Part shown: in pieces, positions 1 through 64,000 of the stretch
How positions within the stretch are numbered: the stretch's first letter is position 1
Layout of the letters: the number at the start of each line of letters is the position of its first letter
From: an uncultured Clostridia bacterium
Lineage (GTDB): Bacteria > Bacillota > Clostridia > Lachnospirales > Anaerotignaceae
Direction: 5' to 3'
Length of the DNA stretch: 64,000 bases
NCBI GenBank assembly: GCA_945868505.1
Contig: CAMBLO010000009.1
Coordinates: forward strand, 1-64,000
Notes under the pieces: model-generated
Told to the model about the DNA's origin: nothing
The model's database searches: none
What the model saw: the letters and a program-made list of their open reading frames with translations, nothing else
Translations under genes and position numbers: made by a program

Positions 1-197
1 CGTTCCCAGAAAATATATTTAAAAATCGTGTCTTTTTTATTGACTATAGTCCAATTATCCGTCTTTTCATCCATCCAAGGATTAACCACAGTGTATCCTT
101 TATGCGTAAACTGAACCATTCCATAAGTATTAAATTCCGATTGATTATGCCACATAGCGTCCATCTGTTGCCAAGCAAATTCTTTTATATCATCCAT
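1..197 (-). CDS. Hypothetical protein, N-terminal part, cut by the window edge
   Basis: An open frame starts at an ATG at 197 behind an AAAGGGG-type ribosome binding site and runs off the left edge for 65 codons without a stop. The visible part is rich in aromatic residues (FAWQQMDAMWHNQ, NPWMDEKTDNWT). I do not recognise a family. It lies on the presumed integrated-element side of the tRNA-Leu junction, so it is probably element cargo. That placement is inference. Confidence 0.5.
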   Translation of the reverse strand, partial: MDDIKEFAWQQMDAMWHNQSEFNTYGMVQFTHKGYTVVNPWMDEKTDNWTIVNKKDTIFKYIFWE

Positions 198-350
198 TGT
201 GAACCCCTTTCTATTTCCATTAGTATATCAGTTTCATTCAAATAATACAACATATAGCATAATAAAATAATGCTTATAGCAGATTATAGATGATTTTGAT
301 TTTCAGTATCATTTACTTATACTGTAAGTTGTATTAGGAGGTATGGAGAA

Positions 351-686
351 TTGGATTATTCTTTACTGGGGAAGAGAATACGGGAAGAACGTCTTAGACT
401 GAACCTTACGCAAGAAAAATTGGCTGAGGAGGTAAATATATCAACCGCTTATCTTGGTCAAATAGAACGTGGAGAACGAAGTCTTACGCTGGATAAACTA
501 GTTCTATTAGCTAATCGTCTGGGAGTTACGGTGGATTTTCTTTTAGCGGATTATGTTGTAGCTCTGGAAGATGATATCAACCTTAACCGCCTTAACCAAC
601 TTTTACAAGGTAAAACCGCTGCGGAAAAGGAAATGGCGGTCAATGTAGTAAAGCTACTTTTTTCTTATACGAACGGTAAAATATAA
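351..686 (+). CDS. XRE-family HTH transcriptional regulator
   Basis: This 111-residue protein has a Cro/CI-type helix-turn-helix over about residues 6-60 (LGKRIREERLRLNLTQEKLAEEVN, then STAYLGQIERGER and LDKLVLLANRLGV). That pattern marks small XRE repressors that often control mobile elements. The start is a TTG behind AGGAGG. The upstream ATG at 343 is in another frame and stops early. The remaining 45 residues are a short acidic and helical tail that could mediate dimerisation. It converges on the small gene and recombinase of the element. A role as the element's master repressor is plausible but unproven. Confidence 0.85.
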   Translation: MDYSLLGKRIREERLRLNLTQEKLAEEVNISTAYLGQIERGERSLTLDKLVLLANRLGVTVDFLLADYVVALEDDINLNRLNQLLQGKTAAEKEMAVNVVKLLFSYTNGKI

Positions 687-689
687 TTC

Positions 690-923
690 TTCGGTGATAC
701 GGTGATAAAATTACGAAAAAATTATAATTTTTTCCTTAGGAGGGGCTAAAGCCCCTCCTAACCTCTTGCTTCGCAAGAGGGCTTTATTTTTTGTTTTTTC
801 TTTATAACATAATTCTTACTTTAACAAAAAATTTTTAATTCATAATCGAGAGCCGTGAGGCTCTCGTTTGCGAAGCAAAGAAAATTTTATAAAATTTTAA
901 AATTCTATCACCGTATCACCGAA
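690..923. repeat. Structured intergenic region with terminal inverted repeats of a tandem 8-mer
   Basis: The 18-mer TTCGGTGATACGGTGATA (690-707), which contains CGGTGATA twice in tandem, is repeated as its exact reverse complement at 906-923. Between the arms are four perfect small hairpins: 736-761 (11-bp stem, loop TAAA), 762-780 (8-bp stem, loop TTC, then T-rich), 847-866 (8-bp stem, loop GTGA) and 867-879 (5-bp stem). In addition, TTGCTTCGCAA near 767-777 is the reverse complement of TTGCGAAGCAA near 868-878. The flanking genes converge here, so termination is one function, but the outer arms are not needed for that. They could be operator, iteron or transposase-type ends. Confidence 0.75.
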
Positions 924-960
924 AACAAAGGTCTTCACTAATCTTACCGTTATAGTAAAC

Positions 961-1191
961 TTACTTTATACAACCAAGAAGAAATCGTATCCCCTCAATA
1001 AATCCACAGCAGAATAAATCCTTCTCCAGTATAGAGAGCAAAGCGTTAAGTTCTTCTTCCATTTTCAAATACTCTTTGCTAGGGATCAGTGTAGATAGAT
1101 TTCCAAAGACCTTTTTCTCTAGTAACTTTTCTTCTACAGATTTTTCGGGTTGAATCTTATTGTATACAGAATCCGTAATATAGCGTTCCAT
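961..1191 (-). CDS. Small hypothetical protein next to the recombinase
   Basis: This 76-residue protein ends 10 bases after the recombinase start side of the same strand run; it is downstream of the recombinase and probably co-transcribed with it. It is predicted to be mostly helical, with charged N-terminal and middle parts and a C-terminal stretch CCGFIEGIRFLLG. That stretch resembles the F-x-x-G-F-x-x-G-x-R-L ending of small Firmicute proteins found with phages and conjugative elements. No function is assigned. Confidence 0.6.
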   Translation of the reverse strand: MERYITDSVYNKIQPEKSVEEKLLEKKVFGNLSTLIPSKEYLKMEEELNALLSILEKDLFCCGFIEGIRFLLGCIK

Positions 1192-1201
1192 AGCTACCTC
1201 C

Positions 1202-2155
1202 TTACAACACCATTTTCAGCTTTTGATTCGTCCTTAAGGTGGTCGTTCTATCCAAGGGGTTAAACTTATCAAAGTCTACGCTTAGATCATTTCCGAACAT
1301 CTGAATATATTCCTTTACTACAGCCAGATCAGAATGACCTAAAATCTTTTGTAGTCTAAATATATCTCCACCATTCAGAATCCATTTTTTAGCGAATGTA
1401 TGTCGATATAAATGAGCAGAAGTTTTCTCTACAGCTCTTTTTCGGTTATATCTAGCCAACATATCCTGATATGTACGAATATCACCTTTATAGCCATATG
1501 TATTACAGAAAACATAATCTTGAGATGTTCCCTTACGGTATTTTAGATACTCCTTCAGAATCGTTGCTAGTGTTTGAGAAAGGGGGATAAGCTGAGAGGT
1601 ACGATTTTTAGTATGGTTAAGCTGAATAAGACCATTCGTGAAGTCTATATCCTCTATTTTTAAATCAAGGGCTGTAGAAATACGATTTCCAGTAGCCAGA
1701 AGGTAGTTGGAAAATACCCATATCTTATATTCAGAGAAGGTACAGGTTTTCATGTTCGGCTTTTTCAGTAGAACTTTTAATTCTTCATCCGTATAAGTTT
1801 CTTTCAGTTTTTTATCTACTTTCGGAATAGAAATTTTAAACTGTGGTAGATAATCCATATCCATACAGTAATATAAAAAGGCTCTGATGCCTCTGAGATA
1901 GGAGTTTATAGTAATATCATTACAGCTATGATTATCTGAGCGTAATTCAAGGATAAAGCTGTCAACGGTTTTTATTGTGATTTCTGAGATTAAGAGGGTA
2001 TCATCATTCAGGAATCTGTGAAAAGTTGAGAACTGGCTTTCATAAAGTCTAATTGTTTCTTTGGACAGGTTTTTAATGCTACATTTGTCCTTAAAGTCCT
2101 GAAATGCTTCTAAAACGGTTAAATCATTGGTGTTCTTCAAAGATAATTTTCTCAT
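1202..2155 (-). CDS. Tyrosine recombinase / integrase
   Basis: This is a 317-residue site-specific recombinase of the phage-integrase family. The N-terminal SAM-like core-binding domain spans about residues 10-105. The catalytic domain carries the full set: R158 (TGNRIS), H248 and R251 (HLYRH), H274 (LGHSD) and nucleophile Y283 (VKEYIQMFG). The ATG at 2155 follows AAAGGAG. It ends about 130 bases from the 3' end of tRNA-Leu, the usual place for an integrase whose attachment site is a tRNA 3' end. It looks intact, so the element may be mobile. The other end and the second attachment site lie outside the window. Confidence 0.92.
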   Translation of the reverse strand: MRKLSLKNTNDLTVLEAFQDFKDKCSIKNLSKETIRLYESQFSTFHRFLNDDTLLISEITIKTVDSFILELRSDNHSCNDITINSYLRGIRAFLYYCMDMDYLPQFKISIPKVDKKLKETYTDEELKVLLKKPNMKTCTFSEYKIWVFSNYLLATGNRISTALDLKIEDIDFTNGLIQLNHTKNRTSQLIPLSQTLATILKEYLKYRKGTSQDYVFCNTYGYKGDIRTYQDMLARYNRKRAVEKTSAHLYRHTFAKKWILNGGDIFRLQKILGHSDLAVVKEYIQMFGNDLSVDFDKFNPLDRTTTLRTNQKLKMVL

Positions 2156-2173
2156 AAAATTTTCTCCTTTCGT

Positions 2174-2216
2174 ACTCGTTAGACCCTAAAAATGACAGGC
2201 TAAAAATCTAACGAGT
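2174..2216. promoter_or_regulatory. Inverted and direct repeats upstream of the recombinase
   Basis: ACTCGTTAGA (2174-2183) and its exact reverse complement (2207-2216) enclose two direct copies of CTAAAAAT (2186-2193 and 2200-2207). The block lies between the recombinase start and the tRNA-Leu terminator. It is a candidate arm-type binding site for the recombinase or an operator for its gene. The function is inferred from position only. Confidence 0.5.
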
Positions 2217-2242
2217 GTAAGGGAGAAAAACCTTTCAGAGAA

Positions 2243-2284
2243 ATAAAAAAAGACCTCATAAATCCTTGGATTTATAAGGTCTTA
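2243..2284 (-). terminator. Rho-independent terminator of tRNA-Leu
   Basis: Read on the minus strand, AAGACCTTATAAAT pairs across a 6-base loop with its near-complement (13 of 14 pairs) and is followed by a run of seven T. It begins two bases after the tRNA 3' end. Confidence 0.85.
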
Positions 2285-2285
2285 G

Positions 2286-2369
2286 TGCGGCTGGTGGGAC
2301 TCGAACCCACACGCTGTCACCAGCGTCAGATTTTGAGTCTGATGCGTCTGCCAGTTCCGCCACAGCCGC
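2286..2369 (-). tRNA. tRNA-Leu (anticodon CAA)
   Basis: On the minus strand the gene is 84 bases long with a 7-bp acceptor stem GCGGCUG/CAGCCGC, discriminator A, a long variable arm typical of class II tRNAs, the T-loop GGTTCGAGTCC, and an anticodon loop reading CTCAAAA (anticodon CAA, codon UUG). No CCA is encoded. It is the likely attachment site of the neighbouring element. Confidence 0.95.
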
Positions 2370-2530
2370 AAAATCAACTGCTTAGATATAGTATCACAAA
2401 TCAATCAGAAATGCAAGAGATTTTTTTATTTTATAAATTCGCCGTACAAGTCTTTTTCAGTCCGAACAGGCACTGCACCTAATAAACAAATACAGTGCCT
2501 GCTCAGTTGACAAACGGTTTCTCCGTTTCG

Positions 2531-3046
2531 TTACATTTTTTCAGGTTCGGGATAGTCTACGCCGAAAGTATCTACTGTAACTTTCACCATCACCTGATCT
2601 TCCAGAGGACGATCCTGACGGTTTGTTTTTGTTTCAGCGATTTTATTTACAACGTCCATACCTTCGATGACTTTACCGAAGGCTGCATACTGACCATCCA
2701 GATGAGGGCTTGTTTCATGCATAATGAAGAACTGAGAACCTGCGCTGTGGGGGTGCATTGCACGAGCCATAGACAGGACACCGGGTGTGTGCTTCAGATC
2801 GTTTTTGAACCCAGCCATGCTGAATTCACCTGCAATGTGGTAGCCGGGGCCACCCATGCCTGTGCCTTCGGGGCAGCCGCCCTGAATCATAAAGCCTCGG
2901 ATGACTCTGTGGAAAATTTTGCCGTCATAGAAACCTTTCTTCACCAAAGAGATGAAGTTGTTTACTGTGTTGGGTGCGATTTCGGGATACAGTTCTGCTT
3001 TGATGATGCTGCCATCATTCATTTCAAATGTTACGATAGGATTCAT
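2531..3046 (-). CDS. ppiB: Peptidyl-prolyl cis-trans isomerase, cyclophilin type
   Basis: This 171-residue cytoplasmic-type cyclophilin has no signal peptide. Typical segments are FHRVIRGFMIQGG, which carries the catalytic arginine, GSQFFIM, and HLDGQYAAFGKVIEGMDVV, which is the substrate-binding region. It catalyses isomerisation of X-Pro bonds during protein folding. The ATG at 3046 follows AAGGAAG. It appears monocistronic. The C-terminal tail (GVDYPEPEKM) is slightly longer than in minimal family members. Confidence 0.93.
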   Translation of the reverse strand: MNPIVTFEMNDGSIIKAELYPEIAPNTVNNFISLVKKGFYDGKIFHRVIRGFMIQGGCPEGTGMGGPGYHIAGEFSMAGFKNDLKHTPGVLSMARAMHPHSAGSQFFIMHETSPHLDGQYAAFGKVIEGMDVVNKIAETKTNRQDRPLEDQVMVKVTVDTFGVDYPEPEKM

Positions 3047-3132
3047 CTGAATCTTCCTTTCTTTTTCATATTTGCGGAAATCTTCCGTATATTTTAATCA
3101 GTTTATCATAAATTCAAACATTCGTACAGTCT

Positions 3133-3957
3133 TTATTCCTGTTCCATCCGCAATGTCAGTTCAATCAGCTCGGGACGATTGAAAATGCGGAAGGGGAACG
3201 TGCTGTTGCCCAAGCCGCGGCTCACTACCATCACTGTACCGTCCTTTTCATGCATCCCTTCCGTATATTTGGGGAAGAAGCCCTGATGAGGTGCAAAAAT
3301 GCCCTGTTTTAGGAAAGGAATACGAATCTGTCCGCCGTGGGCATGGCCTGTAAAAACAAGGTCTACTCCCTCTGCCACATAGGTTTCAAACAACTCAGGT
3401 CTATGGGAAAGGAGAATATTGAAGCTGTCCTCCTGCCCTGCCATCAATGTATGTAACATCTTATCATAATGCCGATTGACTCTTTTATCTGCCAGCCCCA
3501 GCAATGTGATGGTATCGCCCTTTCGCTGGATGATGGATTTGCCGTTATTCAAAATCGTCACACCAGCCTCCACCATTTCATCAGACAGTCTTTCCCATTT
3601 CCCGGATTGATGTTCATGGTTCCCGGAAACGAAGTACACAGGAGCAATATTCACAATCTCCTGAATGAACTCCATGGCGGCATCCACATCTGTTCTGTTT
3701 CGATCCAGCAAGTCTCCCGTCAATACGATAATATCTGGCGCAGACTGTTCAATCTTCCGAAGAAGAGGTTCCTGCTCTTTGCCAAAGACCTTGTTCTGCA
3801 AATCTGCCACCTGCAGAATCTTATATCCGTCAAAGCCTTTTGGGATATCCCCGTGATATGTCATTTTTGTCAGCATCAGCCCATTATTCTGCCAATAGAG
3901 AAAGGCTCCCAAAAGAAGCCCCCCACAGATACAGCCGATGGTTCTTTTATATTTCAT
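3133..3957 (-). CDS. Membrane-anchored metallophosphoesterase
   Basis: The protein has 274 residues from the ATG at 3957, which is preceded by AGGTG; an upstream in-frame extension lacks a good ribosome binding site. One N-terminal membrane segment (residues about 5-23) is followed by a calcineurin-like phosphoesterase domain. Its metal-binding blocks are ADLQN, TGDLLDRN, SGNHEHQ, LSHRPE and FTGHAHGGQ. The family (YaeI/YkuE-like) includes UDP-diacylglucosamine hydrolase relatives and uncharacterised lipid or nucleotide phosphoesterases; the substrate here is unknown. It is divergent from dinB. Confidence 0.85.
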   Translation of the reverse strand: MKYKRTIGCICGGLLLGAFLYWQNNGLMLTKMTYHGDIPKGFDGYKILQVADLQNKVFGKEQEPLLRKIEQSAPDIIVLTGDLLDRNRTDVDAAMEFIQEIVNIAPVYFVSGNHEHQSGKWERLSDEMVEAGVTILNNGKSIIQRKGDTITLLGLADKRVNRHYDKMLHTLMAGQEDSFNILLSHRPELFETYVAEGVDLVFTGHAHGGQIRIPFLKQGIFAPHQGFFPKYTEGMHEKDGTVMVVSRGLGNSTFPFRIFNRPELIELTLRMEQE

Positions 3958-4077
3958 GGTATCACCTGCTTTTCTTTTTTCTTCATTATAAAGGGAAAAC
4001 CATATTCTTTCAATGGACAGGAGGTTAGAAATTCCCCTTCTTCCGTTGCAAGATGACAAATAACGTGATACCATATA

Positions 4078-4091
4078 AGAAAGTATGTTCG
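4078..4091 (+). promoter_or_regulatory. Candidate LexA (SOS) box upstream of dinB
   Basis: AGAAAGTATGTTCG matches the Bacillus-type SOS consensus CGAACRNRYGTTYG at all but two specified positions. It lies 23 bases before the dinB start and just downstream of a CATATAAG stretch that could serve as a -10 region. This placement is right for a repressor site. No experimental support is visible. Confidence 0.45.
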
Positions 4092-4114
4092 TTTTGAAGC
4101 AAGGAGGTGTTTTC

Positions 4115-5356
4115 ATGGGCAGAATCATTTTTCATATCGATGTCAACAGTGCATTTCTGAGCTGGACTGCCGCGGAACGGCTGAAAAACGGCGAGGAATT
4201 GGATCTGCGTACCATTCCTTCTGCCATCGGCGGCAGCAGTGAAAGCCGACACGGCATCATCCTTGCCAAATCCACTCCCGCAAAAAAATACGGCATCACC
4301 ACCGGAGAGCCCATCAACATGGCCCTGCAGAAATGTCCAGAGCTGATGGTGGTTCCGCCGGATTTTCCCCTTTACTCCCGCTGCTCCCATGCCATGTTCG
4401 AAATCCTTTCCGAATATTCCGACCGCATCGAGCAATTCAGCATCGACGAAGGCTTTCTGGATTACACAGGCATGGAACGTCTCTTTGGCCCGCCTTTGGA
4501 AGCAGCGGAAAAAATCCGTACCCGTATTCGGGAAGAACTGGGATTCACCGTAAATATCGGTGTCAGCTCCAACAAGCTTTTGGCAAAAATGGCAGGGGAA
4601 CTGGAAAAGCCCGATAAGCTCATTACCCTCTTTCCCGAAGAAATGGCGGAAAAATTCTGGCCCCTTCCTGTGGAAGAGCTTTTCATGGTGGGCAGGCGAA
4701 CAGCACCCCGTCTGCGAAAAATAGGCATCCGCACCATCGGGGAACTGGCGAAATATCCCCAGCCTTTGCTGGTAAAGGAATTCAAAAGCTTTGGAAGGAT
4801 GCTCCACGCCTATGCCAACGGCATCGACGATACCCCCGTCGCCCCCGCCACCGAAACCTATGAAACGAAAAGCATCGGCAACAGCACCACCACACCCCAT
4901 GATGTGACAGACCAAGAAACGGCTCATAAGATTCTGCTGGCTTTGGCGGAAACCGTCTCCATGCGCCTGCGCTACAGCAAGCTTTGCGCCCAGGAAATCG
5001 CCGTTACCCTGAAATCCTCCGATTTTAAGGTCTATTCCCACCAAAAACAATTGCTCAATGCCATCGACTGCACCAACGCCGTTTACGAAACCGCAAAGGC
5101 GATTTTTGATGAAGTCTGGAAGCAGGAGCCTCTGCGCCTTTTGGGCATTCGTGCCGGAAAGCTCTGCCAAGAGGATTGCGTGCAGCTTTCCATTCTGGAG
5201 GAGGACTGGAGCAAACAGAAAAAAGCCGATGCCGCCATGGACGCCCTTCGTCTGAAATACGGGAAAAATACCGTCCGCCGCTCCACCTTTGCCGATGGAG
5301 ACGGACAAGCCTATGAGGGCGGAAAAATGAAAATCAACAATCATATCTTTAAATAA
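4115..5356 (+). CDS. dinB: DNA polymerase IV (Y-family translesion polymerase)
   Basis: The protein has 413 residues. The ATG at 4115 was chosen because AAGGAGGTG sits five bases upstream; the frame is also open ten codons earlier. The palm carries the metal-binding motifs HIDVNS (residues 6-11) and SIDEGFLDY. The helix-hairpin-helix thumb (RKIGIRTIGELAKY) and the little-finger domain follow. The family copies damaged templates with low fidelity and acts in SOS mutagenesis and stalled-fork rescue. The steric-gate position is a phenylalanine (NSAFLSW). The gene is convergent with holA and may be LexA-controlled. Confidence 0.93.
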   Translation: MGRIIFHIDVNSAFLSWTAAERLKNGEELDLRTIPSAIGGSSESRHGIILAKSTPAKKYGITTGEPINMALQKCPELMVVPPDFPLYSRCSHAMFEILSEYSDRIEQFSIDEGFLDYTGMERLFGPPLEAAEKIRTRIREELGFTVNIGVSSNKLLAKMAGELEKPDKLITLFPEEMAEKFWPLPVEELFMVGRRTAPRLRKIGIRTIGELAKYPQPLLVKEFKSFGRMLHAYANGIDDTPVAPATETYETKSIGNSTTTPHDVTDQETAHKILLALAETVSMRLRYSKLCAQEIAVTLKSSDFKVYSHQKQLLNAIDCTNAVYETAKAIFDEVWKQEPLRLLGIRAGKLCQEDCVQLSILEEDWSKQKKADAAMDALRLKYGKNTVRRSTFADGDGQAYEGGKMKINNHIFK

Positions 5357-5373
5357 ATTCAACCCTTCTAAAC

Positions 5374-5418
5374 AAAAAAAGCATGAAACACTTTCTCATG
5401 GTGTTCCATGCTTTTTTC
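5374..5418. terminator. Bidirectional terminator between dinB and holA
   Basis: GCATG-A-AACAC pairs with GTGTT-C-CATGC around a nine-base loop, flanked by an A-run on the left and a T-run on the right. It therefore works in both directions, as expected between convergent genes. Confidence 0.85.
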
Positions 5419-5420
5419 GG

Positions 5421-6431
5421 TTATTTTACGGAGCTTTCTCCGCTGTATTTCATAATCAGCAATTCTACTGCCGTTTCCTCCGCCGCCTTGCCGGATTTGA
5501 TATCCAAGTCCGTCTGCAAACAGTCCCGCAGTGCCTTTTTCCAGCCCTCTGCAGAAAACCGCTTGGATTGCCGCAGATATTCCTTCACGGCAAAATCCCG
5601 AATCTCCAATCTTGCCCCAATGGCATCGTTTGTCATGCCGCTCTGGGACAGGAGCATTGTCTCCAAAATCAGGCGAAATTGTCTGGTGATAAGGGAAAGC
5701 ACCATATAGGGAGATTCCTTCATAGAAAGCAGGGTACGATAAATCTGCACGGCTTTTTCAGGGCGTTTTTCCGCCACCGCCTTCACCAAATCGAACACAC
5801 GAGCCTCCAAGGAAACGGTACATACCGCCCGAATATCCTCCGCCTTGATTTCCTTTTCTTCTCCTTTATAAGCCATCAGCTTCTGCAATTCCCCGTCGAT
5901 ATTTTCCATATCGTGGTCAACGGTCTGCAAAAAGAGGTTCAGGACACCCTCGCTCATTTCCACGCCATTTTCCCTGCAGCGTTTCTTGATCCATGTGCCC
6001 AAATCCTTTTCCGTGGGCTTCTTAAATTCCACCGCCTGTCCGTATTTTGCAATGGCTTTGTAAAGTCCGTTGGTCTTTTCCGCCTTTTCCTCGATAAACA
6101 GTAGGCATGCGGTCTCGGGCAGGTCTGCCAAGAAAGCTTTCAGCTTTTCGCCCTCCTCCTTTCGCCCTGCCTTCTGGAAAAATTCGCTGTTTCGCACGGT
6201 CACCAATCGTTTCTCATTCAGGAACGGCAGGGTTTCCGCCGCATCCATAATAGCTGCCGCCGTGGCACGCTTTTCCTCAAAAATATCATGGTTCATCATT
6301 TCTGCCCCCTCAGGCAGGATTGCCTTCGTCAGGGCAGCTTCATATTCCCGTATGAGGTAGGTTTCCGTGCCATAAAACAGATAGCATCGGCTAAATTCAT
6401 GGTTTTTCCAATTTTTCTTTAACGTTTTCAT
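5421..6431 (-). CDS. holA: DNA polymerase III delta subunit
   Basis: The 336-residue protein matches the HolA family in length and layout: an N-terminal AAA+-like domain beginning CYLFYGTETYLIREYE, a central LPETACLLFIEEKAEK segment, and a C-terminal helical collar. The delta subunit opens the sliding clamp in the clamp-loader complex. The gene overlaps the end of comEC by 35 bases, so the two are translationally coupled. The comEC-holA order is the usual Firmicute one. Confidence 0.92.
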   Translation of the reverse strand: MKTLKKNWKNHEFSRCYLFYGTETYLIREYEAALTKAILPEGAEMMNHDIFEEKRATAAAIMDAAETLPFLNEKRLVTVRNSEFFQKAGRKEEGEKLKAFLADLPETACLLFIEEKAEKTNGLYKAIAKYGQAVEFKKPTEKDLGTWIKKRCRENGVEMSEGVLNLFLQTVDHDMENIDGELQKLMAYKGEEKEIKAEDIRAVCTVSLEARVFDLVKAVAEKRPEKAVQIYRTLLSMKESPYMVLSLITRQFRLILETMLLSQSGMTNDAIGARLEIRDFAVKEYLRQSKRFSAEGWKKALRDCLQTDLDIKSGKAAEETAVELLIMKYSGESSVK

Positions 6432-8745
6432 AAAACGGTTTCCTTTCCGTCATGGTTTCTATTGCAAATGTGCCATCCCGTTTCAGCTTCACTAGGACAG
6501 CCCCTTCCGTATCTGTGCGATAAATTTCAGCTTCGGCAGCCTGCAGCCGTTCCAAGGTTTCCCCGTGGGGATGCCCGTACAAATTCCCTGCACCGCAGGA
6601 AATGACTGCTGCCTCGGGCAAAACGGTTTCCAGAAAATCTGCATCAGAACTATATTTCGAGCCATGATGAGCCACCTTCAGGATATCCGCCGAAACATCT
6701 GCCTCCTGCTCCAACAGGAACCGTTCATCCGCCGCAGAAATGTCCCCGGTAAAGAGAATTTCTGTCCCATTATAATCATATTTCAGCACCATAGAGCCAT
6801 GGTTATCGTCCCCATCCCGAAAGGTCACGCCTTCCAAGGGATACAGACAACGGAATCCATGGGATGCATCGCCCGCCTTTACAGTATACAGGGGAACGTT
6901 GTTTTTTTCCACCATTTCTTTCAAAAGCAGAGTATCCTCCGTTTCCGAAAAAGGATAATCGGAAAGATAAAGTCCCATCGTGGGGATTTCCTCCAAAACC
7001 TCCAACAGCCCTGTCATGTGGTCGCTGTCGGGATGGGAAAGGAATACGCCATCCAGTTCAGAAACCCCCAAAGATTCCAGATAAGGCAAAACAACATTCT
7101 TCCCCACATTTTTCCCAAATTCCTTTCCATAAACACCGCCGCCGTCGATAAGATAGGTTTTCCCGTCGTATGTAGAAATAACGGCGGCATCCCCTTGTCC
7201 TACATCCAGAAAAGTAACGGTCGTTTCCTTGCGGAACAGGGAATTATCAAAAACAGCGCAAAACATGGCACCGCAGAGAAGTGCGCCCACCTTCCAACTG
7301 CCTTTCTTTCCGCCAAATTCCATAAACCAAAGCAGGATGCCATAATACAGCAGAATGACCAAAGGAGAAGGACGCCCCACCAAAGTATAGGCAAAGGGAA
7401 ATTGAAGCAATATGGAACACGTTTTCTCAAATATCTGCAGAATGCCATATACACTTCCCGCGGCAAAGACCCCTGCGGGGATAGAAAACAGCCCCAATAT
7501 CCCGCTGAGCATTCCAAAGCCCAAAAGAAGCCCGCTCAATGGCACGATGATGAGATTTGCCAGAATCCCCACAAGGGAAACGGAATAAAAATGATAGGCT
7601 ACCATAGGAAAACTGAACAGGGAAGCGTATAAGGAAACCAAGAAGCTTTCCTTGAGCCAATCAAATCGCCCCCTATCTTTCTTTTTCTTCTTTTCCAGTT
7701 TGCTTACGCCAAGGCAAATGCCAATGACCGTGATAAAAGAAAGCTGAAAACCCACATGGAACAGATATAACGGCTGTATGCTCAAAATCAGCATAGCCGC
7801 CAGGGAGATATTGTTCATACGGTCGGAAAGACGGAAACAAATCCTTCCCACCATGACAATGCAAATCATTGCCGCCGCTCTCACCGAAGAAGGCGATGGT
7901 TCAATGAACAGCAGAAAGGAAAGGACTACCGGAATCGCAACTGCGGCGGAAGTTCTTCTGCTCCGTCCCAATATTTTCTCCACAAAAAAGGAAAGATACA
8001 AAGCAAGGATAGACATATGCAGACCGGAAATACAAAGCACATGGACGACCCCAGCTTCCGTATATAATCTATAGCTATCGTCGGGGATATGGTCCTTTTC
8101 CCCCGTCAGGACAGCCTTCATGATGCCGCTTTCCTCCGCAGGGAGAATGCTCTCCAAAACAGTATGGAAACGTGCCCTCCCTCTCGCCAAGGCGGAAGAA
8201 ACAGAAATATCCTCTCCCAGATGTTCCATTCTATCCAGATATACTTTATACTCAAATCCCTTCGTTGTCAGAAACAGTTCTTCATCATATCCGCCGGGAT
8301 AGGACGGTTCATAAAAGGGAACCAATTCTCCGGAAAAGCTGACTTTTTCCCCTGCCTGAAAACGTTCTTCTCCCCGCCAAAGGGAATAAACCTTCACATC
8401 CTGCAAAGCCGCTCCCCTTTCATCCTCCAGATCACAAAGGAGCGTCAGCTTCTGATTTCCGAAAGCGGTCAGCCCCACGTCTTTTATGACACCTTTTCCC
8501 TGCACCATGCCCATTAGCACGCTTTCGTCCGAGCCCCCTTTCCAATGATATCCTGCAGATAGAAAGCCAAATGCCACAAATAACAACAGAAACAAATATT
8601 TTCCGTTTTTCTCTTTTATCACAAAATATGACAATGATATCACAATAAAAAGAAAAGAGACCAGACACATCATTTCTGATATGCCTAGCCTCATATAAAT
8701 ACCACATATTGTGAAAATTGTTGCCCAAAGGGCCGGACACCTCAT
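6397..8745 (-). CDS. comEC: ComEC/Rec2 DNA-uptake channel protein
   Basis: The protein is 782 residues, the normal full length. It has an N-terminal membrane and OB-like region, a central multi-helix Competence domain (VLCISGLHMSILALYLSFFVEK onward) and a C-terminal metallo-beta-lactamase-like domain with FLDVGQGDAAVI, HPDSDHMTG and VAHHGSKYSSD. In competent bacteria it forms the inner-membrane channel for single-stranded DNA. The ATG at 8745 follows AGGGGT. The gene appears intact and lies 16 bases after the GerMN gene, within a run that starts with comEA. Confidence 0.93.
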   Translation of the reverse strand: MRCPALWATIFTICGIYMRLGISEMMCLVSFLFIVISLSYFVIKEKNGKYLFLLLFVAFGFLSAGYHWKGGSDESVLMGMVQGKGVIKDVGLTAFGNQKLTLLCDLEDERGAALQDVKVYSLWRGEERFQAGEKVSFSGELVPFYEPSYPGGYDEELFLTTKGFEYKVYLDRMEHLGEDISVSSALARGRARFHTVLESILPAEESGIMKAVLTGEKDHIPDDSYRLYTEAGVVHVLCISGLHMSILALYLSFFVEKILGRSRRTSAAVAIPVVLSFLLFIEPSPSSVRAAAMICIVMVGRICFRLSDRMNNISLAAMLILSIQPLYLFHVGFQLSFITVIGICLGVSKLEKKKKKDRGRFDWLKESFLVSLYASLFSFPMVAYHFYSVSLVGILANLIIVPLSGLLLGFGMLSGILGLFSIPAGVFAAGSVYGILQIFEKTCSILLQFPFAYTLVGRPSPLVILLYYGILLWFMEFGGKKGSWKVGALLCGAMFCAVFDNSLFRKETTVTFLDVGQGDAAVISTYDGKTYLIDGGGVYGKEFGKNVGKNVVLPYLESLGVSELDGVFLSHPDSDHMTGLLEVLEEIPTMGLYLSDYPFSETEDTLLLKEMVEKNNVPLYTVKAGDASHGFRCLYPLEGVTFRDGDDNHGSMVLKYDYNGTEILFTGDISAADERFLLEQEADVSADILKVAHHGSKYSSDADFLETVLPEAAVISCGAGNLYGHPHGETLERLQAAEAEIYRTDTEGAVLVKLKRDGTFAIETMTERKPFYENVKEKLEKP

Positions 8746-8761
8746 TTTACTTTACCCCTAA

Positions 8762-9721
8762 TCATTGCATTTCTGCTGTTTTTAAACTGCTAACCGCAGT
8801 AAGCGGTGTTTTGAACTGCAGATTTCCTTTAAATTCATCCAGTTTCTTCCCTTCAATGAGGAACTGAACCCGATCGATATGATCCAGCTCACAAAGGGAA
8901 TTGACAATGGAATAAACCGTCAGCAATTCTTCCTTTTTCCCGCCGATATGCTTCACAACGAAATCCTCACTCAAATTTACATAGCAAGTGCCATCATTGG
9001 TCGTTGTCACATCTCTGATCTTTGTTTCCGCAGGAATCGTTCCCACGCAATCCTTTTCTACGGGCCCAGCGATCAACTGTTCCAGAATGGTTTTTTCCCG
9101 GGTCTGATTGGAATTTACTTCCACTACCCGTTCTTCCACAGCCAGATCCGTTCCGTCTGCATTGGCAAAATACAAAGTCAGGATCGCATATTCTGTCAGT
9201 TCCGCAGAAATCTCGCCGCCATGGATGACCACATTGTTTCGATTCATGGGACCAAGCTCTTCCCCAGTGCTGGAGAGCAGGGGGGAGCCTTCAATGGTGA
9301 TCTTTACACCATCTACAGCATCCAGTGAAGTCAATGTCCAGACAATGGAAGAACGACAGATCACTTCTTCTATATTCTTCATATTACGATATTCATTGGA
9401 AACATCGATAATGGCAATATTATTTACCAGCCCCACAGAAAGGAAATCCACATCATCGGGAACAGAGGGAGATACCCCCTCCATCTTCGGTCCTTCCTTC
9501 AGGGTATGCAAAACGGTCACCAGCGTATCTTCCATATTTTCGCCGCGGATATTCTTTTCCAAAGGCTTCATGCTGCCGTCGCTTGTCATATAGTAAAATT
9601 CGACCTTTTCCTCTCCCGATGCGATGGCTGCATCATAAATCAGTACGGAACAAGGAATCAACACGATCAATACAATGATCAAAGCAATGGCTTTGCGAAA
9701 AAATTTCTCTCGGTTTGCCAT
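8762..9721 (-). CDS. GerMN-domain protein (sporulation/germination type)
   Basis: This 319-residue protein has an N-terminal membrane anchor (residues about 10-32) and two tandem GerMN domains. The first is around residues 60-165 (VSPSVPDDVDFLSVGLVNNIAIIDVSNEY). The second is around 190-300 (ILEQLIAGPVEKDCVGTIPAETKI, then CYVNLSEDF). GerM-type proteins act at the cell surface in spore-coat/cortex assembly and germination. Here the gene lies between a histidine kinase gene and comEC with gaps of about 15 bases, so it probably shares their transcript. The exact role is unknown. Confidence 0.82.
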   Translation of the reverse strand: MANREKFFRKAIALIIVLIVLIPCSVLIYDAAIASGEEKVEFYYMTSDGSMKPLEKNIRGENMEDTLVTVLHTLKEGPKMEGVSPSVPDDVDFLSVGLVNNIAIIDVSNEYRNMKNIEEVICRSSIVWTLTSLDAVDGVKITIEGSPLLSSTGEELGPMNRNNVVIHGGEISAELTEYAILTLYFANADGTDLAVEERVVEVNSNQTREKTILEQLIAGPVEKDCVGTIPAETKIRDVTTTNDGTCYVNLSEDFVVKHIGGKKEELLTVYSIVNSLCELDHIDRVQFLIEGKKLDEFKGNLQFKTPLTAVSSLKTAEMQ

Positions 9722-9736
9722 GAATTTCCTCCTTCC

Positions 9737-11191
9737 TTACTGTGCTGCACTCTGCTTCAGAGGGATACGCACCAAAATCGTCGTGCCTTCCTCTTCTTTG
9801 CTGTTTACCTTGATGCTGCCTTTGTGCATCATGATGGTGCTATGGGTGATGGAAAGACCAAGGCCTGTGCCGCCTGTCTCTCTGTCTCTTGTTTTATCTA
9901 CACGATAGAACCGTTCAAAAATACGGTTCACTTCATCCTCGGGAATACCAATACCCGTATCTGCCACGCTGATGAATACATTCTGATGGTCTGCATCCAG
10001 AGACACTTTGACTGTCCCTTCCTCAGGGGTATATTTCACCGCATTATCCACCAGATTGGAGATAGCCAAAGAAAGCTTCATTTCATCCGCATCGGCATGT
10101 ACCTCTTTTTGAGCTTCCCACTGCAGAGAAACGCCCTTGTCAGCCGCCAATGGCTGCAGCCGTTTGATGATATCCTCCATCATATGGTTCAGATCTGTTT
10201 CCCGGAAATTCAGGGGGATCTCCTTCTGATCCAGTTTTACCAGAGTCAGCAGGTCATTGATAATGGCTGTCATACGGTCTACCTCGGAATTGATATCGTG
10301 GAGGAACTCCACGTACATTTCCTTTGGTACATCCTCCTGCAGCAAAATAGATTCACTCAGCACCTTAACAGAGCTGAGGGGTGTTTTCAATTCATGAGAC
10401 ACATTGGATACAAACTGCTGTCTGCTGGATTCCACTTTTTCCAGTTGATCCGCCATTTGGTTGCAAGCAATCGCCAGATCAACGATCTCATTATGGACTT
10501 TTCCGTTGACCTTTACCCGCTGTTCAAAATGCCCTTCGGACATTCTCTGGATGATACCGATCAGGCTTTTCACAGGCTCTGTAAAAACCTTGGAGATCAC
10601 GATCATCATCACCAGCACCAAAAATACCAGTGCCCCCAGCAGTAAATATGCTTCTTTCCCGATATCGCCGATAATACTGCGTACATCCGTCAAACCGTCG
10701 GCGATCAGAACCACACCGATACGGTTGTTCCCTGCGCCTACGATGGATGCCGCCGCATAAACGGTTCCATCCTTCTGTTCCTTTGCGGTATCCTTATCCT
10801 GCAAAGCCTGAATAACTTCCGGCAGCAGGAAAGTTTTCCCTACATCCTCATACCCCGTATCATAAATCACTGTGCAGGAATCATCCAAGATCAGCACACG
10901 ATAATCCTCATCCTGACTGGTTTTTAGAATACCTTCCTCTAAGCTGCTACGGTTTTTATCGTCGTACAAAAACCCGGAGGAAGTCACCTGCCCGGAAATG
11001 ACATTAGCCTGACTGAGCAGTTCCTTTTTTCTTTCTTCTACGAAATAGCCCTGTACAGAATGAAGCATCGTGCTGGCAAGCAAAAGCAGAGGCACGATAC
11101 CGGCTACCAGATAAGCCCCCATCAAAATCCAGCGCAGGGAGATGAACGGGAGTTTTTTCTGTTCCTTCTGCTTAGTTAAAATAGTAACCAA
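9737..11191 (-). CDS. Sensor histidine kinase (HAMP-containing)
   Basis: The protein is about 484 residues from a TTG at 11191, which overlaps the end of the response regulator by 20 bases. This start is tentative; a longer frame reaches 11269. It has two membrane segments (WILMGAYLVAGIVPLLLL and LLGALVFLVLVMMIV) around an extracellular sensor, then a HAMP domain. The H-box is FVSNVSHELKTPLSS, and the ATPase lobe has NLVDNAVKYTPE, DTGIGIP and GGTGLGLSI. It resembles the PhoR/WalK/ResE group. Its cognate regulator lies directly upstream. Confidence 0.9.
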   Translation of the reverse strand: MVTILTKQKEQKKLPFISLRWILMGAYLVAGIVPLLLLASTMLHSVQGYFVEERKKELLSQANVISGQVTSSGFLYDDKNRSSLEEGILKTSQDEDYRVLILDDSCTVIYDTGYEDVGKTFLLPEVIQALQDKDTAKEQKDGTVYAAASIVGAGNNRIGVVLIADGLTDVRSIIGDIGKEAYLLLGALVFLVLVMMIVISKVFTEPVKSLIGIIQRMSEGHFEQRVKVNGKVHNEIVDLAIACNQMADQLEKVESSRQQFVSNVSHELKTPLSSVKVLSESILLQEDVPKEMYVEFLHDINSEVDRMTAIINDLLTLVKLDQKEIPLNFRETDLNHMMEDIIKRLQPLAADKGVSLQWEAQKEVHADADEMKLSLAISNLVDNAVKYTPEEGTVKVSLDADHQNVFISVADTGIGIPEDEVNRIFERFYRVDKTRDRETGGTGLGLSITHSTIMMHKGSIKVNSKEEEGTTILVRIPLKQSAAQ

Positions 11192-11861
11192 CTCCCCATT
11201 TTGTAAAGATATATTTCGGTTCACTGGGATTTGCTTCAATCTTTTCCCGCAATCGACGTACATGTACATCTACTGTACGCACATCACCGGGATAATCATA
11301 GCCCCATACCGTATCCAGCAGTTTTTCTCTGCTGTAGACCTTGCCGGGATTTTCCATCAAAAGCTCCAGCAAGTCAAATTCCTTTGCTGTCAGATTTACT
11401 TCCCTGCCGCTGATGAATACTCTCCTGCTGTCGAAGGAAAGCTCTAAGTCTCTTACCTTCAGCACATTTTTCGCTGCAGATTCTGCCGGGGCTTTCTTCA
11501 CGCTGCGGCGCAGGATGGCCTTGATACGGGCTTTCAATTCCAAAATATTGAAGGGCTTTGTGATATAATCATCGGCACCGTATTCCAGCCCCATGATCTT
11601 ATCCATATCTTCGCCCTTTGCCGTTACCATGATGATGGGCACCTGAGAAAATTCTCTGGTCTGCTGGCAAACCTCCAAGCCGTCCATTTTGGGCAGCATT
11701 ACATCCAGCACCACCAGGTCGAAGTTCTTTTCCTTGATATACTGCAATGCTTCTTCCCCGTCGTATGCCGTTGTTACTTCCATGCCATCCTGTTCCAAAG
11801 AAAATTTGATGCCCTTCACAATCAATTTTTCGTCGTCTACTACCAAAATCTGATAAGCCAT
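11172..11861 (-). CDS. OmpR-family response regulator
   Basis: The 229-residue protein has a receiver domain with acidic pocket VVDDEK, phospho-acceptor aspartate in LVVLDVMLPKMDG, and the switch lysine in YITKPFN. A winged-helix DNA-binding domain follows (LTAKEFDLLELL, YPGDVRTVDVHVRRLREKI, then YIFTKWGVGYYF). It is the partner of the overlapping histidine kinase. It belongs to the PhoP/WalR-like subgroup. A WalR-type motif near 19743-19759 in this window is a possible target, but that link is speculative. Confidence 0.93.
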   Translation of the reverse strand: MAYQILVVDDEKLIVKGIKFSLEQDGMEVTTAYDGEEALQYIKEKNFDLVVLDVMLPKMDGLEVCQQTREFSQVPIIMVTAKGEDMDKIMGLEYGADDYITKPFNILELKARIKAILRRSVKKAPAESAAKNVLKVRDLELSFDSRRVFISGREVNLTAKEFDLLELLMENPGKVYSREKLLDTVWGYDYPGDVRTVDVHVRRLREKIEANPSEPKYIFTKWGVGYYFN

Positions 11862-11871
11862 TTTCAGCCTC

Positions 11872-12264
11872 CTATTCTCCCACTGTAATCTCTTCTTTTA
11901 TTTTTTCGAATGTCTTTTCCCCGATGCCGGATACCTTCATGATATCCTCAATGGAGAAAAAGCCTCCGTTTCTTTCTCTGTATGTAATGATATCTGCCGC
12001 ACGCTTTTCGCCGATACCGGAAAGGCGGATCAGTTCCTCCGCTGTAGCGGTATTGATATTCAGTTTGCCCATCATTTCTTCTGCGTAAACCGTCGTTTCT
12101 TCTGCGGCGCCAATCTTCTCTGCGGAAATGGGCGTACCCATATCCAGTTCTCCTCCATAAAAGCTATGACAATAAAGGATGCCGCACAGCAAAAAGAAAA
12201 CCATGACAGCCAAAAGCTTGAGTCGTTCTATTCCACATTTCTTTACAAAGCCTTTTTCATGCAA
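11872..12264 (-). CDS. comEA: ComEA-like helix-hairpin-helix protein
   Basis: The 130-residue protein has an N-terminal membrane anchor (LLAVMVFFLLCGILYC), a short linker, and a C-terminal double helix-hairpin-helix: LNINTATAEELIRLSGIGEKRAADI, then FSIEDIMKVSGIGEKTFEKI. ComEA binds double-stranded DNA at the outer face of the membrane for uptake. The likely start is a TTG at 12264 with only a weak ribosome binding site, so the exact N-terminus is unsure. It heads a leftward run that ends with comEC and holA. Confidence 0.88.
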   Translation of the reverse strand: MHEKGFVKKCGIERLKLLAVMVFFLLCGILYCHSFYGGELDMGTPISAEKIGAAEETTVYAEEMMGKLNINTATAEELIRLSGIGEKRAADIITYRERNGGFFSIEDIMKVSGIGEKTFEKIKEEITVGE

Positions 12265-12415
12265 CTTTCATCCAAACCTCTTTTTCTTCATTTCCGTTTC
12301 TGGTATAATGAGATACAGTATTTGTTTTTTTATCACAATCTTTTAACTGATTGCATATTTCATTTATTTTAACATAGAAATTGATTTTTTTCAAATCAAC
12401 AGATAGGAGAATCCC

Positions 12416-13804
12416 ATGAAAAAAAGATTTCTGCCATTCCTGATGGCACTTTCCCTGATATTTCCTTCTTTCTCTGCCTTTGCGGAGGAAACAGAAGCTG
12501 CCCCTGAAGCAAAGAATACTCCTGAAACCCAAACATCTGAAACCCAAACACCCGACCTCTCCCTTGCCGCAGAAACAGCCGTCCTGATGGATGCCGCCAG
12601 CGGAGAGGTTTTATACCAAAAGAATGCTGACCAGAAGATGTACCCTGCCAGCATTACCAAGCTGATGACGATTTTACTGGCTTTGGAGCATGGCAAGCTG
12701 ACCGATGAAATCACCTTTTCCCATGATGCCATTTACAGTATCGAGCCGGGCAGTGCCCATATCGCCATTATGGAAGGAGAAACCCTAACATTGGAACAGG
12801 TGCTGCGTGCCATTATCCTGCGTTCCGCCAACGAAGCCTCCAACGGCGTTGCGGAATATGTGGACGGCAGTGTGGAGGCCTTTGCAAAGCACATGACAGA
12901 ACGGGCCAAGGAACTGGGCTGCAAAAATACCAATTTCGTCAATGCCAATGGGCTCCATGATGAAAACCACTATACAACCGCCTACGATATGGCCCTTATT
13001 GCCAAGGAATTGCTTACCCATGAAGAATATCGTTCCATGATGAGCGAAACCTATTACGAAATCCCCCCGACGAATAAGCAGACGGAAACCCGCTATCTCC
13101 ATGGGCAGCATCAAATGCTGAATCCCAACTCCATCTATTATTATGAAGATGCCATCGGCGGCAAGACAGGGTTTACCTCGGAAGCCCTGAATACCCTTGT
13201 GACCTATGCCGAACGGGATGGTATGGAATTGATTGCCGTAGTGATGAAATGCAACGGAGCGGAGCATTACACCGATACTGCTGCCCTCTTTGATTATGGC
13301 TTTGAAAATTATGAATCCGTAAAGCTGCTTTCTGCCGAAGACCATACCGCCACAGTCACCGTGACGGAAACCTACAAGGATAAGCCTATAGAGCTTGGGA
13401 AAATCACCGTCGCTCCCGCAGAGGATGTATACCACACTTTGCCAAAAGGGACAGATGTTTCTCAAATCAAGGTGGAAACAGATTGCCCCGAAACTGTGGA
13501 AGCCCCTGTCGCAGAGGGGCAGACCATTGGGACGCTAAAGGTTACCCTAAACGGTGAAACCCTCAAAACCGTCGATTTGGTTTCTCAAAACGCCGTAGAG
13601 AAAATGACCGATGCCCAGAAAGAAGAATTGGATAAATCCTCCGTTTCTGGCATCCTGAAAAAAGTCGGCATCGGCGTGGGAATCCTCATCGTTGCCTTCC
13701 TCATTCTCTTCTGCATCACCCGCACCATCGGGCATTATCAGAGAAAGAAACGCCGTCAGCAACGGCGCAGAAACCAAAGACACAGCCGCAGAAACCGCTA
13801 TTAA
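12416..13804 (+). CDS. D-alanyl-D-alanine carboxypeptidase (DacF/PBP5 type)
   Basis: The protein has 462 residues with a signal peptide (residues 1-23, ending AFA). The S11 peptidase domain has the catalytic triad motifs SITK (S79-K82), SAN and KTG (GGKTGFT). A PBP5-type beta domain comes next. A C-terminal membrane helix (VGIGVGILIVAFLILFCI) ends in a strongly basic tail, so the enzyme is anchored outside the cell. It trims the terminal D-Ala of peptidoglycan stem peptides. The ATG follows ATAGGAG. It is divergent from comEA. Confidence 0.93.
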   Translation: MKKRFLPFLMALSLIFPSFSAFAEETEAAPEAKNTPETQTSETQTPDLSLAAETAVLMDAASGEVLYQKNADQKMYPASITKLMTILLALEHGKLTDEITFSHDAIYSIEPGSAHIAIMEGETLTLEQVLRAIILRSANEASNGVAEYVDGSVEAFAKHMTERAKELGCKNTNFVNANGLHDENHYTTAYDMALIAKELLTHEEYRSMMSETYYEIPPTNKQTETRYLHGQHQMLNPNSIYYYEDAIGGKTGFTSEALNTLVTYAERDGMELIAVVMKCNGAEHYTDTAALFDYGFENYESVKLLSAEDHTATVTVTETYKDKPIELGKITVAPAEDVYHTLPKGTDVSQIKVETDCPETVEAPVAEGQTIGTLKVTLNGETLKTVDLVSQNAVEKMTDAQKEELDKSSVSGILKKVGIGVGILIVAFLILFCITRTIGHYQRKKRRQQRRRNQRHSRRNRY

Positions 13805-13809
13805 GCAAA

Positions 13810-13862
13810 AATAAACCCCTTGTGAAAGCCAGTCCATACTGTTTTTCCACAAGGGGTTTATT
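13810..13862. terminator. Bidirectional terminator
   Basis: AATAAACCCCTTGTG pairs exactly with CACAAGGGGTTTATT across a 23-base loop, between two convergent genes. Confidence 0.8.
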
Positions 13863-13871
13863 TTCTTCTAT

Positions 13872-15254
13872 TTATTTTCCGAAGATTTCCCGAAATACCG
13901 GCTGCATCTTGGCAATCCACTCATTTTCCTCCCGATTATAGAATTTTGTATCGGAATTTACCGCAAAGGGAATTCCCGCCTGTTCCAGGCTTTCTCTCAT
14001 ATATCCCGCAAAAACCACCTGTTCCTCGATGGTATAATCGTCCCCATCGTTATAGTTGCCTGGCATCCATGCGCCTACCCAAGTGGGCACCCCTGTTTTC
14101 TTCTGCCAAGCCAGAGCCAAATCTATTTTTTCCTGAATCAAGGCTTTTTCCGCCTTTGTCCCGGTGGTCCAAAGCTTTCTTTCGTTGGTCTTACTGGGGC
14201 CTGCGGCATAAAAATGCCATTCTGCCATCAAATATCCGTTAGACTGGCTGGGAATCTCCAATTCATCAAGATATGCGGCGTCAGAACGCAGTCTGGGGGA
14301 AATGATGAGGATTCGTTGGGGATTTGTCTTACGAATCTCCGCCGTTGCCTTTTCAAAATATTCATTCAATGCATCCGGCTGCTTGTTTAGTGCATCTGTT
14401 GCCTCAATCAGCAGGTCGAAGGAAAGCAAGGGGGAAGCATCCTGATATCTTTCCGCAACCGTTCCCCACCACTGCACTGCTTTTTCCATGTTTTTCTGAT
14501 TAGGATTATTTTTAAACGCATCCGCCTGATAAGCAATCACAGGAATGACGCCATGCTTCAGGCAATCTGCAATCTGCTGATCCAAAAGCTCCAGCAATGC
14601 TTCATCGGCATCCTCGGAAATGCGGATACGCACATGGGAAACCCCCGCTGCCGCAAAATCCTTCACCGCCTGTTCGCTGTAGTTTTCTCTGCCGCCTTTT
14701 GTCTTGGACCAATCCACATCCATCCCTTTTCCCAGCATACTCTGATATTCCCAAGGGGAAATCTCCTTGCTTGCTTCTGCGTCTGTGGAAATCAGCACCC
14801 TTCTGTCCCTTTCTCGCCAGCCAATCTCAAACCCCAATGCTTCCCCAAGGTCACGCAGCTTGAAATAGGTATAGCCCCCAATATTGTATGCTTTCAGATT
14901 CACATAGCTTCCATCAATAAAAACAGGGGCAGCCGAGGGCACTGCTTCATAAGAAGCACTGTCGAGAACCGAAGATACTTTTTCTGTCTCCGTTCCCACT
15001 CCCGATGTGATAACAATGGCGTTTTTTTGGCTGTTCCAATCCACCCGAAAGGCTCCGTTAGTTCCCTTCATCATCCCTGCAACATCTCTCAGCTTAAAAT
15101 AATAATTTCCTTCAATCAAATAAGACGGCAATGTATGAGCTTGCCCATCTACTTCCATAATCGCCATACTGGCAGAAACCGGTGCCGCCTGTATGGGCAC
15201 AGCGCAAGCCATGCTGATTGCCAAGGCAGAAAGTATTGTTCTTTTTCCTTTCAT
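13872..15254 (-). CDS. Secreted GH5-like protein with two stalk domains, probable inactive nucleophile site
   Basis: This 460-residue protein has a signal peptide (about 1-23) and two copper-amine-oxidase-N-like stalk repeats (YYFKLRDVAGMM near residue 52, YTYFKLRDLGEAL near 128). The C-terminal (beta/alpha)8 fold resembles the GH5 cellulase family. Where family members have N-E-P, this one has FDLLIEATD, keeping the acid/base glutamate but not its neighbours. Where the nucleophile lies in V-G-E, it has TWVGAWMPG, with alanine. Glycan binding without hydrolysis is therefore possible. The alignment is by eye. The ATG follows AGGAGG. Confidence 0.7.
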   Translation of the reverse strand: MKGKRTILSALAISMACAVPIQAAPVSASMAIMEVDGQAHTLPSYLIEGNYYFKLRDVAGMMKGTNGAFRVDWNSQKNAIVITSGVGTETEKVSSVLDSASYEAVPSAAPVFIDGSYVNLKAYNIGGYTYFKLRDLGEALGFEIGWRERDRRVLISTDAEASKEISPWEYQSMLGKGMDVDWSKTKGGRENYSEQAVKDFAAAGVSHVRIRISEDADEALLELLDQQIADCLKHGVIPVIAYQADAFKNNPNQKNMEKAVQWWGTVAERYQDASPLLSFDLLIEATDALNKQPDALNEYFEKATAEIRKTNPQRILIISPRLRSDAAYLDELEIPSQSNGYLMAEWHFYAAGPSKTNERKLWTTGTKAEKALIQEKIDLALAWQKKTGVPTWVGAWMPGNYNDGDDYTIEEQVVFAGYMRESLEQAGIPFAVNSDTKFYNREENEWIAKMQPVFREIFGK

Positions 15255-15351
15255 GTCATCCTCCTAAAACCTCTTTTTCCCCATAGCGAGGGTTTCTCTC
15301 CTTGAGACGGCGTACACCACTCGTTTGTTCTTTTTCCATACATTTTTTACA

Positions 15352-15376
15352 CAAAAAAAGCGGATAAAAATCCGCC
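15352..15376 (-). terminator. Terminator of the ABC importer operon
   Basis: On the minus strand GCGGAT-TTTT-ATCCGC is followed by seven T, seven bases after the stop codon of the ATPase gene. Confidence 0.88.
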
Positions 15377-15382
15377 CTTTTG

Positions 15383-16156
15383 TCAGTTACCACATTCAAT
15401 ACTGATGGATGTGAAGATATCCAGAATATCGTCTACTTTTGTTTTTGCTTTTTCTTCGCCGCCCTTATCCAGCACGATATGGCCTTTATCCATCATAATC
15501 AATCTGCTGCCATAATCCGTGGCATAGCGCAGGTTATGGGTGACCATCATGGCTGTCAGTTTCTTTTCTTTTACGACCTTATCTGTCAGCTCCATGATAA
15601 TATCCGCTGTCTTCGGGTCAAGGGCTGCGGTGTGTTCATCCAGAATCAGGAATTCGATAGGGGTTAAGGTTGCCATGATCAGTGTGGCTGCCTGTCTCTG
15701 TCCGCCGGAAAGAGCCCCCAGCTTCACATTCATCTTATTTTCCAGACCCAGCCCCAGAATGGAAAGCTGTTCTTTATAGTAGTTCTCTCTTGCTTTATTG
15801 ACACCTCTGCCCAGACCAAAGGGCTTCCCCTTATTATCCGCCAGAGACATATTTTCCAGCATGGTCAGATTGGGGCAGGTGCCTGCGGAAGGGTCCTGAT
15901 ACACACGACCAATGGTGCGGTATCTTTGGAAATCCTTCATTTTTGCGATATCCTTGCCGCCAATCACCACTTCGCCCCCCTGAATGGGGATGCTGCCGCA
16001 GATGATATTCAGCATGGAGGTTTTCCCGGAGCCGTTGCTGCCGACGATGGAAACAAATTCCCCATCGGGGATGGTCAGGTTAAAATCTTCAAACAGCAGG
16101 GTTTCGGAAATCGTGCCGGGGTTATAGATTTTTTTGATATGCTTCAACTCAAGCAT
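15383..16156 (-). CDS. ABC transporter ATP-binding protein (tryptophan-type importer)
   Basis: The 257-residue ATPase has Walker A GSNGSGKTS, signature LSGGQRQ, Walker B LILDEHTAAL and the H-loop MVTHN. The ATG at 16156 follows AGGTGG and overlaps the permease stop region by eight bases. It belongs to the COG1101-type ATPases that work with COG4120 permeases and COG2984 binding proteins. The upstream T-box makes tryptophan the likeliest substrate. Confidence 0.88.
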   Translation of the reverse strand: MLELKHIKKIYNPGTISETLLFEDFNLTIPDGEFVSIVGSNGSGKTSMLNIICGSIPIQGGEVVIGGKDIAKMKDFQRYRTIGRVYQDPSAGTCPNLTMLENMSLADNKGKPFGLGRGVNKARENYYKEQLSILGLGLENKMNVKLGALSGGQRQAATLIMATLTPIEFLILDEHTAALDPKTADIIMELTDKVVKEKKLTAMMVTHNLRYATDYGSRLIMMDKGHIVLDKGGEEKAKTKVDDILDIFTSISIECGN

Positions 16157-17033
16157 GTTCCGCACCACCTTTCTGTCTGTTGCCCAATACCAAAATGACA
16201 AGGAACAGCACTGCCGTTGCCAGCTTCATCAGATTTGCGGGCAAGCCCAAGCCAATGGCAATCTGGATACACGCTTTATAGAACACGCTGCCCACCAGAA
16301 CAGCCGTTGTGCCTTTTACAAAGCTTACCTTACGGAACAGCGTCGTACCGATGATAACTGCCGCCAGGCCGAATACCATCTGCCCTGTGCCCATAGTACT
16401 GGAAAAGGCTCTCTGTTCCATGCAGACCATGGCACCGGACAGAGCCACCAAAGCATTGGCGATAACCAGACCAACGATCTTTACAACGCCTTTATCCTTT
16501 GCTAGCGTAGTTACCAGCATACTGTTATCCCCAACGGCACGCAACAGCATACCACTTTTTGTACTCAAATACCAGTCCAGAATGAATTTGAAGATCAATG
16601 CCACTGCCAGAGTCATGACAAATTTCCGCATCATCAGGGAAGAATTCCCCATGACGGCCATAATGGGGCCAGAGGTGAAAATCGTATCAATGGCACGTTC
16701 CACTGCCAGATTAGAACCTGCAATCTGCAGGTTGATGGAGAACAGTGCTGTCATGGTGATGATACCTGCCAACAGATCTCTCACACCGAATTTCACATGG
16801 ATCACACCTGTCACCAGCCCTGCCACTGCGCCTACGGCGATGGCCGCCAGCAGTGCCACAAAAGGATTTACCTCCTTCACCAGAAGCACCGCAGCAACAG
16901 CCGCCCCCAAAGGAAAGCTGCCGTCCACAGTCAAGTCAGGAAAATCCAATATTTTATAGGTGATATAGATGCCGTAGGACAACAGGGCGTATATAAAGCC
17001 CTGTGTCAACGTGCTGATAATCAGATCAAACAT
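16149..17033 (-). CDS. ABC transporter permease (tryptophan-type importer)
   Basis: The 294-residue integral membrane protein has about nine hydrophobic segments, beginning FIYALLSYGIYITYKIL, of the branched-chain-permease-like COG4120 group. The segment LTVDGSFPLGAAVAAVLL is characteristic. It forms the translocation path for the ATPase encoded next to it. It lies 28 bases after the binding-protein gene, in one operon. Confidence 0.88.
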   Translation of the reverse strand: MFDLIISTLTQGFIYALLSYGIYITYKILDFPDLTVDGSFPLGAAVAAVLLVKEVNPFVALLAAIAVGAVAGLVTGVIHVKFGVRDLLAGIITMTALFSINLQIAGSNLAVERAIDTIFTSGPIMAVMGNSSLMMRKFVMTLAVALIFKFILDWYLSTKSGMLLRAVGDNSMLVTTLAKDKGVVKIVGLVIANALVALSGAMVCMEQRAFSSTMGTGQMVFGLAAVIIGTTLFRKVSFVKGTTAVLVGSVFYKACIQIAIGLGLPANLMKLATAVLFLVILVLGNRQKGGAEHA

Positions 17034-17061
17034 AGCTTAACCTCTTTCTATCACAGCAAGA

Positions 17062-18045
17062 TCACTCTGCTGTTACATCAATGGCATTTTCCACTGTTGC
17101 GCTCATCCCCAGTGCAGCCAGGGCATCGGGATTTACATAGATTTCAAATGCAGTGATTGTTTCATAAGGCATATCCGTTGCAGCCGCTTCGCCTCTCAGG
17201 ATTTTTGCTGCCATCATGCCTGTCTGTTTGCCCAGTGCCACATATTCAATCCCTGCGGAAGCAACACAGCCCAGTTTTACCTGTTCGATTTCGCTGCCGT
17301 AAACGGGAATGCCTGCATCATTTGTTTTTTCCAGAATAGAAGGCAGAACGCCGACTACGTTATTGTCTGTCAAGTTTGTAAAGCAGTCAACGCCTTTGGA
17401 AATCAGGGTATCTGTTGCCTGATTTACTTCTGCCTGTGTCATAACACCCAGAGCTTCGATCGTAAAGCCATAATCCGCTGCCTTTGCCTGATATTCTTCT
17501 ACTGCGGAAACAGAGTTAGGTTCGCTTGTTGTGTAAAGGATACCGATGGTTTTTGCATCGGGCTGCATTTCACGGATCAGCTGCAGCTGGCCTTCAATGG
17601 GCAGCTTATCGCTGGTACCTGTGATGTTGCCGCTGGTCAGTTTTGCCTTTTCAGGGTCTGTGATCGCTGTGAAAATGACGGGAATATCCTTATCTTCCGC
17701 CGCTGCGTAGCAGGCTGTTGCAGAAGGGGTTGCGATGGCACACATCAGTGCAACATTGTTTGCAGAGAAATTCTGAGCGATCTGTGTCGCTACGTTATCA
17801 TCAAAGCCAGCATTCTGGTAATCGATGGTGTAGTCAACGCCTTCCACCAAGCCGGCTTCTTCCAGCCCCAGCAGGAAGCCTTCCCGGCAGTTATCCAAGG
17901 ATGCGTGCTGCCCATACTGGTTGATACCGATCACAGGTACATCGCCACTGGCTGCACCGCCTTCTGCAGATGTGCTGCCGCCGCATCCTGTCAGTGCCAT
18001 TGCTGTCATTACCATTGCCATTGTCATTGCCATAAATTTTTTCAT
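17062..18045 (-). CDS. ABC transporter substrate-binding lipoprotein (TrpX-like)
   Basis: The 327-residue protein has a lipoprotein signal peptide with lipobox LTGC at about residues 18-21, then a type-1 periplasmic-binding fold (IGINQYGQHASLDNCREGFLLGLEEAG, later FTAITDPEKAKL). The COG2984 family includes TrpX proteins that bind aromatic amino acids. It is the first gene of the three-gene importer operon and starts about 150 bases after the T-box terminator. Substrate assignment rests on the T-box specifier, not on binding-site residues. Confidence 0.87.
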   Translation of the reverse strand: MKKFMAMTMAMVMTAMALTGCGGSTSAEGGAASGDVPVIGINQYGQHASLDNCREGFLLGLEEAGLVEGVDYTIDYQNAGFDDNVATQIAQNFSANNVALMCAIATPSATACYAAAEDKDIPVIFTAITDPEKAKLTSGNITGTSDKLPIEGQLQLIREMQPDAKTIGILYTTSEPNSVSAVEEYQAKAADYGFTIEALGVMTQAEVNQATDTLISKGVDCFTNLTDNNVVGVLPSILEKTNDAGIPVYGSEIEQVKLGCVASAGIEYVALGKQTGMMAAKILRGEAAATDMPYETITAFEIYVNPDALAALGMSATVENAIDVTAE

Positions 18046-18193
18046 AATACTCTCTCCTTTTCTAATCTTGTTTTGTTTCTTCTTTCTTGTCTCGTCTCGT
18101 CTTGGCTGTTTTCAGAACGAAGTACCGATTCCTATTTATGCTTGGCGAAAAAGCAAATGCCGCCTGCGGCATCGTTTGTTTTTTCACTATAAC

Positions 18194-18460
18194 AAAAAAA
18201 GTCCAGTCCACATATTTCTATGGGACAAGACTCAAATATCCTGCGGTACCACCCAAATTGATGAAAAATCATCCGCTCTCTTCACTGTACAGCCATACAG
18301 TCACGCTCTGGTAACGGGTGCGTTCCCCGTCGGCTTCTACTTGCTTTCGCTTTCGGCCGCCCTCATAAGTCCATTCACCTGACCTCCTGCTGTTGTGTTT
18401 CCACCATCCACAACTCTCTGTAAGCTGATTTGAAAGGCTACTCCTCTTAATCACTGGTTT
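18194..18460 (-). promoter_or_regulatory. T-box riboswitch leader, tryptophan specifier
   Basis: On the minus strand the leader has a long Stem I, the T-box core GGGTGGTACCGC (18254-18243), and a terminator with a 10-bp stem and seven T (18232-18194). In the specifier loop GTGAA-TGG-ACTT the triplet at 18373-18371 is UGG, the tryptophan codon. Uncharged tRNA-Trp should stabilise the antiterminator and turn on the importer. Specifier placement is by eye but the sequence context is standard. Confidence 0.85.
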
Positions 18461-18478
18461 CTCTCTTTGGATATATTG

Positions 18479-18506
18479 ATTATAGCACTATGGTTTTATT
18501 TGTCAA
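18479..18506 (-). promoter_or_regulatory. Sigma-A-type promoter of the T-box/importer operon
   Basis: On the minus strand TTGACA and TATAAT are separated by 16 bases. It lies about 20 bases before the start of the T-box leader. Confidence 0.8.
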
Positions 18507-18559
18507 TACCAAATCCACTCCCCAGCATAAGAGTTTTCTTTGCACTGACACAACAGAAA

Positions 18560-18585
18560 ACCCCCTTTGCTTCTGCAGAGGGGGT
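18560..18585 (-). terminator. Terminator of the NlpC/P60 gene
   Basis: ACCCCCT pairs with AGGGGGT across a 12-base loop, followed on the minus strand by TTTT. It lies about 20 bases after the stop codon. The T-run is short. Confidence 0.6.
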
Positions 18586-18602
18586 CGTTTTTTTCTATTC
18601 CA

Positions 18603-19724
18603 TTATTTCAGTACGCGTCTTGCTGTTACATATGTATTTGCACTATAGCCACTGTTCAGGTCTGTCACTGTGACACCATAAGCCTTGCCATCTGTGGAAT
18701 GGACATAAGTACCATCGCCACAATAGATACCAACGTGGCTAATACCGCTGTCGCCGCCGCTGTTGAAGAATACCAAGTCGCCGGCCTGCAGATTGGATTT
18801 GGAAACTTCCACACCATTGCTTGCCATTGCCGCAGAAGATCTGTTCAGGGTAATGCCGAAGTTTTTATAAACGGCATATACAAAACCGGAACAATCCACG
18901 CCTGTTTTCAGGTTCGTACCACCCCATACATAGGGAGTACCTATGAACTGCTTGCCGTATGCGACCACTTCTGCCCCTTTGGAGGAGGATGCAGAACGTG
19001 TGGTTTTCGCGCCGGTTCTGACAGAAAGAAACTCTGCACTAACGTAGCCCTTCTGGCCGCCGTCCGTAACCACTCTGATCCATTCCTGACCAACTCTGTC
19101 CACATCCACTTCTGTACCGTAGGGCAGAACTGTCAGTACAACAGAATTGGTAGAAGCTTCTTTTCTCAACCTCAGACCCGATTCTGCCGTAACAACACCA
19201 TAAGTAGCTTCCAGTTCCTGTGCCGCTTCATTTGCAATTTCGGGAACATATTTCACATAATCACCAGATACATAATCCTTGCTGACATAAGCAGAACCGC
19301 CTTGATAGGAAACACGGTACCAGCTATCATTCTGTCCTGTCACCGTTACGGCATCGCCATCGGCAAATTTGCCCAGAGAATCGGAGGATGTTGAAGCCTT
19401 TTCTCTCAGGTTTACACCGGAACCATCGATATTTGCGTCTGCTTTTGTCATTTCAAAATATTCTGCGAAAACGAAGCCAGTCTCGCCGTTATAGGAAATT
19501 TTGAACCAATCGCCTGCTTTGTCCAAAACTGTGTATTCTGTACCCTCATTGATTTTACCCAGAACATTTGCACTTGTGTTTGCTTCTGCACGCACATTTA
19601 CGTTTGTGCCGGAAGCTTGTCCTGCGTTAGCAGCAAAGGCTGTCACTGTACCCAGAACAACAAAAGCAGCCGTCAGGCAAATCTGTTTGATTGATTTATT
19701 TATGCCCATTGGATTCTCCTCCAA
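18603..19724 (-). CDS. SH3b / NlpC-P60 peptidoglycan hydrolase
   Basis: The 373-residue protein has a signal peptide (about 1-33) and three bacterial SH3 repeats that bind the cell wall (TNVNVRAEANTSANVLG, SGVNLREKASTSSDSLG, SGLRLRKEASTNSVVL). A C-terminal NlpC/P60 cysteine peptidase follows, with catalytic Cys in GVDCSGFVYAV and His in ISHVGIYCGDG. Such enzymes cut D-Glu-diaminopimelate-type bonds in stem peptides. The start follows GGAGG. A strong promoter and WalR-like motif lie just upstream. Confidence 0.92.
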   Translation of the reverse strand: MEENPMGINKSIKQICLTAAFVVLGTVTAFAANAGQASGTNVNVRAEANTSANVLGKINEGTEYTVLDKAGDWFKISYNGETGFVFAEYFEMTKADANIDGSGVNLREKASTSSDSLGKFADGDAVTVTGQNDSWYRVSYQGGSAYVSKDYVSGDYVKYVPEIANEAAQELEATYGVVTAESGLRLRKEASTNSVVLTVLPYGTEVDVDRVGQEWIRVVTDGGQKGYVSAEFLSVRTGAKTTRSASSSKGAEVVAYGKQFIGTPYVWGGTNLKTGVDCSGFVYAVYKNFGITLNRSSAAMASNGVEVSKSNLQAGDLVFFNSGGDSGISHVGIYCGDGTYVHSTDGKAYGVTVTDLNSGYSANTYVTARRVLK

Positions 19725-19742
19725 ACTGTTTTTCTCGTAATT

Positions 19743-19759
19743 GTTACAATTCTGTTACA
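19743..19759 (-). promoter_or_regulatory. WalR-type operator motif
   Basis: On the minus strand TGTAAC-AGAAT-TGTAAC matches the WalR/YycF consensus TGTWAH-N5-TGTWAH exactly. It starts four bases after the -10 element, so it overlaps the expected transcription start. Known WalR sites at that position repress. Confidence 0.5.
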
Positions 19760-19762
19760 ATT

Positions 19763-19791
19763 AGTATATAAAAAAGTAATAAACCTGTCAA
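19763..19791 (-). promoter_or_regulatory. Promoter of the NlpC/P60 gene
   Basis: TTGACA and TATACT on the minus strand, spaced by 17 bases, about 40 bases before the start codon. Confidence 0.8.
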
Positions 19792-19931
19792 TCTCTTTCT
19801 GCAAAAGTTTACATTAATTTTTTACAATTTATAGAAAGAAAAGCCGATAATTAAACCTTTTTCGACATTTGAATTGACATAACTTTCCATTTATCATTTT
19901 TAACAAGGAAAAATCCAAATTTTAAGACTTT

Positions 19932-21422
19932 TTAAAGCTCTACAATTTTCCCGGCGATTTTTTCACAAAATACGGCGTCATGCTCCACGAAAAGTAATGT
20001 GGGTCTATATTCTTGTAACAAACCTTCTATCTGCATTCGAGAAAACACATCTATATAGTTCAACGGCTCGTCCCAGATATACAGATGGGCTTCTTCGCAA
20101 AGGCTGCGAGCAATAAGGACCTTTTTCTTCTGCCCATCGCTGAAATCCTCCATCTTTTTATCAAATTGTTCTCGGGAAAAGCCCAGTTTTCGCAGTATCG
20201 CCTTGAACAGGCTTTCGTCAATGGCATATTCCTCTGCATAATCCCGTAAATCTCCTTGCAATCCATCGGTTTTCTGGGGCACATAAGAAATTTTCAGGCC
20301 TGTTGCCTTGCGAAATTCCCCTGTCGCATCCATTTCTTCCCCCAGAATCAGCTTCAAAATTGTAGACTTGCCACAGCCATTTTTCCCCCGCAGAGCCACT
20401 TGCTCCCCTGCTTCAATCTCGAAGGAAACACCCTGACAGGCGACCTTTTCGCCATACCGCACAGAAACCTCCTTCAGATAGACCAAAGGGCTTTGGCGGG
20501 CCGTTAAAGGAGACAGCTTCAAATCATCGGCGGTATCGATATTCCGCAGCAAGGAGGTTTTTTCCGCAAGGGCTGTTTCCTGCCGCCGCTCCAGATTTTT
20601 GGAACGGCGCATCATCTTTTCCGCTTTGTGCCCGATATAGCCCTTATCCACCTTTACACCTGCATCTCTGGGGGTTCGCCTGTCGGCGTTTTTCATTTTT
20701 TCCACCTGCTCCGACCAGCGGGAGGCTTGCTTCGCCGCCTTTTCCAACCGCTTAATATCCTTTCTCAGCTTCTCATTTTCGGAAAACTCATAGGCATCCT
20801 GTCTGTCCTTGTTTTCCTTCCAAGAGGAGAAATTTCCCCGCTGCACTTCAATATTACTACGGTTGATGGCAAGCACATGGTCAATACATTCATCCAACAG
20901 GATTCTATCGTGGGAAACCAAAATAAAGCCCTTTTTCTGCTGTAAATATTTGCTGATGGCCTTTCTTCCCTCCAAATCCAAATGGTTTGTCGGTTCATCG
21001 ATGAGCAGAAAGGCGTGTTCCTTCAAAAACAACGCAGCCAGTAAGACTTTTCCCTGCTCCCCATCGGAAAGGGTATCAAAGGGGCGCCAAAGGGCTTCCT
21101 CGTCCACATCGATTCTGGAAACTTCCTTGACGATTTCCCAATCCTCTGCATAGGGGCAGATTTCCCGCAGGATATCTATGGTGAGCCAATCCTTCCGCTC
21201 CACCTCATAAGGAAAATAGACAAAATCCATATCTGCGGAAATGGTGCCGCTGTATTCATACTGCCCCATCAGCAACTTTAGAAAGGTGGTCTTTCCCCTT
21301 CCGTTTCTACCGATGAGCCCCAGCTTCCAATCCGTATCCAAACGAAAGCTGACATCTTCAAAAATATTATCGTAACTGCCCTCATAGGCAAAGGTTACAT
21401 CTGTGACTTGAATATAAGACAT
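19932..21422 (-). CDS. ABC-F ribosomal protection protein, Lsa-like
   Basis: The 496-residue protein has two ABC domains and no membrane segments. Domain 1 has GRNGRGKTT, LSDGEQGK and LLIDEPTNHLD. Domain 2 has GKNGCGKST, FSDGQKKK and IWDEPLNYID. The linker contains NRSNIEVQRGNFSSW and DKGYIGHKAEKMMRRSKN, which I recognise from the Lsa family. Those proteins displace lincosamides, streptogramin A and pleuromutilins from the ribosome. The resistance spectrum cannot be read from sequence. The gene has a long leader with a terminator and short ORFs, a pattern known for induced ABC-F genes. The ATG follows AAGGAGG. Confidence 0.88.
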   Translation of the reverse strand: MSYIQVTDVTFAYEGSYDNIFEDVSFRLDTDWKLGLIGRNGRGKTTFLKLLMGQYEYSGTISADMDFVYFPYEVERKDWLTIDILREICPYAEDWEIVKEVSRIDVDEEALWRPFDTLSDGEQGKVLLAALFLKEHAFLLIDEPTNHLDLEGRKAISKYLQQKKGFILVSHDRILLDECIDHVLAINRSNIEVQRGNFSSWKENKDRQDAYEFSENEKLRKDIKRLEKAAKQASRWSEQVEKMKNADRRTPRDAGVKVDKGYIGHKAEKMMRRSKNLERRQETALAEKTSLLRNIDTADDLKLSPLTARQSPLVYLKEVSVRYGEKVACQGVSFEIEAGEQVALRGKNGCGKSTILKLILGEEMDATGEFRKATGLKISYVPQKTDGLQGDLRDYAEEYAIDESLFKAILRKLGFSREQFDKKMEDFSDGQKKKVLIARSLCEEAHLYIWDEPLNYIDVFSRMQIEGLLQEYRPTLLFVEHDAVFCEKIAGKIVEL

Positions 21423-21456
21423 ACTGGTTTTTCCTCCTTATTTTTGCAAAATAGAA

Positions 21457-21486
21457 AAGCCACAGGAAAACAAATTCCTATGGCTT
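21457..21486 (-). terminator. Attenuator hairpin in the ABC-F leader
   Basis: On the minus strand AAGCCATAGGAA pairs with TTCCTGTGGCTT (11 Watson-Crick pairs, one A-C mismatch, six-base loop), followed by CTTTTCTATTTT. It ends about 35 bases before the ABC-F start codon and within its own leader, so it should reduce readthrough unless an alternative fold forms. Confidence 0.7.
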
Positions 21487-21512
21487 ATAAACGCATACCA
21501 AAACAGACAAAG

Positions 21513-21626
21513 CTATCTTATATTCTTTGATGGGATAAGCTGTAAGAGTTTCTCGTTTTCCTGCTGCGGGCATGACAAAGAAACAAAGGCCGAAACACTT
21601 TGTACAGATAATCGCTTCTTTTTCAT
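21513..21626 (-). CDS. Candidate leader peptide 2 (37 residues) upstream of the ABC-F gene
   Basis: The frame starts at ATG 21626, begins MKKKRLSVQ and ends LLQLIPSKNIR, with a TAG at 21515-21513. Its stop lies 27 bases before the attenuator hairpin, where stalled or slow ribosomes could alter folding. The ribosome binding site is weak. It may be a true leader peptide or a chance frame. Confidence 0.45.
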   Translation of the reverse strand: MKKKRLSVQSVSAFVSLSCPQQENEKLLQLIPSKNIR

Positions 21627-21639
21627 ACCGATTCAAAAA

Positions 21640-21660
21640 TTAGCAAGAAAACTGGAACAT
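21640..21660 (-). CDS. Candidate leader peptide 1 (MFQFSC)
   Basis: This six-codon frame starts with ATG at 21660 and ends with TAA, preceded by TAGGAG at good spacing. It lies about 45 bases after the promoter -10 element. Very short leader ORFs of this kind sense ribosome-targeting antibiotics upstream of several resistance genes. Confidence 0.45.
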   Translation of the reverse strand: MFQFSC

Positions 21661-21705
21661 CTTTTCAACTCCTATCATTTTGTAATACTACATTTCATTA
21701 CAGAA

Positions 21706-21734
21706 AGTATAGCACGAAAAATTGCCAGATACAA
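21706..21734 (-). promoter_or_regulatory. Promoter of the ABC-F leader transcript
   Basis: TTGTAT and TATACT on the minus strand with a 17-base spacer, starting at the stop codon of the upstream aminopeptidase gene. The leader is about 280 bases long. Confidence 0.65.
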
Positions 21735-22856
21735 TCATTTTGAAAGTAATTCTTCCTTGAATTTCCCATTTTCATAGAACAATTCCCCATCGGCATAGAT
21801 TCTGCCCTCTTTGGTCATATCGTTAATCATATCCCAATGGATAGCTGATTCATTTTTACCACCCGCTTCCTGAAAGGCTTCGCCGATAGCCATGTGCATG
21901 GAACCGCCGATTTTTTCATCGAACAGGATATTTTTCGTATGGCGCTGAATGCCGTAATTGGTGCCGATGGCAACCTCGCCGAAATAACGGGAGCCTGCAT
22001 CCGTATCAATATAGGAAAGGAGAGTATCCAGCATTTCTCCATTTTTGCAGGAAACATCCACGATACGTCCCTTTTCCGCAGTCAGGCGCACTTCATAAAA
22101 TTCATTGCCATTCATAATGGAAGGATAGGAAAATGTAATGTAGCCGTCAATGCCATCCTCCACAGGAGAAGTAAAGATTTCCCCATCAGGGAAGTTTTCA
22201 TTGCCGCAGCAGTTAATCCACTTTCTGCCGTCAATCTTCACCCGAATATCTGTATCCTTGGAAAGGATATGCAGTTCCTTTTTCCCATCCAGATAATTCA
22301 CCCATTTTTCCTGCCATGCCGCCATTTCTTCCCACTTTGCCACAGGGTCGGCTTCGTAGAGGAAGCCTGCGGCATAGACAAAATCTTCGTATTCTTCCAG
22401 ACTCATACCTGCGTTTTGGGCATCACCATTTGTGGGGAATTGGGTACCGCACCAACGCAACTCTCCTGTGCCCATGCGTTCAGAATAGGCTTTGCGGTTT
22501 TCTCTGTTGGCCAGACGTCTTTGCTTCAGCCGTTCCCCATCAATGGATTGCATGGTCTTTGTGTTTTCGCTGCCCCATGCGCTGAGCCAAACATCACTTC
22601 TTGCACAGGCACCGAAACGGATATTTTCCCGGGCATACTGTTCTTCCGTGCCGTTTTTCAAAATTTCCGCATCCACATCGGGAATATCCACATAATATTC
22701 TACCAATGCGCCCTTTTTCACCGCCGCTCTCGCTACAGCCTTGATAAAAGGCAATGCGGCATCCTCTGCGGAAATGGCAACACGGTCGCCCTTTTTCACC
22801 TTTGTAGAATAATTTACCAGCACATCTGCCAGCTTTTCCAATCTTTCGTCTCTCAT
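21735..22856 (-). CDS. M29-family aminopeptidase
   Basis: The 373-residue cytoplasmic metallo-aminopeptidase is of the AmpS/PepS/thermophilic M29 type. Typical blocks are NENFPDGEIFTSPVEDG, GEVAIGTN, GGSMHMAIGEAF and SAIHWDMI, which carry the two-metal ligands (Glu, His, Asp). It removes N-terminal residues from peptides. Its start is 10 bases after the stop of the isochorismatase-like gene, so the two form an operon. The length is slightly below the common 400-410 residues, with no obvious missing motif. Confidence 0.9.
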   Translation of the reverse strand: MRDERLEKLADVLVNYSTKVKKGDRVAISAEDAALPFIKAVARAAVKKGALVEYYVDIPDVDAEILKNGTEEQYARENIRFGACARSDVWLSAWGSENTKTMQSIDGERLKQRRLANRENRKAYSERMGTGELRWCGTQFPTNGDAQNAGMSLEEYEDFVYAAGFLYEADPVAKWEEMAAWQEKWVNYLDGKKELHILSKDTDIRVKIDGRKWINCCGNENFPDGEIFTSPVEDGIDGYITFSYPSIMNGNEFYEVRLTAEKGRIVDVSCKNGEMLDTLLSYIDTDAGSRYFGEVAIGTNYGIQRHTKNILFDEKIGGSMHMAIGEAFQEAGGKNESAIHWDMINDMTKEGRIYADGELFYENGKFKEELLSK

Positions 22857-22866
22857 TTTCTACCCC

Positions 22867-23397
22867 TTACTTCACAACAATCTGGCACATCTGCATGGTT
22901 TTCAGGGCAGCTTCATGGCTTTCCGGCGTTACCCCTGCACAGCAGGAAGCATCCACGCTGACCTTCACTTCGGGCAGTCTCGCCTTCAAAAGCATGGCAT
23001 TGGAAACCACACAGATATCTGTGCAAAGACCAACCAGCTCAATCTCGCATTTCTCCGCAGGCAGTCCTGCAAATTCCATGGCCATCATATCCGCCAGCTC
23101 CAAAGAACCGAAGGTGGGTTTATTCATAACGACCGCACCGCCCAAAGCCGCCTTTACCTTATCATTGATTTCCCAGCCATGGGTGCCTTCGATGCAGTGT
23201 ACCACAGGCAGGTTGGCCCCTTCCTGTGTTTGCAGGTAGTCATCCTGATGGGTATCTCTTGTGGCATAGACCTGATCTTTGGGGTATTCATTGATCTTTG
23301 CCACTACGTTATCTACAATGGCTTCTGCTTCGGCTGTGCCCAGAGAACCATCGATAAAGTCATTCTGCATATCTACTACGATCAAAATCTTTTTCAT
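22867..23397 (-). CDS. Cysteine hydrolase, isochorismatase/nicotinamidase family
   Basis: The protein has 176 residues from ATG 23397, preceded by AAGAAGGAA; an in-frame extension upstream is probably not translated. The catalytic triad is recognisable: Asp in VVDMQNDF (residue 9), Lys in the NKPTFGS region and Cys in ELVGLCTDICV. A nicotinamidase or related amidohydrolase activity is likely, but the substrate is not fixed by these motifs. Confidence 0.87.
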   Translation of the reverse strand: MKKILIVVDMQNDFIDGSLGTAEAEAIVDNVVAKINEYPKDQVYATRDTHQDDYLQTQEGANLPVVHCIEGTHGWEINDKVKAALGGAVVMNKPTFGSLELADMMAMEFAGLPAEKCEIELVGLCTDICVVSNAMLLKARLPEVKVSVDASCCAGVTPESHEAALKTMQMCQIVVK

Positions 23398-23527
23398 TTT
23401 CCTTCTTCCTTTCCCTGTTTTTAGGTGAACTCGATTCATAATGCATTTAGTGTACCACGGAGATGGATTTGTTTCAAGTTAATACATCTGTCTTTACAAC
23501 TAAGCACGATCTTATGATTTTCAGATA

Positions 23528-24079
23528 TTAGTCAATCCCTCTTGGTGCACCTTCGCCCCTTGTAGCAGTTGAAGAAGCTACTTCTATTGTCTTCGCTTCT
23601 TCATTCCAGTTTACATCCATTTCCAGCACCTTTGCCAACTCTCTCAGTTTATAAAAGGTGTATCCATCAATCACATACCCATACATCCCCTGCGCATCAT
23701 ACCATGATGTCACAAAAATCTGTGAATCTGAAAGCACCCCTTGCTTTTCTTCTGTGCCAATCACGTATGTTTTTGAACCTTCGACCGGCACATATTCCTC
23801 TTGCATATCAATAGAAACAAAATTTCTTTCTTTATTATATCCCACGTTAAAATGGTGATATGGATCTGCAATGTGTTCTGTTACCACCTGTGCCACATCC
23901 CGCAGGCGGAAATAGTTATAGCCATTGATATTGTAGCACTGCATCATTTCACTATGCCCATCCAGCGTTACCTCCTGCACGGCGGGCTTTGCCGTTACAT
24001 ATTTTGCAGGCAGTTCCGCCGCATAAGTCGTTGTCCCCATCATGCACATCGCCAAAACCATTGCAAAAAATCGTTTCAT
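23528..24079 (-). CDS. Secreted stalk-domain protein (paralogue A)
   Basis: The 183-residue protein starts at ATG 24079 behind AAGGAGG. It has a signal peptide (MKRFFAMVLAMCMMG, cut near residue 20) and two copper-amine-oxidase-N-like repeats (YNYFRLRDVAQVV and YTFYKLRELAKVL). It resembles the first half of the next gene and seems to lack a catalytic domain. Such proteins are exported and may bind the wall or glycans. The function is unknown. Confidence 0.75.
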   Translation of the reverse strand: MKRFFAMVLAMCMMGTTTYAAELPAKYVTAKPAVQEVTLDGHSEMMQCYNINGYNYFRLRDVAQVVTEHIADPYHHFNVGYNKERNFVSIDMQEEYVPVEGSKTYVIGTEEKQGVLSDSQIFVTSWYDAQGMYGYVIDGYTFYKLRELAKVLEMDVNWNEEAKTIEVASSTATRGEGAPRGID

Positions 24080-24183
24080 ACCCTTTTCCTCCTTATATAT
24101 GTCATTTCCCAGAAGTTTCTTCCTCTTCTTCAGCCAGTATAGCCTTAAATATGTACAAAAACCATTAAGAATTTCATAATAAT

Positions 24184-25245
24184 TTATCTCACCTCTGTGC
24201 CGCCCCATTCCACAACGGTAAAGCCCTCTCTCTGCAAAGTGGGCAATTCCTGTTCAGGAATGTCCACAGGTTCTTCCAATGCCTTGAATGCCATGAACAC
24301 ACGGAGCATATTGTCAGGTTCAGGGGTGATATTCAGCTTTGCGGATGTGTCATAGTTTTCCCACTGGAAGGAAATCAGGTTGTAGGCGTTATCCTGCATA
24401 TAAGGCAACCAATACACGATAAATTCATTGTATTCTCTGGGGGTCATTCCCATGGCAGAGAGTTTTTCCTGCAGGAATGCAACAATATCTTCCCCTTTCA
24501 CCACAAAGCCCTCGGAAAAGTCCATTTCGCCGTAGCCTTCTCCTTCCCAGAAAAGATAGGAATACTCTCTGCCGTCGGCGTGATTTGTCAAAGTACCGTC
24601 AGGCTGGGCAGTTACCTTCCAGCCATCGTTATAGGAAGGATAGGTTACTGTCAGCTCGCCATCATATTCCAGTTCCACAGAAATGTCTGTAGTTTCTTCG
24701 GGATAGAGATAGATAACGGGTTTTCTGGCTGCCATCGGTGCAGTCAGAATTCTTACCTTCTGCTGGGACTCCAACCAGCTCACATGAAAACCGATGGCAT
24801 TCCCAATATCACGCAGTTTATAATAAGTATATCCATCAATGATATATCCTTCCATTCCTTCATCCGGCATTTCTCCATTCACAAACACCTGTGCATCCGA
24901 AAGGATTGCTTCTTTATCAGCAATATTGACAACAGTTTCTTTTTCATCTTCTGTTCCCGAATATTCTCTTCCCGTTTCCAGATAAATCACATCTTTATCA
25001 GCGTTGTATATAATATCAAATTTAAAACAATCATCACGGCTTTTTTCTGTCATTACCTCCGCCACATCCCGCAGACGCATATAATTATAGCCATTGATGT
25101 TATATCCTTCCATTTTTGCATAATAGTCATCTACAACAATCTTTTGGGCAACATATTTTGCCGTTGCCATTTCCCTTTCCTCAGCAGCATAAGCCGTTGT
25201 CCCCATCATCACCATAGCTAATACCATTGCAAAAAATCGTTTCAT
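24184..25245 (-). CDS. Secreted stalk-domain protein with C-terminal domain (paralogue B)
   Basis: The protein has 353 residues from ATG 25245 behind AGGAGG. The signal peptide (MKRFFAMVLAMVMMG) is nearly identical to that of paralogue A, as is the ribosome binding region. Two stalk repeats follow (YNYMRLRDVAEVM, YTYYKLRDIGNAI). A C-terminal domain of about 150 residues begins RKPVIYLYPEETTDISVELEY and contains YSYLFWEGEG. I have seen the K-P-V-I-Y-L-Y-P start in other clostridial secreted proteins but know no function for it. Tandem duplication with loss or gain of the tail is inferred. Confidence 0.75.
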   Translation of the reverse strand: MKRFFAMVLAMVMMGTTAYAAEEREMATAKYVAQKIVVDDYYAKMEGYNINGYNYMRLRDVAEVMTEKSRDDCFKFDIIYNADKDVIYLETGREYSGTEDEKETVVNIADKEAILSDAQVFVNGEMPDEGMEGYIIDGYTYYKLRDIGNAIGFHVSWLESQQKVRILTAPMAARKPVIYLYPEETTDISVELEYDGELTVTYPSYNDGWKVTAQPDGTLTNHADGREYSYLFWEGEGYGEMDFSEGFVVKGEDIVAFLQEKLSAMGMTPREYNEFIVYWLPYMQDNAYNLISFQWENYDTSAKLNITPEPDNMLRVFMAFKALEEPVDIPEQELPTLQREGFTVVEWGGTEVR

Positions 25246-25387
25246 ACCCTTTTCCTCCTTTTTTCCTGCCAAATGATACCAGAATTTCTTTTCTTCATCA
25301 TAGCATTCCAAGGTTACAGCTCCGTAACAAAGTTCCTAAGAAATTCTTACGATTTCTCCCCTTTCCCCTTGATATAACCGTCCCATT

Positions 25388-26791
25388 TTAATGGATCCCG
25401 GAAGATTTTTTCACACCAAAAACTGCCACCAGCAGTAACACAATGCTTCCCTCCGACATTGCTAAAAAGGTCATATTCAAACCGTGGATAGATGCGTTTT
25501 CTCCGTATGTAACCATAGAATTTTGCGCCACTGCCGTCATAATGCCTACAAAGATGGCAGAACCGATGGCTCCCGAAATCGTTCTCAGGGAAGTCAAGAG
25601 GGCCGTTGCATGGGCCATTGCTTCATAATTCAATTTACTGGTTCCCCATGTGACCAGAGGCATCATCAAACAGCCGATTGCCATACAACGAACAACATTA
25701 TAGAACGAAGCAATCCATACCGAGGTTTCCATACTGATTAAAAACATCCCAATATTGCTGATTACCATACAGAAGGCACCGGTCACGAACAATAGCTTCA
25801 TGCCGACTTTATCATAAATCTTTCCGGCAAAGGGGCTGATGATCGCCATAGCCAAAGAACCCGGCAATGTCACCAATCCGGAAATCGTTGCAGAATACCC
25901 TTTGATCGACTGCACATACAAAGGCATGATGATAGAGGAACCCATCATGACAAAGTAAAGCAGCATACTGCCTATGACACTCAGCATCAATTCTTTATTC
26001 TTTAATATTCTTAACTCAAGAAAAGGCTCTTCCAAATGAAGCTGTCTATATACAAACAGCACCGCCGCAGTACAACCGATCACCAATATGAGCAATACCT
26101 GCGGGCTGACGAAGGGATACGCCCCCATGTTCCCAATGCCTAACGTAATGCCGCCAAAAGCGAATGCGCTGATTACAAAAGACGCCATATCAAACTTTTT
26201 CTGAGCAGTAGGCAATACATTACCAAACACAAAATACGCTGTAATGAAAGCAATTACCATAATTGCAATAGAAATATAAAAAATCATTCTCCAACCAAAT
26301 GCATCAACCAATACGCCCGCTAATGTAGGCGCAATAACCGGTGCCGCCCCCACAGAAAGCCCATACCAGCCCATAATAGCCCCCCGCATCTCCGGTGGAT
26401 AGATTGTCAAAAGAATGACCTGGGCCATCGCAGTCATAATGCCATTGCCGGAAGCCTGAAAGATACGCCCCAGCATCATGATCGGGAAATTGGGCGCAAT
26501 CCCGCAGACAAACAAACCTATGATAAACAATAAGATTGCAGTCAAATAAAGCTTTCTGGTGGGAAAACGGGTAATCAAAAAAGCAGTCAGAGGCATCATG
26601 ATCCCCATTGCCAGAGAATAGGCACTGGTCAGCCACTGACCTGTGGTAACACTGATATGCAGATCCTCTATGATCGGGGGCAATGCAGTCGTTAGGGCTG
26701 TCGCAAGCATGGACGAAGCAATACAGCTGATCAATATATTGATAAATATGAGTATCCGTTTTTTATCTGTGATCTTCTCAACATCATGCAT
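25388..26791 (-). CDS. MFS drug exporter, DHA2 family (14 helices)
   Basis: The 467-residue membrane protein has about 14 hydrophobic segments. Motif A variants are LITRFPTRKLY and FAGKIYDKVGMKL, and motif C-like GLSVGAAPVIAPTLAG is in helix 5. This matches EmrB/LmrB-type proton-coupled exporters. It overlaps the upstream MarR gene by eight bases and should be controlled by it. Substrates are unknown. Confidence 0.9.
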   Translation of the reverse strand: MHDVEKITDKKRILIFINILISCIASSMLATALTTALPPIIEDLHISVTTGQWLTSAYSLAMGIMMPLTAFLITRFPTRKLYLTAILLFIIGLFVCGIAPNFPIMMLGRIFQASGNGIMTAMAQVILLTIYPPEMRGAIMGWYGLSVGAAPVIAPTLAGVLVDAFGWRMIFYISIAIMVIAFITAYFVFGNVLPTAQKKFDMASFVISAFAFGGITLGIGNMGAYPFVSPQVLLILVIGCTAAVLFVYRQLHLEEPFLELRILKNKELMLSVIGSMLLYFVMMGSSIIMPLYVQSIKGYSATISGLVTLPGSLAMAIISPFAGKIYDKVGMKLLFVTGAFCMVISNIGMFLISMETSVWIASFYNVVRCMAIGCLMMPLVTWGTSKLNYEAMAHATALLTSLRTISGAIGSAIFVGIMTAVAQNSMVTYGENASIHGLNMTFLAMSEGSIVLLLVAVFGVKKSSGIH

Positions 26792-27230
26792 GGCTTTCTT
26801 CCTCCATTTCCATATAATGATTCTTGATTTTACTTAAAATGCTGTAAAACTGGTTTTTTTCTTCTTCCGTTAGGGGAGATACCATATTGCAATAGGCATT
26901 CACCCGTAGTTTTTGATATTGAAGTGCCTCTTCATGCCCTTCCTGCGTCAATGAAACCAAGAGGGTTCGCTTGTCTTGTGTCGATGGCATACGCTTTACA
27001 AATCCTTTTTTCTCCAGCTTAAGCAATAATTCGCTTAATGATGTGGAACGGATTTGAAGAATCTCAGCCAATTCTTTCTGGGTGATCGTTCCTGTCTCGT
27101 TCAATGTATAAATGCAGCGATATTGCCCCAGAAAAGGACTGCCATTCCCATTATGGGTTTTTGCAAAATATTTGCTCATCTTCATCACATCGAAAAATAA
27201 TGCTACAATCTCTTCATCTCTAAAACTCAT
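26784..27230 (-). CDS. MarR-family regulator
   Basis: The protein has 148 residues from ATG 27230, chosen because GAAAGGAG lies seven bases before it; other ATGs upstream are too close to that site. The winged helix is at about residues 45-110 (TQKELAEILQIRSTSLSELLLKLEKKGFVKR, then the wing DKRTLLVSLTQEG). Local repression of itself and the exporter, relieved by a ligand, is the standard arrangement. The double palindrome in its promoter supports this. Confidence 0.9.
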   Translation of the reverse strand: MSFRDEEIVALFFDVMKMSKYFAKTHNGNGSPFLGQYRCIYTLNETGTITQKELAEILQIRSTSLSELLLKLEKKGFVKRMPSTQDKRTLLVSLTQEGHEEALQYQKLRVNAYCNMVSPLTEEEKNQFYSILSKIKNHYMEMEEESHA

Positions 27231-27263
27231 CGCCATACTCCTTTCTATCATTCCATAGGCACA

Positions 27264-27313
27264 AATCAAGAGGTACCTCCCAATATTTTAAGGAGGTACC
27301 TCTTGATTGTCAA
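27264..27313 (-). promoter_or_regulatory. Promoter with double palindromic MarR operator
   Basis: On the minus strand TTGACA (27313-27308) and TAAAAT are spaced by 17 bases. The spacer contains AAGAGGTACCTCC and the region just after the -10 contains its inverted copy. Together they form a perfect 17-base inverted repeat (27264-27280 and 27292-27308). Each arm holds the palindrome GAGGTACCTC. A repressor bound there would block polymerase. Confidence 0.8.
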
Positions 27314-27343
27314 GGAAATTCTTCAGATTTCCCGCCTTTCCCC

Positions 27344-27373
27344 TTGACACAGGCGGCTTTTTCGGTTTATGAT
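27344..27373 (+). promoter_or_regulatory. Promoter of the proS leader
   Basis: TTGACA (27344-27349) and TATGAT (27368-27373) with an 18-base spacer, just before the T-box leader. Confidence 0.7.
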
Positions 27374-27384
27374 TATATTCGTGA

Positions 27385-27609
27385 AAAAACAATGACAGGG
27401 AATAGTAAAAAAGCCCCTTGCCCCCAGAAAATAGGCGGTAGATGCGAGCCTTGGCAAGCCTTTTTGAACCTGCCCCTCGAGTTCCGCAGGGAAAATGCGG
27501 CGTAGTTCGGCGTTAACGAGTCCGAGAGGATGATAGCTTTATCATCAATAAGGGTGGCACCGCCGAATGACCTTGGTCCCTTTTGTATGGGGACGAAGGC
27601 TTTTTTTTC
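27385..27609 (+). promoter_or_regulatory. T-box riboswitch leader, proline specifier
   Basis: The T-box core AGGGTGGCACCGCC is at 27551-27564. It is followed by a terminator pairing CCTTGGTCCC with GGGGACGAAGG and eight T (27571-27609). In Stem I the candidate specifier is CCT (27469-27471) in TTGAA-CCT-GCC, a proline codon, which agrees with the downstream prolyl-tRNA synthetase gene. Confidence 0.88.
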
Positions 27610-27615
27610 GCCTTC

Positions 27616-27683
27616 TTGAGGGCTTTGCCCTCAAACTCCCACAAGGAGCTCAGCCCCTGCCAGGGTGTGGGACAGCGTCCCAC
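27616..27683. repeat. Two small perfect hairpins between T-box and proS
   Basis: TTGAGGGC-TTT-GCCCTCAA (27616-27634) and GTGGGAC-AGC-GTCCCAC (27667-27683). Neither has a T-run, so neither is a standard terminator. They resemble the hairpins at 690-923 and 29194-29364. Confidence 0.7.
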
Positions 27684-27713
27684 GGTCTTAGATTTTTTAA
27701 GGAGGAATACAAA

Positions 27714-29150
27714 ATGGCAAAAGAAAAGAAATTTGTAGAATCCATCACCGATATGGAAGTGGATTTTCCCCAGTGGTATACTGACGTTGTAAAAAAAGCT
27801 GACCTGACAGAATATTCCAGCCTGAAGGGCTGCATGATTATCCGTCCCTACGGCTATGCCATCTGGGAACTGATTCAGAAAAACTTGGACGAACGTTTCA
27901 AAGAAACAGGCGTAGAAAACGTTTATATGCCCATGTTCATCCCCGAAAGCCTGCTGCAGAAGGAAAAAGACCATGTAGAAGGCTTTGCGCCCGAAGTAGC
28001 TTGGGTTACTCACGGCGGTGAAAAGAAGCTAGAAGAACGCATCTGCGTTCGCCCCACTTCTGAAACACTGTTCTGCGAACATTACGCAAACATCATCCAG
28101 TCCTACCGTGACCTGCCGAAGCTGTATAACCAGTGGTGTTCCGTTGTTCGTTGGGAAAAAACAACCCGTCCCTTCCTGAGAACCATGGAATTCCTGTGGC
28201 AGGAAGGCCATACAGCCCATGCAACAGCAGAAGAAGCCCAGGAAAGAACCATCCAGATGCTGAACGTATATGCGGATTTCTGCCGTGAAGTACTGGCAAT
28301 CCCCGTAGTCAAAGGCGAAAAAACAGAAAAGGAGCGTTTCGCCGGTGCAGCTCATACATTCACAATCGAATCCCTGATGCACGATGGCAAGGCTCTGCAG
28401 TCCGGTACCAGCCACAACTTTGGTGATGGCTTTGCTCAGGCTTTTGGCATCCAATATACAGATAAAGAAAATAAACTGCAGTATGTTCACCAGACAAGCT
28501 GGGGCATGACAACCCGCCTGATCGGTGCTGTTATCATGGTTCATGGCGACAACAGCGGTCTGGTACTGCCTCCCAGAATCGCTCCTACACAGGTGATTAT
28601 CGTTCCCATCGCTCAGAAAAAAGAAGGCGTACTGGATAAGGCTGCAGAACTGAAAAACAGACTGAACAAGGTTTGCCGTGTGAAACTGGATGATTCCGAT
28701 AAATCCGCTGGCTGGAAATTCTCCGAATATGAAATGAAAGGCGTTCCTATCCGTCTGGAAATCGGCCCCAAGGATATCGAACAGAACCAGTGCGTGCTGG
28801 CAAGAAGAGACACAGGCGAAAAGATCTTCGTTTCTCTGGATGAATTGGAAACAAAGGTGCCCGAACTGCTGGATGAAATTCAGGCAAACCTGTTGAAAAA
28901 GGCAACAGAACATCGTGATTCCAGAACATACACAGCAACAAACATGGAAGAATTCGAAAAGACCATCAACGAAACCCCCGGCTTCATCAAAGCTATGTGG
29001 TGCGGCGATCAGGCTTGTGAAGATGCCATCAAAGAAAAAACAGCAGCAACCAGCAGATGTATTCCCTTTGAACAGGAAGAAATCAGCGATACCTGCGTAT
29101 GCTGCGGCAAAAAAGCAAAACACATGGTATATTGGGGCAGAGCATATTAA
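27714..29150 (+). CDS. proS: Prolyl-tRNA synthetase, archaeal/eukaryotic-like type
   Basis: The 478-residue enzyme starts at ATG 27714 behind AAGGAGG. It is the short class II form without the bacterial editing insertion. Class II motifs are visible in the [18 protein letters not shown] region and in [17 protein letters not shown]. The C-terminal zinc-type region contains [19 protein letters not shown]. It charges tRNA-Pro with proline. Expression is probably limited by the upstream T-box. Confidence 0.95.
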
Positions 29151-29162
29151 TATCCGAACACA

Positions 29163-29192
29163 AAAGAGGCGTGGAAATCCACGCCTCTTTTT
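29163..29192 (+). terminator. Terminator of proS
   Basis: AAAGAGGCGTGG pairs exactly with CCACGCCTCTTT across a four-base loop, followed by further T. Confidence 0.9.
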
Positions 29193-29193
29193 A

Positions 29194-29364
29194 GGGCATC
29201 GACTTTGTCGATGCCCTTCGTCGAAATCAGGATTTCGACGAGTTAAGACAGAGGTATAAACAGATGGGTTCCATCGGCAAAAATGCCTTGAAACCCACTG
29301 TTTTCCTCGTCGAAAATGAATTTCTCCTGCGGATTCCATTTGGGAAACGGGTTCGTTTCCCAAA
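29194..29364. repeat. Cluster of small perfect hairpins
   Basis: GGGCATCGAC-TTT-GTCGATGCCC (29194-29216), CGTCGAAAT-CAGG-ATTTCGACG (29219-29240, GC-closed) and TTTGGGAAACG-GGTT-CGTTTCCCAAA (29339-29364) are perfect inverted repeats with tiny loops and no T-run. At 29403-29430 a degraded version of the proS terminator stem follows, which may end the convergent transporter transcript. Confidence 0.7.
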
Positions 29365-29431
29365 CCCTTCCGCTGTTTAGAAGTCACTTTGTTTCTAATC
29401 TAGAAAGAGGAGTGAAAATCCACGCCTCCTT

Positions 29432-30313
29432 TTATTTTTTCTGCCCTTTCAAGTTAAAGAGCAGCAGCCCCGAAATGATGACTGCGCCGCCAATAAAGGT
29501 TCCCATACCGGGCACCTCCCGCAGCAGCAAAAAGCTCATCAGTGCCGACAACAGCGGAGACAGGAACATAAAATTTGCCACCTCGCTGGTCTTTTCCGCA
29601 TAAGCCATGGCTTTCCCCCAAAGGATACAGCCAACAGCGTTAGAGATGATTGCCAGATACAACAGAGACAGGATGTGCTTCCCCTCCCCCGTTGCCAGCT
29701 CCCGAAAGCCATCTACGGACCAGAAGCACAGCCAAACTGCTGCCCCCAGCATACTGAAACAGGTAATCTGCATGGAGGTATAGCCCATAGCCACCAGCTT
29801 TCTCGTCATGATATTATATCCTGCCCAGGATGCAGCCGAAAGCAGCATCCACAGCATGGCTGCATCAATAGAAAAGGAACCGCCGCTATCCCACAGCAGC
29901 AGAATCACTACCCCTGTGAAAGCAATAAAAATGGCACACCAACTGATGAGATTGATTTTTTCACCATATACCCTTGCTGCGATGATGGCTGTCATGATAG
30001 GCGATGTTGCCACAAGGAGGCTGCAGGTGGCAGAAGGCAAGGTTTGCAGCCCGATATTCATGGCAACCGTATAAATCACATACCCCAACGCCCCAGACAG
30101 GAAAAACAGAGGGATATCTTTTTTCCTTGGCATCTGCATTCCCTGCAGTTTCCCGATAGCCATCATAAAAAAGCCCGCAATAAAGCTGCGGATAAATGCC
30201 AGCGGAACCACTGTGAAATGTTCCTGGGCGATTTTTGTCAAAGGATACGCCGATGCCCAAAGAAATATGGTAAACAAGCTGTATCCGATCACCTTCTTTT
30301 TTTGTGTTGTCAT
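29432..30313 (-). CDS. DMT-superfamily transporter, EamA family (paralogue 1)
   Basis: The protein has 293 residues from ATG 30313, preceded by GGGGAGAAG. Two EamA repeats make about ten membrane helices. The first starts GYSLFTIFLWASAYPLTKIAQEHF and the second contains LWMLLSAASWAGYNIMTRKLVAMGY. Members export amino acids and other metabolites. It is about half identical by eye to the next gene, so the two arose by tandem duplication. It is possibly co-transcribed with paralogue 2. Confidence 0.88.
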   Translation of the reverse strand: MTTQKKKVIGYSLFTIFLWASAYPLTKIAQEHFTVVPLAFIRSFIAGFFMMAIGKLQGMQMPRKKDIPLFFLSGALGYVIYTVAMNIGLQTLPSATCSLLVATSPIMTAIIAARVYGEKINLISWCAIFIAFTGVVILLLWDSGGSFSIDAAMLWMLLSAASWAGYNIMTRKLVAMGYTSMQITCFSMLGAAVWLCFWSVDGFRELATGEGKHILSLLYLAIISNAVGCILWGKAMAYAEKTSEVANFMFLSPLLSALMSFLLLREVPGMGTFIGGAVIISGLLLFNLKGQKK

Positions 30314-30414
30314 ATTATCTCTTCTCCCCTTTTGCATCTTGTCTTTAGACAAGGTACACCTTTTTCCCAAAAAATGCAACAAAAAAGGAGCTATGAAAAC
30401 TCCTTTTAAGCATT

Positions 30415-31284
30415 TTATTTTCCTTTCAGATTAAATACCACGATACTAATGATAATAATGGCACCACCGATAAATGTACCTGCATTGGGAATCTCACTCA
30501 GAATGATAAAGCCCATGATAGTACTCAGCAAAGGGGTCACAAACATAAAATTCGTTACTTCACTGGTACGTTCCGCATAGCTCATAGCCTTCCCCCACAG
30601 GAAATATGCAGTGGCACTGGGAAATGCACCCAGATACAGCAGTGCAATGATATGGCTGGTGCTTGCCCCTGCCAATTGCCGGAAGCCTTCCCCCGCCCAG
30701 AATCCCAAAAGGATGGCACCGCAGATCATACTGTATGTTACGATTTCCAAGGCGTTATAACCCATGGCAGAAAGCCTTCTTGTCATAATGTTGTAGCCGC
30801 AGAATACGATGGATGCACCCAATGTCCAGATCAGACCGACATTGATGGAGAAAACACCTTCCCACAGCAGCAGAATCAATACGCCAATAAAAGCAGAGAT
30901 AATTGCCGCCCAACCGATGGGTTTGATTTTTTCACCATAAAGCCTGGAGGCCACTACTGCAGTCAGAATAGGCGTGACCGCAATGATAATACTGGATGTG
31001 GCAGAGGTCAAGGTCAGAATACCTGTGTTAAAGGTAATCATGTAGCCTGTAAAACCCAGACCGCCGGATACAAAGAACAAAGGAATATGCTTTTTCTGGG
31101 GCAGTCTGATATGGCACAATCTTCCGATAATAATCAGGAAGATTGCCGCTGCGGAACAACGCAGAAAGCCCAGCGGGATCGATGTAAACTGTTCCTGAGC
31201 CACCTTTGTCAGTGGAAATGCCGATGCCCAAAGAAAAACAGTCAAAAAACTCAAACCAAATACTCTTTTCTTATTCGTTGTCAT
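30415..31284 (-). CDS. DMT-superfamily transporter, EamA family (paralogue 2)
   Basis: The protein has 289 residues from ATG 31284 behind GGGAGG. Its architecture is the same as paralogue 1, sharing VFLWASAFPLTKVAQEQF, YNIMTRRLSAMGYNALEI and ERTSEVTNFMFVTPLLS. It has its own promoter at 31406-31434. The gap to paralogue 1 is about 100 bases and shows no strong terminator. The substrate is unknown. Confidence 0.88.
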   Translation of the reverse strand: MTTNKKRVFGLSFLTVFLWASAFPLTKVAQEQFTSIPLGFLRCSAAAIFLIIIGRLCHIRLPQKKHIPLFFVSGGLGFTGYMITFNTGILTLTSATSSIIIAVTPILTAVVASRLYGEKIKPIGWAAIISAFIGVLILLLWEGVFSINVGLIWTLGASIVFCGYNIMTRRLSAMGYNALEIVTYSMICGAILLGFWAGEGFRQLAGASTSHIIALLYLGAFPSATAYFLWGKAMSYAERTSEVTNFMFVTPLLSTIMGFIILSEIPNAGTFIGGAIIIISIVVFNLKGK

Positions 31285-31405
31285 TTGTGTTTCCTCCCAA
31301 AATATGAAGCTTATGATTTCATAGGAAAAAACGGAAAAAAGAATATAGAAAACCACAGACACTGAGCCATAACGTCTGTAGAGATTTCCCTCCGCTTTCA
31401 AATGT

Positions 31406-31434
31406 ATTATAGTAAATGTTTGTAAATAATGCAA
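31406..31434 (-). promoter_or_regulatory. Promoter of the EamA paralogue pair
   Basis: TTGCAT and TATAAT on the minus strand, 17-base spacer, about 120 bases upstream of the start codon of paralogue 2. Confidence 0.7.
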
Positions 31435-31490
31435 TACTTTTGTACGTTATTTTTTACATCCATTCCTTTTTATTCTGAATTTTTTCAAAA

Positions 31491-31546
31491 AACAAGCATC
31501 GTTTTTCAACAAAAATGTTCAAAAGCGATGCTCGTTCAAACCTATG
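31491..31546 (-). terminator. Terminator of the diguanylate cyclase gene
   Basis: On the minus strand AGCATCG pairs with CGATGCT across a long, AT-rich loop, followed by TGTTTTTTG. Confidence 0.65.
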
Positions 31547-31560
31547 TATTTGATTATGAC

Positions 31561-33890
31561 TTAGTCGGACTCTTCCTCAAACAGCCAAATAGCTTCTGCG
31601 TGATCCGGGTCAAACTCTGTAGTTGGATAGATCCGTAAAGCCAGCTTTGTGCCATCCTTCTTCCGATAATTATATTTTATCACATGATGCGACTGGAGCT
31701 GTCGGCAGATGCTGTCGTAGTTCAGAAAATCCAGAAAATCTTTCTGCTCATCCTCTGCCACATACCCATGACTATACACCTGCATAGAAGGCATGAAATG
31801 ATAGTGGTTCTGCTCCAGAATCTGGGAGAAATACGAAGGCTCATAAATCGCACGCACCAAATCAGTTTTCATATCCACGATATAGGCTCCCATAAAACGG
31901 GAGGCAATGATCTCCAAGAAAGTGTCGCTATCCTTTTTCTCTCGCAAAATATGCTCCAGCTTCTGGTTCATAAGCCGTGCCTTGGAAAGGTTGCCTGCTT
32001 GCTGATAATACAGGCGTTTCGCCTCATACATTCTCTTTTCTGCAGTGGCTATCATATTTTTTACATCAAGGGATTCCCTTAACCAGGCCACCCCGATGGA
32101 AACATGATAACCAAAAGAATTCATGCGTTCATTGAAATGTTCAATGCGCTGTTTTACCTCCTCTTCAGAGCAGTTTGCACAAAACGCAACAAATTCGTCG
32201 CCGCCAATCCGGTAGCAGTCCTCCGGCTGGAAATACATTCTTAAGGAATCGCCAATGCAAATCAGCATTGCATCACCAGCGGCATGCCCCAGTGTGTTGT
32301 TCAATTCATGCAGTCCGTTGGCGTCAATATACAGGCAGCAAAGAGAATCTACCGTTTGCGCAGCGTAGCTTTCAAGAGAGCTTTCATAACAGTTTCGATT
32401 CCGAAGACCAGTCAGCGCATCAATCTTGCCCATGCGTTCGATCTGACGATAGAACTTCATATTGCTTTGCGCCATCAAAAAGTTACGGGAAACACACTCC
32501 AACAGGGAGCAGTCGGTCCAACGCCGCTCCATATTGATACAGCCCATAATGCCCGCCAGTTCCCCACTGGAACCAAAAACAGGCGCAAGCATCAGATTGG
32601 TAATCCCCTTTCTCGTCAGCTCTGCTCTTAGCTGCTCGTCTGTAAACTTTTGGATGTCCTCAGAATAAAACAGCAGGCTCTGCCCCGAAGCAAGAATCTG
32701 AAGGGTCTGCAAAAAATTCTGGTCAGTGTCAAAGAACGAATCTCTGTCTATACCAGAAGAAGTAGAGAGAAAAACTTCTTTTACATCATTGCCTTTCAGT
32801 GTAAGGAAAAAGGATATATCCGCCGTCAGCATTTTTGAAACTTTTTGCAGTGCGGTGGTAAACCACGCCGAATCCTTGTGGGCATCAAACAAAGTCTGCT
32901 GCACATCGTACATATAAATCGTCTGTACAAGCTGCTGATTTTTTTGAGCCGTATCTTTGCGCACGCGGGAAAGGACCCACAGAAAATACGCAACAAACGA
33001 AAGAATTTCCACAGCAGCAACGAAAACCAGTACTTTACGAATATGGATCGCATTGGCAAAAACAACGCTTTCCGGCACAGTAAGCTGAACCATCCAACGA
33101 TCGATGCCCACAGGCTTGTAGCAAGAATAAAAATACTCTCCCAATGTATTGGACCAAAAAGCAATATGACCGGATTTTCCCTCCACAAAGTCCATTTTCA
33201 TCTGATAGAAATCATATCCAGGCTTTACCTTTCGGTTTAAGATATCCTCGTCAAAGATATTTCCCAGTTTGTTGTGCCAGGTATCTACCAGGAAATCTCC
33301 TGTTTCTCCATCCGCCACATAGATTTGGGCATTTCCATCAAAAGCGGTAATTGTAATGCTGCTGGCAAAATTAGCCAGATCTACAAAGCCATACAGGAGG
33401 CCGAGCATCTGCCCATTTTTTTCTACAGGCACTGCCTGATAAAAAATCTTTTTTTCACTGCCATTCGGTACATCTATAACACCGGAGATGTAAGGAGCTT
33501 TGAGAATTTCCGTATTATACTCAAATATGTTTTCGAGGGTATCTTCTTCATCGGTGCCCAGTATCAGACGATTGTCTGGCAACAGCAGACCGACTGCAGA
33601 AATTGTCTTACGCTGGCGAAAGGAAGAAAGATGAGACTTTACGGTTTCAGAATCCTGAGACTCATGCTGAGCCAACAGATCCGCAATGACCTCCAACTGC
33701 TCTCTGTCATCCTCCACGCGGATACGAATTGTATCAGCTACCTGATCAGTGGCATCGTCTAACGTATTAAAACAGGAAACCGTTGTCATACGAGTAACCT
33801 GAAAAGAGGCAAAAGTAAAGGTAACACAGATGAGACAGATCAGGAGTAGTGTAGCAATAATATTTTTTCAAATAATTTTCTGATATTCAT
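31561..33890 (-). pseudogene. Membrane diguanylate cyclase (GGDEF), N-terminus out of frame by one base
   Basis: The frame intact from 33789 gives 742 residues: an extracellular dCache-like sensor, a membrane helix (VLVFVAAVEILSFVAYFLWVL), a GAF-like region and a GGDEF domain with intact RIGGDEFVAF, then a PAS-like tail. It makes cyclic di-GMP. No good start lies at 33789. An ATG at 33890 encodes MNIRKLFEK. One extra A in the six-A run (33868-33863, minus strand) would join it to IIATLLLICLICVTFTFASF, a perfect first membrane helix, giving 776 residues. This could be a sequencing error, a real mutation, phase variation or slippage. The domain core is undamaged. Confidence 0.75.
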
Positions 33891-34137
33891 AAACTCCCCA
33901 TCCTTTATCAAAATAGAGCGGAAAGCGAAAGGATGTCACAGTTCACTCCAGCAACACCCGGAAATTCGGAAAAACAAGAGCATAAAGTATATTTATATAT
34001 TATATATCAAAAAGGAGAATTGTTCAAGGAAAGGGAACCAAGAATCCGAGGGATGTCTGAGAAGTTTTGCAAACATCCATCTTACAGGCAAAATAGAAAT
34101 CCCCTCAGCAAACAGAAAAAAACGCACTCCCGGTGCA

Positions 34138-34180
34138 TAAAAAAATCCCTAAGGCATTTTCTTCGCCTTAGGGGTCTTTT
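34138..34180 (-). terminator. Terminator of tRNA-Thr
   Basis: CCCTAAGGC pairs exactly with GCCTTAGGG across nine bases, followed by seven T on the minus strand, about ten bases after the tRNA. Confidence 0.88.
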
Positions 34181-34189
34181 CTGCAATGA

Positions 34190-34262
34190 AGCTGATAGCG
34201 GGACTCGAACCCGCGACCTATTGATTACGAATCAATTGCTCTACCAACTGAGCCATATCAGC
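34190..34262 (-). tRNA. tRNA-Thr (anticodon CGT)
   Basis: The gene is 73 bases on the minus strand. The acceptor stem is GCTGATA/TATCAGC with discriminator T, the D-arm GCTCAGTTGGTAGAGC, the anticodon loop TTCGTAA (anticodon CGT, codon ACG) and the T-arm GCGGGTTCGAGTCCCGC. No CCA is encoded. Confidence 0.95.
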
Positions 34263-34354
34263 ATAACCGAAAGATATTATAATACACATCGCAGAAAAAT
34301 GCAAGTAAATTCCCCTCTTCCATCAAAAATACCTTCGACACCATCTTGCCTTTT

Positions 34355-34385
34355 TTACAAAAAAGCGGCGCAAAGAAGCGCCGCC
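34355..34385 (-). terminator. Terminator of the 5'-nucleotidase gene
   Basis: GCGGCGC pairs exactly with GCGCCGC across six bases and is followed by six T on the minus strand. Confidence 0.88.
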
Positions 34386-34401
34386 TTTCTTCTAAAATGT
34401 T

Positions 34402-36282
34402 TTATTTATTTACTACCAATTCCTGACCAACATAGATTAGATTGGGATTTTTGATGATATTTCTGTTTGCTTCATAAATGGATCTCCATTTATAACCGTC
34501 GCCCAGTTCCTTCTGTGCAATTTTCCACAGTGTATCGCCGGCTACAACCTTATACAGATTTGTCACTACCTCAACAGGTTTCACTATTTCTGCAGGAACA
34601 ACAGAGTCTGTAGGAGCAGGCTTTTCAGGAGCAACGGGTGTTTCTACCGGTTCAGAAACCACTTTGATTCTGCCCTGAGATGCTGCGTATTCCTCGCCGA
34701 TCACGCCACCCATGGAATTTACATAGGAAATCAGCGCATCTGCATCCACGATAGCTGTGTCATGGACAAAGGACGCCTCTGTCAATGCGTAATAGGTATC
34801 GCCACCCTCTGCCTGGAAGCTGTTTACCACTACAGTGTAAGTTGCATTCAAATCGAAGGGCTTGCCATTCACGCTGGTGATAGTCACTCTGCTGCCGGGG
34901 TTAGCAGGCCCATAATATGTAGAATCTGGATACTGTTCGCCATTTTCATAAGGAACAGCCGTATTCACCGTATATTCCGCACCAGCAATCTGGGGGAAGC
35001 CGCCTAATGCTGTGGGTATGCAGAAGGTGGATGCTTCCAGAACCTCCAGAAGCTGTTCCCCTGTGACAGTTACCAGAACAACAGTATTGCCGTAAGGGAA
35101 TACTGTATAAAGGGTATTTCTGGAAATTTCCCCTGCAGGAATGCTTGCACGAATGCCGCCGCCATTGGAAAGGGCTACATCCACGCTCATATCCAGACCG
35201 GATTCTTTTACGTATTCTCTGGCTGCATACAAGTACGCATCAGCAGAAAAATCCCCCAGATTTGTTTCCATATTGCGAACACCGGGGTCTCTTTCGCCGT
35301 TCAGATCAACCTTTGTTTCCGCAAAAACATCCTCATAAATACCGTTGATTTCTTCCACATCCGCTGCTACCATATTTGCCAATGCTTCGTCATACTTACC
35401 AAACTCTGCTGCATATTCTGCTGCACTGATAAGGTCTGCCGTTTCTTCCATTGTTTCCATATCCACAACAACCATACCTACGTTTGCCAGATAAGAGCCT
35501 GTGCTTGTTACCATGGTATCGCCCACCATCCTGCCGCCGTCCAGCTCTGTATGGCTGTGACCATCCACAATCAAGTCAATGCCCTGCACTGCCGTTGCCA
35601 GATCGGTGGATCTTCTTCCGGCACTTTCCTCATCTACGCCCAGATGGCAGACACAGATGATATAATCGCAGCCCGCTGTTTTCAGCGCATCTACCTGGGC
35701 CTGTGCCAGTGCGAACATTTCTTCTTTATCCGCAAAATCCAAACCCGCTATGCTGCTGGGTGCTGCCTTTGTCTGGGTTTCTGCCGTATCCAGACCAAAA
35801 ATACCGATGCTCCGACCGCCTTTATCCACAATCATGCTATCGCCAAAGAAAGCCTCTTTCGTGCCTTCCTTCAGAATATTGGCATCCAGAACAGAAACGC
35901 CGCCGGCTTTCAGGGCTGCTGTGATATCCAGCATTGCTTCTTTGCCGAAGTCAAATTCATGGTTGCCCAGAGAAACTGCATCATAATCCGCTTCTATCAG
36001 ATATTCTGCAGCCTTCAAACCCTTGTCATGGTTCACCAAAGTGGTGCCCTGAGAAAAATCCCCAGCATCCAACAGAATCACATCTGCCCCCAACGCTTCA
36101 TAATGATCTTTCAAGGCTGCCACACCGGCAATGCCCACCTGCATTTCTGTAGTCTCATAGTGACCATGCATATCATTGGTGTGCAAAATGACCAGCTTGC
36201 CATCCATTTCTCCTGCCAAAGCAGGAACGGATAAGCCCATCACCATGACCGCCGTCAGCAGCAAAGATACTACTTTTTTCAT
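34402..36282 (-). CDS. Secreted 5'-nucleotidase with LysM domain
   Basis: The 626-residue protein has a signal peptide (1-23, ending ALAG). The metallophosphatase domain has [28 protein letters not shown] and VDGHSHTEL. The 5'-nucleotidase C-terminal domain has [15 protein letters not shown] and [12 protein letters not shown] proline-rich linker leads to a C-terminal LysM ([23 protein letters not shown]). It probably hydrolyses extracellular nucleotides or cyclic nucleotides for salvage, while LysM holds it on peptidoglycan in place of an LPXTG anchor. Confidence 0.92.
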
Positions 36283-36493
36283 ACGCTTTCTCCTCCTCTT
36301 CTCATATTGAAAAGTTATTTGAAATCCAACTTCATCATATCATAGAATGTAGAAAAAAACCATTTTTTCAGAAAATCTATCCATTTTAAAAGAAAGCTTT
36401 CGAGGAAAACCGATTTTATCCGGACTTGCAGGAAAAAGAAAAATTTTTTATAATATTCAGGTGAACGATTTTCACAGAAGAAAGGAGAACATC

Positions 36494-37729
36494 ATGCAGA
36501 AAAAAGATATCCTTGAACTGAAGCGTCGCTTCAAAAAAGACGCCTGCACTTTTACAAAACTGCGGGGCTGCTATGTAGACAGCCAGAAAAATATTATTTT
36601 ACATATCAACGAGACCTTCCTCAATTTGGAAGAAGAGGAATTTTATAAATATCTGGAAATCGCAAAAAAAGCCCTTTCCGGCACCATCGGCAACAACCTG
36701 CTGGAGCTTTCTTTTCTGAGGGACGAAGCGGGCACCGAAGCCCAGAAATTCTTCCTTGCGCTTAGAGACAGCGGTCTGAAAGGCGATGGTCTGCTGGATC
36801 TGCTTTATGAACGCATCATCAGAGAATATGAATACGCAGGGAACTATCTGATCCTGCTGTTCCATGATGCCTACGACGTGATCACAAAGACCACCGACAA
36901 CAATAAACTGGACGAATCCGAAGAGGTCTATGAATATATCCTCTGCGCCATTTGTCCTGTGGAACTGACAAAGGCAGGTTTGGGCTATCATAAAGATAAA
37001 AATGTCATTGCACCCCGTATCCGTGACTGGGTGGTTTCCGTTCCCGAAACCGGCTTTCTCTTTCCTGCCTTCTCCGATCGAAGCAGCGATGTAAACGCCA
37101 TGGGGTATTTTGTAAAGGATGCAAAAAAAGCCCAACCCGATTTTATGCGGGAAGCTTTGGGCTGCGAACCCAAGCGCACCGCAACGGAAGAAAAAAAAGC
37201 CTTCCATGGAATCTTGAAGGAAGTGATTTCCGCAGAGGTGGAAGACCCCGCCAACCTGATTCTGGATATTCAGCAAGATCTCAGCGATATGGTGGACGAG
37301 CATAAGAATGTATTTGAAAATGAACCTGTCCTTCTGACCGCTCCCGCCATTCGGGAAGCCATGGCAGATAAAGGTCTTTCTGAAGATGTGATTGCAAAGG
37401 TAGAGGAAATCTGTCAGGAAGAATTTGGCGATGCTCCTCCCCTTGCGGAAAACCTCATTGATAATAAGGCTCTGAACGCCCGTGCCGCTGCAAAAAAAGC
37501 AGAGGTTCTGGCACTGGAAGTGGAAACCCTGCGGCAAAAGCTGGAAGAAAAAGAGGAAGCCGCTCCCGCAGAAGCGCCTGAAAAGGAAATCATCCTACAG
37601 GTTTCCCCTGAAAAGCTGTCTGTCATCAAAACAGAGATGATCAATGGAAAAAAATGTATCGTCATCCCTTTGGAAGAGGATGAACACGCCACCATCAACG
37701 GCAGTGAACTGGAGGAAGCTCCCTTTTAA
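36494..37729 (+). CDS. DUF4317 family protein
   Basis: The protein has 411 residues from ATG 36494 behind AAAGGAG. It begins MQKKDILELKRRFKKDACTF and contains NYLILLFHDAYDVITKTTDN and a helical, alanine/glutamate-rich stretch near residues 330-365 (coiled-coil-like). I recognise it as DUF4317, common in Lachnospiraceae-type Clostridia. The function is unknown; no signal peptide or membrane segment was seen. It is divergent from the nucleotidase gene. Confidence 0.82.
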   Translation: MQKKDILELKRRFKKDACTFTKLRGCYVDSQKNIILHINETFLNLEEEEFYKYLEIAKKALSGTIGNNLLELSFLRDEAGTEAQKFFLALRDSGLKGDGLLDLLYERIIREYEYAGNYLILLFHDAYDVITKTTDNNKLDESEEVYEYILCAICPVELTKAGLGYHKDKNVIAPRIRDWVVSVPETGFLFPAFSDRSSDVNAMGYFVKDAKKAQPDFMREALGCEPKRTATEEKKAFHGILKEVISAEVEDPANLILDIQQDLSDMVDEHKNVFENEPVLLTAPAIREAMADKGLSEDVIAKVEEICQEEFGDAPPLAENLIDNKALNARAAAKKAEVLALEVETLRQKLEEKEEAAPAEAPEKEIILQVSPEKLSVIKTEMINGKKCIVIPLEEDEHATINGSELEEAPF

Positions 37730-37760
37730 AAATGCTCCAAGAATATCATACATACATAAA

Positions 37761-37793
37761 AAATGCAGGATATGCACAAGCATACCCTGCATT
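37761..37793. terminator. Terminator downstream of DUF4317
   Basis: AAATGCAGG-A-TATGC pairs with GCATA-C-CCTGCATTT across four bases: a 14-bp stem with one mismatch, flanked by A-rich and T-rich sequence, so likely active in both directions. Confidence 0.82.
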
Positions 37794-37849
37794 TTCAATT
37801 CTGTACTATATCTTTGGGTTTGCAGACCGAAAATGGAACAATCCCGAAT

Positions 37850-38821
37850 TTACTTTGTTCTCCGCACCGGTCGTACATATTTCCAAAACCGCGTTGGATC
37901 AAAATAAAAATAAAATACTCTGCTGGGGGAAAGATCAAGGCAATACTCTGTTTCCGAAAAATCAAAAGCTTTCATAGCCGCCTCCATCTTTTCCTCCACA
38001 CTGCCGCATTGCTGCTCAAAATCAAAGGGACCATGCTCAAAAACGATATATTCCCCTTCCGGAACATCGATCATCTGCATCTGAGGCAGAATCTCCCCAT
38101 CGTATTCCATGGGAAGGCGCACACCGTAACATTCTGCAAGGGGAATACCCCAACTACAGATTCTGCCGGCAGGCTCGTTGATATAAGCCATAATCTGCCC
38201 ACTGCCGCTGTCAGCCTCACCTCCGCCTGCATCATCCAGCTTTCCTTTGATGCTATCCAGCAAACCGCAAATCGTTTCGCAGTCCTGCCCCGGAATCAGG
38301 CTTTGCTTTTGCCAAAAATCATAATACCCAATGCTTTCATAATTTTTGATATGTAAAAATTTATGGGCGGGAATCGTTACAAAATAAACCTTTACATCCT
38401 CTGAAGATTTCATCATACCAGTTCCTCCAATTCCTAATAAGTAGCAGTCAAAGGGCTTTAGGATAGTACGCAGCAGAACAGGTACAGGCTTTCGGCGGTA
38501 TTCCCGCGGCGTAATTCCGTAGGCTTCTTTAAAAGCGCGGGTAAAGGCTTCATGGGAGGAAAACCCATATTGCAGAGCAATTTCCAAAATGCCCTTCTCC
38601 GTATCCCGCACCTCTTTTAGCGCAAAAGCCAGTTTTCTGTACCGCAGATAGTCCCGAAACTGCATCCCCGAAATTTCTTTAAACTTTCTGGAAAGATAAA
38701 ATTCCGAATACCCAAGTTTCTGGGAAAGGGAACGCAAGGTCAATGCTGCATCCTCCTGCTTTTTGATGCACGCATCGATGTCCTCTATGATAACCTGAAT
38801 CTGCTTCTGCCATTGTTCCAT
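37850..38821 (-). CDS. AraC-family regulator with GyrI-like effector domain
   Basis: The protein has 323 residues from ATG 38821, preceded by GAGGTGAAAGG; a GTG four codons earlier is less well placed. The N-terminal AraC DNA-binding domain holds two helix-turn-helix units (LTLRSLSQKLGYSEFYLSRKFKE and GILEIALQYGFSSHEAFTRAFKEAYGITPREYR). The C-terminal half is a GyrI-like small-molecule-binding fold (VTIPAHKFLHIKNYES, DVPEGEYIVFEHGP). This layout is shared with Rob/BmrR-like ligand-responsive activators. The target genes are unknown. Confidence 0.87.
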   Translation of the reverse strand: MEQWQKQIQVIIEDIDACIKKQEDAALTLRSLSQKLGYSEFYLSRKFKEISGMQFRDYLRYRKLAFALKEVRDTEKGILEIALQYGFSSHEAFTRAFKEAYGITPREYRRKPVPVLLRTILKPFDCYLLGIGGTGMMKSSEDVKVYFVTIPAHKFLHIKNYESIGYYDFWQKQSLIPGQDCETICGLLDSIKGKLDDAGGGEADSGSGQIMAYINEPAGRICSWGIPLAECYGVRLPMEYDGEILPQMQMIDVPEGEYIVFEHGPFDFEQQCGSVEEKMEAAMKAFDFSETEYCLDLSPSRVFYFYFDPTRFWKYVRPVRRTK

Positions 38822-38960
38822 ATACCCTTTCACCTCGCTTCAACTGCTCTGTGATTACTATACTTCATCGGAGGATAACTTGCTTGATTCTACTTGCTCA
38901 TTTTTCCAATATTTCATAAGACCTAAGAAAAGTATATCTCACTTTTTTGGGAGAAGCAAG

Positions 38961-38997
38961 AAAGCTGCTGCAGATGGTCTAACATCCACAGCAGCTT
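38961..38997 (-). terminator. Possible terminator after rubrerythrin
   Basis: AAGCTGCTG pairs exactly with CAGCAGCTT across an 18-base loop, followed by TTTCTTGCTT on the minus strand. The T-run is interrupted. Confidence 0.5.
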
Positions 38998-39020
38998 GTT
39001 GGGTTTCTCTGTTTTCTTTT

Positions 39021-39617
39021 TTATGCCTTGGTTGTATAAGGTGCCAATTCCAGACGAATGAAGAAACCTCTGTCGTGGTCGCAGACAGGACATTTCTGGG
39101 GAGCTTCCTTCCCTTCGTAAACAAAACCGCAGTTCAGGCACATCCATTTACATTCCACATCATTGATAAACAACTGATTCTGTTCCAGCAGGTCTGCCAG
39201 TTGACCGAAACGGTCACCGTGGATTTTTTCAATGCCTGCAATATGATGGAAGGATGCCGCCACCTTTGGAAAGCCTTCCTCCATGGCTTTATCACCGAAA
39301 TCTTTGTATACAGGGTCAAATTCTTCATATTCATTATGCTGGGCTGCCCGCAAAACCTCCAGCACAGATTCATAAATATCCACGGGATAGCTGCCGTCGA
39401 TATGAATATTTTCCCTCGACAGCTCTTTCAAATGGTTATAAAAAATTTCCGCGTGTTCCTTTTCCTGATTGGCGGTGAAGGTAAATACCGCCTCCACCAC
39501 GTGCATCTTCTGCTGCTTTGCCTGAGATGCCGCAAAAGTATAGCGGTTTCTGGCTTGGCTTTCCCCTGCGAATGCCCGCATCAGGTTTTCCTTCGTTTCA
39601 CTGTTTTTAAAATCCAT
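39021..39617 (-). CDS. Rubrerythrin
   Basis: The 198-residue protein has a four-helix diiron domain with E-x-x-R/H-type ligands in FAGESQARNRY, ANQEKEHAEIFYNH and AGIEKIHGDRF. A C-terminal rubredoxin-like domain has its iron ligands in CLNCGFVYEG and CPVCDHDRGFF. It reduces hydrogen peroxide with electrons from NAD(P)H through rubredoxin partners, protecting oxygen-sensitive enzymes. It follows the 2-oxoacid oxidoreductase genes by 17 bases' gap on the same strand, so co-transcription is possible. Confidence 0.93.
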   Translation of the reverse strand: MDFKNSETKENLMRAFAGESQARNRYTFAASQAKQQKMHVVEAVFTFTANQEKEHAEIFYNHLKELSRENIHIDGSYPVDIYESVLEVLRAAQHNEYEEFDPVYKDFGDKAMEEGFPKVAASFHHIAGIEKIHGDRFGQLADLLEQNQLFINDVECKWMCLNCGFVYEGKEAPQKCPVCDHDRGFFIRLELAPYTTKA

Positions 39618-39634
39618 TTCATCTCCTCCTTATA

Positions 39635-41848
39635 TTAAAGCAGTTTATGCTCTGCTTTTGCCTTTAAAATCTCCCATCTTCGGTCGATTTCCTTTTGCAT
39701 CTCATCGGTGATATTTTTGTATTTTTCATGGGTCAGGTGTTTTGTCCGCCCCATCATTTTCAGCCAGTCCGTCACAGGAATTCTCCTCTGCCCCGGGTCA
39801 TAGCTGATGGTGGTGATTCCCTGTTCCACTTCATACAAAGGGAAATAGCAGCTATCCACTGCCGCCCCGATGACCTTCCGTTCCAGATTCGGCTTATCCC
39901 CCCAGTTCAAGGGGCAGGCAGAAATGGCTTTGATATAAGCCATACCATGAAATTGGGCATAATGCTGGGCTTTTGCCGCTTTTTTGATGAAATCCACAGG
40001 GTTGGATTCTGCCGCTGTCGCCACATAAGGGATGCCTGTTGCCGCCATAATCTGTGGCATATCCTTATTGAAAAAAGTCTTGCCATACTGAGCCTGCCCC
40101 ACATGGGAAGTGCTGCTTTTTGCCCCCATGGGCGTAGAATAGGAAAGCTGATAGCCCGTATTCATATAGCCGCCATTATCGTATTCAAAGAGAATCAATC
40201 GGTTGTTACGGATAGCTGTCCCCAAAGCAGAACCCATGCCGATATCCATGCCGCCGTCCCCACTGACCATAATGAAGGTGATTTCGCCTTCGGGGTATTC
40301 GCCCCTTCTCTGCCGTTCTCGGAACATTTCCGCCAAGCCTGTCAAGGTTGCCGCACCATTCTGAAACAGGTTATGCACATAAGGCACTTTGAATGCTGTT
40401 TTGGGATAGCCCGTTGAAACGACCATACCGCAGCCTGTCTGGAACAATAGCACCACATTTCCTTCGATGCCCCGCAGCAGCAGGTTCACATTGACAGGGA
40501 TGCCGCAGCCGGGACAAGCACCATGTCCGGGGGCGATGCGCTTCGGCAGTTCCGTCGTATCATTCAGCCTGCCGCCCTCCACTTGCAGTTTTCCATCCTG
40601 CATGATACATTTCGTCAATCCCAGTTTCGTTTCTTTTTCCGTAAGGGGTGCAAAATACTGCTCCATTTCTACCGATTCCCCAGAATATTTTCCCAGATAA
40701 TCGAACCGTTCCGCCTTTGCATCATAGCAGGACAACAACATTTCCTCTGCATCCTTTTCATAAAAATCTTTGCCGCCCAAGCCATAGATGCGGGTCAATA
40801 CCTTTGCCGTGGAACCTTTTTCCTGCAGCATAGCCTTCAATTCCATGGAAAGATTGCCGCCCTGTGCGCCATAGCTGTCCTGCCTGTCGCCAACCAGAAT
40901 CGTCTTGGCATTTTTGCAAAGCTCGTATAATTCCTCCGCAGGGTAAGGCCGCAGGATGTTCGTTGTAAAAACCCCCACTTTTTTGCCCTGTTCCCGCAAT
41001 TTGTCTACGGCAACCTTTGCCGTGTGGTATGCAGAGCCAAGCAAATACAACACCACTTCCGCATCCTCCGTGCGGTATCCCTCCGCGGCGGCATACTGGC
41101 GCCCAGACAGTTGAAAATAAGCATCAAAAACGGACGGAATCACGGTCTTTGCCGCCTCCATGGCCTGATGGAGCTGAAATTTATTGTTCAGCACATCGGG
41201 CTCGTTCATATAAGAGCCGATGGAAACGGGATGCTGCAAATCCAATGCAGAATATTCTGCATCGTATTTTCCGATGAAATTCTGCACCGTTTCATCCTTC
41301 TCAAAAACCATACACCGTCGCTTCTGGTGACTGGTGAAAAAGCCGTCAAAAGCCACGATAACAGGCAGCTTCACCTGCTCCGCAATCTTCAAAGCGCAAA
41401 TATTCATGTCATAGACCGCCTGAGGGGTATTGGCAAACAAAATAATCCATCCCGTATTCAGGCAGTACATAATATCGCTGTGGTCGCCCTTGATACACAA
41501 GGGCCCAGAAACCGTTCGACAAGCCACATTCATCACCATGGGAAACCGTGTCCCCGACTGGACGGGCAGCTGTTCCAAGGCATACAGCAGACCATTGGCA
41601 CTGGTTGCATTGAATACCCGTCCGCCGCCGGTGGATGCCCCATAGCAAATGCCCGCCGCACTATGCTCCCCTTCTGCAGGAATCATACAGATTTCATGCT
41701 CCCCGTCGGCCTTCATCTGGTCGAGAAATTCGGCAATCTGTGTGGAAGGCGTGATGGGGTAATAGCCCATGACGTGATAGTTGATCTGCTTCGCCGCATA
41801 GGCCGCCACTTCGTTGCCACTTTCAAATAATACTCGTTGCTGTTCCAT
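39635..41848 (-). CDS. 2-oxoacid:ferredoxin oxidoreductase, fused alpha-beta subunit
   Basis: The 737-residue protein starts at ATG 41848, overlapping the upstream stop by one base (TGATG). The N-terminal alpha part has GYYPITPSTQIAEF and EGEHSAAGICYGAS. The C-terminal beta part (from about residue 440) has ACPGCGIP and the thiamine-diphosphate motif GDGGMDIGMGSALGTAIRNN ending EYDNGGYMNTG. With the gamma-delta protein it would oxidatively decarboxylate a 2-oxoacid to acyl-CoA with reduction of ferredoxin. Pyruvate or a branched 2-oxoacid are both possible. Confidence 0.9.
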   Translation of the reverse strand: MEQQRVLFESGNEVAAYAAKQINYHVMGYYPITPSTQIAEFLDQMKADGEHEICMIPAEGEHSAAGICYGASTGGGRVFNATSANGLLYALEQLPVQSGTRFPMVMNVACRTVSGPLCIKGDHSDIMYCLNTGWIILFANTPQAVYDMNICALKIAEQVKLPVIVAFDGFFTSHQKRRCMVFEKDETVQNFIGKYDAEYSALDLQHPVSIGSYMNEPDVLNNKFQLHQAMEAAKTVIPSVFDAYFQLSGRQYAAAEGYRTEDAEVVLYLLGSAYHTAKVAVDKLREQGKKVGVFTTNILRPYPAEELYELCKNAKTILVGDRQDSYGAQGGNLSMELKAMLQEKGSTAKVLTRIYGLGGKDFYEKDAEEMLLSCYDAKAERFDYLGKYSGESVEMEQYFAPLTEKETKLGLTKCIMQDGKLQVEGGRLNDTTELPKRIAPGHGACPGCGIPVNVNLLLRGIEGNVVLLFQTGCGMVVSTGYPKTAFKVPYVHNLFQNGAATLTGLAEMFRERQRRGEYPEGEITFIMVSGDGGMDIGMGSALGTAIRNNRLILFEYDNGGYMNTGYQLSYSTPMGAKSSTSHVGQAQYGKTFFNKDMPQIMAATGIPYVATAAESNPVDFIKKAAKAQHYAQFHGMAYIKAISACPLNWGDKPNLERKVIGAAVDSCYFPLYEVEQGITTISYDPGQRRIPVTDWLKMMGRTKHLTHEKYKNITDEMQKEIDRRWEILKAKAEHKLL

Positions 41849-42930
41849 CAAACCACACCTCCATCCACCCGTTTTTCTGTCAGGAAAGATTCACTTGTGA
41901 TCCAAGAATTGGCACCTGCATCCTCAAATTCCATCTTGTCCACGATCAGGTCTTTATTCCGCACAAACCATTTCGGTTGCGGATGCTCCCGTTCCACGCC
42001 CATGACAAGGGCATTGGTGGGGCAAACATCCACGCACCGCAGGCAGCCCTTGCAATGGTGATAATCCAGCCCCTTATTTACCATAGCAGGCTTGCCTTTG
42101 TATTCCCCTTTTTCAAATTGGAACACCATATCGGGGCAAGTGCTGTCGCATAGCCCGCAGTTGATGCAATTTTCCTGTATGAACAGCGGGATATACCCTT
42201 CTCTGGAAGCAGAAAGGTCGTTGGAAACAGTACTGCCGAAGCGGGGATTGGTGCCGCCGATGGGGGCGTTTTCATAGCCCCATTTGTTTTTTGCCTCCTG
42301 ATAGGGCACTCTTTCGTAAGTCCCATCCTCTTTGAAAAAAGAAGATTTCGTTTCTTCATATCCCCGCCGCAGTCCTTCTAAATTTGCTTCCAGCAAGGCG
42401 GGATATTTCTTCCCAATGGTTTCTCTGGCAATTTCTTCCGCCGCTTCCAAGGGGACAAAGCCGCTCGCCTTAGCAATCGCCCCCAGCATAACCATATTTA
42501 CCCTTGTTTTCGCTTCAATGGCAATATTCAGAGCATCAATACAGAAAATCTCGCCGCCGCAGAGCTTCAGCCGCTTTCGCATTTCCTCCGGAGAAGCATC
42601 CGTATTGATGACGATTTTCGTTTTCTCCGTCACCCCCGCTGTCACGGGCAGCTTTCCCGCCAGTGCTTCATGGAACAATCCCAAAATATGAGGCTGTTCC
42701 ACGGGGCTGTTGATGCCGATTTCCCTGTTTTCCTCCGCCCAGCGAATATAAGCCTTCACCGGGGAACCTCTCTTTTCCGAACCATAGCTGGAAAAACTGG
42801 CAGCGTTCAGCCCCAAGGTCACTGCCCCCAATTCTCCCAGCATCTTGCCGCAGAGATTGGCACCCAGCCCGCCGATGCTTTCCAGTCGAATCTCAAAATA
42901 CCCATTCTCATTCGTGATAGGCAATTTCAT
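41848..42930 (-). CDS. 2-oxoacid:ferredoxin oxidoreductase, fused gamma-delta subunit
   Basis: The 360-residue protein has an N-terminal gamma domain (IRLESIGGLGANLCGKMLGE, GSEKRGSPVKAYIRW) over about residues 8-190, then a delta domain carrying two [4Fe-4S] motifs, CINCGLCDSTCP and CKGCLRCVDVCP. It supplies electron transfer for the alpha-beta protein encoded downstream, with which it is translationally coupled. The ATG follows GGAGG. The two-gene fused layout differs from the four separate genes at 59.3-61.9 kb. Confidence 0.9.
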   Translation of the reverse strand: MKLPITNENGYFEIRLESIGGLGANLCGKMLGELGAVTLGLNAASFSSYGSEKRGSPVKAYIRWAEENREIGINSPVEQPHILGLFHEALAGKLPVTAGVTEKTKIVINTDASPEEMRKRLKLCGGEIFCIDALNIAIEAKTRVNMVMLGAIAKASGFVPLEAAEEIARETIGKKYPALLEANLEGLRRGYEETKSSFFKEDGTYERVPYQEAKNKWGYENAPIGGTNPRFGSTVSNDLSASREGYIPLFIQENCINCGLCDSTCPDMVFQFEKGEYKGKPAMVNKGLDYHHCKGCLRCVDVCPTNALVMGVEREHPQPKWFVRNKDLIVDKMEFEDAGANSWITSESFLTEKRVDGGVV

Positions 42931-43002
42931 CCCATTCCCTCCTTTTCCTCTTTAGTATGGGCGAAATTGGAATGTATATACGCCCTATACGTTCTATACG
43001 CT

Positions 43003-45018
43003 TCATACATTCTCTTCCATCAGCCGATGCAATTCTTTTAAGTCTTTCTGAGGCGCAAAGCAATGCTGCCCCCGACAAAGATAATAGACCTCGCCTTCGT
43101 CCGGAATAGGATAATCCGTCGTAAAGGGTGCGATCTTCGCCAACCGTTCCTGATTCTCTTTAGTTTTGCACAATACGGACAGCCCCATTTCCCGACTTTC
43201 CCCGAGAAATGCCAAAAATGCCGCCGATGGCTTTTCCTCTGCAGAAACACAGATTAATTCCATGGCAGGATAGAACACTTCTCCCATGGCAAAAAGCCCA
43301 AAGCAATGCCCCGAAGGCATCCCTTCCATGGCTCCCGCCAGATAAGAAAGCTGTTTGTCTCTTTTCTCCATCCATTTTGGCGCCCCTGTCAATGCCGCCA
43401 ACTTTGCGAATATATATCCAGCCACAGAATTCCCCGAAGGCAGCGCCCCATCATAAGTTTCCTTCGGTCGATGGATGAGCTGCTCCCCATCCTTGGCATA
43501 GAGATAGAGCCCGCCCTGTTCTCTGCCAAACCATTCCAGAATCATTTCCGCCAGCTGCACCGCCCGTTCCAGATAAGGCAGTTCAAAGGTGGTTTCATAT
43601 AATTTCAGCAGACCAAAGGCATAAAAAGCGTAGTCGTCCAGCTGCCCTTGATGGGCTGCCTCTCCATCCCGATACCGCAGATATAGCCGCCCCTTCTCAT
43701 CAGTCAGTCGCCTTTCGATAAAGTCTGACGCTCTTTTTCCGGCATCCAAATAGGCTTCATTCCTCAAAACAAAACCGGCTTTGGCAAAGGCCCCAATCAT
43801 CAGCCCGTTCCAAGAAGTCAAAATCTTATCATCCAAATGCAGGAATGTGCGTTTTTTCCGATACTCGTATACCTTCCGACAAAGCTCCTCCATTTTTTCA
43901 TTTTTCTTCTCCGAAGGTTCTTCCCGCAGGCGGTTTGGAATGGATTTCCCATCAAAATTCCCTTCTTCTGTAATGTGGAAATAGCGGCAAAATTCCGCCG
44001 TATCATCCCCTAAAATGGTCTGCAGTTCTGTCGGCGTGAAAACGTAATACTTCCCTTCTACCCCTTCGCTGTCCGCATCCTGCCCACAGAAAAAACCACC
44101 CTGTTTGTCAGTCAATTCCCGCAAAACGTAGTCCAGTGTTTTCTCTGCCACGATTCGATAAAAACTTTTTCCTGTCTGCCGATATCCTTCCAGATAAACA
44201 TAAGTCAGCAACGCATTATCGTAGAGCATCTTTTCAAAATGGGGCACCAGCCACTTTTCATCGGTGGAATAACGGGAAAACCCGCCACCGATCTGGTCGA
44301 ACATCCCGCCCAAAGCCATAGCATCCAGTGTTTTTTCTACCGCCGAAAGGGCGATCTCGTTTCCCTCTGCCCTGCCATAGCGCAGCAAAAACAGTAAATT
44401 ATGGGGTGTAGGGAATTTGGGTGCCACCCCAAAGCCGCCCCATTCCCGGTCGAACCGCTGCAGTAATTCCGCCGCCCCCTGCTGCAGCAACGCAGGTGTT
44501 GGCGCAGCTTCCAAGGCTGGTGCTGCCCTTTGCAGGAGTTCTGCAATTTTCTCACCTGTCTCCAACAATTTTTTTCGATCGGTTTTCCATAGCTTTTCCA
44601 CCTGCGCCAGCAGCTCCATCAGCCCCGGCATACCGTATTTGCTCCATTTAGGAAAATATGTCCCGGCAAAAAAAGGCTTTTGTTCCGGCGTCATCAGGAT
44701 AGTCAAAGGCCACCCTCCGGAGCCTGTCATCATCTGGCAAACGCCCATATAAACAGAATCAATATCCTGTCGTTCCTCCCGGTCAACCTTGATGGCAACG
44801 AACCCTCTGTTCAAAATTTCCGCTACTTCCTTATCTTCGAAAGATTCTCCTTCCATCACATGACACCAATGGCAGGTGGAATAGCCGATGCTCAAAAACA
44901 CAGGCTTGTCCTCCCGTTTTGCCTTTTCAAAGGCCTCTTCCTTCCACGCAAACCAGTCCACAGGATTATTTTTATGCTGCAGCAGATAAGGTGATTTTTC
45001 ATATTGCAAGCGATTCAT
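43003..45018 (-). CDS. YyaL/DUF255 thioredoxin-fold protein
   Basis: The protein has 671 residues from ATG 45018 behind GAGGAG; the reading frame extends further upstream without a good start. The N-terminal thioredoxin-like DUF255 domain ([29 protein letters not shown]) is followed by an (alpha/alpha)6-barrel-like region of the N-acylglucosamine-epimerase type. Family members (YyaL, human SPATA20) are widespread and poorly understood. The C-H-W-C pair could be redox active or bind metal. Confidence 0.88.
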
Positions 45019-45138
45019 GTTTCTCCTCCTCTCATTTTTCCTAGTTTCCTTCAAAAAATTTTTTTCATTCCTGCACTTTCCACGCAAAAAACAAAAAAAT
45101 CCTGATATGTTAAGAAAAAACACATCAGGAGGTCATTT

Positions 45139-46587
45139 ATGGAATCAATTTGGACAAAAACCTGTAGCATCCCCAAGAGGGAACCTCTGCAGAAGGATAT
45201 GAAAACAGAAGTAGCTGTCATCGGCGCAGGCATGGCAGGAATCCTCATCGCTTATCAACTGCAAAAAGCAGGAAAGCAAGTTGTTGTATTGGAAGCAGAC
45301 CGCATTGCCAGCGGGCAGACCAAAAACACCACCGCAAAAATCACATCCCAGCATGATTTGATCTATGCCAATCTGATTCAAGCTCAAGGAGAAGAAAAAG
45401 CCCGCCAATACGCCATGGCAAACGAAGCCGCCATTGCAGAATATCGCCGCATCATTGAGGAAGAAGAAATTCGATGTGATTTTCAGGAGACTTCCGCCTA
45501 TGTTTATTCTCAAAACAAAGAAAAACTGATGGAAGAAGCAGAAGCCGCCGCATCCCTTGGGATTCAGGCATCTTTTCTCAGCCACGCAGCCTTGCCCGAC
45601 GGCAGTTTTTCCCCCGCTCTGCGCTTTGATGGACAGGCCCAATTTCATCCCCTGAAATTCATCAAACCTTTGGCGGAGCAACTGGAAATCTATGAAAAAA
45701 CACCCGTCCGAACAGTGGACGAGCATACGTTGCACACGCCGAAAGCAACGGTTACGGCAAAACATATCGTTTTCGCCATCCACTACCCCTTCGTAAATTT
45801 CCCTGGACTCTATTTTGCCCGTATGCATCAGGAACGTTCTTACGTGCTGGCACTGGAAAACGTACCTTTGGCAGAGGGTATGTTCATCGGCGATGGTGAA
45901 AACGCCTATTCCTTCCGCTTTTACGAAAAATATCTCCTTTTTGGCGGCGAAGGTCACCGCACCGGGGAAAACCGACAAGGCGGGAAATATGATGCTCTGC
46001 GAAAAAAGGCAAAAGAATTATTCCCCCAATCCTTAGAAGCTGCCCATTGGTCTGCTCAGGATTGTATCCCTGCCGATGGCATCCCCTATATCGGGCAATA
46101 TGCCAGCGGGAAACCCTATTGGTATGTGGCGACCGGCTTCCAGAAATGGGGCATGACCACTTCTATGGTCTCTGCCATGATTATTCGGGACATGATTTGC
46201 GGCAAAGAAAACCCCAATGCCGCAGTTTTTGACCCCCAGAGATTTTCTGCAGAAGCCGCCGGAGGAATTGCCTGCGAAGGCAAGCAGGCTGTAAAAACCT
46301 TTGCAAACCGCCTATTCAAACTGCCCGAAACCACGGCAAAAGAACTTCCCTTGGGACATGGTGGCGTTGTTGACTTGGACGGCGATAAAATCGGTGTATA
46401 CAAAGAAGAGGACGGAACCCTGCATCTGGTTGATATCCGTTGTCCTCATCTGGGCTGTCAGTTGGAATGGAATCCCGATGAAAAAAGCTGGGATTGTCCT
46501 TGCCACGGTTCCCGCTTCGATTTCCGCGGAAGATGCATCACCAATCCCGCTCAAGAGGATATTACTTTGGAGAAAAAATATTCGTAA
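45139..46587 (+). CDS. FAD-dependent oxidoreductase with C-terminal Rieske domain
   Basis: The 482-residue protein starts at ATG 45139 behind CAGGAGG. The DAO-type FAD domain begins VAVIGAGMAGILIAYQLQKAG (about residues 24-44), and its C-terminal part contains GDGENAYSFRFYEKYLLFGGEGH. A Rieske [2Fe-2S] domain follows, with ligand pairs CPHLGC and CPCHGS. Single-chain FAD-Rieske proteins of this layout occur in many Firmicutes; the substrate is unknown. It is the only plus-strand gene in this part of the window. Confidence 0.9.
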   Translation: MESIWTKTCSIPKREPLQKDMKTEVAVIGAGMAGILIAYQLQKAGKQVVVLEADRIASGQTKNTTAKITSQHDLIYANLIQAQGEEKARQYAMANEAAIAEYRRIIEEEEIRCDFQETSAYVYSQNKEKLMEEAEAAASLGIQASFLSHAALPDGSFSPALRFDGQAQFHPLKFIKPLAEQLEIYEKTPVRTVDEHTLHTPKATVTAKHIVFAIHYPFVNFPGLYFARMHQERSYVLALENVPLAEGMFIGDGENAYSFRFYEKYLLFGGEGHRTGENRQGGKYDALRKKAKELFPQSLEAAHWSAQDCIPADGIPYIGQYASGKPYWYVATGFQKWGMTTSMVSAMIIRDMICGKENPNAAVFDPQRFSAEAAGGIACEGKQAVKTFANRLFKLPETTAKELPLGHGGVVDLDGDKIGVYKEEDGTLHLVDIRCPHLGCQLEWNPDEKSWDCPCHGSRFDFRGRCITNPAQEDITLEKKYS

Positions 46588-46605
46588 GGCTTCGCCATAT
46601 AAAAA

Positions 46606-46630
46606 GCTCCTGCCATAAGGCAGGAGCCAA
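46606..46630. terminator. Terminator between the FAD-Rieske gene and pct
   Basis: GCTCCTGCC-ATAA-GGCAGGAGC is a perfect 9-bp stem with an A-run to the left and a T-rich tract to the right, usable by both convergent genes. Confidence 0.85.
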
Positions 46631-46673
46631 TTTTTGTATGCTTCAAAATGAAGTTGTCCAATAATCGAAAAGA

Positions 46674-48257
46674 TTATTTGCCTTCTTTCATTTCTTTCAG
46701 ACCCATCAGGCCTTCTGCAAACAGTTTTGCATCCATCAGAGGGATGTTGCCATCAGCATCTCTGTCAATGATGGGTTCGAATTCCATCATATCCAGGATC
46801 TGTGTCTGCAGATCGATACCAGGAGCGATTTCTGTCAGGTGCATACCATCTTCTTTCAGAACAAATACGCATCTTTCTGTCATGTACATTACCTGCTGAC
46901 CGTTTTTGATAGCGATGTCACCATTGAATGTAACCTGTTCTACAGATTTAACGAATTTTTTCTGTTTACCTTCCTGAGCAATTACAACCTTGCCGTCTTC
47001 TACTTTAACTTTCAGACCGCCTGCTGTAAATGTACCGCAGAAGAATACTTTAGGTGTGCACTGTGTGATGTTGATGAAACCACCACAACCAGCGATTCTA
47101 GGACCGAATCTGGAAACGTTGATGGAACCGTGAGGGTCACATTCAGCCAGACCCAGATAGCACAGGTCCAGACCACCGCCATCATAGAAGTCGAACTGGT
47201 AGCCCTGATCCAGCAGTGCGTCTGCGTTGTAAGCAGCACCGAATCTGATACCGCCAGCGGGTACGCCGCCAACAGCGCCGCCTTCTACTGTCAGTGTCAT
47301 GAAGTCGCCGATACCTTCTTCGTTTGCAACGGATGCAACATATTCAGGAGCACCTACACCCAGGTTAACTGCAACGTCTTTTTCCAATTCCAGAGCACCA
47401 CGACGACCGATGATCTTCTTAGCGCTCAGGGGCAGGGGTTCGGGAGCAACGTCAGGGTTTCTCATTTCGCCGGACAGAGCGGGATCGTAATCACAATCCA
47501 GTGTCTGCTGGTGATCTTTAGGATCAGCAACTACTACGTAGTCAACGTAGATGCCGGGAACTTTAACCAGACGAGGATCCAGTGTGCCAGCTTTCACAAC
47601 TTTTTCTACCTGAACGATAACGATACCGCCGCTGTTTTTAACAGCCTGACATACGGATGTACCTTCCAGAGGAGAAACTTCTTTTTCGAAGGAGATGTTA
47701 CCAGCTTCGTCAGCGTATGTACCTCTGATCATAGCAACATTGATGGGGAAAGAGGGGTAGAACAGATAGTCCTGACCTTTGATGTTTACCAGTTCAATGA
47801 TGTCTTCAGTTGTACGTTCGTTGATCTTACCGCCGCCATTTCTGGGGTCGATGAATGTACCCAGACCTACTTTTGTGAAGCAGCCGGGTCTATGAGCTGC
47901 GATATCTCTGAACAGGTGGCACAGAGCACCCTGAGATACGTTGTAAGCTTCCATTTTGTTTTCCAGAGCCATTTTCTGCATTGCAGGAATTGTAGCCCAG
48001 TGACCAGCGATGAATCTCTTCAGCAGACCTTCGTGTGCGAAGTGTTCAGCACCACGGCCGTCTTTGTTACCCTGAGAACCACAGTAAACATATGTCAGAT
48101 CTCTAGGTTCGCCTGTTGCCAGGAATCTTTCTTCAACTGCTCTGTCCAGAGCTTCGGGGATAGCACTTGCTACGAAACCACTTGTTGTAACGGTATCACC
48201 ATTTTTGATGAGCTTTGCAGCTTCTTCAGCAGTGATAATTTTTACCTGTCTAGCCAT
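46674..48257 (-). CDS. pct: Propionate CoA-transferase
   Basis: The 527-residue class I CoA-transferase closely follows the Pct of Clostridium propionicum as I know it, for instance VYCGSQGNKDGRGAEHF and GAPEYVASVANEEG. The catalytic glutamate is E325 in TLTVEGGAVGG (E324 in that enzyme). It exchanges CoA between propionyl-CoA or acetyl-CoA and lactate, giving lactoyl-CoA for the dehydratase. It is last in the lcdC-lcdA-lcdB-pct order. The ATG follows AGGAGG. Confidence 0.96.
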   Translation of the reverse strand: MARQVKIITAEEAAKLIKNGDTVTTSGFVASAIPEALDRAVEERFLATGEPRDLTYVYCGSQGNKDGRGAEHFAHEGLLKRFIAGHWATIPAMQKMALENKMEAYNVSQGALCHLFRDIAAHRPGCFTKVGLGTFIDPRNGGGKINERTTEDIIELVNIKGQDYLFYPSFPINVAMIRGTYADEAGNISFEKEVSPLEGTSVCQAVKNSGGIVIVQVEKVVKAGTLDPRLVKVPGIYVDYVVVADPKDHQQTLDCDYDPALSGEMRNPDVAPEPLPLSAKKIIGRRGALELEKDVAVNLGVGAPEYVASVANEEGIGDFMTLTVEGGAVGGVPAGGIRFGAAYNADALLDQGYQFDFYDGGGLDLCYLGLAECDPHGSINVSRFGPRIAGCGGFINITQCTPKVFFCGTFTAGGLKVKVEDGKVVIAQEGKQKKFVKSVEQVTFNGDIAIKNGQQVMYMTERCVFVLKEDGMHLTEIAPGIDLQTQILDMMEFEPIIDRDADGNIPLMDAKLFAEGLMGLKEMKEGK

Positions 48258-48310
48258 TATGTTAGACCTCCTATAAAAACTATATAAATCTTTCTGAATA
48301 TTACAAGAAC

Positions 48311-48334
48311 ACAGGGGTAGTTTCCTACCCCTGT
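48311..48334 (-). other. Intercistronic stem-loop between lcdB and pct
   Basis: ACAGGGGTAG-(4)-CTACCCCTGT is a perfect 10-bp stem without a downstream T-run. It could protect or process the message and so set the pct to lcd ratio. It is not a typical terminator. Confidence 0.7.
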
Positions 48335-48373
48335 TTATTTACATTTCCATCAAAGTAAATGCGGTAGGAAAAA

Positions 48374-49504
48374 TTACAGCATTTCTACGAAGGACTGCAG
48401 TCTTGTCTTAACCTGTTCGAAGGATGTTACTTCCTGGTCAACTTCGATCATCAGGTTCTTAACACCTTTTTCTTCGAATTCTCTGTACATTACAGGGTAG
48501 TCCCATTCTTCGGGATCACAGAATTTCATCATAGCGATGATAACTGCGTCAGCGCCTGTAGCGATTGTTTTGTTGATCAGCATTTTGCCGCGGCCTTTCT
48601 TTGTATCTGTTGCAACGGAGCAACCATACATCTGCTGCCATGCTTTAGCCATTCTGTACAGAGGGCCTTCTTCGCCGTCCAGAACGTCAACACGAATCTG
48701 TCTAGATTCCTGAGCCAGGTCGTCATCAACGATAGCAATCTTGAATTCGTCGAAGATTTCCAGCAGCTGGTTGGGTTCCAGCATGATACCTGTAACAACA
48801 ACTTTCTTACCATCCCAAGGCTGAACGGGCATAGCTTTGATTTCAGCGATCAGTTCTTTCACCAGAGCTGTGTGTTTTTCTTTCAGCATGAACTGTCTTG
48901 CTTTGAATACAGCATGACGGTCAACAGCGCTGATAACCTGAGGGTAGTCAGCTGCTACTTTAACGAATTCACGCATAACTGCTCTGTTTTCGTTGTAGAT
49001 AGCGATGGAGTTTTCCAGAGCTGCGTTTGTGATCTTAACGCCCAGGTAAGCTTCCAGCTGTTTTTTAACCAGTTCGTATTCTGTTACCAGGAATTTGTTA
49101 GCTGCTTCCAGGCCTCTGTTCTGAGGATGTGTGAATACGATTACTTTGTCAGCGTTAGCGCCTTTCCATTTCTGGGACAGGCATTTCAGTGTATCACAAG
49201 GTACGGAGAACAGAACTGCTGCCAGATCGTCGTAAGCGCCTTCGCACTGCAGTTCCATGATCTGCTGCATGATAGAGCATGCGAATGCGGGCAGATATGT
49301 ACGTGCTTTGGAGATCTGTTTGCCCTGTGCACCCCAGATACCCATGGGCAGGTAACCTGTTGCGTGTACCATTTCTTCGGGAGCGTAGATAGGCATGATA
49401 CCTACAGCGCCTTTACCTGTTTCAGCTTTATAATCATCCATTGCTTTCTTGGGATTAGCTGCAACTTCTTTCAGTTGGGATAAGATAGCTTCTACTTTAC
49501 TCAT
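48374..49504 (-). CDS. lcdB: Lactoyl-CoA dehydratase, beta subunit
   Basis: The 376-residue protein belongs to the HgdB/FldC family of (R)-2-hydroxyacyl-CoA dehydratases. It has YAPEEMVHATGYLPMGIWGA near the N-terminus and the cysteines in FACSIMQ and SVPCDTLKC that hold a [4Fe-4S] cluster. With LcdA it dehydrates lactoyl-CoA to acryloyl-CoA by a ketyl-radical mechanism. The ATG follows GAGGAGG, and lcdA lies 19 bases upstream. Confidence 0.94.
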   Translation of the reverse strand: MSKVEAILSQLKEVAANPKKAMDDYKAETGKGAVGIMPIYAPEEMVHATGYLPMGIWGAQGKQISKARTYLPAFACSIMQQIMELQCEGAYDDLAAVLFSVPCDTLKCLSQKWKGANADKVIVFTHPQNRGLEAANKFLVTEYELVKKQLEAYLGVKITNAALENSIAIYNENRAVMREFVKVAADYPQVISAVDRHAVFKARQFMLKEKHTALVKELIAEIKAMPVQPWDGKKVVVTGIMLEPNQLLEIFDEFKIAIVDDDLAQESRQIRVDVLDGEEGPLYRMAKAWQQMYGCSVATDTKKGRGKMLINKTIATGADAVIIAMMKFCDPEEWDYPVMYREFEEKGVKNLMIEVDQEVTSFEQVKTRLQSFVEML

Positions 49505-49523
49505 CGTTTTCTCCTCCTCAAAA

Positions 49524-50789
49524 TTATTCTGCTGCCAAGTTAGCTTCCATCATTTCTACCAGTGCCTGTACACGTGTTTCGTACTGAGCAGGAGAATATA
49601 CGTTAGGGTCTGTCTGGTCACCATCGAAGGATACGTAAGGTTTGCCGTTTACGCCTTTGATGATTTCAGCTGTTTCTACGTTCAGGAAGCTCATCAGCTT
49701 ACAAGATCTGTTCAGGTGGTAGATTGTACCATCGATCTGGCCTTTGTTCATGATGTTCAGCAGAACTTCAACTTTGTTGCTCAGGCATGTGTTGATGTAG
49801 ATTCTTGTGTAAGCTTCTGCCATGGAGTGCAGGGATTCATCGTTTGCATCATAGTGCAGATCCCACAGTGCGGGGTAAGCTGTACCTGTCATGATGGAGT
49901 TCAGGTTTTTCATTGTTTTGAATGTGTGACCCAGGTGAGGCCATACAGCGATACCTTCCCACTGGAAACGTGTTTTTTCTGCGCCTTTGAAAGCGTAGAT
50001 GCCAGCTTTCAGGTTTGCTTCCAGTTCATCAGCGAATGCTTTGAAAGTGATTTCAGCATAGTCCAGAGAACGGCAAGCTACGATCAGAGCCATGTAGTTG
50101 AACAGATCGAAACCATTCAAAGGAGAGGGTTTGTACTGAGCCATATCAGCGATTCTGTTCCAGTGGTATACGGAACGCTGTGTCTGGTCTTTCACTTCTT
50201 TGAATTTCTTCCAGTCGAAAGGTCTGCCGCAGATTACTTCCAGCTGAGAAATAGCGTTTCTGAACTGGTCAGCGATATATGCTTTTGCATATTCGGGGAT
50301 AGGCATTGTGTGGTTGAAAGGTACGTCGATTACGATGCAGGGGATATCCAGTTCTACAGCCAGATTTTCGTACCATTTCAGCAGTGTGTTACAAATGTTG
50401 TTACATGTGATTACCAGGTCGGGCAGGGGAACGTCAGCTGCAGGAGAGTTAACCAGTACTTCGGGTTTTTTACCTGTGATAGCTGCTTCTTTCAGACATT
50501 CCATGTAACCCATGTTTACTCTACCATAAGAACAGCAGTCGATGTTGTAACCTTTTCTGGATGCAACGTCCAGCATGTCGATAGCACCTTTTCTAGCACC
50601 GATACCAGCTGCGTGTGTTTCGGGGTAGATCATAGCGATACCCATTGTTACGCAGAATTCGGAAGGAGCTACGGATGCGGACCAGCAAACAAGGTCGCCT
50701 CTTGCTTTAGCTTCTCTTGCGTCCTGGTCAGCTTTGTTCTGGTAGTAGCCTAACAATTTTTTTGCTGTCATGCCTTGTGTTAAACTCAT
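49524..50789 (-). CDS. lcdA: Lactoyl-CoA dehydratase, alpha subunit
   Basis: The 421-residue HgdA/FldB-family protein is almost residue-for-residue like C. propionicum LcdA as I recall it (VCWSASVAPSEFCVTMGIAM, CCSYGRVNMGYMECLKEA, TCNNICNTLLKWYEN). Cysteines in these segments coordinate its [4Fe-4S] cluster. It forms the heterodimer with LcdB and receives one electron from the activator. The codon choice is biased, as in a strongly expressed gene. Confidence 0.95.
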   Translation of the reverse strand: MSLTQGMTAKKLLGYYQNKADQDAREAKARGDLVCWSASVAPSEFCVTMGIAMIYPETHAAGIGARKGAIDMLDVASRKGYNIDCCSYGRVNMGYMECLKEAAITGKKPEVLVNSPAADVPLPDLVITCNNICNTLLKWYENLAVELDIPCIVIDVPFNHTMPIPEYAKAYIADQFRNAISQLEVICGRPFDWKKFKEVKDQTQRSVYHWNRIADMAQYKPSPLNGFDLFNYMALIVACRSLDYAEITFKAFADELEANLKAGIYAFKGAEKTRFQWEGIAVWPHLGHTFKTMKNLNSIMTGTAYPALWDLHYDANDESLHSMAEAYTRIYINTCLSNKVEVLLNIMNKGQIDGTIYHLNRSCKLMSFLNVETAEIIKGVNGKPYVSFDGDQTDPNVYSPAQYETRVQALVEMMEANLAAE

Positions 50790-50804
50790 TCTAATCCCTC
50801 TTTC

Positions 50805-51584
50805 TTATTTTTTTTGTGCCGCTTCGTATGCGAACAGTGCCGCACCGAGAGCGCCTGTTGTTTGTGGATTTGGTGCCACAATTACATCTGTTTTTAATAC
50901 GCTAGAGACCGCTCTAACTACGCCTGCATTTTTTGCAACGCCGCCGGTGAAGACAACGTCTTTTTCAAGGCCGCCTCTGTATGCGAGGCCACACGCTCTG
51001 CTAGCAACGGACATATGAACGCCTCTGGCGATGTTATTTCTGCTTGTGCCTTTGGAAAGCTGAGAAATAACTTCAGATTCAGCGAATACAGTACAAGTAC
51101 TGCTGATTGGCGCTGTTTCTGCTGCCTGTTCGTCCAGTCCAGCCATTTCATCCAGTGTGGTTTCCAGAACTCTGGCCATTACTTCGATGAAACGACCTGT
51201 ACCTGCCGCACATTTATCGTTCATAAAAAACTGCTTGATGCCGCCATTGTTATCCAGTCTGATGGCTTTCGCATCCTGACCGCCGATATCAATGATGGTA
51301 CGTGCAGTGGGTACCAAAAAGTAAATACCTTTTGCGTGGCAGCTGATCTCAGACATCTGCTTATCCGCATTGTCCAGAGAGAATCTGCCGTAGCCGGTAG
51401 CGACTGTAAAGGAAATGTCTTCCTGTTTCAGACCGCTTGTTTCGAAAGCTCTTTCCATTGCTTTCTTGGGACCTGTAGAACCTGTACCAACCTGTACAAC
51501 TTCTGTAGCAACAACGTCTTTCCCGTCCTTCAAAATAACTACTTTGGAAGATGCGGAGCCAACGTCAATACCCATCGTATACAT
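50805..51584 (-). CDS. lcdC: Activator of lactoyl-CoA dehydratase
   Basis: The 259-residue HgdC-type archerase is of the ASKHA fold. ATP-binding motifs are GIDVGSASSKVV, IDIGGQDAKAI and VVFTGGVAKNAG. The dimer-bridging [4Fe-4S] cluster ligands are the cysteines in NDKCAAGTGRF and SSTCTVFAESE. It uses ATP to drive one low-potential electron into the dehydratase. It is the first gene after the promoter. The ATG follows GGAGG. Confidence 0.95.
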   Translation of the reverse strand: MYTMGIDVGSASSKVVILKDGKDVVATEVVQVGTGSTGPKKAMERAFETSGLKQEDISFTVATGYGRFSLDNADKQMSEISCHAKGIYFLVPTARTIIDIGGQDAKAIRLDNNGGIKQFFMNDKCAAGTGRFIEVMARVLETTLDEMAGLDEQAAETAPISSTCTVFAESEVISQLSKGTSRNNIARGVHMSVASRACGLAYRGGLEKDVVFTGGVAKNAGVVRAVSSVLKTDVIVAPNPQTTGALGAALFAYEAAQKK

Positions 51585-51745
51585 CCTGTTTTACCTCCTC
51601 CGTTTTATATTTAACCATGCGATAAAACAATCATGAAGAGTTTTGACCTGCCTGTTGTCCCCGTGTTTCTTTTTATACAGACCTGTCAAGTGAATGACAT
51701 TAGAAAAAACCTATATCCTTGAATATAAGTTCTTTTCTCATTCTT

Positions 51746-51815
51746 AAATACAGTATGACTCATACAGCCTTCCTGTATTTGTCTTGATTATAACATCAAT
51801 GATTTTATATTTCAA
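51746..51815 (-). promoter_or_regulatory. Promoter and palindrome of the lcd-pct operon
   Basis: On the minus strand TTGAAA (51815-51810) and TATAAT (51792-51787) are 17 bases apart. Within the first 40 transcribed bases lie the palindrome GTATGA-G-TCATAC (51765-51753) and an inverted pair AAATACAG/CTGTATTT (51780-51746). The 5' leader is about 195 bases. A repressor or leader-RNA control is suggested but not identified. Confidence 0.7.
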
Positions 51816-51849
51816 CCTAAATTGTTAAAAATTTATTATTATTTTGGAA

Positions 51850-52225
51850 AATTTGCAGAAAAATGGTGGTTCTTTCCCAAAAATCAAAATTATGTATACA
51901 AAGTACTTTGCATACTACCTATTCCCCCTATTTTTTTGTAAAAATGAACTCATTTTTCCTAAAAATCCTTCCTGTTTTTGACAAATCTTTTCTATCCTGC
52001 CACTCTCACCCATTTGATTTTCGTATTGTTCCCGTCCTTTGGTAAGTTATTTTTTATTCCTATCCAGGTGTAGGACTTTTCAATTGCCCTGTCCTCTCCC
52101 ACGATTTTGTTAAATTATATGCAAAATCCAGATGGATATGCCATTTCCTGGGTCGGTTCTTCTCCAGCATTTTCCTTGTAAATCCTATGTTTTCGCTGTT
52201 TTTCTGTTTACTCCCTGCAAAATTT
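51850..52225. other. Gene-free AT-rich stretch
   Basis: No supported gene, RNA family or clear repeat was found between the lcd promoter region and the patatin terminator. Short open frames here lack ribosome binding sites and known motifs. Confidence 0.6.
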
Positions 52226-52235
52226 TTCTGCACAA

Positions 52236-52276
52236 GCAAAAAATCTCTTCCTAATATAAAAATGAAATAGAAAGAG
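52236..52276 (-). terminator. Terminator of the patatin gene
   Basis: On the minus strand AAAATCTCTT pairs with AAGAGATTTT across a long AT-rich loop, followed by T. Confidence 0.7.
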
Positions 52277-52287
52277 ATTTTTTATTT

Positions 52288-53385
52288 TTAATCTTTTGTT
52301 TTTTTCCAGCTTTCCGCGATTTCAAACAAAAGCTCCGTTTCTGTTCTGATCTGAAAAGGAGAAATCTCAGCCTTTTCCGCCAGCTGTTCTAAAAAACGTA
52401 GCAGCAATCCATGATAATCGCTGTCTTTCGCCTTTAATTTCTTCGCCAGCTTTGGCAAAAGTTTTTCATTCATTTCCCGCAGAGAAACCGTTTCTTTCTT
52501 TAAATATAATTCCAGCAGCGTTTTCAATGCCAGATACGCCTGCATTTCATCCCACTGGCGATCAATATAGTATTTCTCCCCCGCCAGTCCATAGAGCATC
52601 CGCATACCATCGAAATATCCCAGCGTCATATCCTTTTTGCTCTGCTCTGCATCGAACTGCAGCACACCGCCCAGCTTTTCCCTAGGTGCAATGGTGGTAA
52701 TATTGGCATCTACGGGGAGCTTCATCCGTTTTTCGAAACCCACACCATAAATGCGTATCACGATGATATCCTTGTAGCCCCGATCCAACAGGCTGCTGAT
52801 GGGCACGATATTGTGGACACTGCCGTCCACATAATCCTTGCCGTCCAGCTTTTTTCTCTGGAACAGAGGCACATAGGCACTGGCAAGGAGCATATCTTTC
52901 AGCTTGCCCGCTTCCAGTTCATCCGCATCAATATCCAGTTCCTTTTTATCTGTCAAAGAATAGGTCACTAAAAAGAATTTCTTGTGGGATGCCTTGATCT
53001 TTTCTTCATCTACCCATTTGGAAAGGAGATTTCGCAGGGGTTCGATATCCAGACCGCCCTCTTTGATGGCTTCAATCAAGTCTTTCAGCAGAGCTTTGAT
53101 GTCCAGTCCCGACAGTTCCCTGTCATAGAGCTTTTTCAGCTGCACATCATCTGCATCAAAGACCTGAGAGAACTTGATATTTTCCCAAAGACGGATGGCC
53201 TGCTCCAGTTCTCCCATAACCATCATGGCACCATTCAGCGCACCGACGGAAGTCCCCGCCACTGCGTCGAATTGCACACCCGCTTCATCAAGAGCCTTCC
53301 AGACTCCCACTTCATAAGCACCCTTTGCGCCGCCGCCCTCCAACGCAATGGCGTATGTTTTTGATGTGTCAAACTGCAGTTCCAC
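52288..53385 (-). CDS. Patatin-like phospholipase
   Basis: The 365-residue protein has the patatin hallmarks: oxyanion loop GGGAKGAYEVG, nucleophile serine in GTSVGALNG (GxSxG) and catalytic aspartate in DGSVHN. There is no signal peptide, so it acts in the cytoplasm or on the inner face of the membrane, hydrolysing lipid acyl esters. It starts 11 bases after the penicillin-binding protein gene and ends the envelope cluster. Confidence 0.9.
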   Translation of the reverse strand: MELQFDTSKTYAIALEGGGAKGAYEVGVWKALDEAGVQFDAVAGTSVGALNGAMMVMGELEQAIRLWENIKFSQVFDADDVQLKKLYDRELSGLDIKALLKDLIEAIKEGGLDIEPLRNLLSKWVDEEKIKASHKKFFLVTYSLTDKKELDIDADELEAGKLKDMLLASAYVPLFQRKKLDGKDYVDGSVHNIVPISSLLDRGYKDIIVIRIYGVGFEKRMKLPVDANITTIAPREKLGGVLQFDAEQSKKDMTLGYFDGMRMLYGLAGEKYYIDRQWDEMQAYLALKTLLELYLKKETVSLREMNEKLLPKLAKKLKAKDSDYHGLLLRFLEQLAEKAEISPFQIRTETELLFEIAESWKKTKD

Positions 53386-53396
53386 CTGACCACCTC

Positions 53397-54800
53397 TTAA
53401 TATTCACCCAATTCCGTCAAAGCCGCTCGAATCATTTTGCCTGCAATGGGCGTTGCGCTGCCGTAATTGGAATTTTCGATCAAAACGGCTACCGCCACCT
53501 TGGGGTTTTCCGCAGGAGCAAAGCCGATAAACCAGCTATGGTCGTAGCCCGTAGCATTTTCCGCCGTACCGGTCTTGCCCGCAACGGTCACGCCGCTGAC
53601 TGCCGCTGCAGAGCCTGTACCGCTGGTGACAACTTCCGTCATCATATCCCGTAGGATTGCCGCTTCCTCTGCGGAACAAATATCCATCAGCTTTTCGGGA
53701 ACCGTATGCTTTGCTTCTGTTCCGTCGGGATATACCACATGATCTACAATATAAGGCTGCATCATCATACCATCATTAGCAATAGCAGAAGCCAACATCG
53801 CCATATACAGAGGTGTCACGCCTGTTCTGCCCTGCCCGATGGCAGTTTCCACCAATTCGCTTTCTGTTGCGCCCTTTTCCAGATAAATGTTGTTGAGGCT
53901 GGTTTCCAGTTCAAAATGGCTGGGGGTATCCATCCCCACCTGACGCATAGTCTTTGCTAGATTACCAGCACCGATCTCTTCTGCCAAGGCTGCAAAATAG
54001 CAGTTGCAGGAGGCCGCCAAAGCACCTTTCATATCCACTGTGCCATGGGCTTTATTATTGTAACAATGGATAACTTTATCCTCAAATTCCCGTTCCCCGG
54101 TACATTCCACCGTAAAATTCTGCCAGTTGGAAAGATGCTCCATCCCCGCCAAAGCCGTTATGGTTTTAAAAGTTGAGCCGGGGGGATAAAGCCCCTGTGT
54201 GGCTCTGTTTACCAAAGGGCTGTCTGCATGGTCTTTCAGAGTATCCCACTGAGATTCCACGCTGTTGGGGTTGAAATCAGGATAAGCCTGCAAAGCAAGA
54301 ACTCGTCCTGTGGAGGGTTCCATCACCACAATAGCTCCCTTCGCACTGCCCAGCAGATTCCCCGCCGTACTCTGGATATCCATATCTATGGTCAGAGCAA
54401 CGCTGTTGCCCTGTAATTCTGTCCCTCTTATGATGCCGCTGATACGCTGAAGCAATTCATTGTGCAACTTCATCAGTTCAAAATTTTCCGCCGCTTCCAC
54501 GCCGGTCTTGCCTACGCTGCTGTAACCGGTGATATGGGCAGCCATACGGGCACGGGGATATTCTCTGCTGTACGTTCCGTCATTCTGCAGGGTGCTGGTG
54601 GCAAGAACCTCCCCATCCCGGTCCAGAATATCACCCCGTTTGATAGTTTCATCTACATAACGCAGACGGCTGTTATAGGCATTGCCGGAAATTTCCTCCC
54701 TATCCACAAGAACCAGTTTGCCGAGATAGCCTAATAATAGGAAAAAACACAGTGCCAAAAGCCAGAATACACGGCGCATACTCCGTTTCATATTACTCAT
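53397..54800 (-). CDS. Class B penicillin-binding protein (transpeptidase)
   Basis: The protein has 467 residues from ATG 54800 behind GGGAGG, overlapping the end of the FtsW-like gene. It has one N-terminal membrane segment (VFWLLALCFFLLLGYLGKLVLV), a short dimerisation region, and a transpeptidase domain with GSTFKT (SxxK), SCN and AGKTGTAEN. The length fits the PbpA/SpoVD-like compact class. It cross-links peptidoglycan together with the SEDS polymerase encoded just upstream. Confidence 0.92.
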   Translation of the reverse strand: MSNMKRSMRRVFWLLALCFFLLLGYLGKLVLVDREEISGNAYNSRLRYVDETIKRGDILDRDGEVLATSTLQNDGTYSREYPRARMAAHITGYSSVGKTGVEAAENFELMKLHNELLQRISGIIRGTELQGNSVALTIDMDIQSTAGNLLGSAKGAIVVMEPSTGRVLALQAYPDFNPNSVESQWDTLKDHADSPLVNRATQGLYPPGSTFKTITALAGMEHLSNWQNFTVECTGEREFEDKVIHCYNNKAHGTVDMKGALAASCNCYFAALAEEIGAGNLAKTMRQVGMDTPSHFELETSLNNIYLEKGATESELVETAIGQGRTGVTPLYMAMLASAIANDGMMMQPYIVDHVVYPDGTEAKHTVPEKLMDICSAEEAAILRDMMTEVVTSGTGSAAAVSGVTVAGKTGTAENATGYDHSWFIGFAPAENPKVAVAVLIENSNYGSATPIAGKMIRAALTELGEY

Positions 54801-56190
54801 TTCTGCCGCCTCCCATCTGCATTTCCATGGTTCTGAGCTGTTCTTGTTCCTGCTGACTATGCTGTTCGCAATATACACATACCCACTGCAGCAGCCCGAT
54901 CATCATCAGGCTGACCAAAACAGAACTGCCGCCATAGCTGACAAAAGGCAATGTAACACCCGTCAGGGGAATCAACTTGATGACCCCACCCAGAATGACA
55001 AAAGCCTGGAAGGAAATCATGGTCGTTACCCCTGCCGCAAGGATGCTGTAGTACCGTCGGTTGCAATCCAAAGCGATACGCACGCCGCGGTACAAAATCA
55101 TAATGAAAATGCCGATGACCCCTGCGCCGAAAATCACGCCGAATTCCTCACAAATAGCCGCAAAAATCATATCGCTTTCCACAACGGGAATACTTTTCGG
55201 CATACCTTTTGTCAGGCCGCTGCCGAACAACCCCCATGTGGTAATGGCAAACAAAGAGCTGACAATCTGATATCCCCCCGCATCGATATCCGCCCAAGGG
55301 TTTTGCCATGCCGCCACACGCACCCGCACGTGGGAGAACAATTTGTAGGCACCTGTCGCTGCCACACTGGCAGCACCCATGCCTAAAAGGAATAAAAATT
55401 CATTGGATGTAGCAATATAGAGCATGACCATATATGTCATAAAGAAGATCAGCGCACTGCCCAAATCCTTCTGCAATACCAACAGCAGCACCAAACCTGC
55501 GCTCAAAATCCCCGTTGTCAAAAACTGTTTCCACTCTACCCGTTTGCGGAACACGCTTGCCAGATAGAAAATAAACAGGAACTTCGCAATTTCCGAAGGC
55601 TGGAAGGTAATCTTGAAGGCCTCTGGCCCAAAGGAAAGCCAGTTGGTGGAGCCACCCTTGGCAACGCCAAAAAATCTGGTGCAAATAAGCAAGCCATAGC
55701 AAACGATGATGTAAGCCCACTCAAAAATCTCAAATCGGGGTATCATGCGGAAGAAGAAGGGCAAAAACAGCATTCCCGCCAACCCGATACACATCCACAT
55801 CAACTGTCTGTATGCCAAAGCAGGCTCGACCCTTTGCAGAACAATCAGGCTCAGATCCATCAAAAACAGCATCCCCGTCCAGATCAGCGGACAGCCTTCG
55901 TAATAAAACCTGTCCAAAAGCTTGACCGCCATCAATAGAAATACAAAGGCCACCGCACCGAAGATCAGCGTCGTTATATCGAATAAATGGGTTTCCCGAT
56001 TATATCCCAAGATCAAAAATGCCGTTGTATGCATCAAAATAACGATCCGCCGCTGCATGGACACCGCAGTATAGGGGCTTCCCAAAAAGCCCCCCTGCTC
56101 ATAGGCGATATACACGATGCCCTGCCACAAAAACAGGACGATATAGAAGATGAACAGATATCTGCTCAGCATAATGATCAAATCAAACAT
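54793..56190 (-). CDS. SEDS-family peptidoglycan polymerase (FtsW/RodA/SpoVE)
   Basis: The 465-residue protein has about ten membrane helices. Conserved SEDS segments are FQPSEIAKFLFIFYLA, QKDLGSALIFFMTYMVMLY, DAGGYQIVSSLFAI and LTGVTLPFVSYGGSSVL. It polymerises lipid II glycan strands together with the neighbouring class B PBP. Division or elongation role cannot be chosen from sequence alone; the nearby zapA suggests division. Confidence 0.92.
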   Translation of the reverse strand: MFDLIIMLSRYLFIFYIVLFLWQGIVYIAYEQGGFLGSPYTAVSMQRRIVILMHTTAFLILGYNRETHLFDITTLIFGAVAFVFLLMAVKLLDRFYYEGCPLIWTGMLFLMDLSLIVLQRVEPALAYRQLMWMCIGLAGMLFLPFFFRMIPRFEIFEWAYIIVCYGLLICTRFFGVAKGGSTNWLSFGPEAFKITFQPSEIAKFLFIFYLASVFRKRVEWKQFLTTGILSAGLVLLLVLQKDLGSALIFFMTYMVMLYIATSNEFLFLLGMGAASVAATGAYKLFSHVRVRVAAWQNPWADIDAGGYQIVSSLFAITTWGLFGSGLTKGMPKSIPVVESDMIFAAICEEFGVIFGAGVIGIFIMILYRGVRIALDCNRRYYSILAAGVTTMISFQAFVILGGVIKLIPLTGVTLPFVSYGGSSVLVSLMMIGLLQWVCVYCEQHSQQEQEQLRTMEMQMGGGRNE

Positions 56191-56195
56191 TCAAA

Positions 56196-58625
56196 TCACT
56201 CCACTCCGCGGAAGAAATGTCCCTTTGTACTGCCTTTTTCGCTCATTTCTCCCAAAAGGTTACGGGTTGCAGGGCTCATGCGTTCCACATCCGCTGTCAT
56301 TTCCCCATAAGCTTTCGCAATTCTTTCGGTTCTGCCGGGGCCTTCCTTTGTAAAGTCCAGACGAACCAGACCTGTGGTGCTTTCCAAAATTTCATTATAG
56401 AATTTCAGGGTAAACAAGGGCTTTCCGTTCAGGATGGTGCAGACACATCTTTCGCAGTCTGTCATCAGAGGGAATTTCACACCCTTTCTATCCCGCAGGA
56501 AATACAGGTCCTCATTATTTCTTTCGGTGCAATATTTATCACCGTCTTTGCCGCCGGCATAGTTGCCGATAGGGCACTGCTGTGTTTTCATCAAGGGCAG
56601 GTATCCATAAACCACCATTTCACAGTCCTTATCACCCATCTGATTGATTTCCTGCAAATTGGCTTCTACGGAAAGACAAACATTGTCTGCTCCCTGTTCC
56701 TTCCAATATTCCACCGTTTTGCGATTCATGGCATTCAGGTTGTAATCCACAACGATCTTCTTACCGCTGTTTTTCACCTGATCGAACTGACCTGCGGAAC
56801 GAACCAGAAAACCATCAATTTCGCTTTCCATCAAGCGGTCGATCAAAGGCTGTTCCTTTTCCGCATTCCATTCCCTTGCCACTCTGGGCAGTGCCACATA
56901 GAGAGTCACGCCCATTTTATGACACTTTTCGGCGATTTTTTCCAGATTCTTTTCAAAATCTGCACCACATTCATAATATACTCTGCAAATGCCCTTGGCT
57001 TGCAGCACCGCATCCAGTTGTCCCAGATTCATGACCAGTGCAGTCAGCTTTTTGCGGAGCAGGAAAGGCTTTTTCTCTGTCTTTTCCAAAACGACATCGC
57101 CTTTGGCTTTCCGTTTGGATTTTTTGATGATAGCCGCTTCCAGTGCTTCGCAGGCTTCCCGGCGCACACGGTTCACTTCACTGACATTCACATAGATATA
57201 CTGGTCAATATCCGTCTGCAAATCTTCCAAAACAAAAGGAGTCGCCCCCATTTTGCTTACCTGTTCCCGTAGCTTCATGGGAAGCATAGGAGAACTGCCA
57301 GCAGGCTCTACCACTGCACCGCTGGCAAATACACTGTTGCCGCCATTGTCCCACAGTTGCAGGGAAATAGGTTCCCCTTCCTTTGCCCGAAGCATCCCGT
57401 AAATCGGCAGCTTTCTGCTGTCTTTTTCATAGGTCTTTTTCAGTTCATCGTTCAGGGCTTTGCCGAAGGTACGATAAACCACATCGTTTTTATTGATATC
57501 CCCTTCCATGGTGATGGTGATGACTTCACCAGCTTTGGAATGTTTGGAAACGTTTGTGCCAACGTGGGGTTCTGTCTGGGTCCATACCTCCAGACCATCG
57601 CCGGGCACCAAAGGCTCTCTAGTGCGGATGGTCACTTTTTTATGCTTGGGCAAATATTTATCCACAATGCCCACCTTCAAGCCCCAAGGCTTGGGGCGTT
57701 CAATACTCATCATATTTCTGCCGGCAAAGGAAGTATAATAGCCATCTGTAAAGCCGCCGCGGTTAAACAACTGCTGCAATGCCTTTACATCTGCCATATC
57801 CACCTCGTAATGCTCAGGATCTTCAAAATATTTATCGATATATTTCCGATAGATGCCTGTTACCCCTGCTACGTACTCGGGACTTTTCATTCTGCCTTCG
57901 ATTTTCAGGGATGCGATCCCCGCTTCAATGAGCTGAGGCAGGATATTCACTGTCATCACATCTTTTGGAGAAAGCAGATAGCCTTCCTCAATGTTATCGT
58001 AACCTCTATACAGGGTATAGGGCAGACGACAGGTCTGGGCACAACGACCACGGTTACCGCTTCTGCCGCCCAAAATACTGCTCATGATACACTGACCGGA
58101 ATAACATACGCACAAAGCACCATGGACGAAGGTTTCAATCTCCGCCTCCACATTTTCTGTGATATGCTTGATTTCCTCCACAGAAAGCTCTCTGCTCAAT
58201 ACGATCTTATCAAAGCCCTGACTTTCCCAATATTTTACATCAGCCAGAGAATTACAGGTCATCTGTGTGCTGGCGTGCAAGGAGAAATCGGGGAAGGATT
58301 CCTTCACCAGCTTTGCCGCCCCGGCATCCTGCATGATAAGGGCATCCACCCCCATTTCATACAGATGTTTGATATATGCCAGAAAGTCCTTCAGTTCTTC
58401 ATCTTTATAAACGGTATTCACCGTTACATATACTTTTACCCCTCTCAGGTGGCAATAGTCACAGGCTTCTTCCAGTTCCTCCAGAGAAAAATTCCCTGCA
58501 TACTGTCTGGCACTGAACTGCTTACCGCCCAGATAGACTGCATCACAGCCACTATTCACCGCTGCTTTCAAGCTTTCCATTGAACCTGCGGGAGAGAGCA
58601 GTTCCGGTTTATTCATTACGGACAT
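56196..58625 (-). CDS. U32-family peptidase-like protein
   Basis: The 809-residue protein begins with a U32 domain (LLSPAGSMESLKAAVNSGCDAVYLGGKQF, ETFVHGALCVCYSGQC, GNRGRCAQTCRLPY) and continues with a DUF3656-like insert and a second U32-like repeat containing MVYGYLPLMKTQQCPIGN. The cysteines match those that bind an Fe-S cluster in the RlhA/TrhP/YrrO group, which hydroxylate RNA using prephenate-derived intermediates. RNA hydroxylation is therefore more likely than proteolysis. It is five bases upstream of the FtsW-like gene. Confidence 0.88.
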   Translation of the reverse strand: MSVMNKPELLSPAGSMESLKAAVNSGCDAVYLGGKQFSARQYAGNFSLEELEEACDYCHLRGVKVYVTVNTVYKDEELKDFLAYIKHLYEMGVDALIMQDAGAAKLVKESFPDFSLHASTQMTCNSLADVKYWESQGFDKIVLSRELSVEEIKHITENVEAEIETFVHGALCVCYSGQCIMSSILGGRSGNRGRCAQTCRLPYTLYRGYDNIEEGYLLSPKDVMTVNILPQLIEAGIASLKIEGRMKSPEYVAGVTGIYRKYIDKYFEDPEHYEVDMADVKALQQLFNRGGFTDGYYTSFAGRNMMSIERPKPWGLKVGIVDKYLPKHKKVTIRTREPLVPGDGLEVWTQTEPHVGTNVSKHSKAGEVITITMEGDINKNDVVYRTFGKALNDELKKTYEKDSRKLPIYGMLRAKEGEPISLQLWDNGGNSVFASGAVVEPAGSSPMLPMKLREQVSKMGATPFVLEDLQTDIDQYIYVNVSEVNRVRREACEALEAAIIKKSKRKAKGDVVLEKTEKKPFLLRKKLTALVMNLGQLDAVLQAKGICRVYYECGADFEKNLEKIAEKCHKMGVTLYVALPRVAREWNAEKEQPLIDRLMESEIDGFLVRSAGQFDQVKNSGKKIVVDYNLNAMNRKTVEYWKEQGADNVCLSVEANLQEINQMGDKDCEMVVYGYLPLMKTQQCPIGNYAGGKDGDKYCTERNNEDLYFLRDRKGVKFPLMTDCERCVCTILNGKPLFTLKFYNEILESTTGLVRLDFTKEGPGRTERIAKAYGEMTADVERMSPATRNLLGEMSEKGSTKGHFFRGVE

Positions 58626-58730
58626 GATAGTCTCCTTTCTTTCACCAATTTCTATTTAAATGAAAAGAGCAGACTTCTGCGTTTGGTTCCTCCCAAACTA
58701 CGGCTTTCCACTCTTTCTATGTATTCTCGC

Positions 58731-59135
58731 TTATTTTTTTCCTTTTTTATTCTTTCCGGAAGGCAGATGCAGCTGCACGCCACTGCCATTTTCCAGCGCC
58801 AGTGTATATTCATCCAGCTTATTTTCTGCATCTTCTCTGGCTTTTTCTGCTTCTTCCAGCTTTGCAGACAATTCCTGCGCTCTGGCTGTCATCCCAAGCA
58901 GTCTGCCTTCCAATTCCGCCACATAGGCTTTTTCCTTGAAATAATCATCTGCCACATTGATAGAAGTCAGCACATAGGCAAGGCTGGAATCCATCGTAAC
59001 AGCAACGGCTTTTTCCCGCACCTCTGTCATTTTTTCATCGATATAAGATGCCACCTGACGCAAATGTTCTTCCGATTCTTCCCCAACCAGCGTAAAGCTT
59101 TTTCCGTCAATGGAAATCTTCACTCTGTTTTTCAT
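58731..59135 (-). CDS. zapA: Cell division protein ZapA
   Basis: The protein has 134 residues from ATG 59135, eight bases after GGGGAG. The N-terminal ZapA head (KISIDGKSFTLVGEESEEHLRQVASYIDEKM) is followed by a long coiled coil (MTARAQELSAKLEEAEKAREDAENKLDEY) and a basic tail. ZapA cross-links FtsZ protofilaments at the division ring. It is the first gene of the division/envelope run. Confidence 0.88.
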   Translation of the reverse strand: MKNRVKISIDGKSFTLVGEESEEHLRQVASYIDEKMTEVREKAVAVTMDSSLAYVLTSINVADDYFKEKAYVAELEGRLLGMTARAQELSAKLEEAEKAREDAENKLDEYTLALENGSGVQLHLPSGKNKKGKK

Positions 59136-59269
59136 GTGCTGCACTCCCCTTCATGGTTTTCACGATTACATACTTAATTGTAAGTATACCACAAATGCTT
59201 TCTATAAGAAATAGATTTTTTTACATAGTCTTGGCTGAAAAAACATTTTTCTTCCTATTTTAAACATAT

Positions 59270-59301
59270 AAAAAACCCCATACGAAAACTCGTATGGGGT
59301 C
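59270..59301 (-). terminator. Terminator of the 2-oxoacid oxidoreductase operon
   Basis: ACCCCATACGA pairs with TCGTATGGGGT across a short AAAC loop, followed by T on the minus strand, just after the gamma-subunit stop. Confidence 0.85.
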
Positions 59302-59322
59302 GAAAATCAATCCTCGGATGGA

Positions 59323-59886
59323 TTATTTATCCAGTTCTTTTGCGCAGTTGAAGCCCAGTTCAAATGCTTTTTTGTTATCGGGGATGAATTTTGCTTTGCC
59401 GCCTTCGAAAACGTGTGTGAACGCATCATCAATGCTTTCTACTTTAATGGGGCTTGTAGCGTAAACAACTGCCCCCAGCATAACCAGGTTAGCCAGTTTA
59501 GAACCACCGAAAGCTTCTACTGCAATTTTGTTTGCAGGAATGTTGAATACTCTTGTGCCAGCTTTTGCCTGACCTTCTTCCAGTTCAGCCAAGTCAGCGT
59601 TGATTACCAGAGCGCCGCCATCTGCTACTGTATGAGCGAATTTATCCAGGGAAGGTTTGTTCAGAGCTACTACACAAGTTGCATCCTTTGTGATAACGGG
59701 AGAACCAATGCCTTCGTCAGAAATGATAACATGTACATTAGATGTACCGCCACGCATTTCGGGACCATAAGAAGGGCACCAAGAAACTTCTTTGCCTTCC
59801 AGCATTGCTGCATAAGCAAGAATTTTACCCATGGACTGAGTCCCCTGGCCACCAAAACCTGCAAAGATGATAGAAAATGTACTCAT
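59323..59886 (-). CDS. 2-oxoacid:ferredoxin oxidoreductase, gamma subunit
   Basis: The protein has 187 residues from ATG 59886, two bases from the beta-subunit stop. It contains IIFAGFGGQGTQSMGKILA and SYGPEMRGGTSNVHVI, typical of the VorC/KorC gamma domain. It links the thiamine subunit to the ferredoxin subunit. The four separate genes, with no fused subunits, fit a 2-ketoisovalerate- or 2-ketoglutarate-type enzyme better than a pyruvate enzyme, but this is not decisive. Confidence 0.9.
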   Translation of the reverse strand: MSTFSIIFAGFGGQGTQSMGKILAYAAMLEGKEVSWCPSYGPEMRGGTSNVHVIISDEGIGSPVITKDATCVVALNKPSLDKFAHTVADGGALVINADLAELEEGQAKAGTRVFNIPANKIAVEAFGGSKLANLVMLGAVVYATSPIKVESIDDAFTHVFEGGKAKFIPDNKKAFELGFNCAKELDK

Positions 59887-59887
59887 A

Positions 59888-60640
59888 TTATTTGCCCTCC
59901 TCTGCTGTGATATCTTTGAAAACGCCAAGAGGATAGTAAGGGATCATTTTTTCTCTTACGAATTCCATAGCTTTTACAGGTGTCAGACCCCAGTTTGTAG
60001 GGCAGGAAGATACAACTTCGATGAAAGTGAAGCCCAGACCCTGTTTCTGGATTTCGAAAGCTTTTCTGATAGCTCTCTTTGCTGCTGTAACCTGAGCGGG
60101 TGTGGAAACACTTACTCTTTCGATGTAAGCGGGACCTGTCAGTGTAGCCAGCATTTCGGAAACACGCAGAGGGTTACCGTTGATCTTAGGGTCACGGCCT
60201 GCTTTTGCTGTTGTTGCTTTCATGCCGGGCAGTGTTGTAGGAGCCATCTGGCCGCCTGTCATACCATAGATACCGTTGTTGATGAAGATTGTTGTGATCT
60301 TTTCGCCACGAGCTGCTGCGTGAACGATTTCACATGTACCGATGGAAGCCAGGTCACCGTCGCCCTGATATGTCATAACAACTTTGTCGGGATGTACTCT
60401 CTTGATACCTGTTGCTGTAGCGGGAGCACGACCGTGTGCACACTGGATTGCGTCAAAGTTGAAGTAGTTGTTTGCAAATACAGCACAACCTACGGGAACG
60501 CAAGCGATTGTGTTTTCTACTTCGCCCATTTCTTCCAGAACTTCTGCTACCAGTCTATGTACGATGCCGTGTGCGCAACCAGGACAATAATGCAATTTGG
60601 CATCTGTTAAAGCTTTAGTTTTTTCAAATACAACTGCCAT
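59888..60640 (-). CDS. 2-oxoacid:ferredoxin oxidoreductase, beta subunit
   Basis: The 250-residue thiamine-diphosphate subunit has HYCPGCAHGIVHRL, the TPP motif YQGDGDLASIG with the downstream NNGIYGMTGGQMAPTT, and CPTNWGLTP near the end. It decarboxylates the 2-oxoacid. It starts one base before the alpha stop ends (overlapping ATGA). Confidence 0.92.
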   Translation of the reverse strand: MAVVFEKTKALTDAKLHYCPGCAHGIVHRLVAEVLEEMGEVENTIACVPVGCAVFANNYFNFDAIQCAHGRAPATATGIKRVHPDKVVMTYQGDGDLASIGTCEIVHAAARGEKITTIFINNGIYGMTGGQMAPTTLPGMKATTAKAGRDPKINGNPLRVSEMLATLTGPAYIERVSVSTPAQVTAAKRAIRKAFEIQKQGLGFTFIEVVSSCPTNWGLTPVKAMEFVREKMIPYYPLGVFKDITAEEGK

Positions 60641-61698
60641 TATTTGTCACCTCCCATAACTTCTTTCGCGAATGCAACCACTTCGTCAACAGTAGGTACG
60701 TTACCGCCTGTTCTGCCGTGGAATACTACTTTATTCTTATCGTTACATGCATATGCAACGTCGGGAACCATCTGACCCATGGACATTTCTACGTCCAGAT
60801 ATTTTTTAACCTGATCATTCCATTTGTCGAATGCTTTCTGAGGGAAAGGCCACAGTGTTTTAGGTCTGATCATACCTACTTTGTAACCTTCAGCTCTCAG
60901 GTAGCCGATTGCTGTTCTTACAACTCTGGAAGCTGTACCATAGGATACGAATGCGTATTCAGCATCGTCCATCAGATAATCTTCCCAAGCTTCTTCGTTA
61001 GCCAGAATTCTTTCGTATACTTCGAAATGTTCATGGTTCCAAGCTTCACAGTCATCGGGGTCGATAACCAGGTTTTTGATGTTGTGTCTTTCGCCTTTGC
61101 CTTTACCTGTCAGAGCCCATGTCTTTTCAGGGATACCTTCTCTGCGAACGTAATTGAATTCTACGGGTTCCATCATCTGACCGATCAGACCGTCAGCCAG
61201 AACGATAACGGGTGTGCCGTACATATCAGCGATATTGAATGCGTCCATAACCATGTCAACAGCTTCCTGAACGGATGCGGGAGCCAGAACTACGTTGTGG
61301 TAGTCACCGTTGGAACCGCCTTTTACTGCCATGTTATAGTCAGCCTGACCGGGCTGAATTGTACCCAGACCCGGGCCACCACGCATCATGTTGATGATAA
61401 CTGCGGGAAGGCTTGCATTGGAGATGTAACCAATACCTTCCTGTTTCAGTGCAACCCCGGGGGAAGAAGAGCTTGTCAGAACTCTTGCGCCGGCTGCTGC
61501 CGCACCATAAACCATGTTGATTGCAGCTACTTCAGATTCAGCCTGAACGAATGTGCCGCCAACCTTGGGTAATTCACTAGATAAATATTCAGGTACTTCG
61601 GACTGAGGAGTGATGGGATAGCCAAAGAAATATCTGCAACCCGCCTCGATAGCCGCTTTACCAACTGCTTCGTTGCCTTTCATCAAAACTTTTGCCAT
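60640..61698 (-). CDS. 2-oxoacid:ferredoxin oxidoreductase, alpha subunit
   Basis: The 352-residue protein has GYPITPQSEVPEYLS, FVQAESEVAAINMVYGAAAAG and TSSSSPGVALKQEGIGY. These are the pyrimidine-binding and CoA-binding parts of the alpha chain in VorB/KorA. Its start lies 19 bases after the ferredoxin subunit gene. The antisense strand is open for long stretches because of codon bias, as in lcdA. Confidence 0.92.
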   Translation of the reverse strand: MAKVLMKGNEAVGKAAIEAGCRYFFGYPITPQSEVPEYLSSELPKVGGTFVQAESEVAAINMVYGAAAAGARVLTSSSSPGVALKQEGIGYISNASLPAVIINMMRGGPGLGTIQPGQADYNMAVKGGSNGDYHNVVLAPASVQEAVDMVMDAFNIADMYGTPVIVLADGLIGQMMEPVEFNYVRREGIPEKTWALTGKGKGERHNIKNLVIDPDDCEAWNHEHFEVYERILANEEAWEDYLMDDAEYAFVSYGTASRVVRTAIGYLRAEGYKVGMIRPKTLWPFPQKAFDKWNDQVKKYLDVEMSMGQMVPDVAYACNDKNKVVFHGRTGGNVPTVDEVVAFAKEVMGGDK

Positions 61699-61717
61699 TG
61701 AAAAATCCTCCTCTCTA

Positions 61718-61933
61718 TTAGTCCAGCTTTTCTACTGTGATCGCGCAGTCAGGGCACATCTTTGCACAGCTTGTGCATGCGATACAATCTTCGCTTACCA
61801 TTTCAGCGGGATTGTAACCTGCGGGGTTGATTTTTGTTGTCGAAAGAGCCAGAACGTTCTTAGGACAAACAGATACACAAAGACCGCAACCCTTGCAAAT
61901 CACTTCATTGATCGTTACTTTACCTTTTGCCAT
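61718..61933 (-). CDS. 2-oxoacid:ferredoxin oxidoreductase, delta (ferredoxin) subunit
   Basis: The 71-residue protein has two [4Fe-4S] motifs: CKGCGLCVSVCP and CIACTSCAKMCP. It carries electrons from the beta subunit to free ferredoxin. First of the four enzyme genes, 29 bases after the P-loop ATPase gene. The ATG follows GGAGG. Confidence 0.93.
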   Translation of the reverse strand: MAKGKVTINEVICKGCGLCVSVCPKNVLALSTTKINPAGYNPAEMVSEDCIACTSCAKMCPDCAITVEKLD

Positions 61934-61962
61934 TCAAAATACACCTCCATAAATATTTGAAT

Positions 61963-62643
61963 TTACATCCAGGTTTCTCTCATATTAAACTCCATAGGGA
62001 ATAATTCCCCAGAAAGTCCTTCAGGTACTTCCTCTGTCAAAAGTTCTTTGACATAGGAAACATATTTCACAGGTACCCCTGTGCGTTTTGTTACTTCTTT
62101 CAATATTTCATCCCCGTGAACCAGACAGTCAGCTGTGGTTTCTCTTACCAGGTTTGTGTTATTGATGAAGCCTGTCACTTTCAGTCCTGCAGCATATTCC
62201 AGATTTTCCATCTGTTCAATGATGCCCTCGGGTGTAGAGGTATTGGGACGGTATGTATTGACTACCATAAAGAAGTCTGTTTCCGAATGATCCAGAACGG
62301 GTTTGATTCTGCCCAGTACCAGCGTACCTACGTCATTGCCGCCAAGGTCGATCACATACTGATATTCCTTGTTGGTGACAGGCATTGTCATTGCGCCGGA
62401 AACAGCAGGCACATCGGCAGATGCCGTATCCAGATTGGATGCGATGACCCTTATGCCCTTTTCTTCCAGCTCTTCCTTCTTTTCACGGGAACGGAAATAA
62501 ACATTTACGATATCCAAATCGGCAATAGCGACCTTGCCTTCCACGCTTTCACGCAGCTTCGTCACATAATTGACTGCGAACTCAGTCTTGCCACTGCCGT
62601 AGTGACCAGAGATGATCCTGACTCTTCTGTCATCAGTTACCAT
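61963..62643 (-). CDS. P-loop ATP-binding protein leading the oxidoreductase operon
   Basis: The protein has 226 residues from ATG 62643, eight bases after GGAGG. Walker A is SGHYGSGKTE, and the Walker B-like region is VIDLGGNDVGTL with IADLDIVNVYFRSREK after switch 1. The fold resembles CobB/MinD-type SIMIBI NTPases. No family name or partner is known to me. Its fixed position in front of the oxidoreductase suggests a role in assembly or cofactor loading, which is inference. Confidence 0.7.
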   Translation of the reverse strand: MVTDDRRVRIISGHYGSGKTEFAVNYVTKLRESVEGKVAIADLDIVNVYFRSREKKEELEEKGIRVIASNLDTASADVPAVSGAMTMPVTNKEYQYVIDLGGNDVGTLVLGRIKPVLDHSETDFFMVVNTYRPNTSTPEGIIEQMENLEYAAGLKVTGFINNTNLVRETTADCLVHGDEILKEVTKRTGVPVKYVSYVKELLTEEVPEGLSGELFPMEFNMRETWM

Positions 62644-62659
62644 GTTTTTCGCCTCCAAA

Positions 62660-63040
62660 AGCTTTTCCTGTTTCTATCATACATTATGTTTATGCATATT
62701 TCCCAAAACTAGTATGATAAAAACAATTTTATATAAGATTTAAATAAAATAATGGTATATTACAAAAATATTTTAGATATTTTTTCATTCAACTTCTTCT
62801 ATTACGTTCACATTATAACGCAACTTCTTATCACTTGCAAGAAAATTAACATATTTTTTCATTCGTATTCAAAAAAAAACACAAATTCTGACACAAAAAA
62901 AGCTAAAAATGTCGAACGCTCTGCAATCCATTTGTACGAATGTTCTATTTTTTTCGAAAAAATCTACGAAAATTTCCCTTATTTTGCTATTTGTCATACA
63001 AATATTTGGCGTATGTTCTGCAAAGAAAACAAGCAGAAAT
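62660..63040. other. AT-rich intergenic region
   Basis: This stretch lies between the glutamine synthetase terminator and the P-loop ATPase start and must hold the promoter of the oxidoreductase operon. I could not place -35 and -10 boxes with confidence, and no gene or RNA family is supported. Confidence 0.5.
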
Positions 63041-63045
63041 GTGAA

Positions 63046-63090
63046 AAACCCTCGCTTTCTCAAAAATTCTTTTTTGGAAAACGAGGGTTT
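63046..63090 (-). terminator. Terminator of the glutamine synthetase gene
   Basis: AAACCCTCG pairs exactly with CGAGGGTTT across a long AT-rich loop, followed by TTTT on the minus strand. It ends about 35 bases after the stop codon. Confidence 0.75.
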
Positions 63091-63126
63091 GTTAACGTTT
63101 TATTTTTTGTTTGTCATACAAGAGCG

Positions 63127-64000
63127 TTAAATGTTAAACAGCAATTCACCGTATGTAGGGAAAGGCCATGCTTTTTCATCTACCAGCATTTCCAGACGAT
63201 CGGCAGGCTCTCTCAATTCTTTCATGGCTTCGAATACATAATCACGATAGAAGATCGCCTGAGATTTGCTGTCACCTTTCAGCATACCGGCCTGTTCTGT
63301 CACTTCTGTTAGCATTTTCAGACGTTCGTGGAACAGCTTCAGGTTATCGTTGATCTCATTCAGCAGTTCTTCTTCTGCAGAAGCATCTACACCAACAGCT
63401 TTCAACGCCGAAACAGACCGGGCAACTTCTCCGGCATATTTTACCACCGCAGGGCGAATCTGTTTAGAAGCGATATCCACCATTGTTTTTGCTTCGATAT
63501 TGATCTGCTTCACATAGCTTTCATAACGAATCTCCGCTCTGGACTGCAGTTCGATCTTGCTCAGTACACCATGCTTGCCGAACAAGTCGATGACTTTTTC
63601 ATCCAAGAATGCCTCTACCGCATCTATGGAATTGGTGATATTGGGCAGACCTCTGCGTTCTGCTTCCTGCACCCATTCATCGGAATAGCCATTGCCATCG
63701 AAGATAATACGTTTATGTTCCACATAGGTTCTGCGGATCAGCTCATGGACTGCTGTATTAAAATCTTCCGCCTGCTCCAGTTCATCGGCAAACTGTCTCA
63801 GTTCTTCCGCAACGATGGTATTCAGAGCAAAGTTGGGGCCGGAAATAGAGCCAGAAGAAGGAGGCATACGGAATTCAAATTTATTACCGGTAAAGGCAAA
63901 GGGAGAGGTTCTGTTTCTGTCTGTAGCATCTTTTTTCAGGGCAGGCAGTGTGTTTACGCCAACGCGCATCTTGCCGCCCTGCAGGCTGCTTGTGGCTTCG
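63127..64000 (-). CDS. glnN: Type III glutamine synthetase, C-terminal part (cut by window edge)
   Basis: About 291 C-terminal residues are visible; the 5' part lies beyond the right edge. The sequence ATSSLQGGKMRVGVNTLPAL, then DRNRTSPFAFTGNKFEFRMPPSSGS and a long helical C-terminal domain, is typical of GlnN (GSIII). This ~700-residue enzyme makes glutamine from glutamate, ammonia and ATP in Bacteroidetes, Clostridia and cyanobacteria. The conserved R-T-S-P-F-A-F-T-G-N block belongs to the active site. Confidence 0.93.
   Translation of the reverse strand, partial: EATSSLQGGKMRVGVNTLPALKKDATDRNRTSPFAFTGNKFEFRMPPSSGSISGPNFALNTIVAEELRQFADELEQAEDFNTAVHELIRRTYVEHKRIIFDGNGYSDEWVQEAERRGLPNITNSIDAVEAFLDEKVIDLFGKHGVLSKIELQSRAEIRYESYVKQINIEAKTMVDIASKQIRPAVVKYAGEVARSVSALKAVGVDASAEEELLNEINDNLKLFHERLKMLTEVTEQAGMLKGDSKSQAIFYRDYVFEAMKELREPADRLEMLVDEKAWPFPTYGELLFNI

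Follow-up and report, generated by a model that had tools for sequence, protein, structure and literature searches.

The question raised by this locus is what the leader in front of an Lsa-like ABC-F ribosome-protection gene does, and whether the short peptide encoded in it is read as a peptide or as RNA. The locus lies in a window of 64,000 nucleotides (the whole stretch that was analysed) from contig CAMBLO010000009.1 of an uncultured Clostridia bacterium. The original prediction placed two leader ORFs and a terminator between a good promoter and the gene, the layout of attenuators in which antibiotics stall the ribosome. Judging from sequence comparison and predicted folds, the leader is very probably an attenuator of the VmlR type, in which ribosomes control transcription. 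The protein encoded behind it scores 745.7 bits against the NCBIfam model ABCF_Lsa_all (NF000167), just under the curated cut-off of 750, and is therefore named Lsa-like; it passes ribo_prot_ABC_F (NF000355) with 491.2 bits at a curated cut-off of 380. Tblastn identities of the protein are 59.7% with plasmid lsa(E) and 57.7% with lsa(B). The gene and its leader, with promoter, uORF and terminator, are all on the minus strand (Table 1). An M29-type peptidase gene upstream of the leader ends at 21735, and the promoter starts directly behind its stop. Elsewhere in the window, T-box leaders were found at 18218-18463 on the minus strand (113.7 bits) and at 27383-27584 on the plus strand (112.2 bits), the latter shortly before a large frame on the plus strand (27567-29150).

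Table 1. Features of the ABC-F gene and its leader, in window positions
Feature	Position	Strand	Details
Promoter	21706..21734	minus	TTGTAT (21734-21729), 17-nt spacer, extended -10 TGcTATACT (21714-21706); read by eye
Shine-Dalgarno AGGAG of uORF	21669..21673	minus	8 nt upstream of ATG
Six-codon uORF MFQFSC, stop included	21640..21660	minus	ATG at 21660, stop ends at 21640
Segment 1	21643..21652	minus	GTTTTCTTGC; end of codon 3 plus codons 4-6 of uORF; predicted anti-antiterminator core, 5' strand
Internal hairpin	21569..21629	minus	GGTATGA / TCATGCC plus inner stem, ends in U-rich run; predicted folds
Segment 2	21555..21564	minus	GCAGGAAAAC; two alternative partners, segment 1 and terminator 3' arm
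Whole predicted anti-antiterminator hairpin	21537..21671	minus	MFE of window leader; also absorbs uORF Shine-Dalgarno/start region
37-codon frame, judged not a gene	21513..21626	minus	no Shine-Dalgarno, not conserved
Intrinsic terminator hairpin	21457..21486	minus	arms 21486-21475 and 21468-21457; 12-bp stem, U-rich tail
Lsa-like ABC-F ribosome-protection gene	19932..21422	minus	496 aa

The leader parts anticipated in the original prediction are largely present. The six-codon ORF with its good ribosome binding site was confirmed, as was the terminator hairpin shortly before the resistance-type gene, whose stem lies 34 nt from the ABC-F ATG (21422). The promoter is promoter-like by eye, with transcription likely starting around 21699, but it is off-consensus: a consensus scan (9-of-12 threshold) reported none in the leader because this sequence reaches 8 of 12 matches, with the TG extension in addition. 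The terminator alone is within chance (1 found against 1.1 expected in shuffles); the window leader as a whole folds with a z of -4.18, which none of 200 shuffles equalled. Taken on its own, the window sequence is suggestive only of an attenuator, and the case is lifted above chance because the leader is conserved among relatives. At the gathering threshold, no RNA family described in Rfam was matched by the window leader or by eight leader loci.

Homologues were collected from 60 relatives, of which 18 genomes gave a match at E <= 1e-120 (19 loci), and from named genome contigs (31 loci). Peptides such as MIQFSC, MINFSC, MFKLSC, MIIISC, MSTISC, MYNFSC and MRNFSC take the place of MFQFSC in many of their leaders. 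Whole genomes were searched with a covariance model, R1, built from 22 sequences of the early part of the leader. With the window genome included each time, it matched 59 of the 392 genomes searched in the order (E <= 0.01) and, at E <= 0.001, 36 of 391 in the class and 25 of 398 in the phylum. The matching genomes span 40 families, counted by family codes, and yield 118 distinct leader places, of which 117 were examined and one, in G214, was left out. An ABC-F start follows the leader in all 117. For 114 this was established by an automatic rule (the first residues of the query encoded no more than 560 nt from the leader start), and at L125, L127 and L086 the Lsa-like start was seen by eye, two of these being broken soon after. 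The part of the original prediction that is supported is the attenuator layout, with ribosome control of transcription and a conserved first uORF before an Lsa-like ABC-F gene.

Several loci depart from this pattern. At L125 and L127 intact leaders precede ABC-F genes that end after a few dozen codons, possibly pseudogenes or assembly joins. At L110 (genome G742, contig C12), one of the 114, a leader with MIIFSCK stands before an ABC-F gene of another type, 26% identical to that of the window, with best NCBIfam scores of 308 (Msr), 302 (CplR) and 419 (ribo_prot_ABC_F, the last above its cut-off), suggesting that the switch may have moved between ABC-F genes. The leader is not universal, since the model scores 28 bits or more at 13 of the 19 loci from the 60-relative search and does not reach this score at L016, L018, L019, L020, L023 and L025 despite their Lsa-like genes. 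L025 and L023 carry look-alike uORFs although they fall below this threshold. At L019, segment 2 and the terminator are present upstream of the ABC-F gene and the uORF half is missing, which is perhaps a decayed or rearranged switch. A second, weak match in the genome of the window itself (L174, E 0.086) was dropped, as no ABC-F gene lies behind it. For the comparisons below, only leaders less than 80% identical to any already kept were retained, which reduced 128 to 99; L174 and the partial match L166 were left out.

The core of the proposed switch is a helix between segment 1 and segment 2, which are about 95 nt apart in the window. When 22 leaders were aligned without regard to structure, 90.0% of the segment 1:2 pairs were standard compared to 84.3% after shuffling that ignores relatedness, with 18 cells changed on both sides compared to 5.0, a value reached in none of 500 shuffles. 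Shifting the alignment by 1-3 columns lowers the pairing to 48-64%, and RNAalifold proposes the identical helix unaided. When segment 2 was reassigned among the 99 leaders, relatedness being ignored, pairing with the own segment amounted to 88.9% versus 84.8% (sd 0.5) and both-side changes to 53 versus 24 (sd 4), neither being equalled in 1000 reassignments. Counting the pairs that show any both-side change gives 6, which is unremarkable in this set: 53 of the 1000 reassignments reached it. Pairing of segment 2 with the terminator loop and 3' arm (21474-21459 in the window), the antiterminator, was first noted in 16 leaders and then in the 99, where the helix scores 22.2 with the leader's own arm, compared to 18.6 (sd 0.27; relatedness ignored) with the arms of other leaders and 12.3 with letter-shuffled arms. 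Comparison thus supports both helices of a mutually exclusive set of anti-antiterminator, antiterminator and terminator. The region between segments 1 and 2 is also more stably folded than its shuffled versions (mean z -3.2 in the 99 leaders). The internal hairpin located there in the window is a possible pause hairpin. The motif TTNTTT, looked for as the mark of a NusG-type pause hairpin, is only mildly enriched before segment 2 (48 of 99 leaders compared to 31 expected).

Predicted folding is consistent with a switch operated by a ribosome at the start codon. In Bacillus subtilis vmlR, a 30S subunit on the start codon gives a toeprint at +16 (PMC9226507). The MFE structure of the free window leader combines anti-antiterminator and terminator, and changes to the antiterminator when positions -15 to +16 of the start codon, the ribosome footprint, are barred from pairing; the lsa(E) leader flips likewise. 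Among the 99 leaders, the unmasked MFE contains the segment 1:2 helix in 98, the terminator in 91 and the segment 2:4 helix in none, while under the mask the segment 2:4 helix is gained in 34 and the terminator kept in 56. Equilibrium folding as modelled here therefore predicts the switch outright in one third of the leaders, and in the remainder it would have to depend on the kinetics of folding.

In the proposed mechanism, ribosomes would, without drug, complete the six-codon uORF and depart, leaving codons 4-6 (segment 1) free to pair with segment 2. With this anti-antiterminator formed, the terminator would form in turn and transcription would halt ahead of the ABC-F gene. With a drug that arrests ribosomes within the first codons, one would stop on the uORF with its footprint covering segment 1, and the released segment 2 would then pair with the terminator 3' arm, allowing RNA polymerase to read through. 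Polymerase pausing in the leader may accompany these steps. Since codons 4-6 appear to be constrained by RNA pairing, expression should be turned on whenever a ribosome, for whatever reason, is halted within the first codons, as happens in the known VmlR leader. According to two reports (PMC9226507, PMC12421871), the codons at which pleuromutilins, lincosamides and streptogramin A arrest ribosomes are mostly the first ones. The same three classes would be the expected inducers for an Lsa-type gene. Macrolides let such short peptides be completed.

Among the alternatives, peptide-specific arrest fares best, even though we regard it as unlikely: the nascent MxxFSC would itself sense the drug in the exit tunnel, like ErmCL or MsrDL, and a sensor of peptide sequence was also implied by the original prediction. 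The hexapeptide pattern is indeed strongly conserved. uORFs of 6-8 codons of the MFQFSC type are present in 87 of the 99 leaders, the most frequent peptides being MRNFSC (7), MINFSC (5) and MYNFSC (4), and codons 2-3 favour I, R, Y, F or K and then N with no evident RNA reason; for this preference, often I or R followed by N, pairing alone is no full explanation. However, conservation in codons 4-6 extends to synonymous sites. In the 86 aligned uORFs, codon 4 is TTT in 48, ATT in 15, ACT in 8, CTT in 8, TTA in 3 and four others once each, with TTC absent; codon 5 is TCT in 72 and TCC in 8, with no other Ser codon; codon 6 is TGC in 82 and TGT in 2. The corresponding sites of codons 2-3 are free (Phe at codon 2, TTT 6 and TTC 4; Asn at codon 3, AAT 20 and AAC 19). 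Furthermore, MYSFIR and MIGFSRR retain the pairs even though Ser-Cys or Cys is replaced.

The length of the uORF argues in the same direction. It is six codons in 65 of the 99 leaders, seven in 18, eight in 4, three in 4 and two in 8, and never longer. Counted from the start codon, segment 1 ends at +18 in 86 leaders (range 15-23 in all), and the 12 leaders whose uORFs stop after 2-3 codons (MK, MR, MRN, MKL, MRK, MCI) keep segment 1, poorly in L167, with its end at 18-23. One of these, L111 (MCI), may have a mis-called start, as an upstream GTG would give MHMISC. On a tree of the ABC-F proteins behind 91 of the 99 leaders, made by a quick method with many open forks and a very long L110 branch, parsimony requires 9 changes to account for the short uORFs, and well-supported branches force no fewer than 4 of these. 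Amino-acid conservation independent of RNA pairing, the mark of an arrest peptide, was not found across the 99 leaders. Frozen synonymous sites, peptide changes that keep the pairing and uORFs of 2-3 codons together indicate that the position of the ribosome is read and not the peptide. The conserved xxFSC would therefore reflect mainly RNA, MxxFSC being kept chiefly as a helix strand, and the implied peptide sensor is not upheld.

Slightly less probable still is that control is mainly translational, with the leader governing access to the ABC-F Shine-Dalgarno sequence and not termination. In the window, the U tract after the terminator can pair weakly (-7.5 kcal/mol) with the Shine-Dalgarno region of the gene, and a fourth hairpin of vmlR does likewise (PMC9226507). 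Against this, the terminator with its U tract lies upstream of the Shine-Dalgarno sequence, a median of 31 nt from the start in the 99 leaders (by a permissive picker with some mis-picks), and the conserved positions are those of the attenuator segments. An amino-acid attenuator, in which the Ser-Cys codons would sense cysteine or serine starvation, is very improbable. Cys occupies codon 6 in 84 of the 86 aligned uORFs, and uORFs with Cys codons have been proposed for cysS in other systems (PMC8632094). However, there is a single Cys codon, which neither the 2-3-codon uORFs nor MYSFIR and MIGFSRR contain, and the downstream gene is an ABC-F gene at each of the 117 examined places. Two leader ORFs in series, with the 37-codon ORF of the original prediction as the second, can practically be dismissed, since this frame, open in the window, has no Shine-Dalgarno sequence, starts within the stem of the internal hairpin in the predicted fold and is cut short in an 87%-identical relative, so that it was dropped as a leader gene. 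Unrelated ATG frames of at least 30 codons occur in 30 of the 99 leaders, none with an SD-like sequence. The check on conservation of both peptides in homologues, once run, thus found the pattern of the first uORF kept and the 37-codon frame not.

The preferred reading, a VmlR-type transcription attenuator, has parallels in known systems. As the leader is described for vmlR of B. subtilis (uORF MIN), the uORF likewise lies inside an anti-antiterminator, followed by a downstream hairpin and an intrinsic terminator, the gene is an ABC-F gene of the pleuromutilin/lincosamide/streptogramin A type, and stalling at the start codon is expected; unlike there, the uORF here is usually 6-8 codons long with its last codons forming the anti-antiterminator strand, the sequence is another one and the genes are Lsa-like (PMC9226507). 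The Clostridioides difficile cplR leader (uORF MR[I/M]) also combines a short uORF sequestered in a 5' hairpin, a terminator and an ABC-F gene, but in the account of that leader its terminator stem also hides the Shine-Dalgarno sequence of the gene, whereas here the terminator ends about 31-34 nt before the start (PMC10201436). The lsa(A) leader shares an Lsa gene and a very short uORF, which differs in sequence (consensus MAGN by uORF4u; PMC10201436). Antibiotic-induced read-through of a leader terminator is known for Listeria lmo0919 and hflXr, the latter with a dissimilar uORF of 14 codons with RLR (PMC6310831), and for Streptomyces are5sc and tiaA, with other uORFs (MLV and MVGDDDISG; PMC12421871). 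The short uORFs MK, MR, MRN and MKL found here resemble MIN of vmlR, MR[I/M] of cplR and MK[L/Q] of vmlR2 as given there (PMC10201436, PMC9226507). Searches of the open-access full-text literature found no description of this leader. By sequence comparison, it is a genuine attenuator, conserved and VmlR-like, which belongs to a known kind but in its present form did not turn up in those searches.

The same leader, with MYNFSC, precedes the plasmid gene lsa(E) of Enterococcus faecalis (L176; 98.6 bits, E 2.5e-17), differing in that its terminator and gene are separated by an additional open frame. The 270-nt lsa(E) leader occurs in 107 plasmid records, 106 of them at >=99% identity (Enterococcus 102, Listeria 3, Lysinibacillus 1, Staphylococcus 1), and in one Streptococcus suis phage record. 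No model match was obtained at a vga(A) plasmid locus, nor at lsa(B), which has another leader, and a Paenibacillus urinalis plasmid gene gave a weak match (21.4 bits) with no start codon in the usual place. On balance, we favour with moderate confidence the view that one homologous, position-sensing RNA switch controls Lsa-type resistance in some 40 families of the phylum, that the hexapeptide is the shadow of a helix, and that the switch has travelled with lsa(E) to plasmids of Enterococcus, Listeria and Staphylococcus, where this clinical gene would be drug-inducible. The covariance model makes searchable, family-wide, how Lsa-type ABC-F resistance, including mobile lsa(E), probably stays silent until the drug arrives. 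It also calls for caution, as conservation of a leader peptide does not by itself imply arrest by that peptide and the codon conservation seen here appears to be mostly base pairing; the natural 2-3-codon variants offer a direct test between a peptide and an RNA reading.

Upstream of the ABC-F start, some loci carry a leader ORF of another kind, characterised by a D-T/V..TH motif (for example MSNSDTIVTHVILRISR in L033). It lies behind a hexapeptide-type attenuator in L028, L092, L099 and L100, and occurs without one in L032, L033 and lsa(B) (L177). In L032 and lsa(B) a predicted hairpin covers the Shine-Dalgarno sequence of the gene, as in a translation attenuator.
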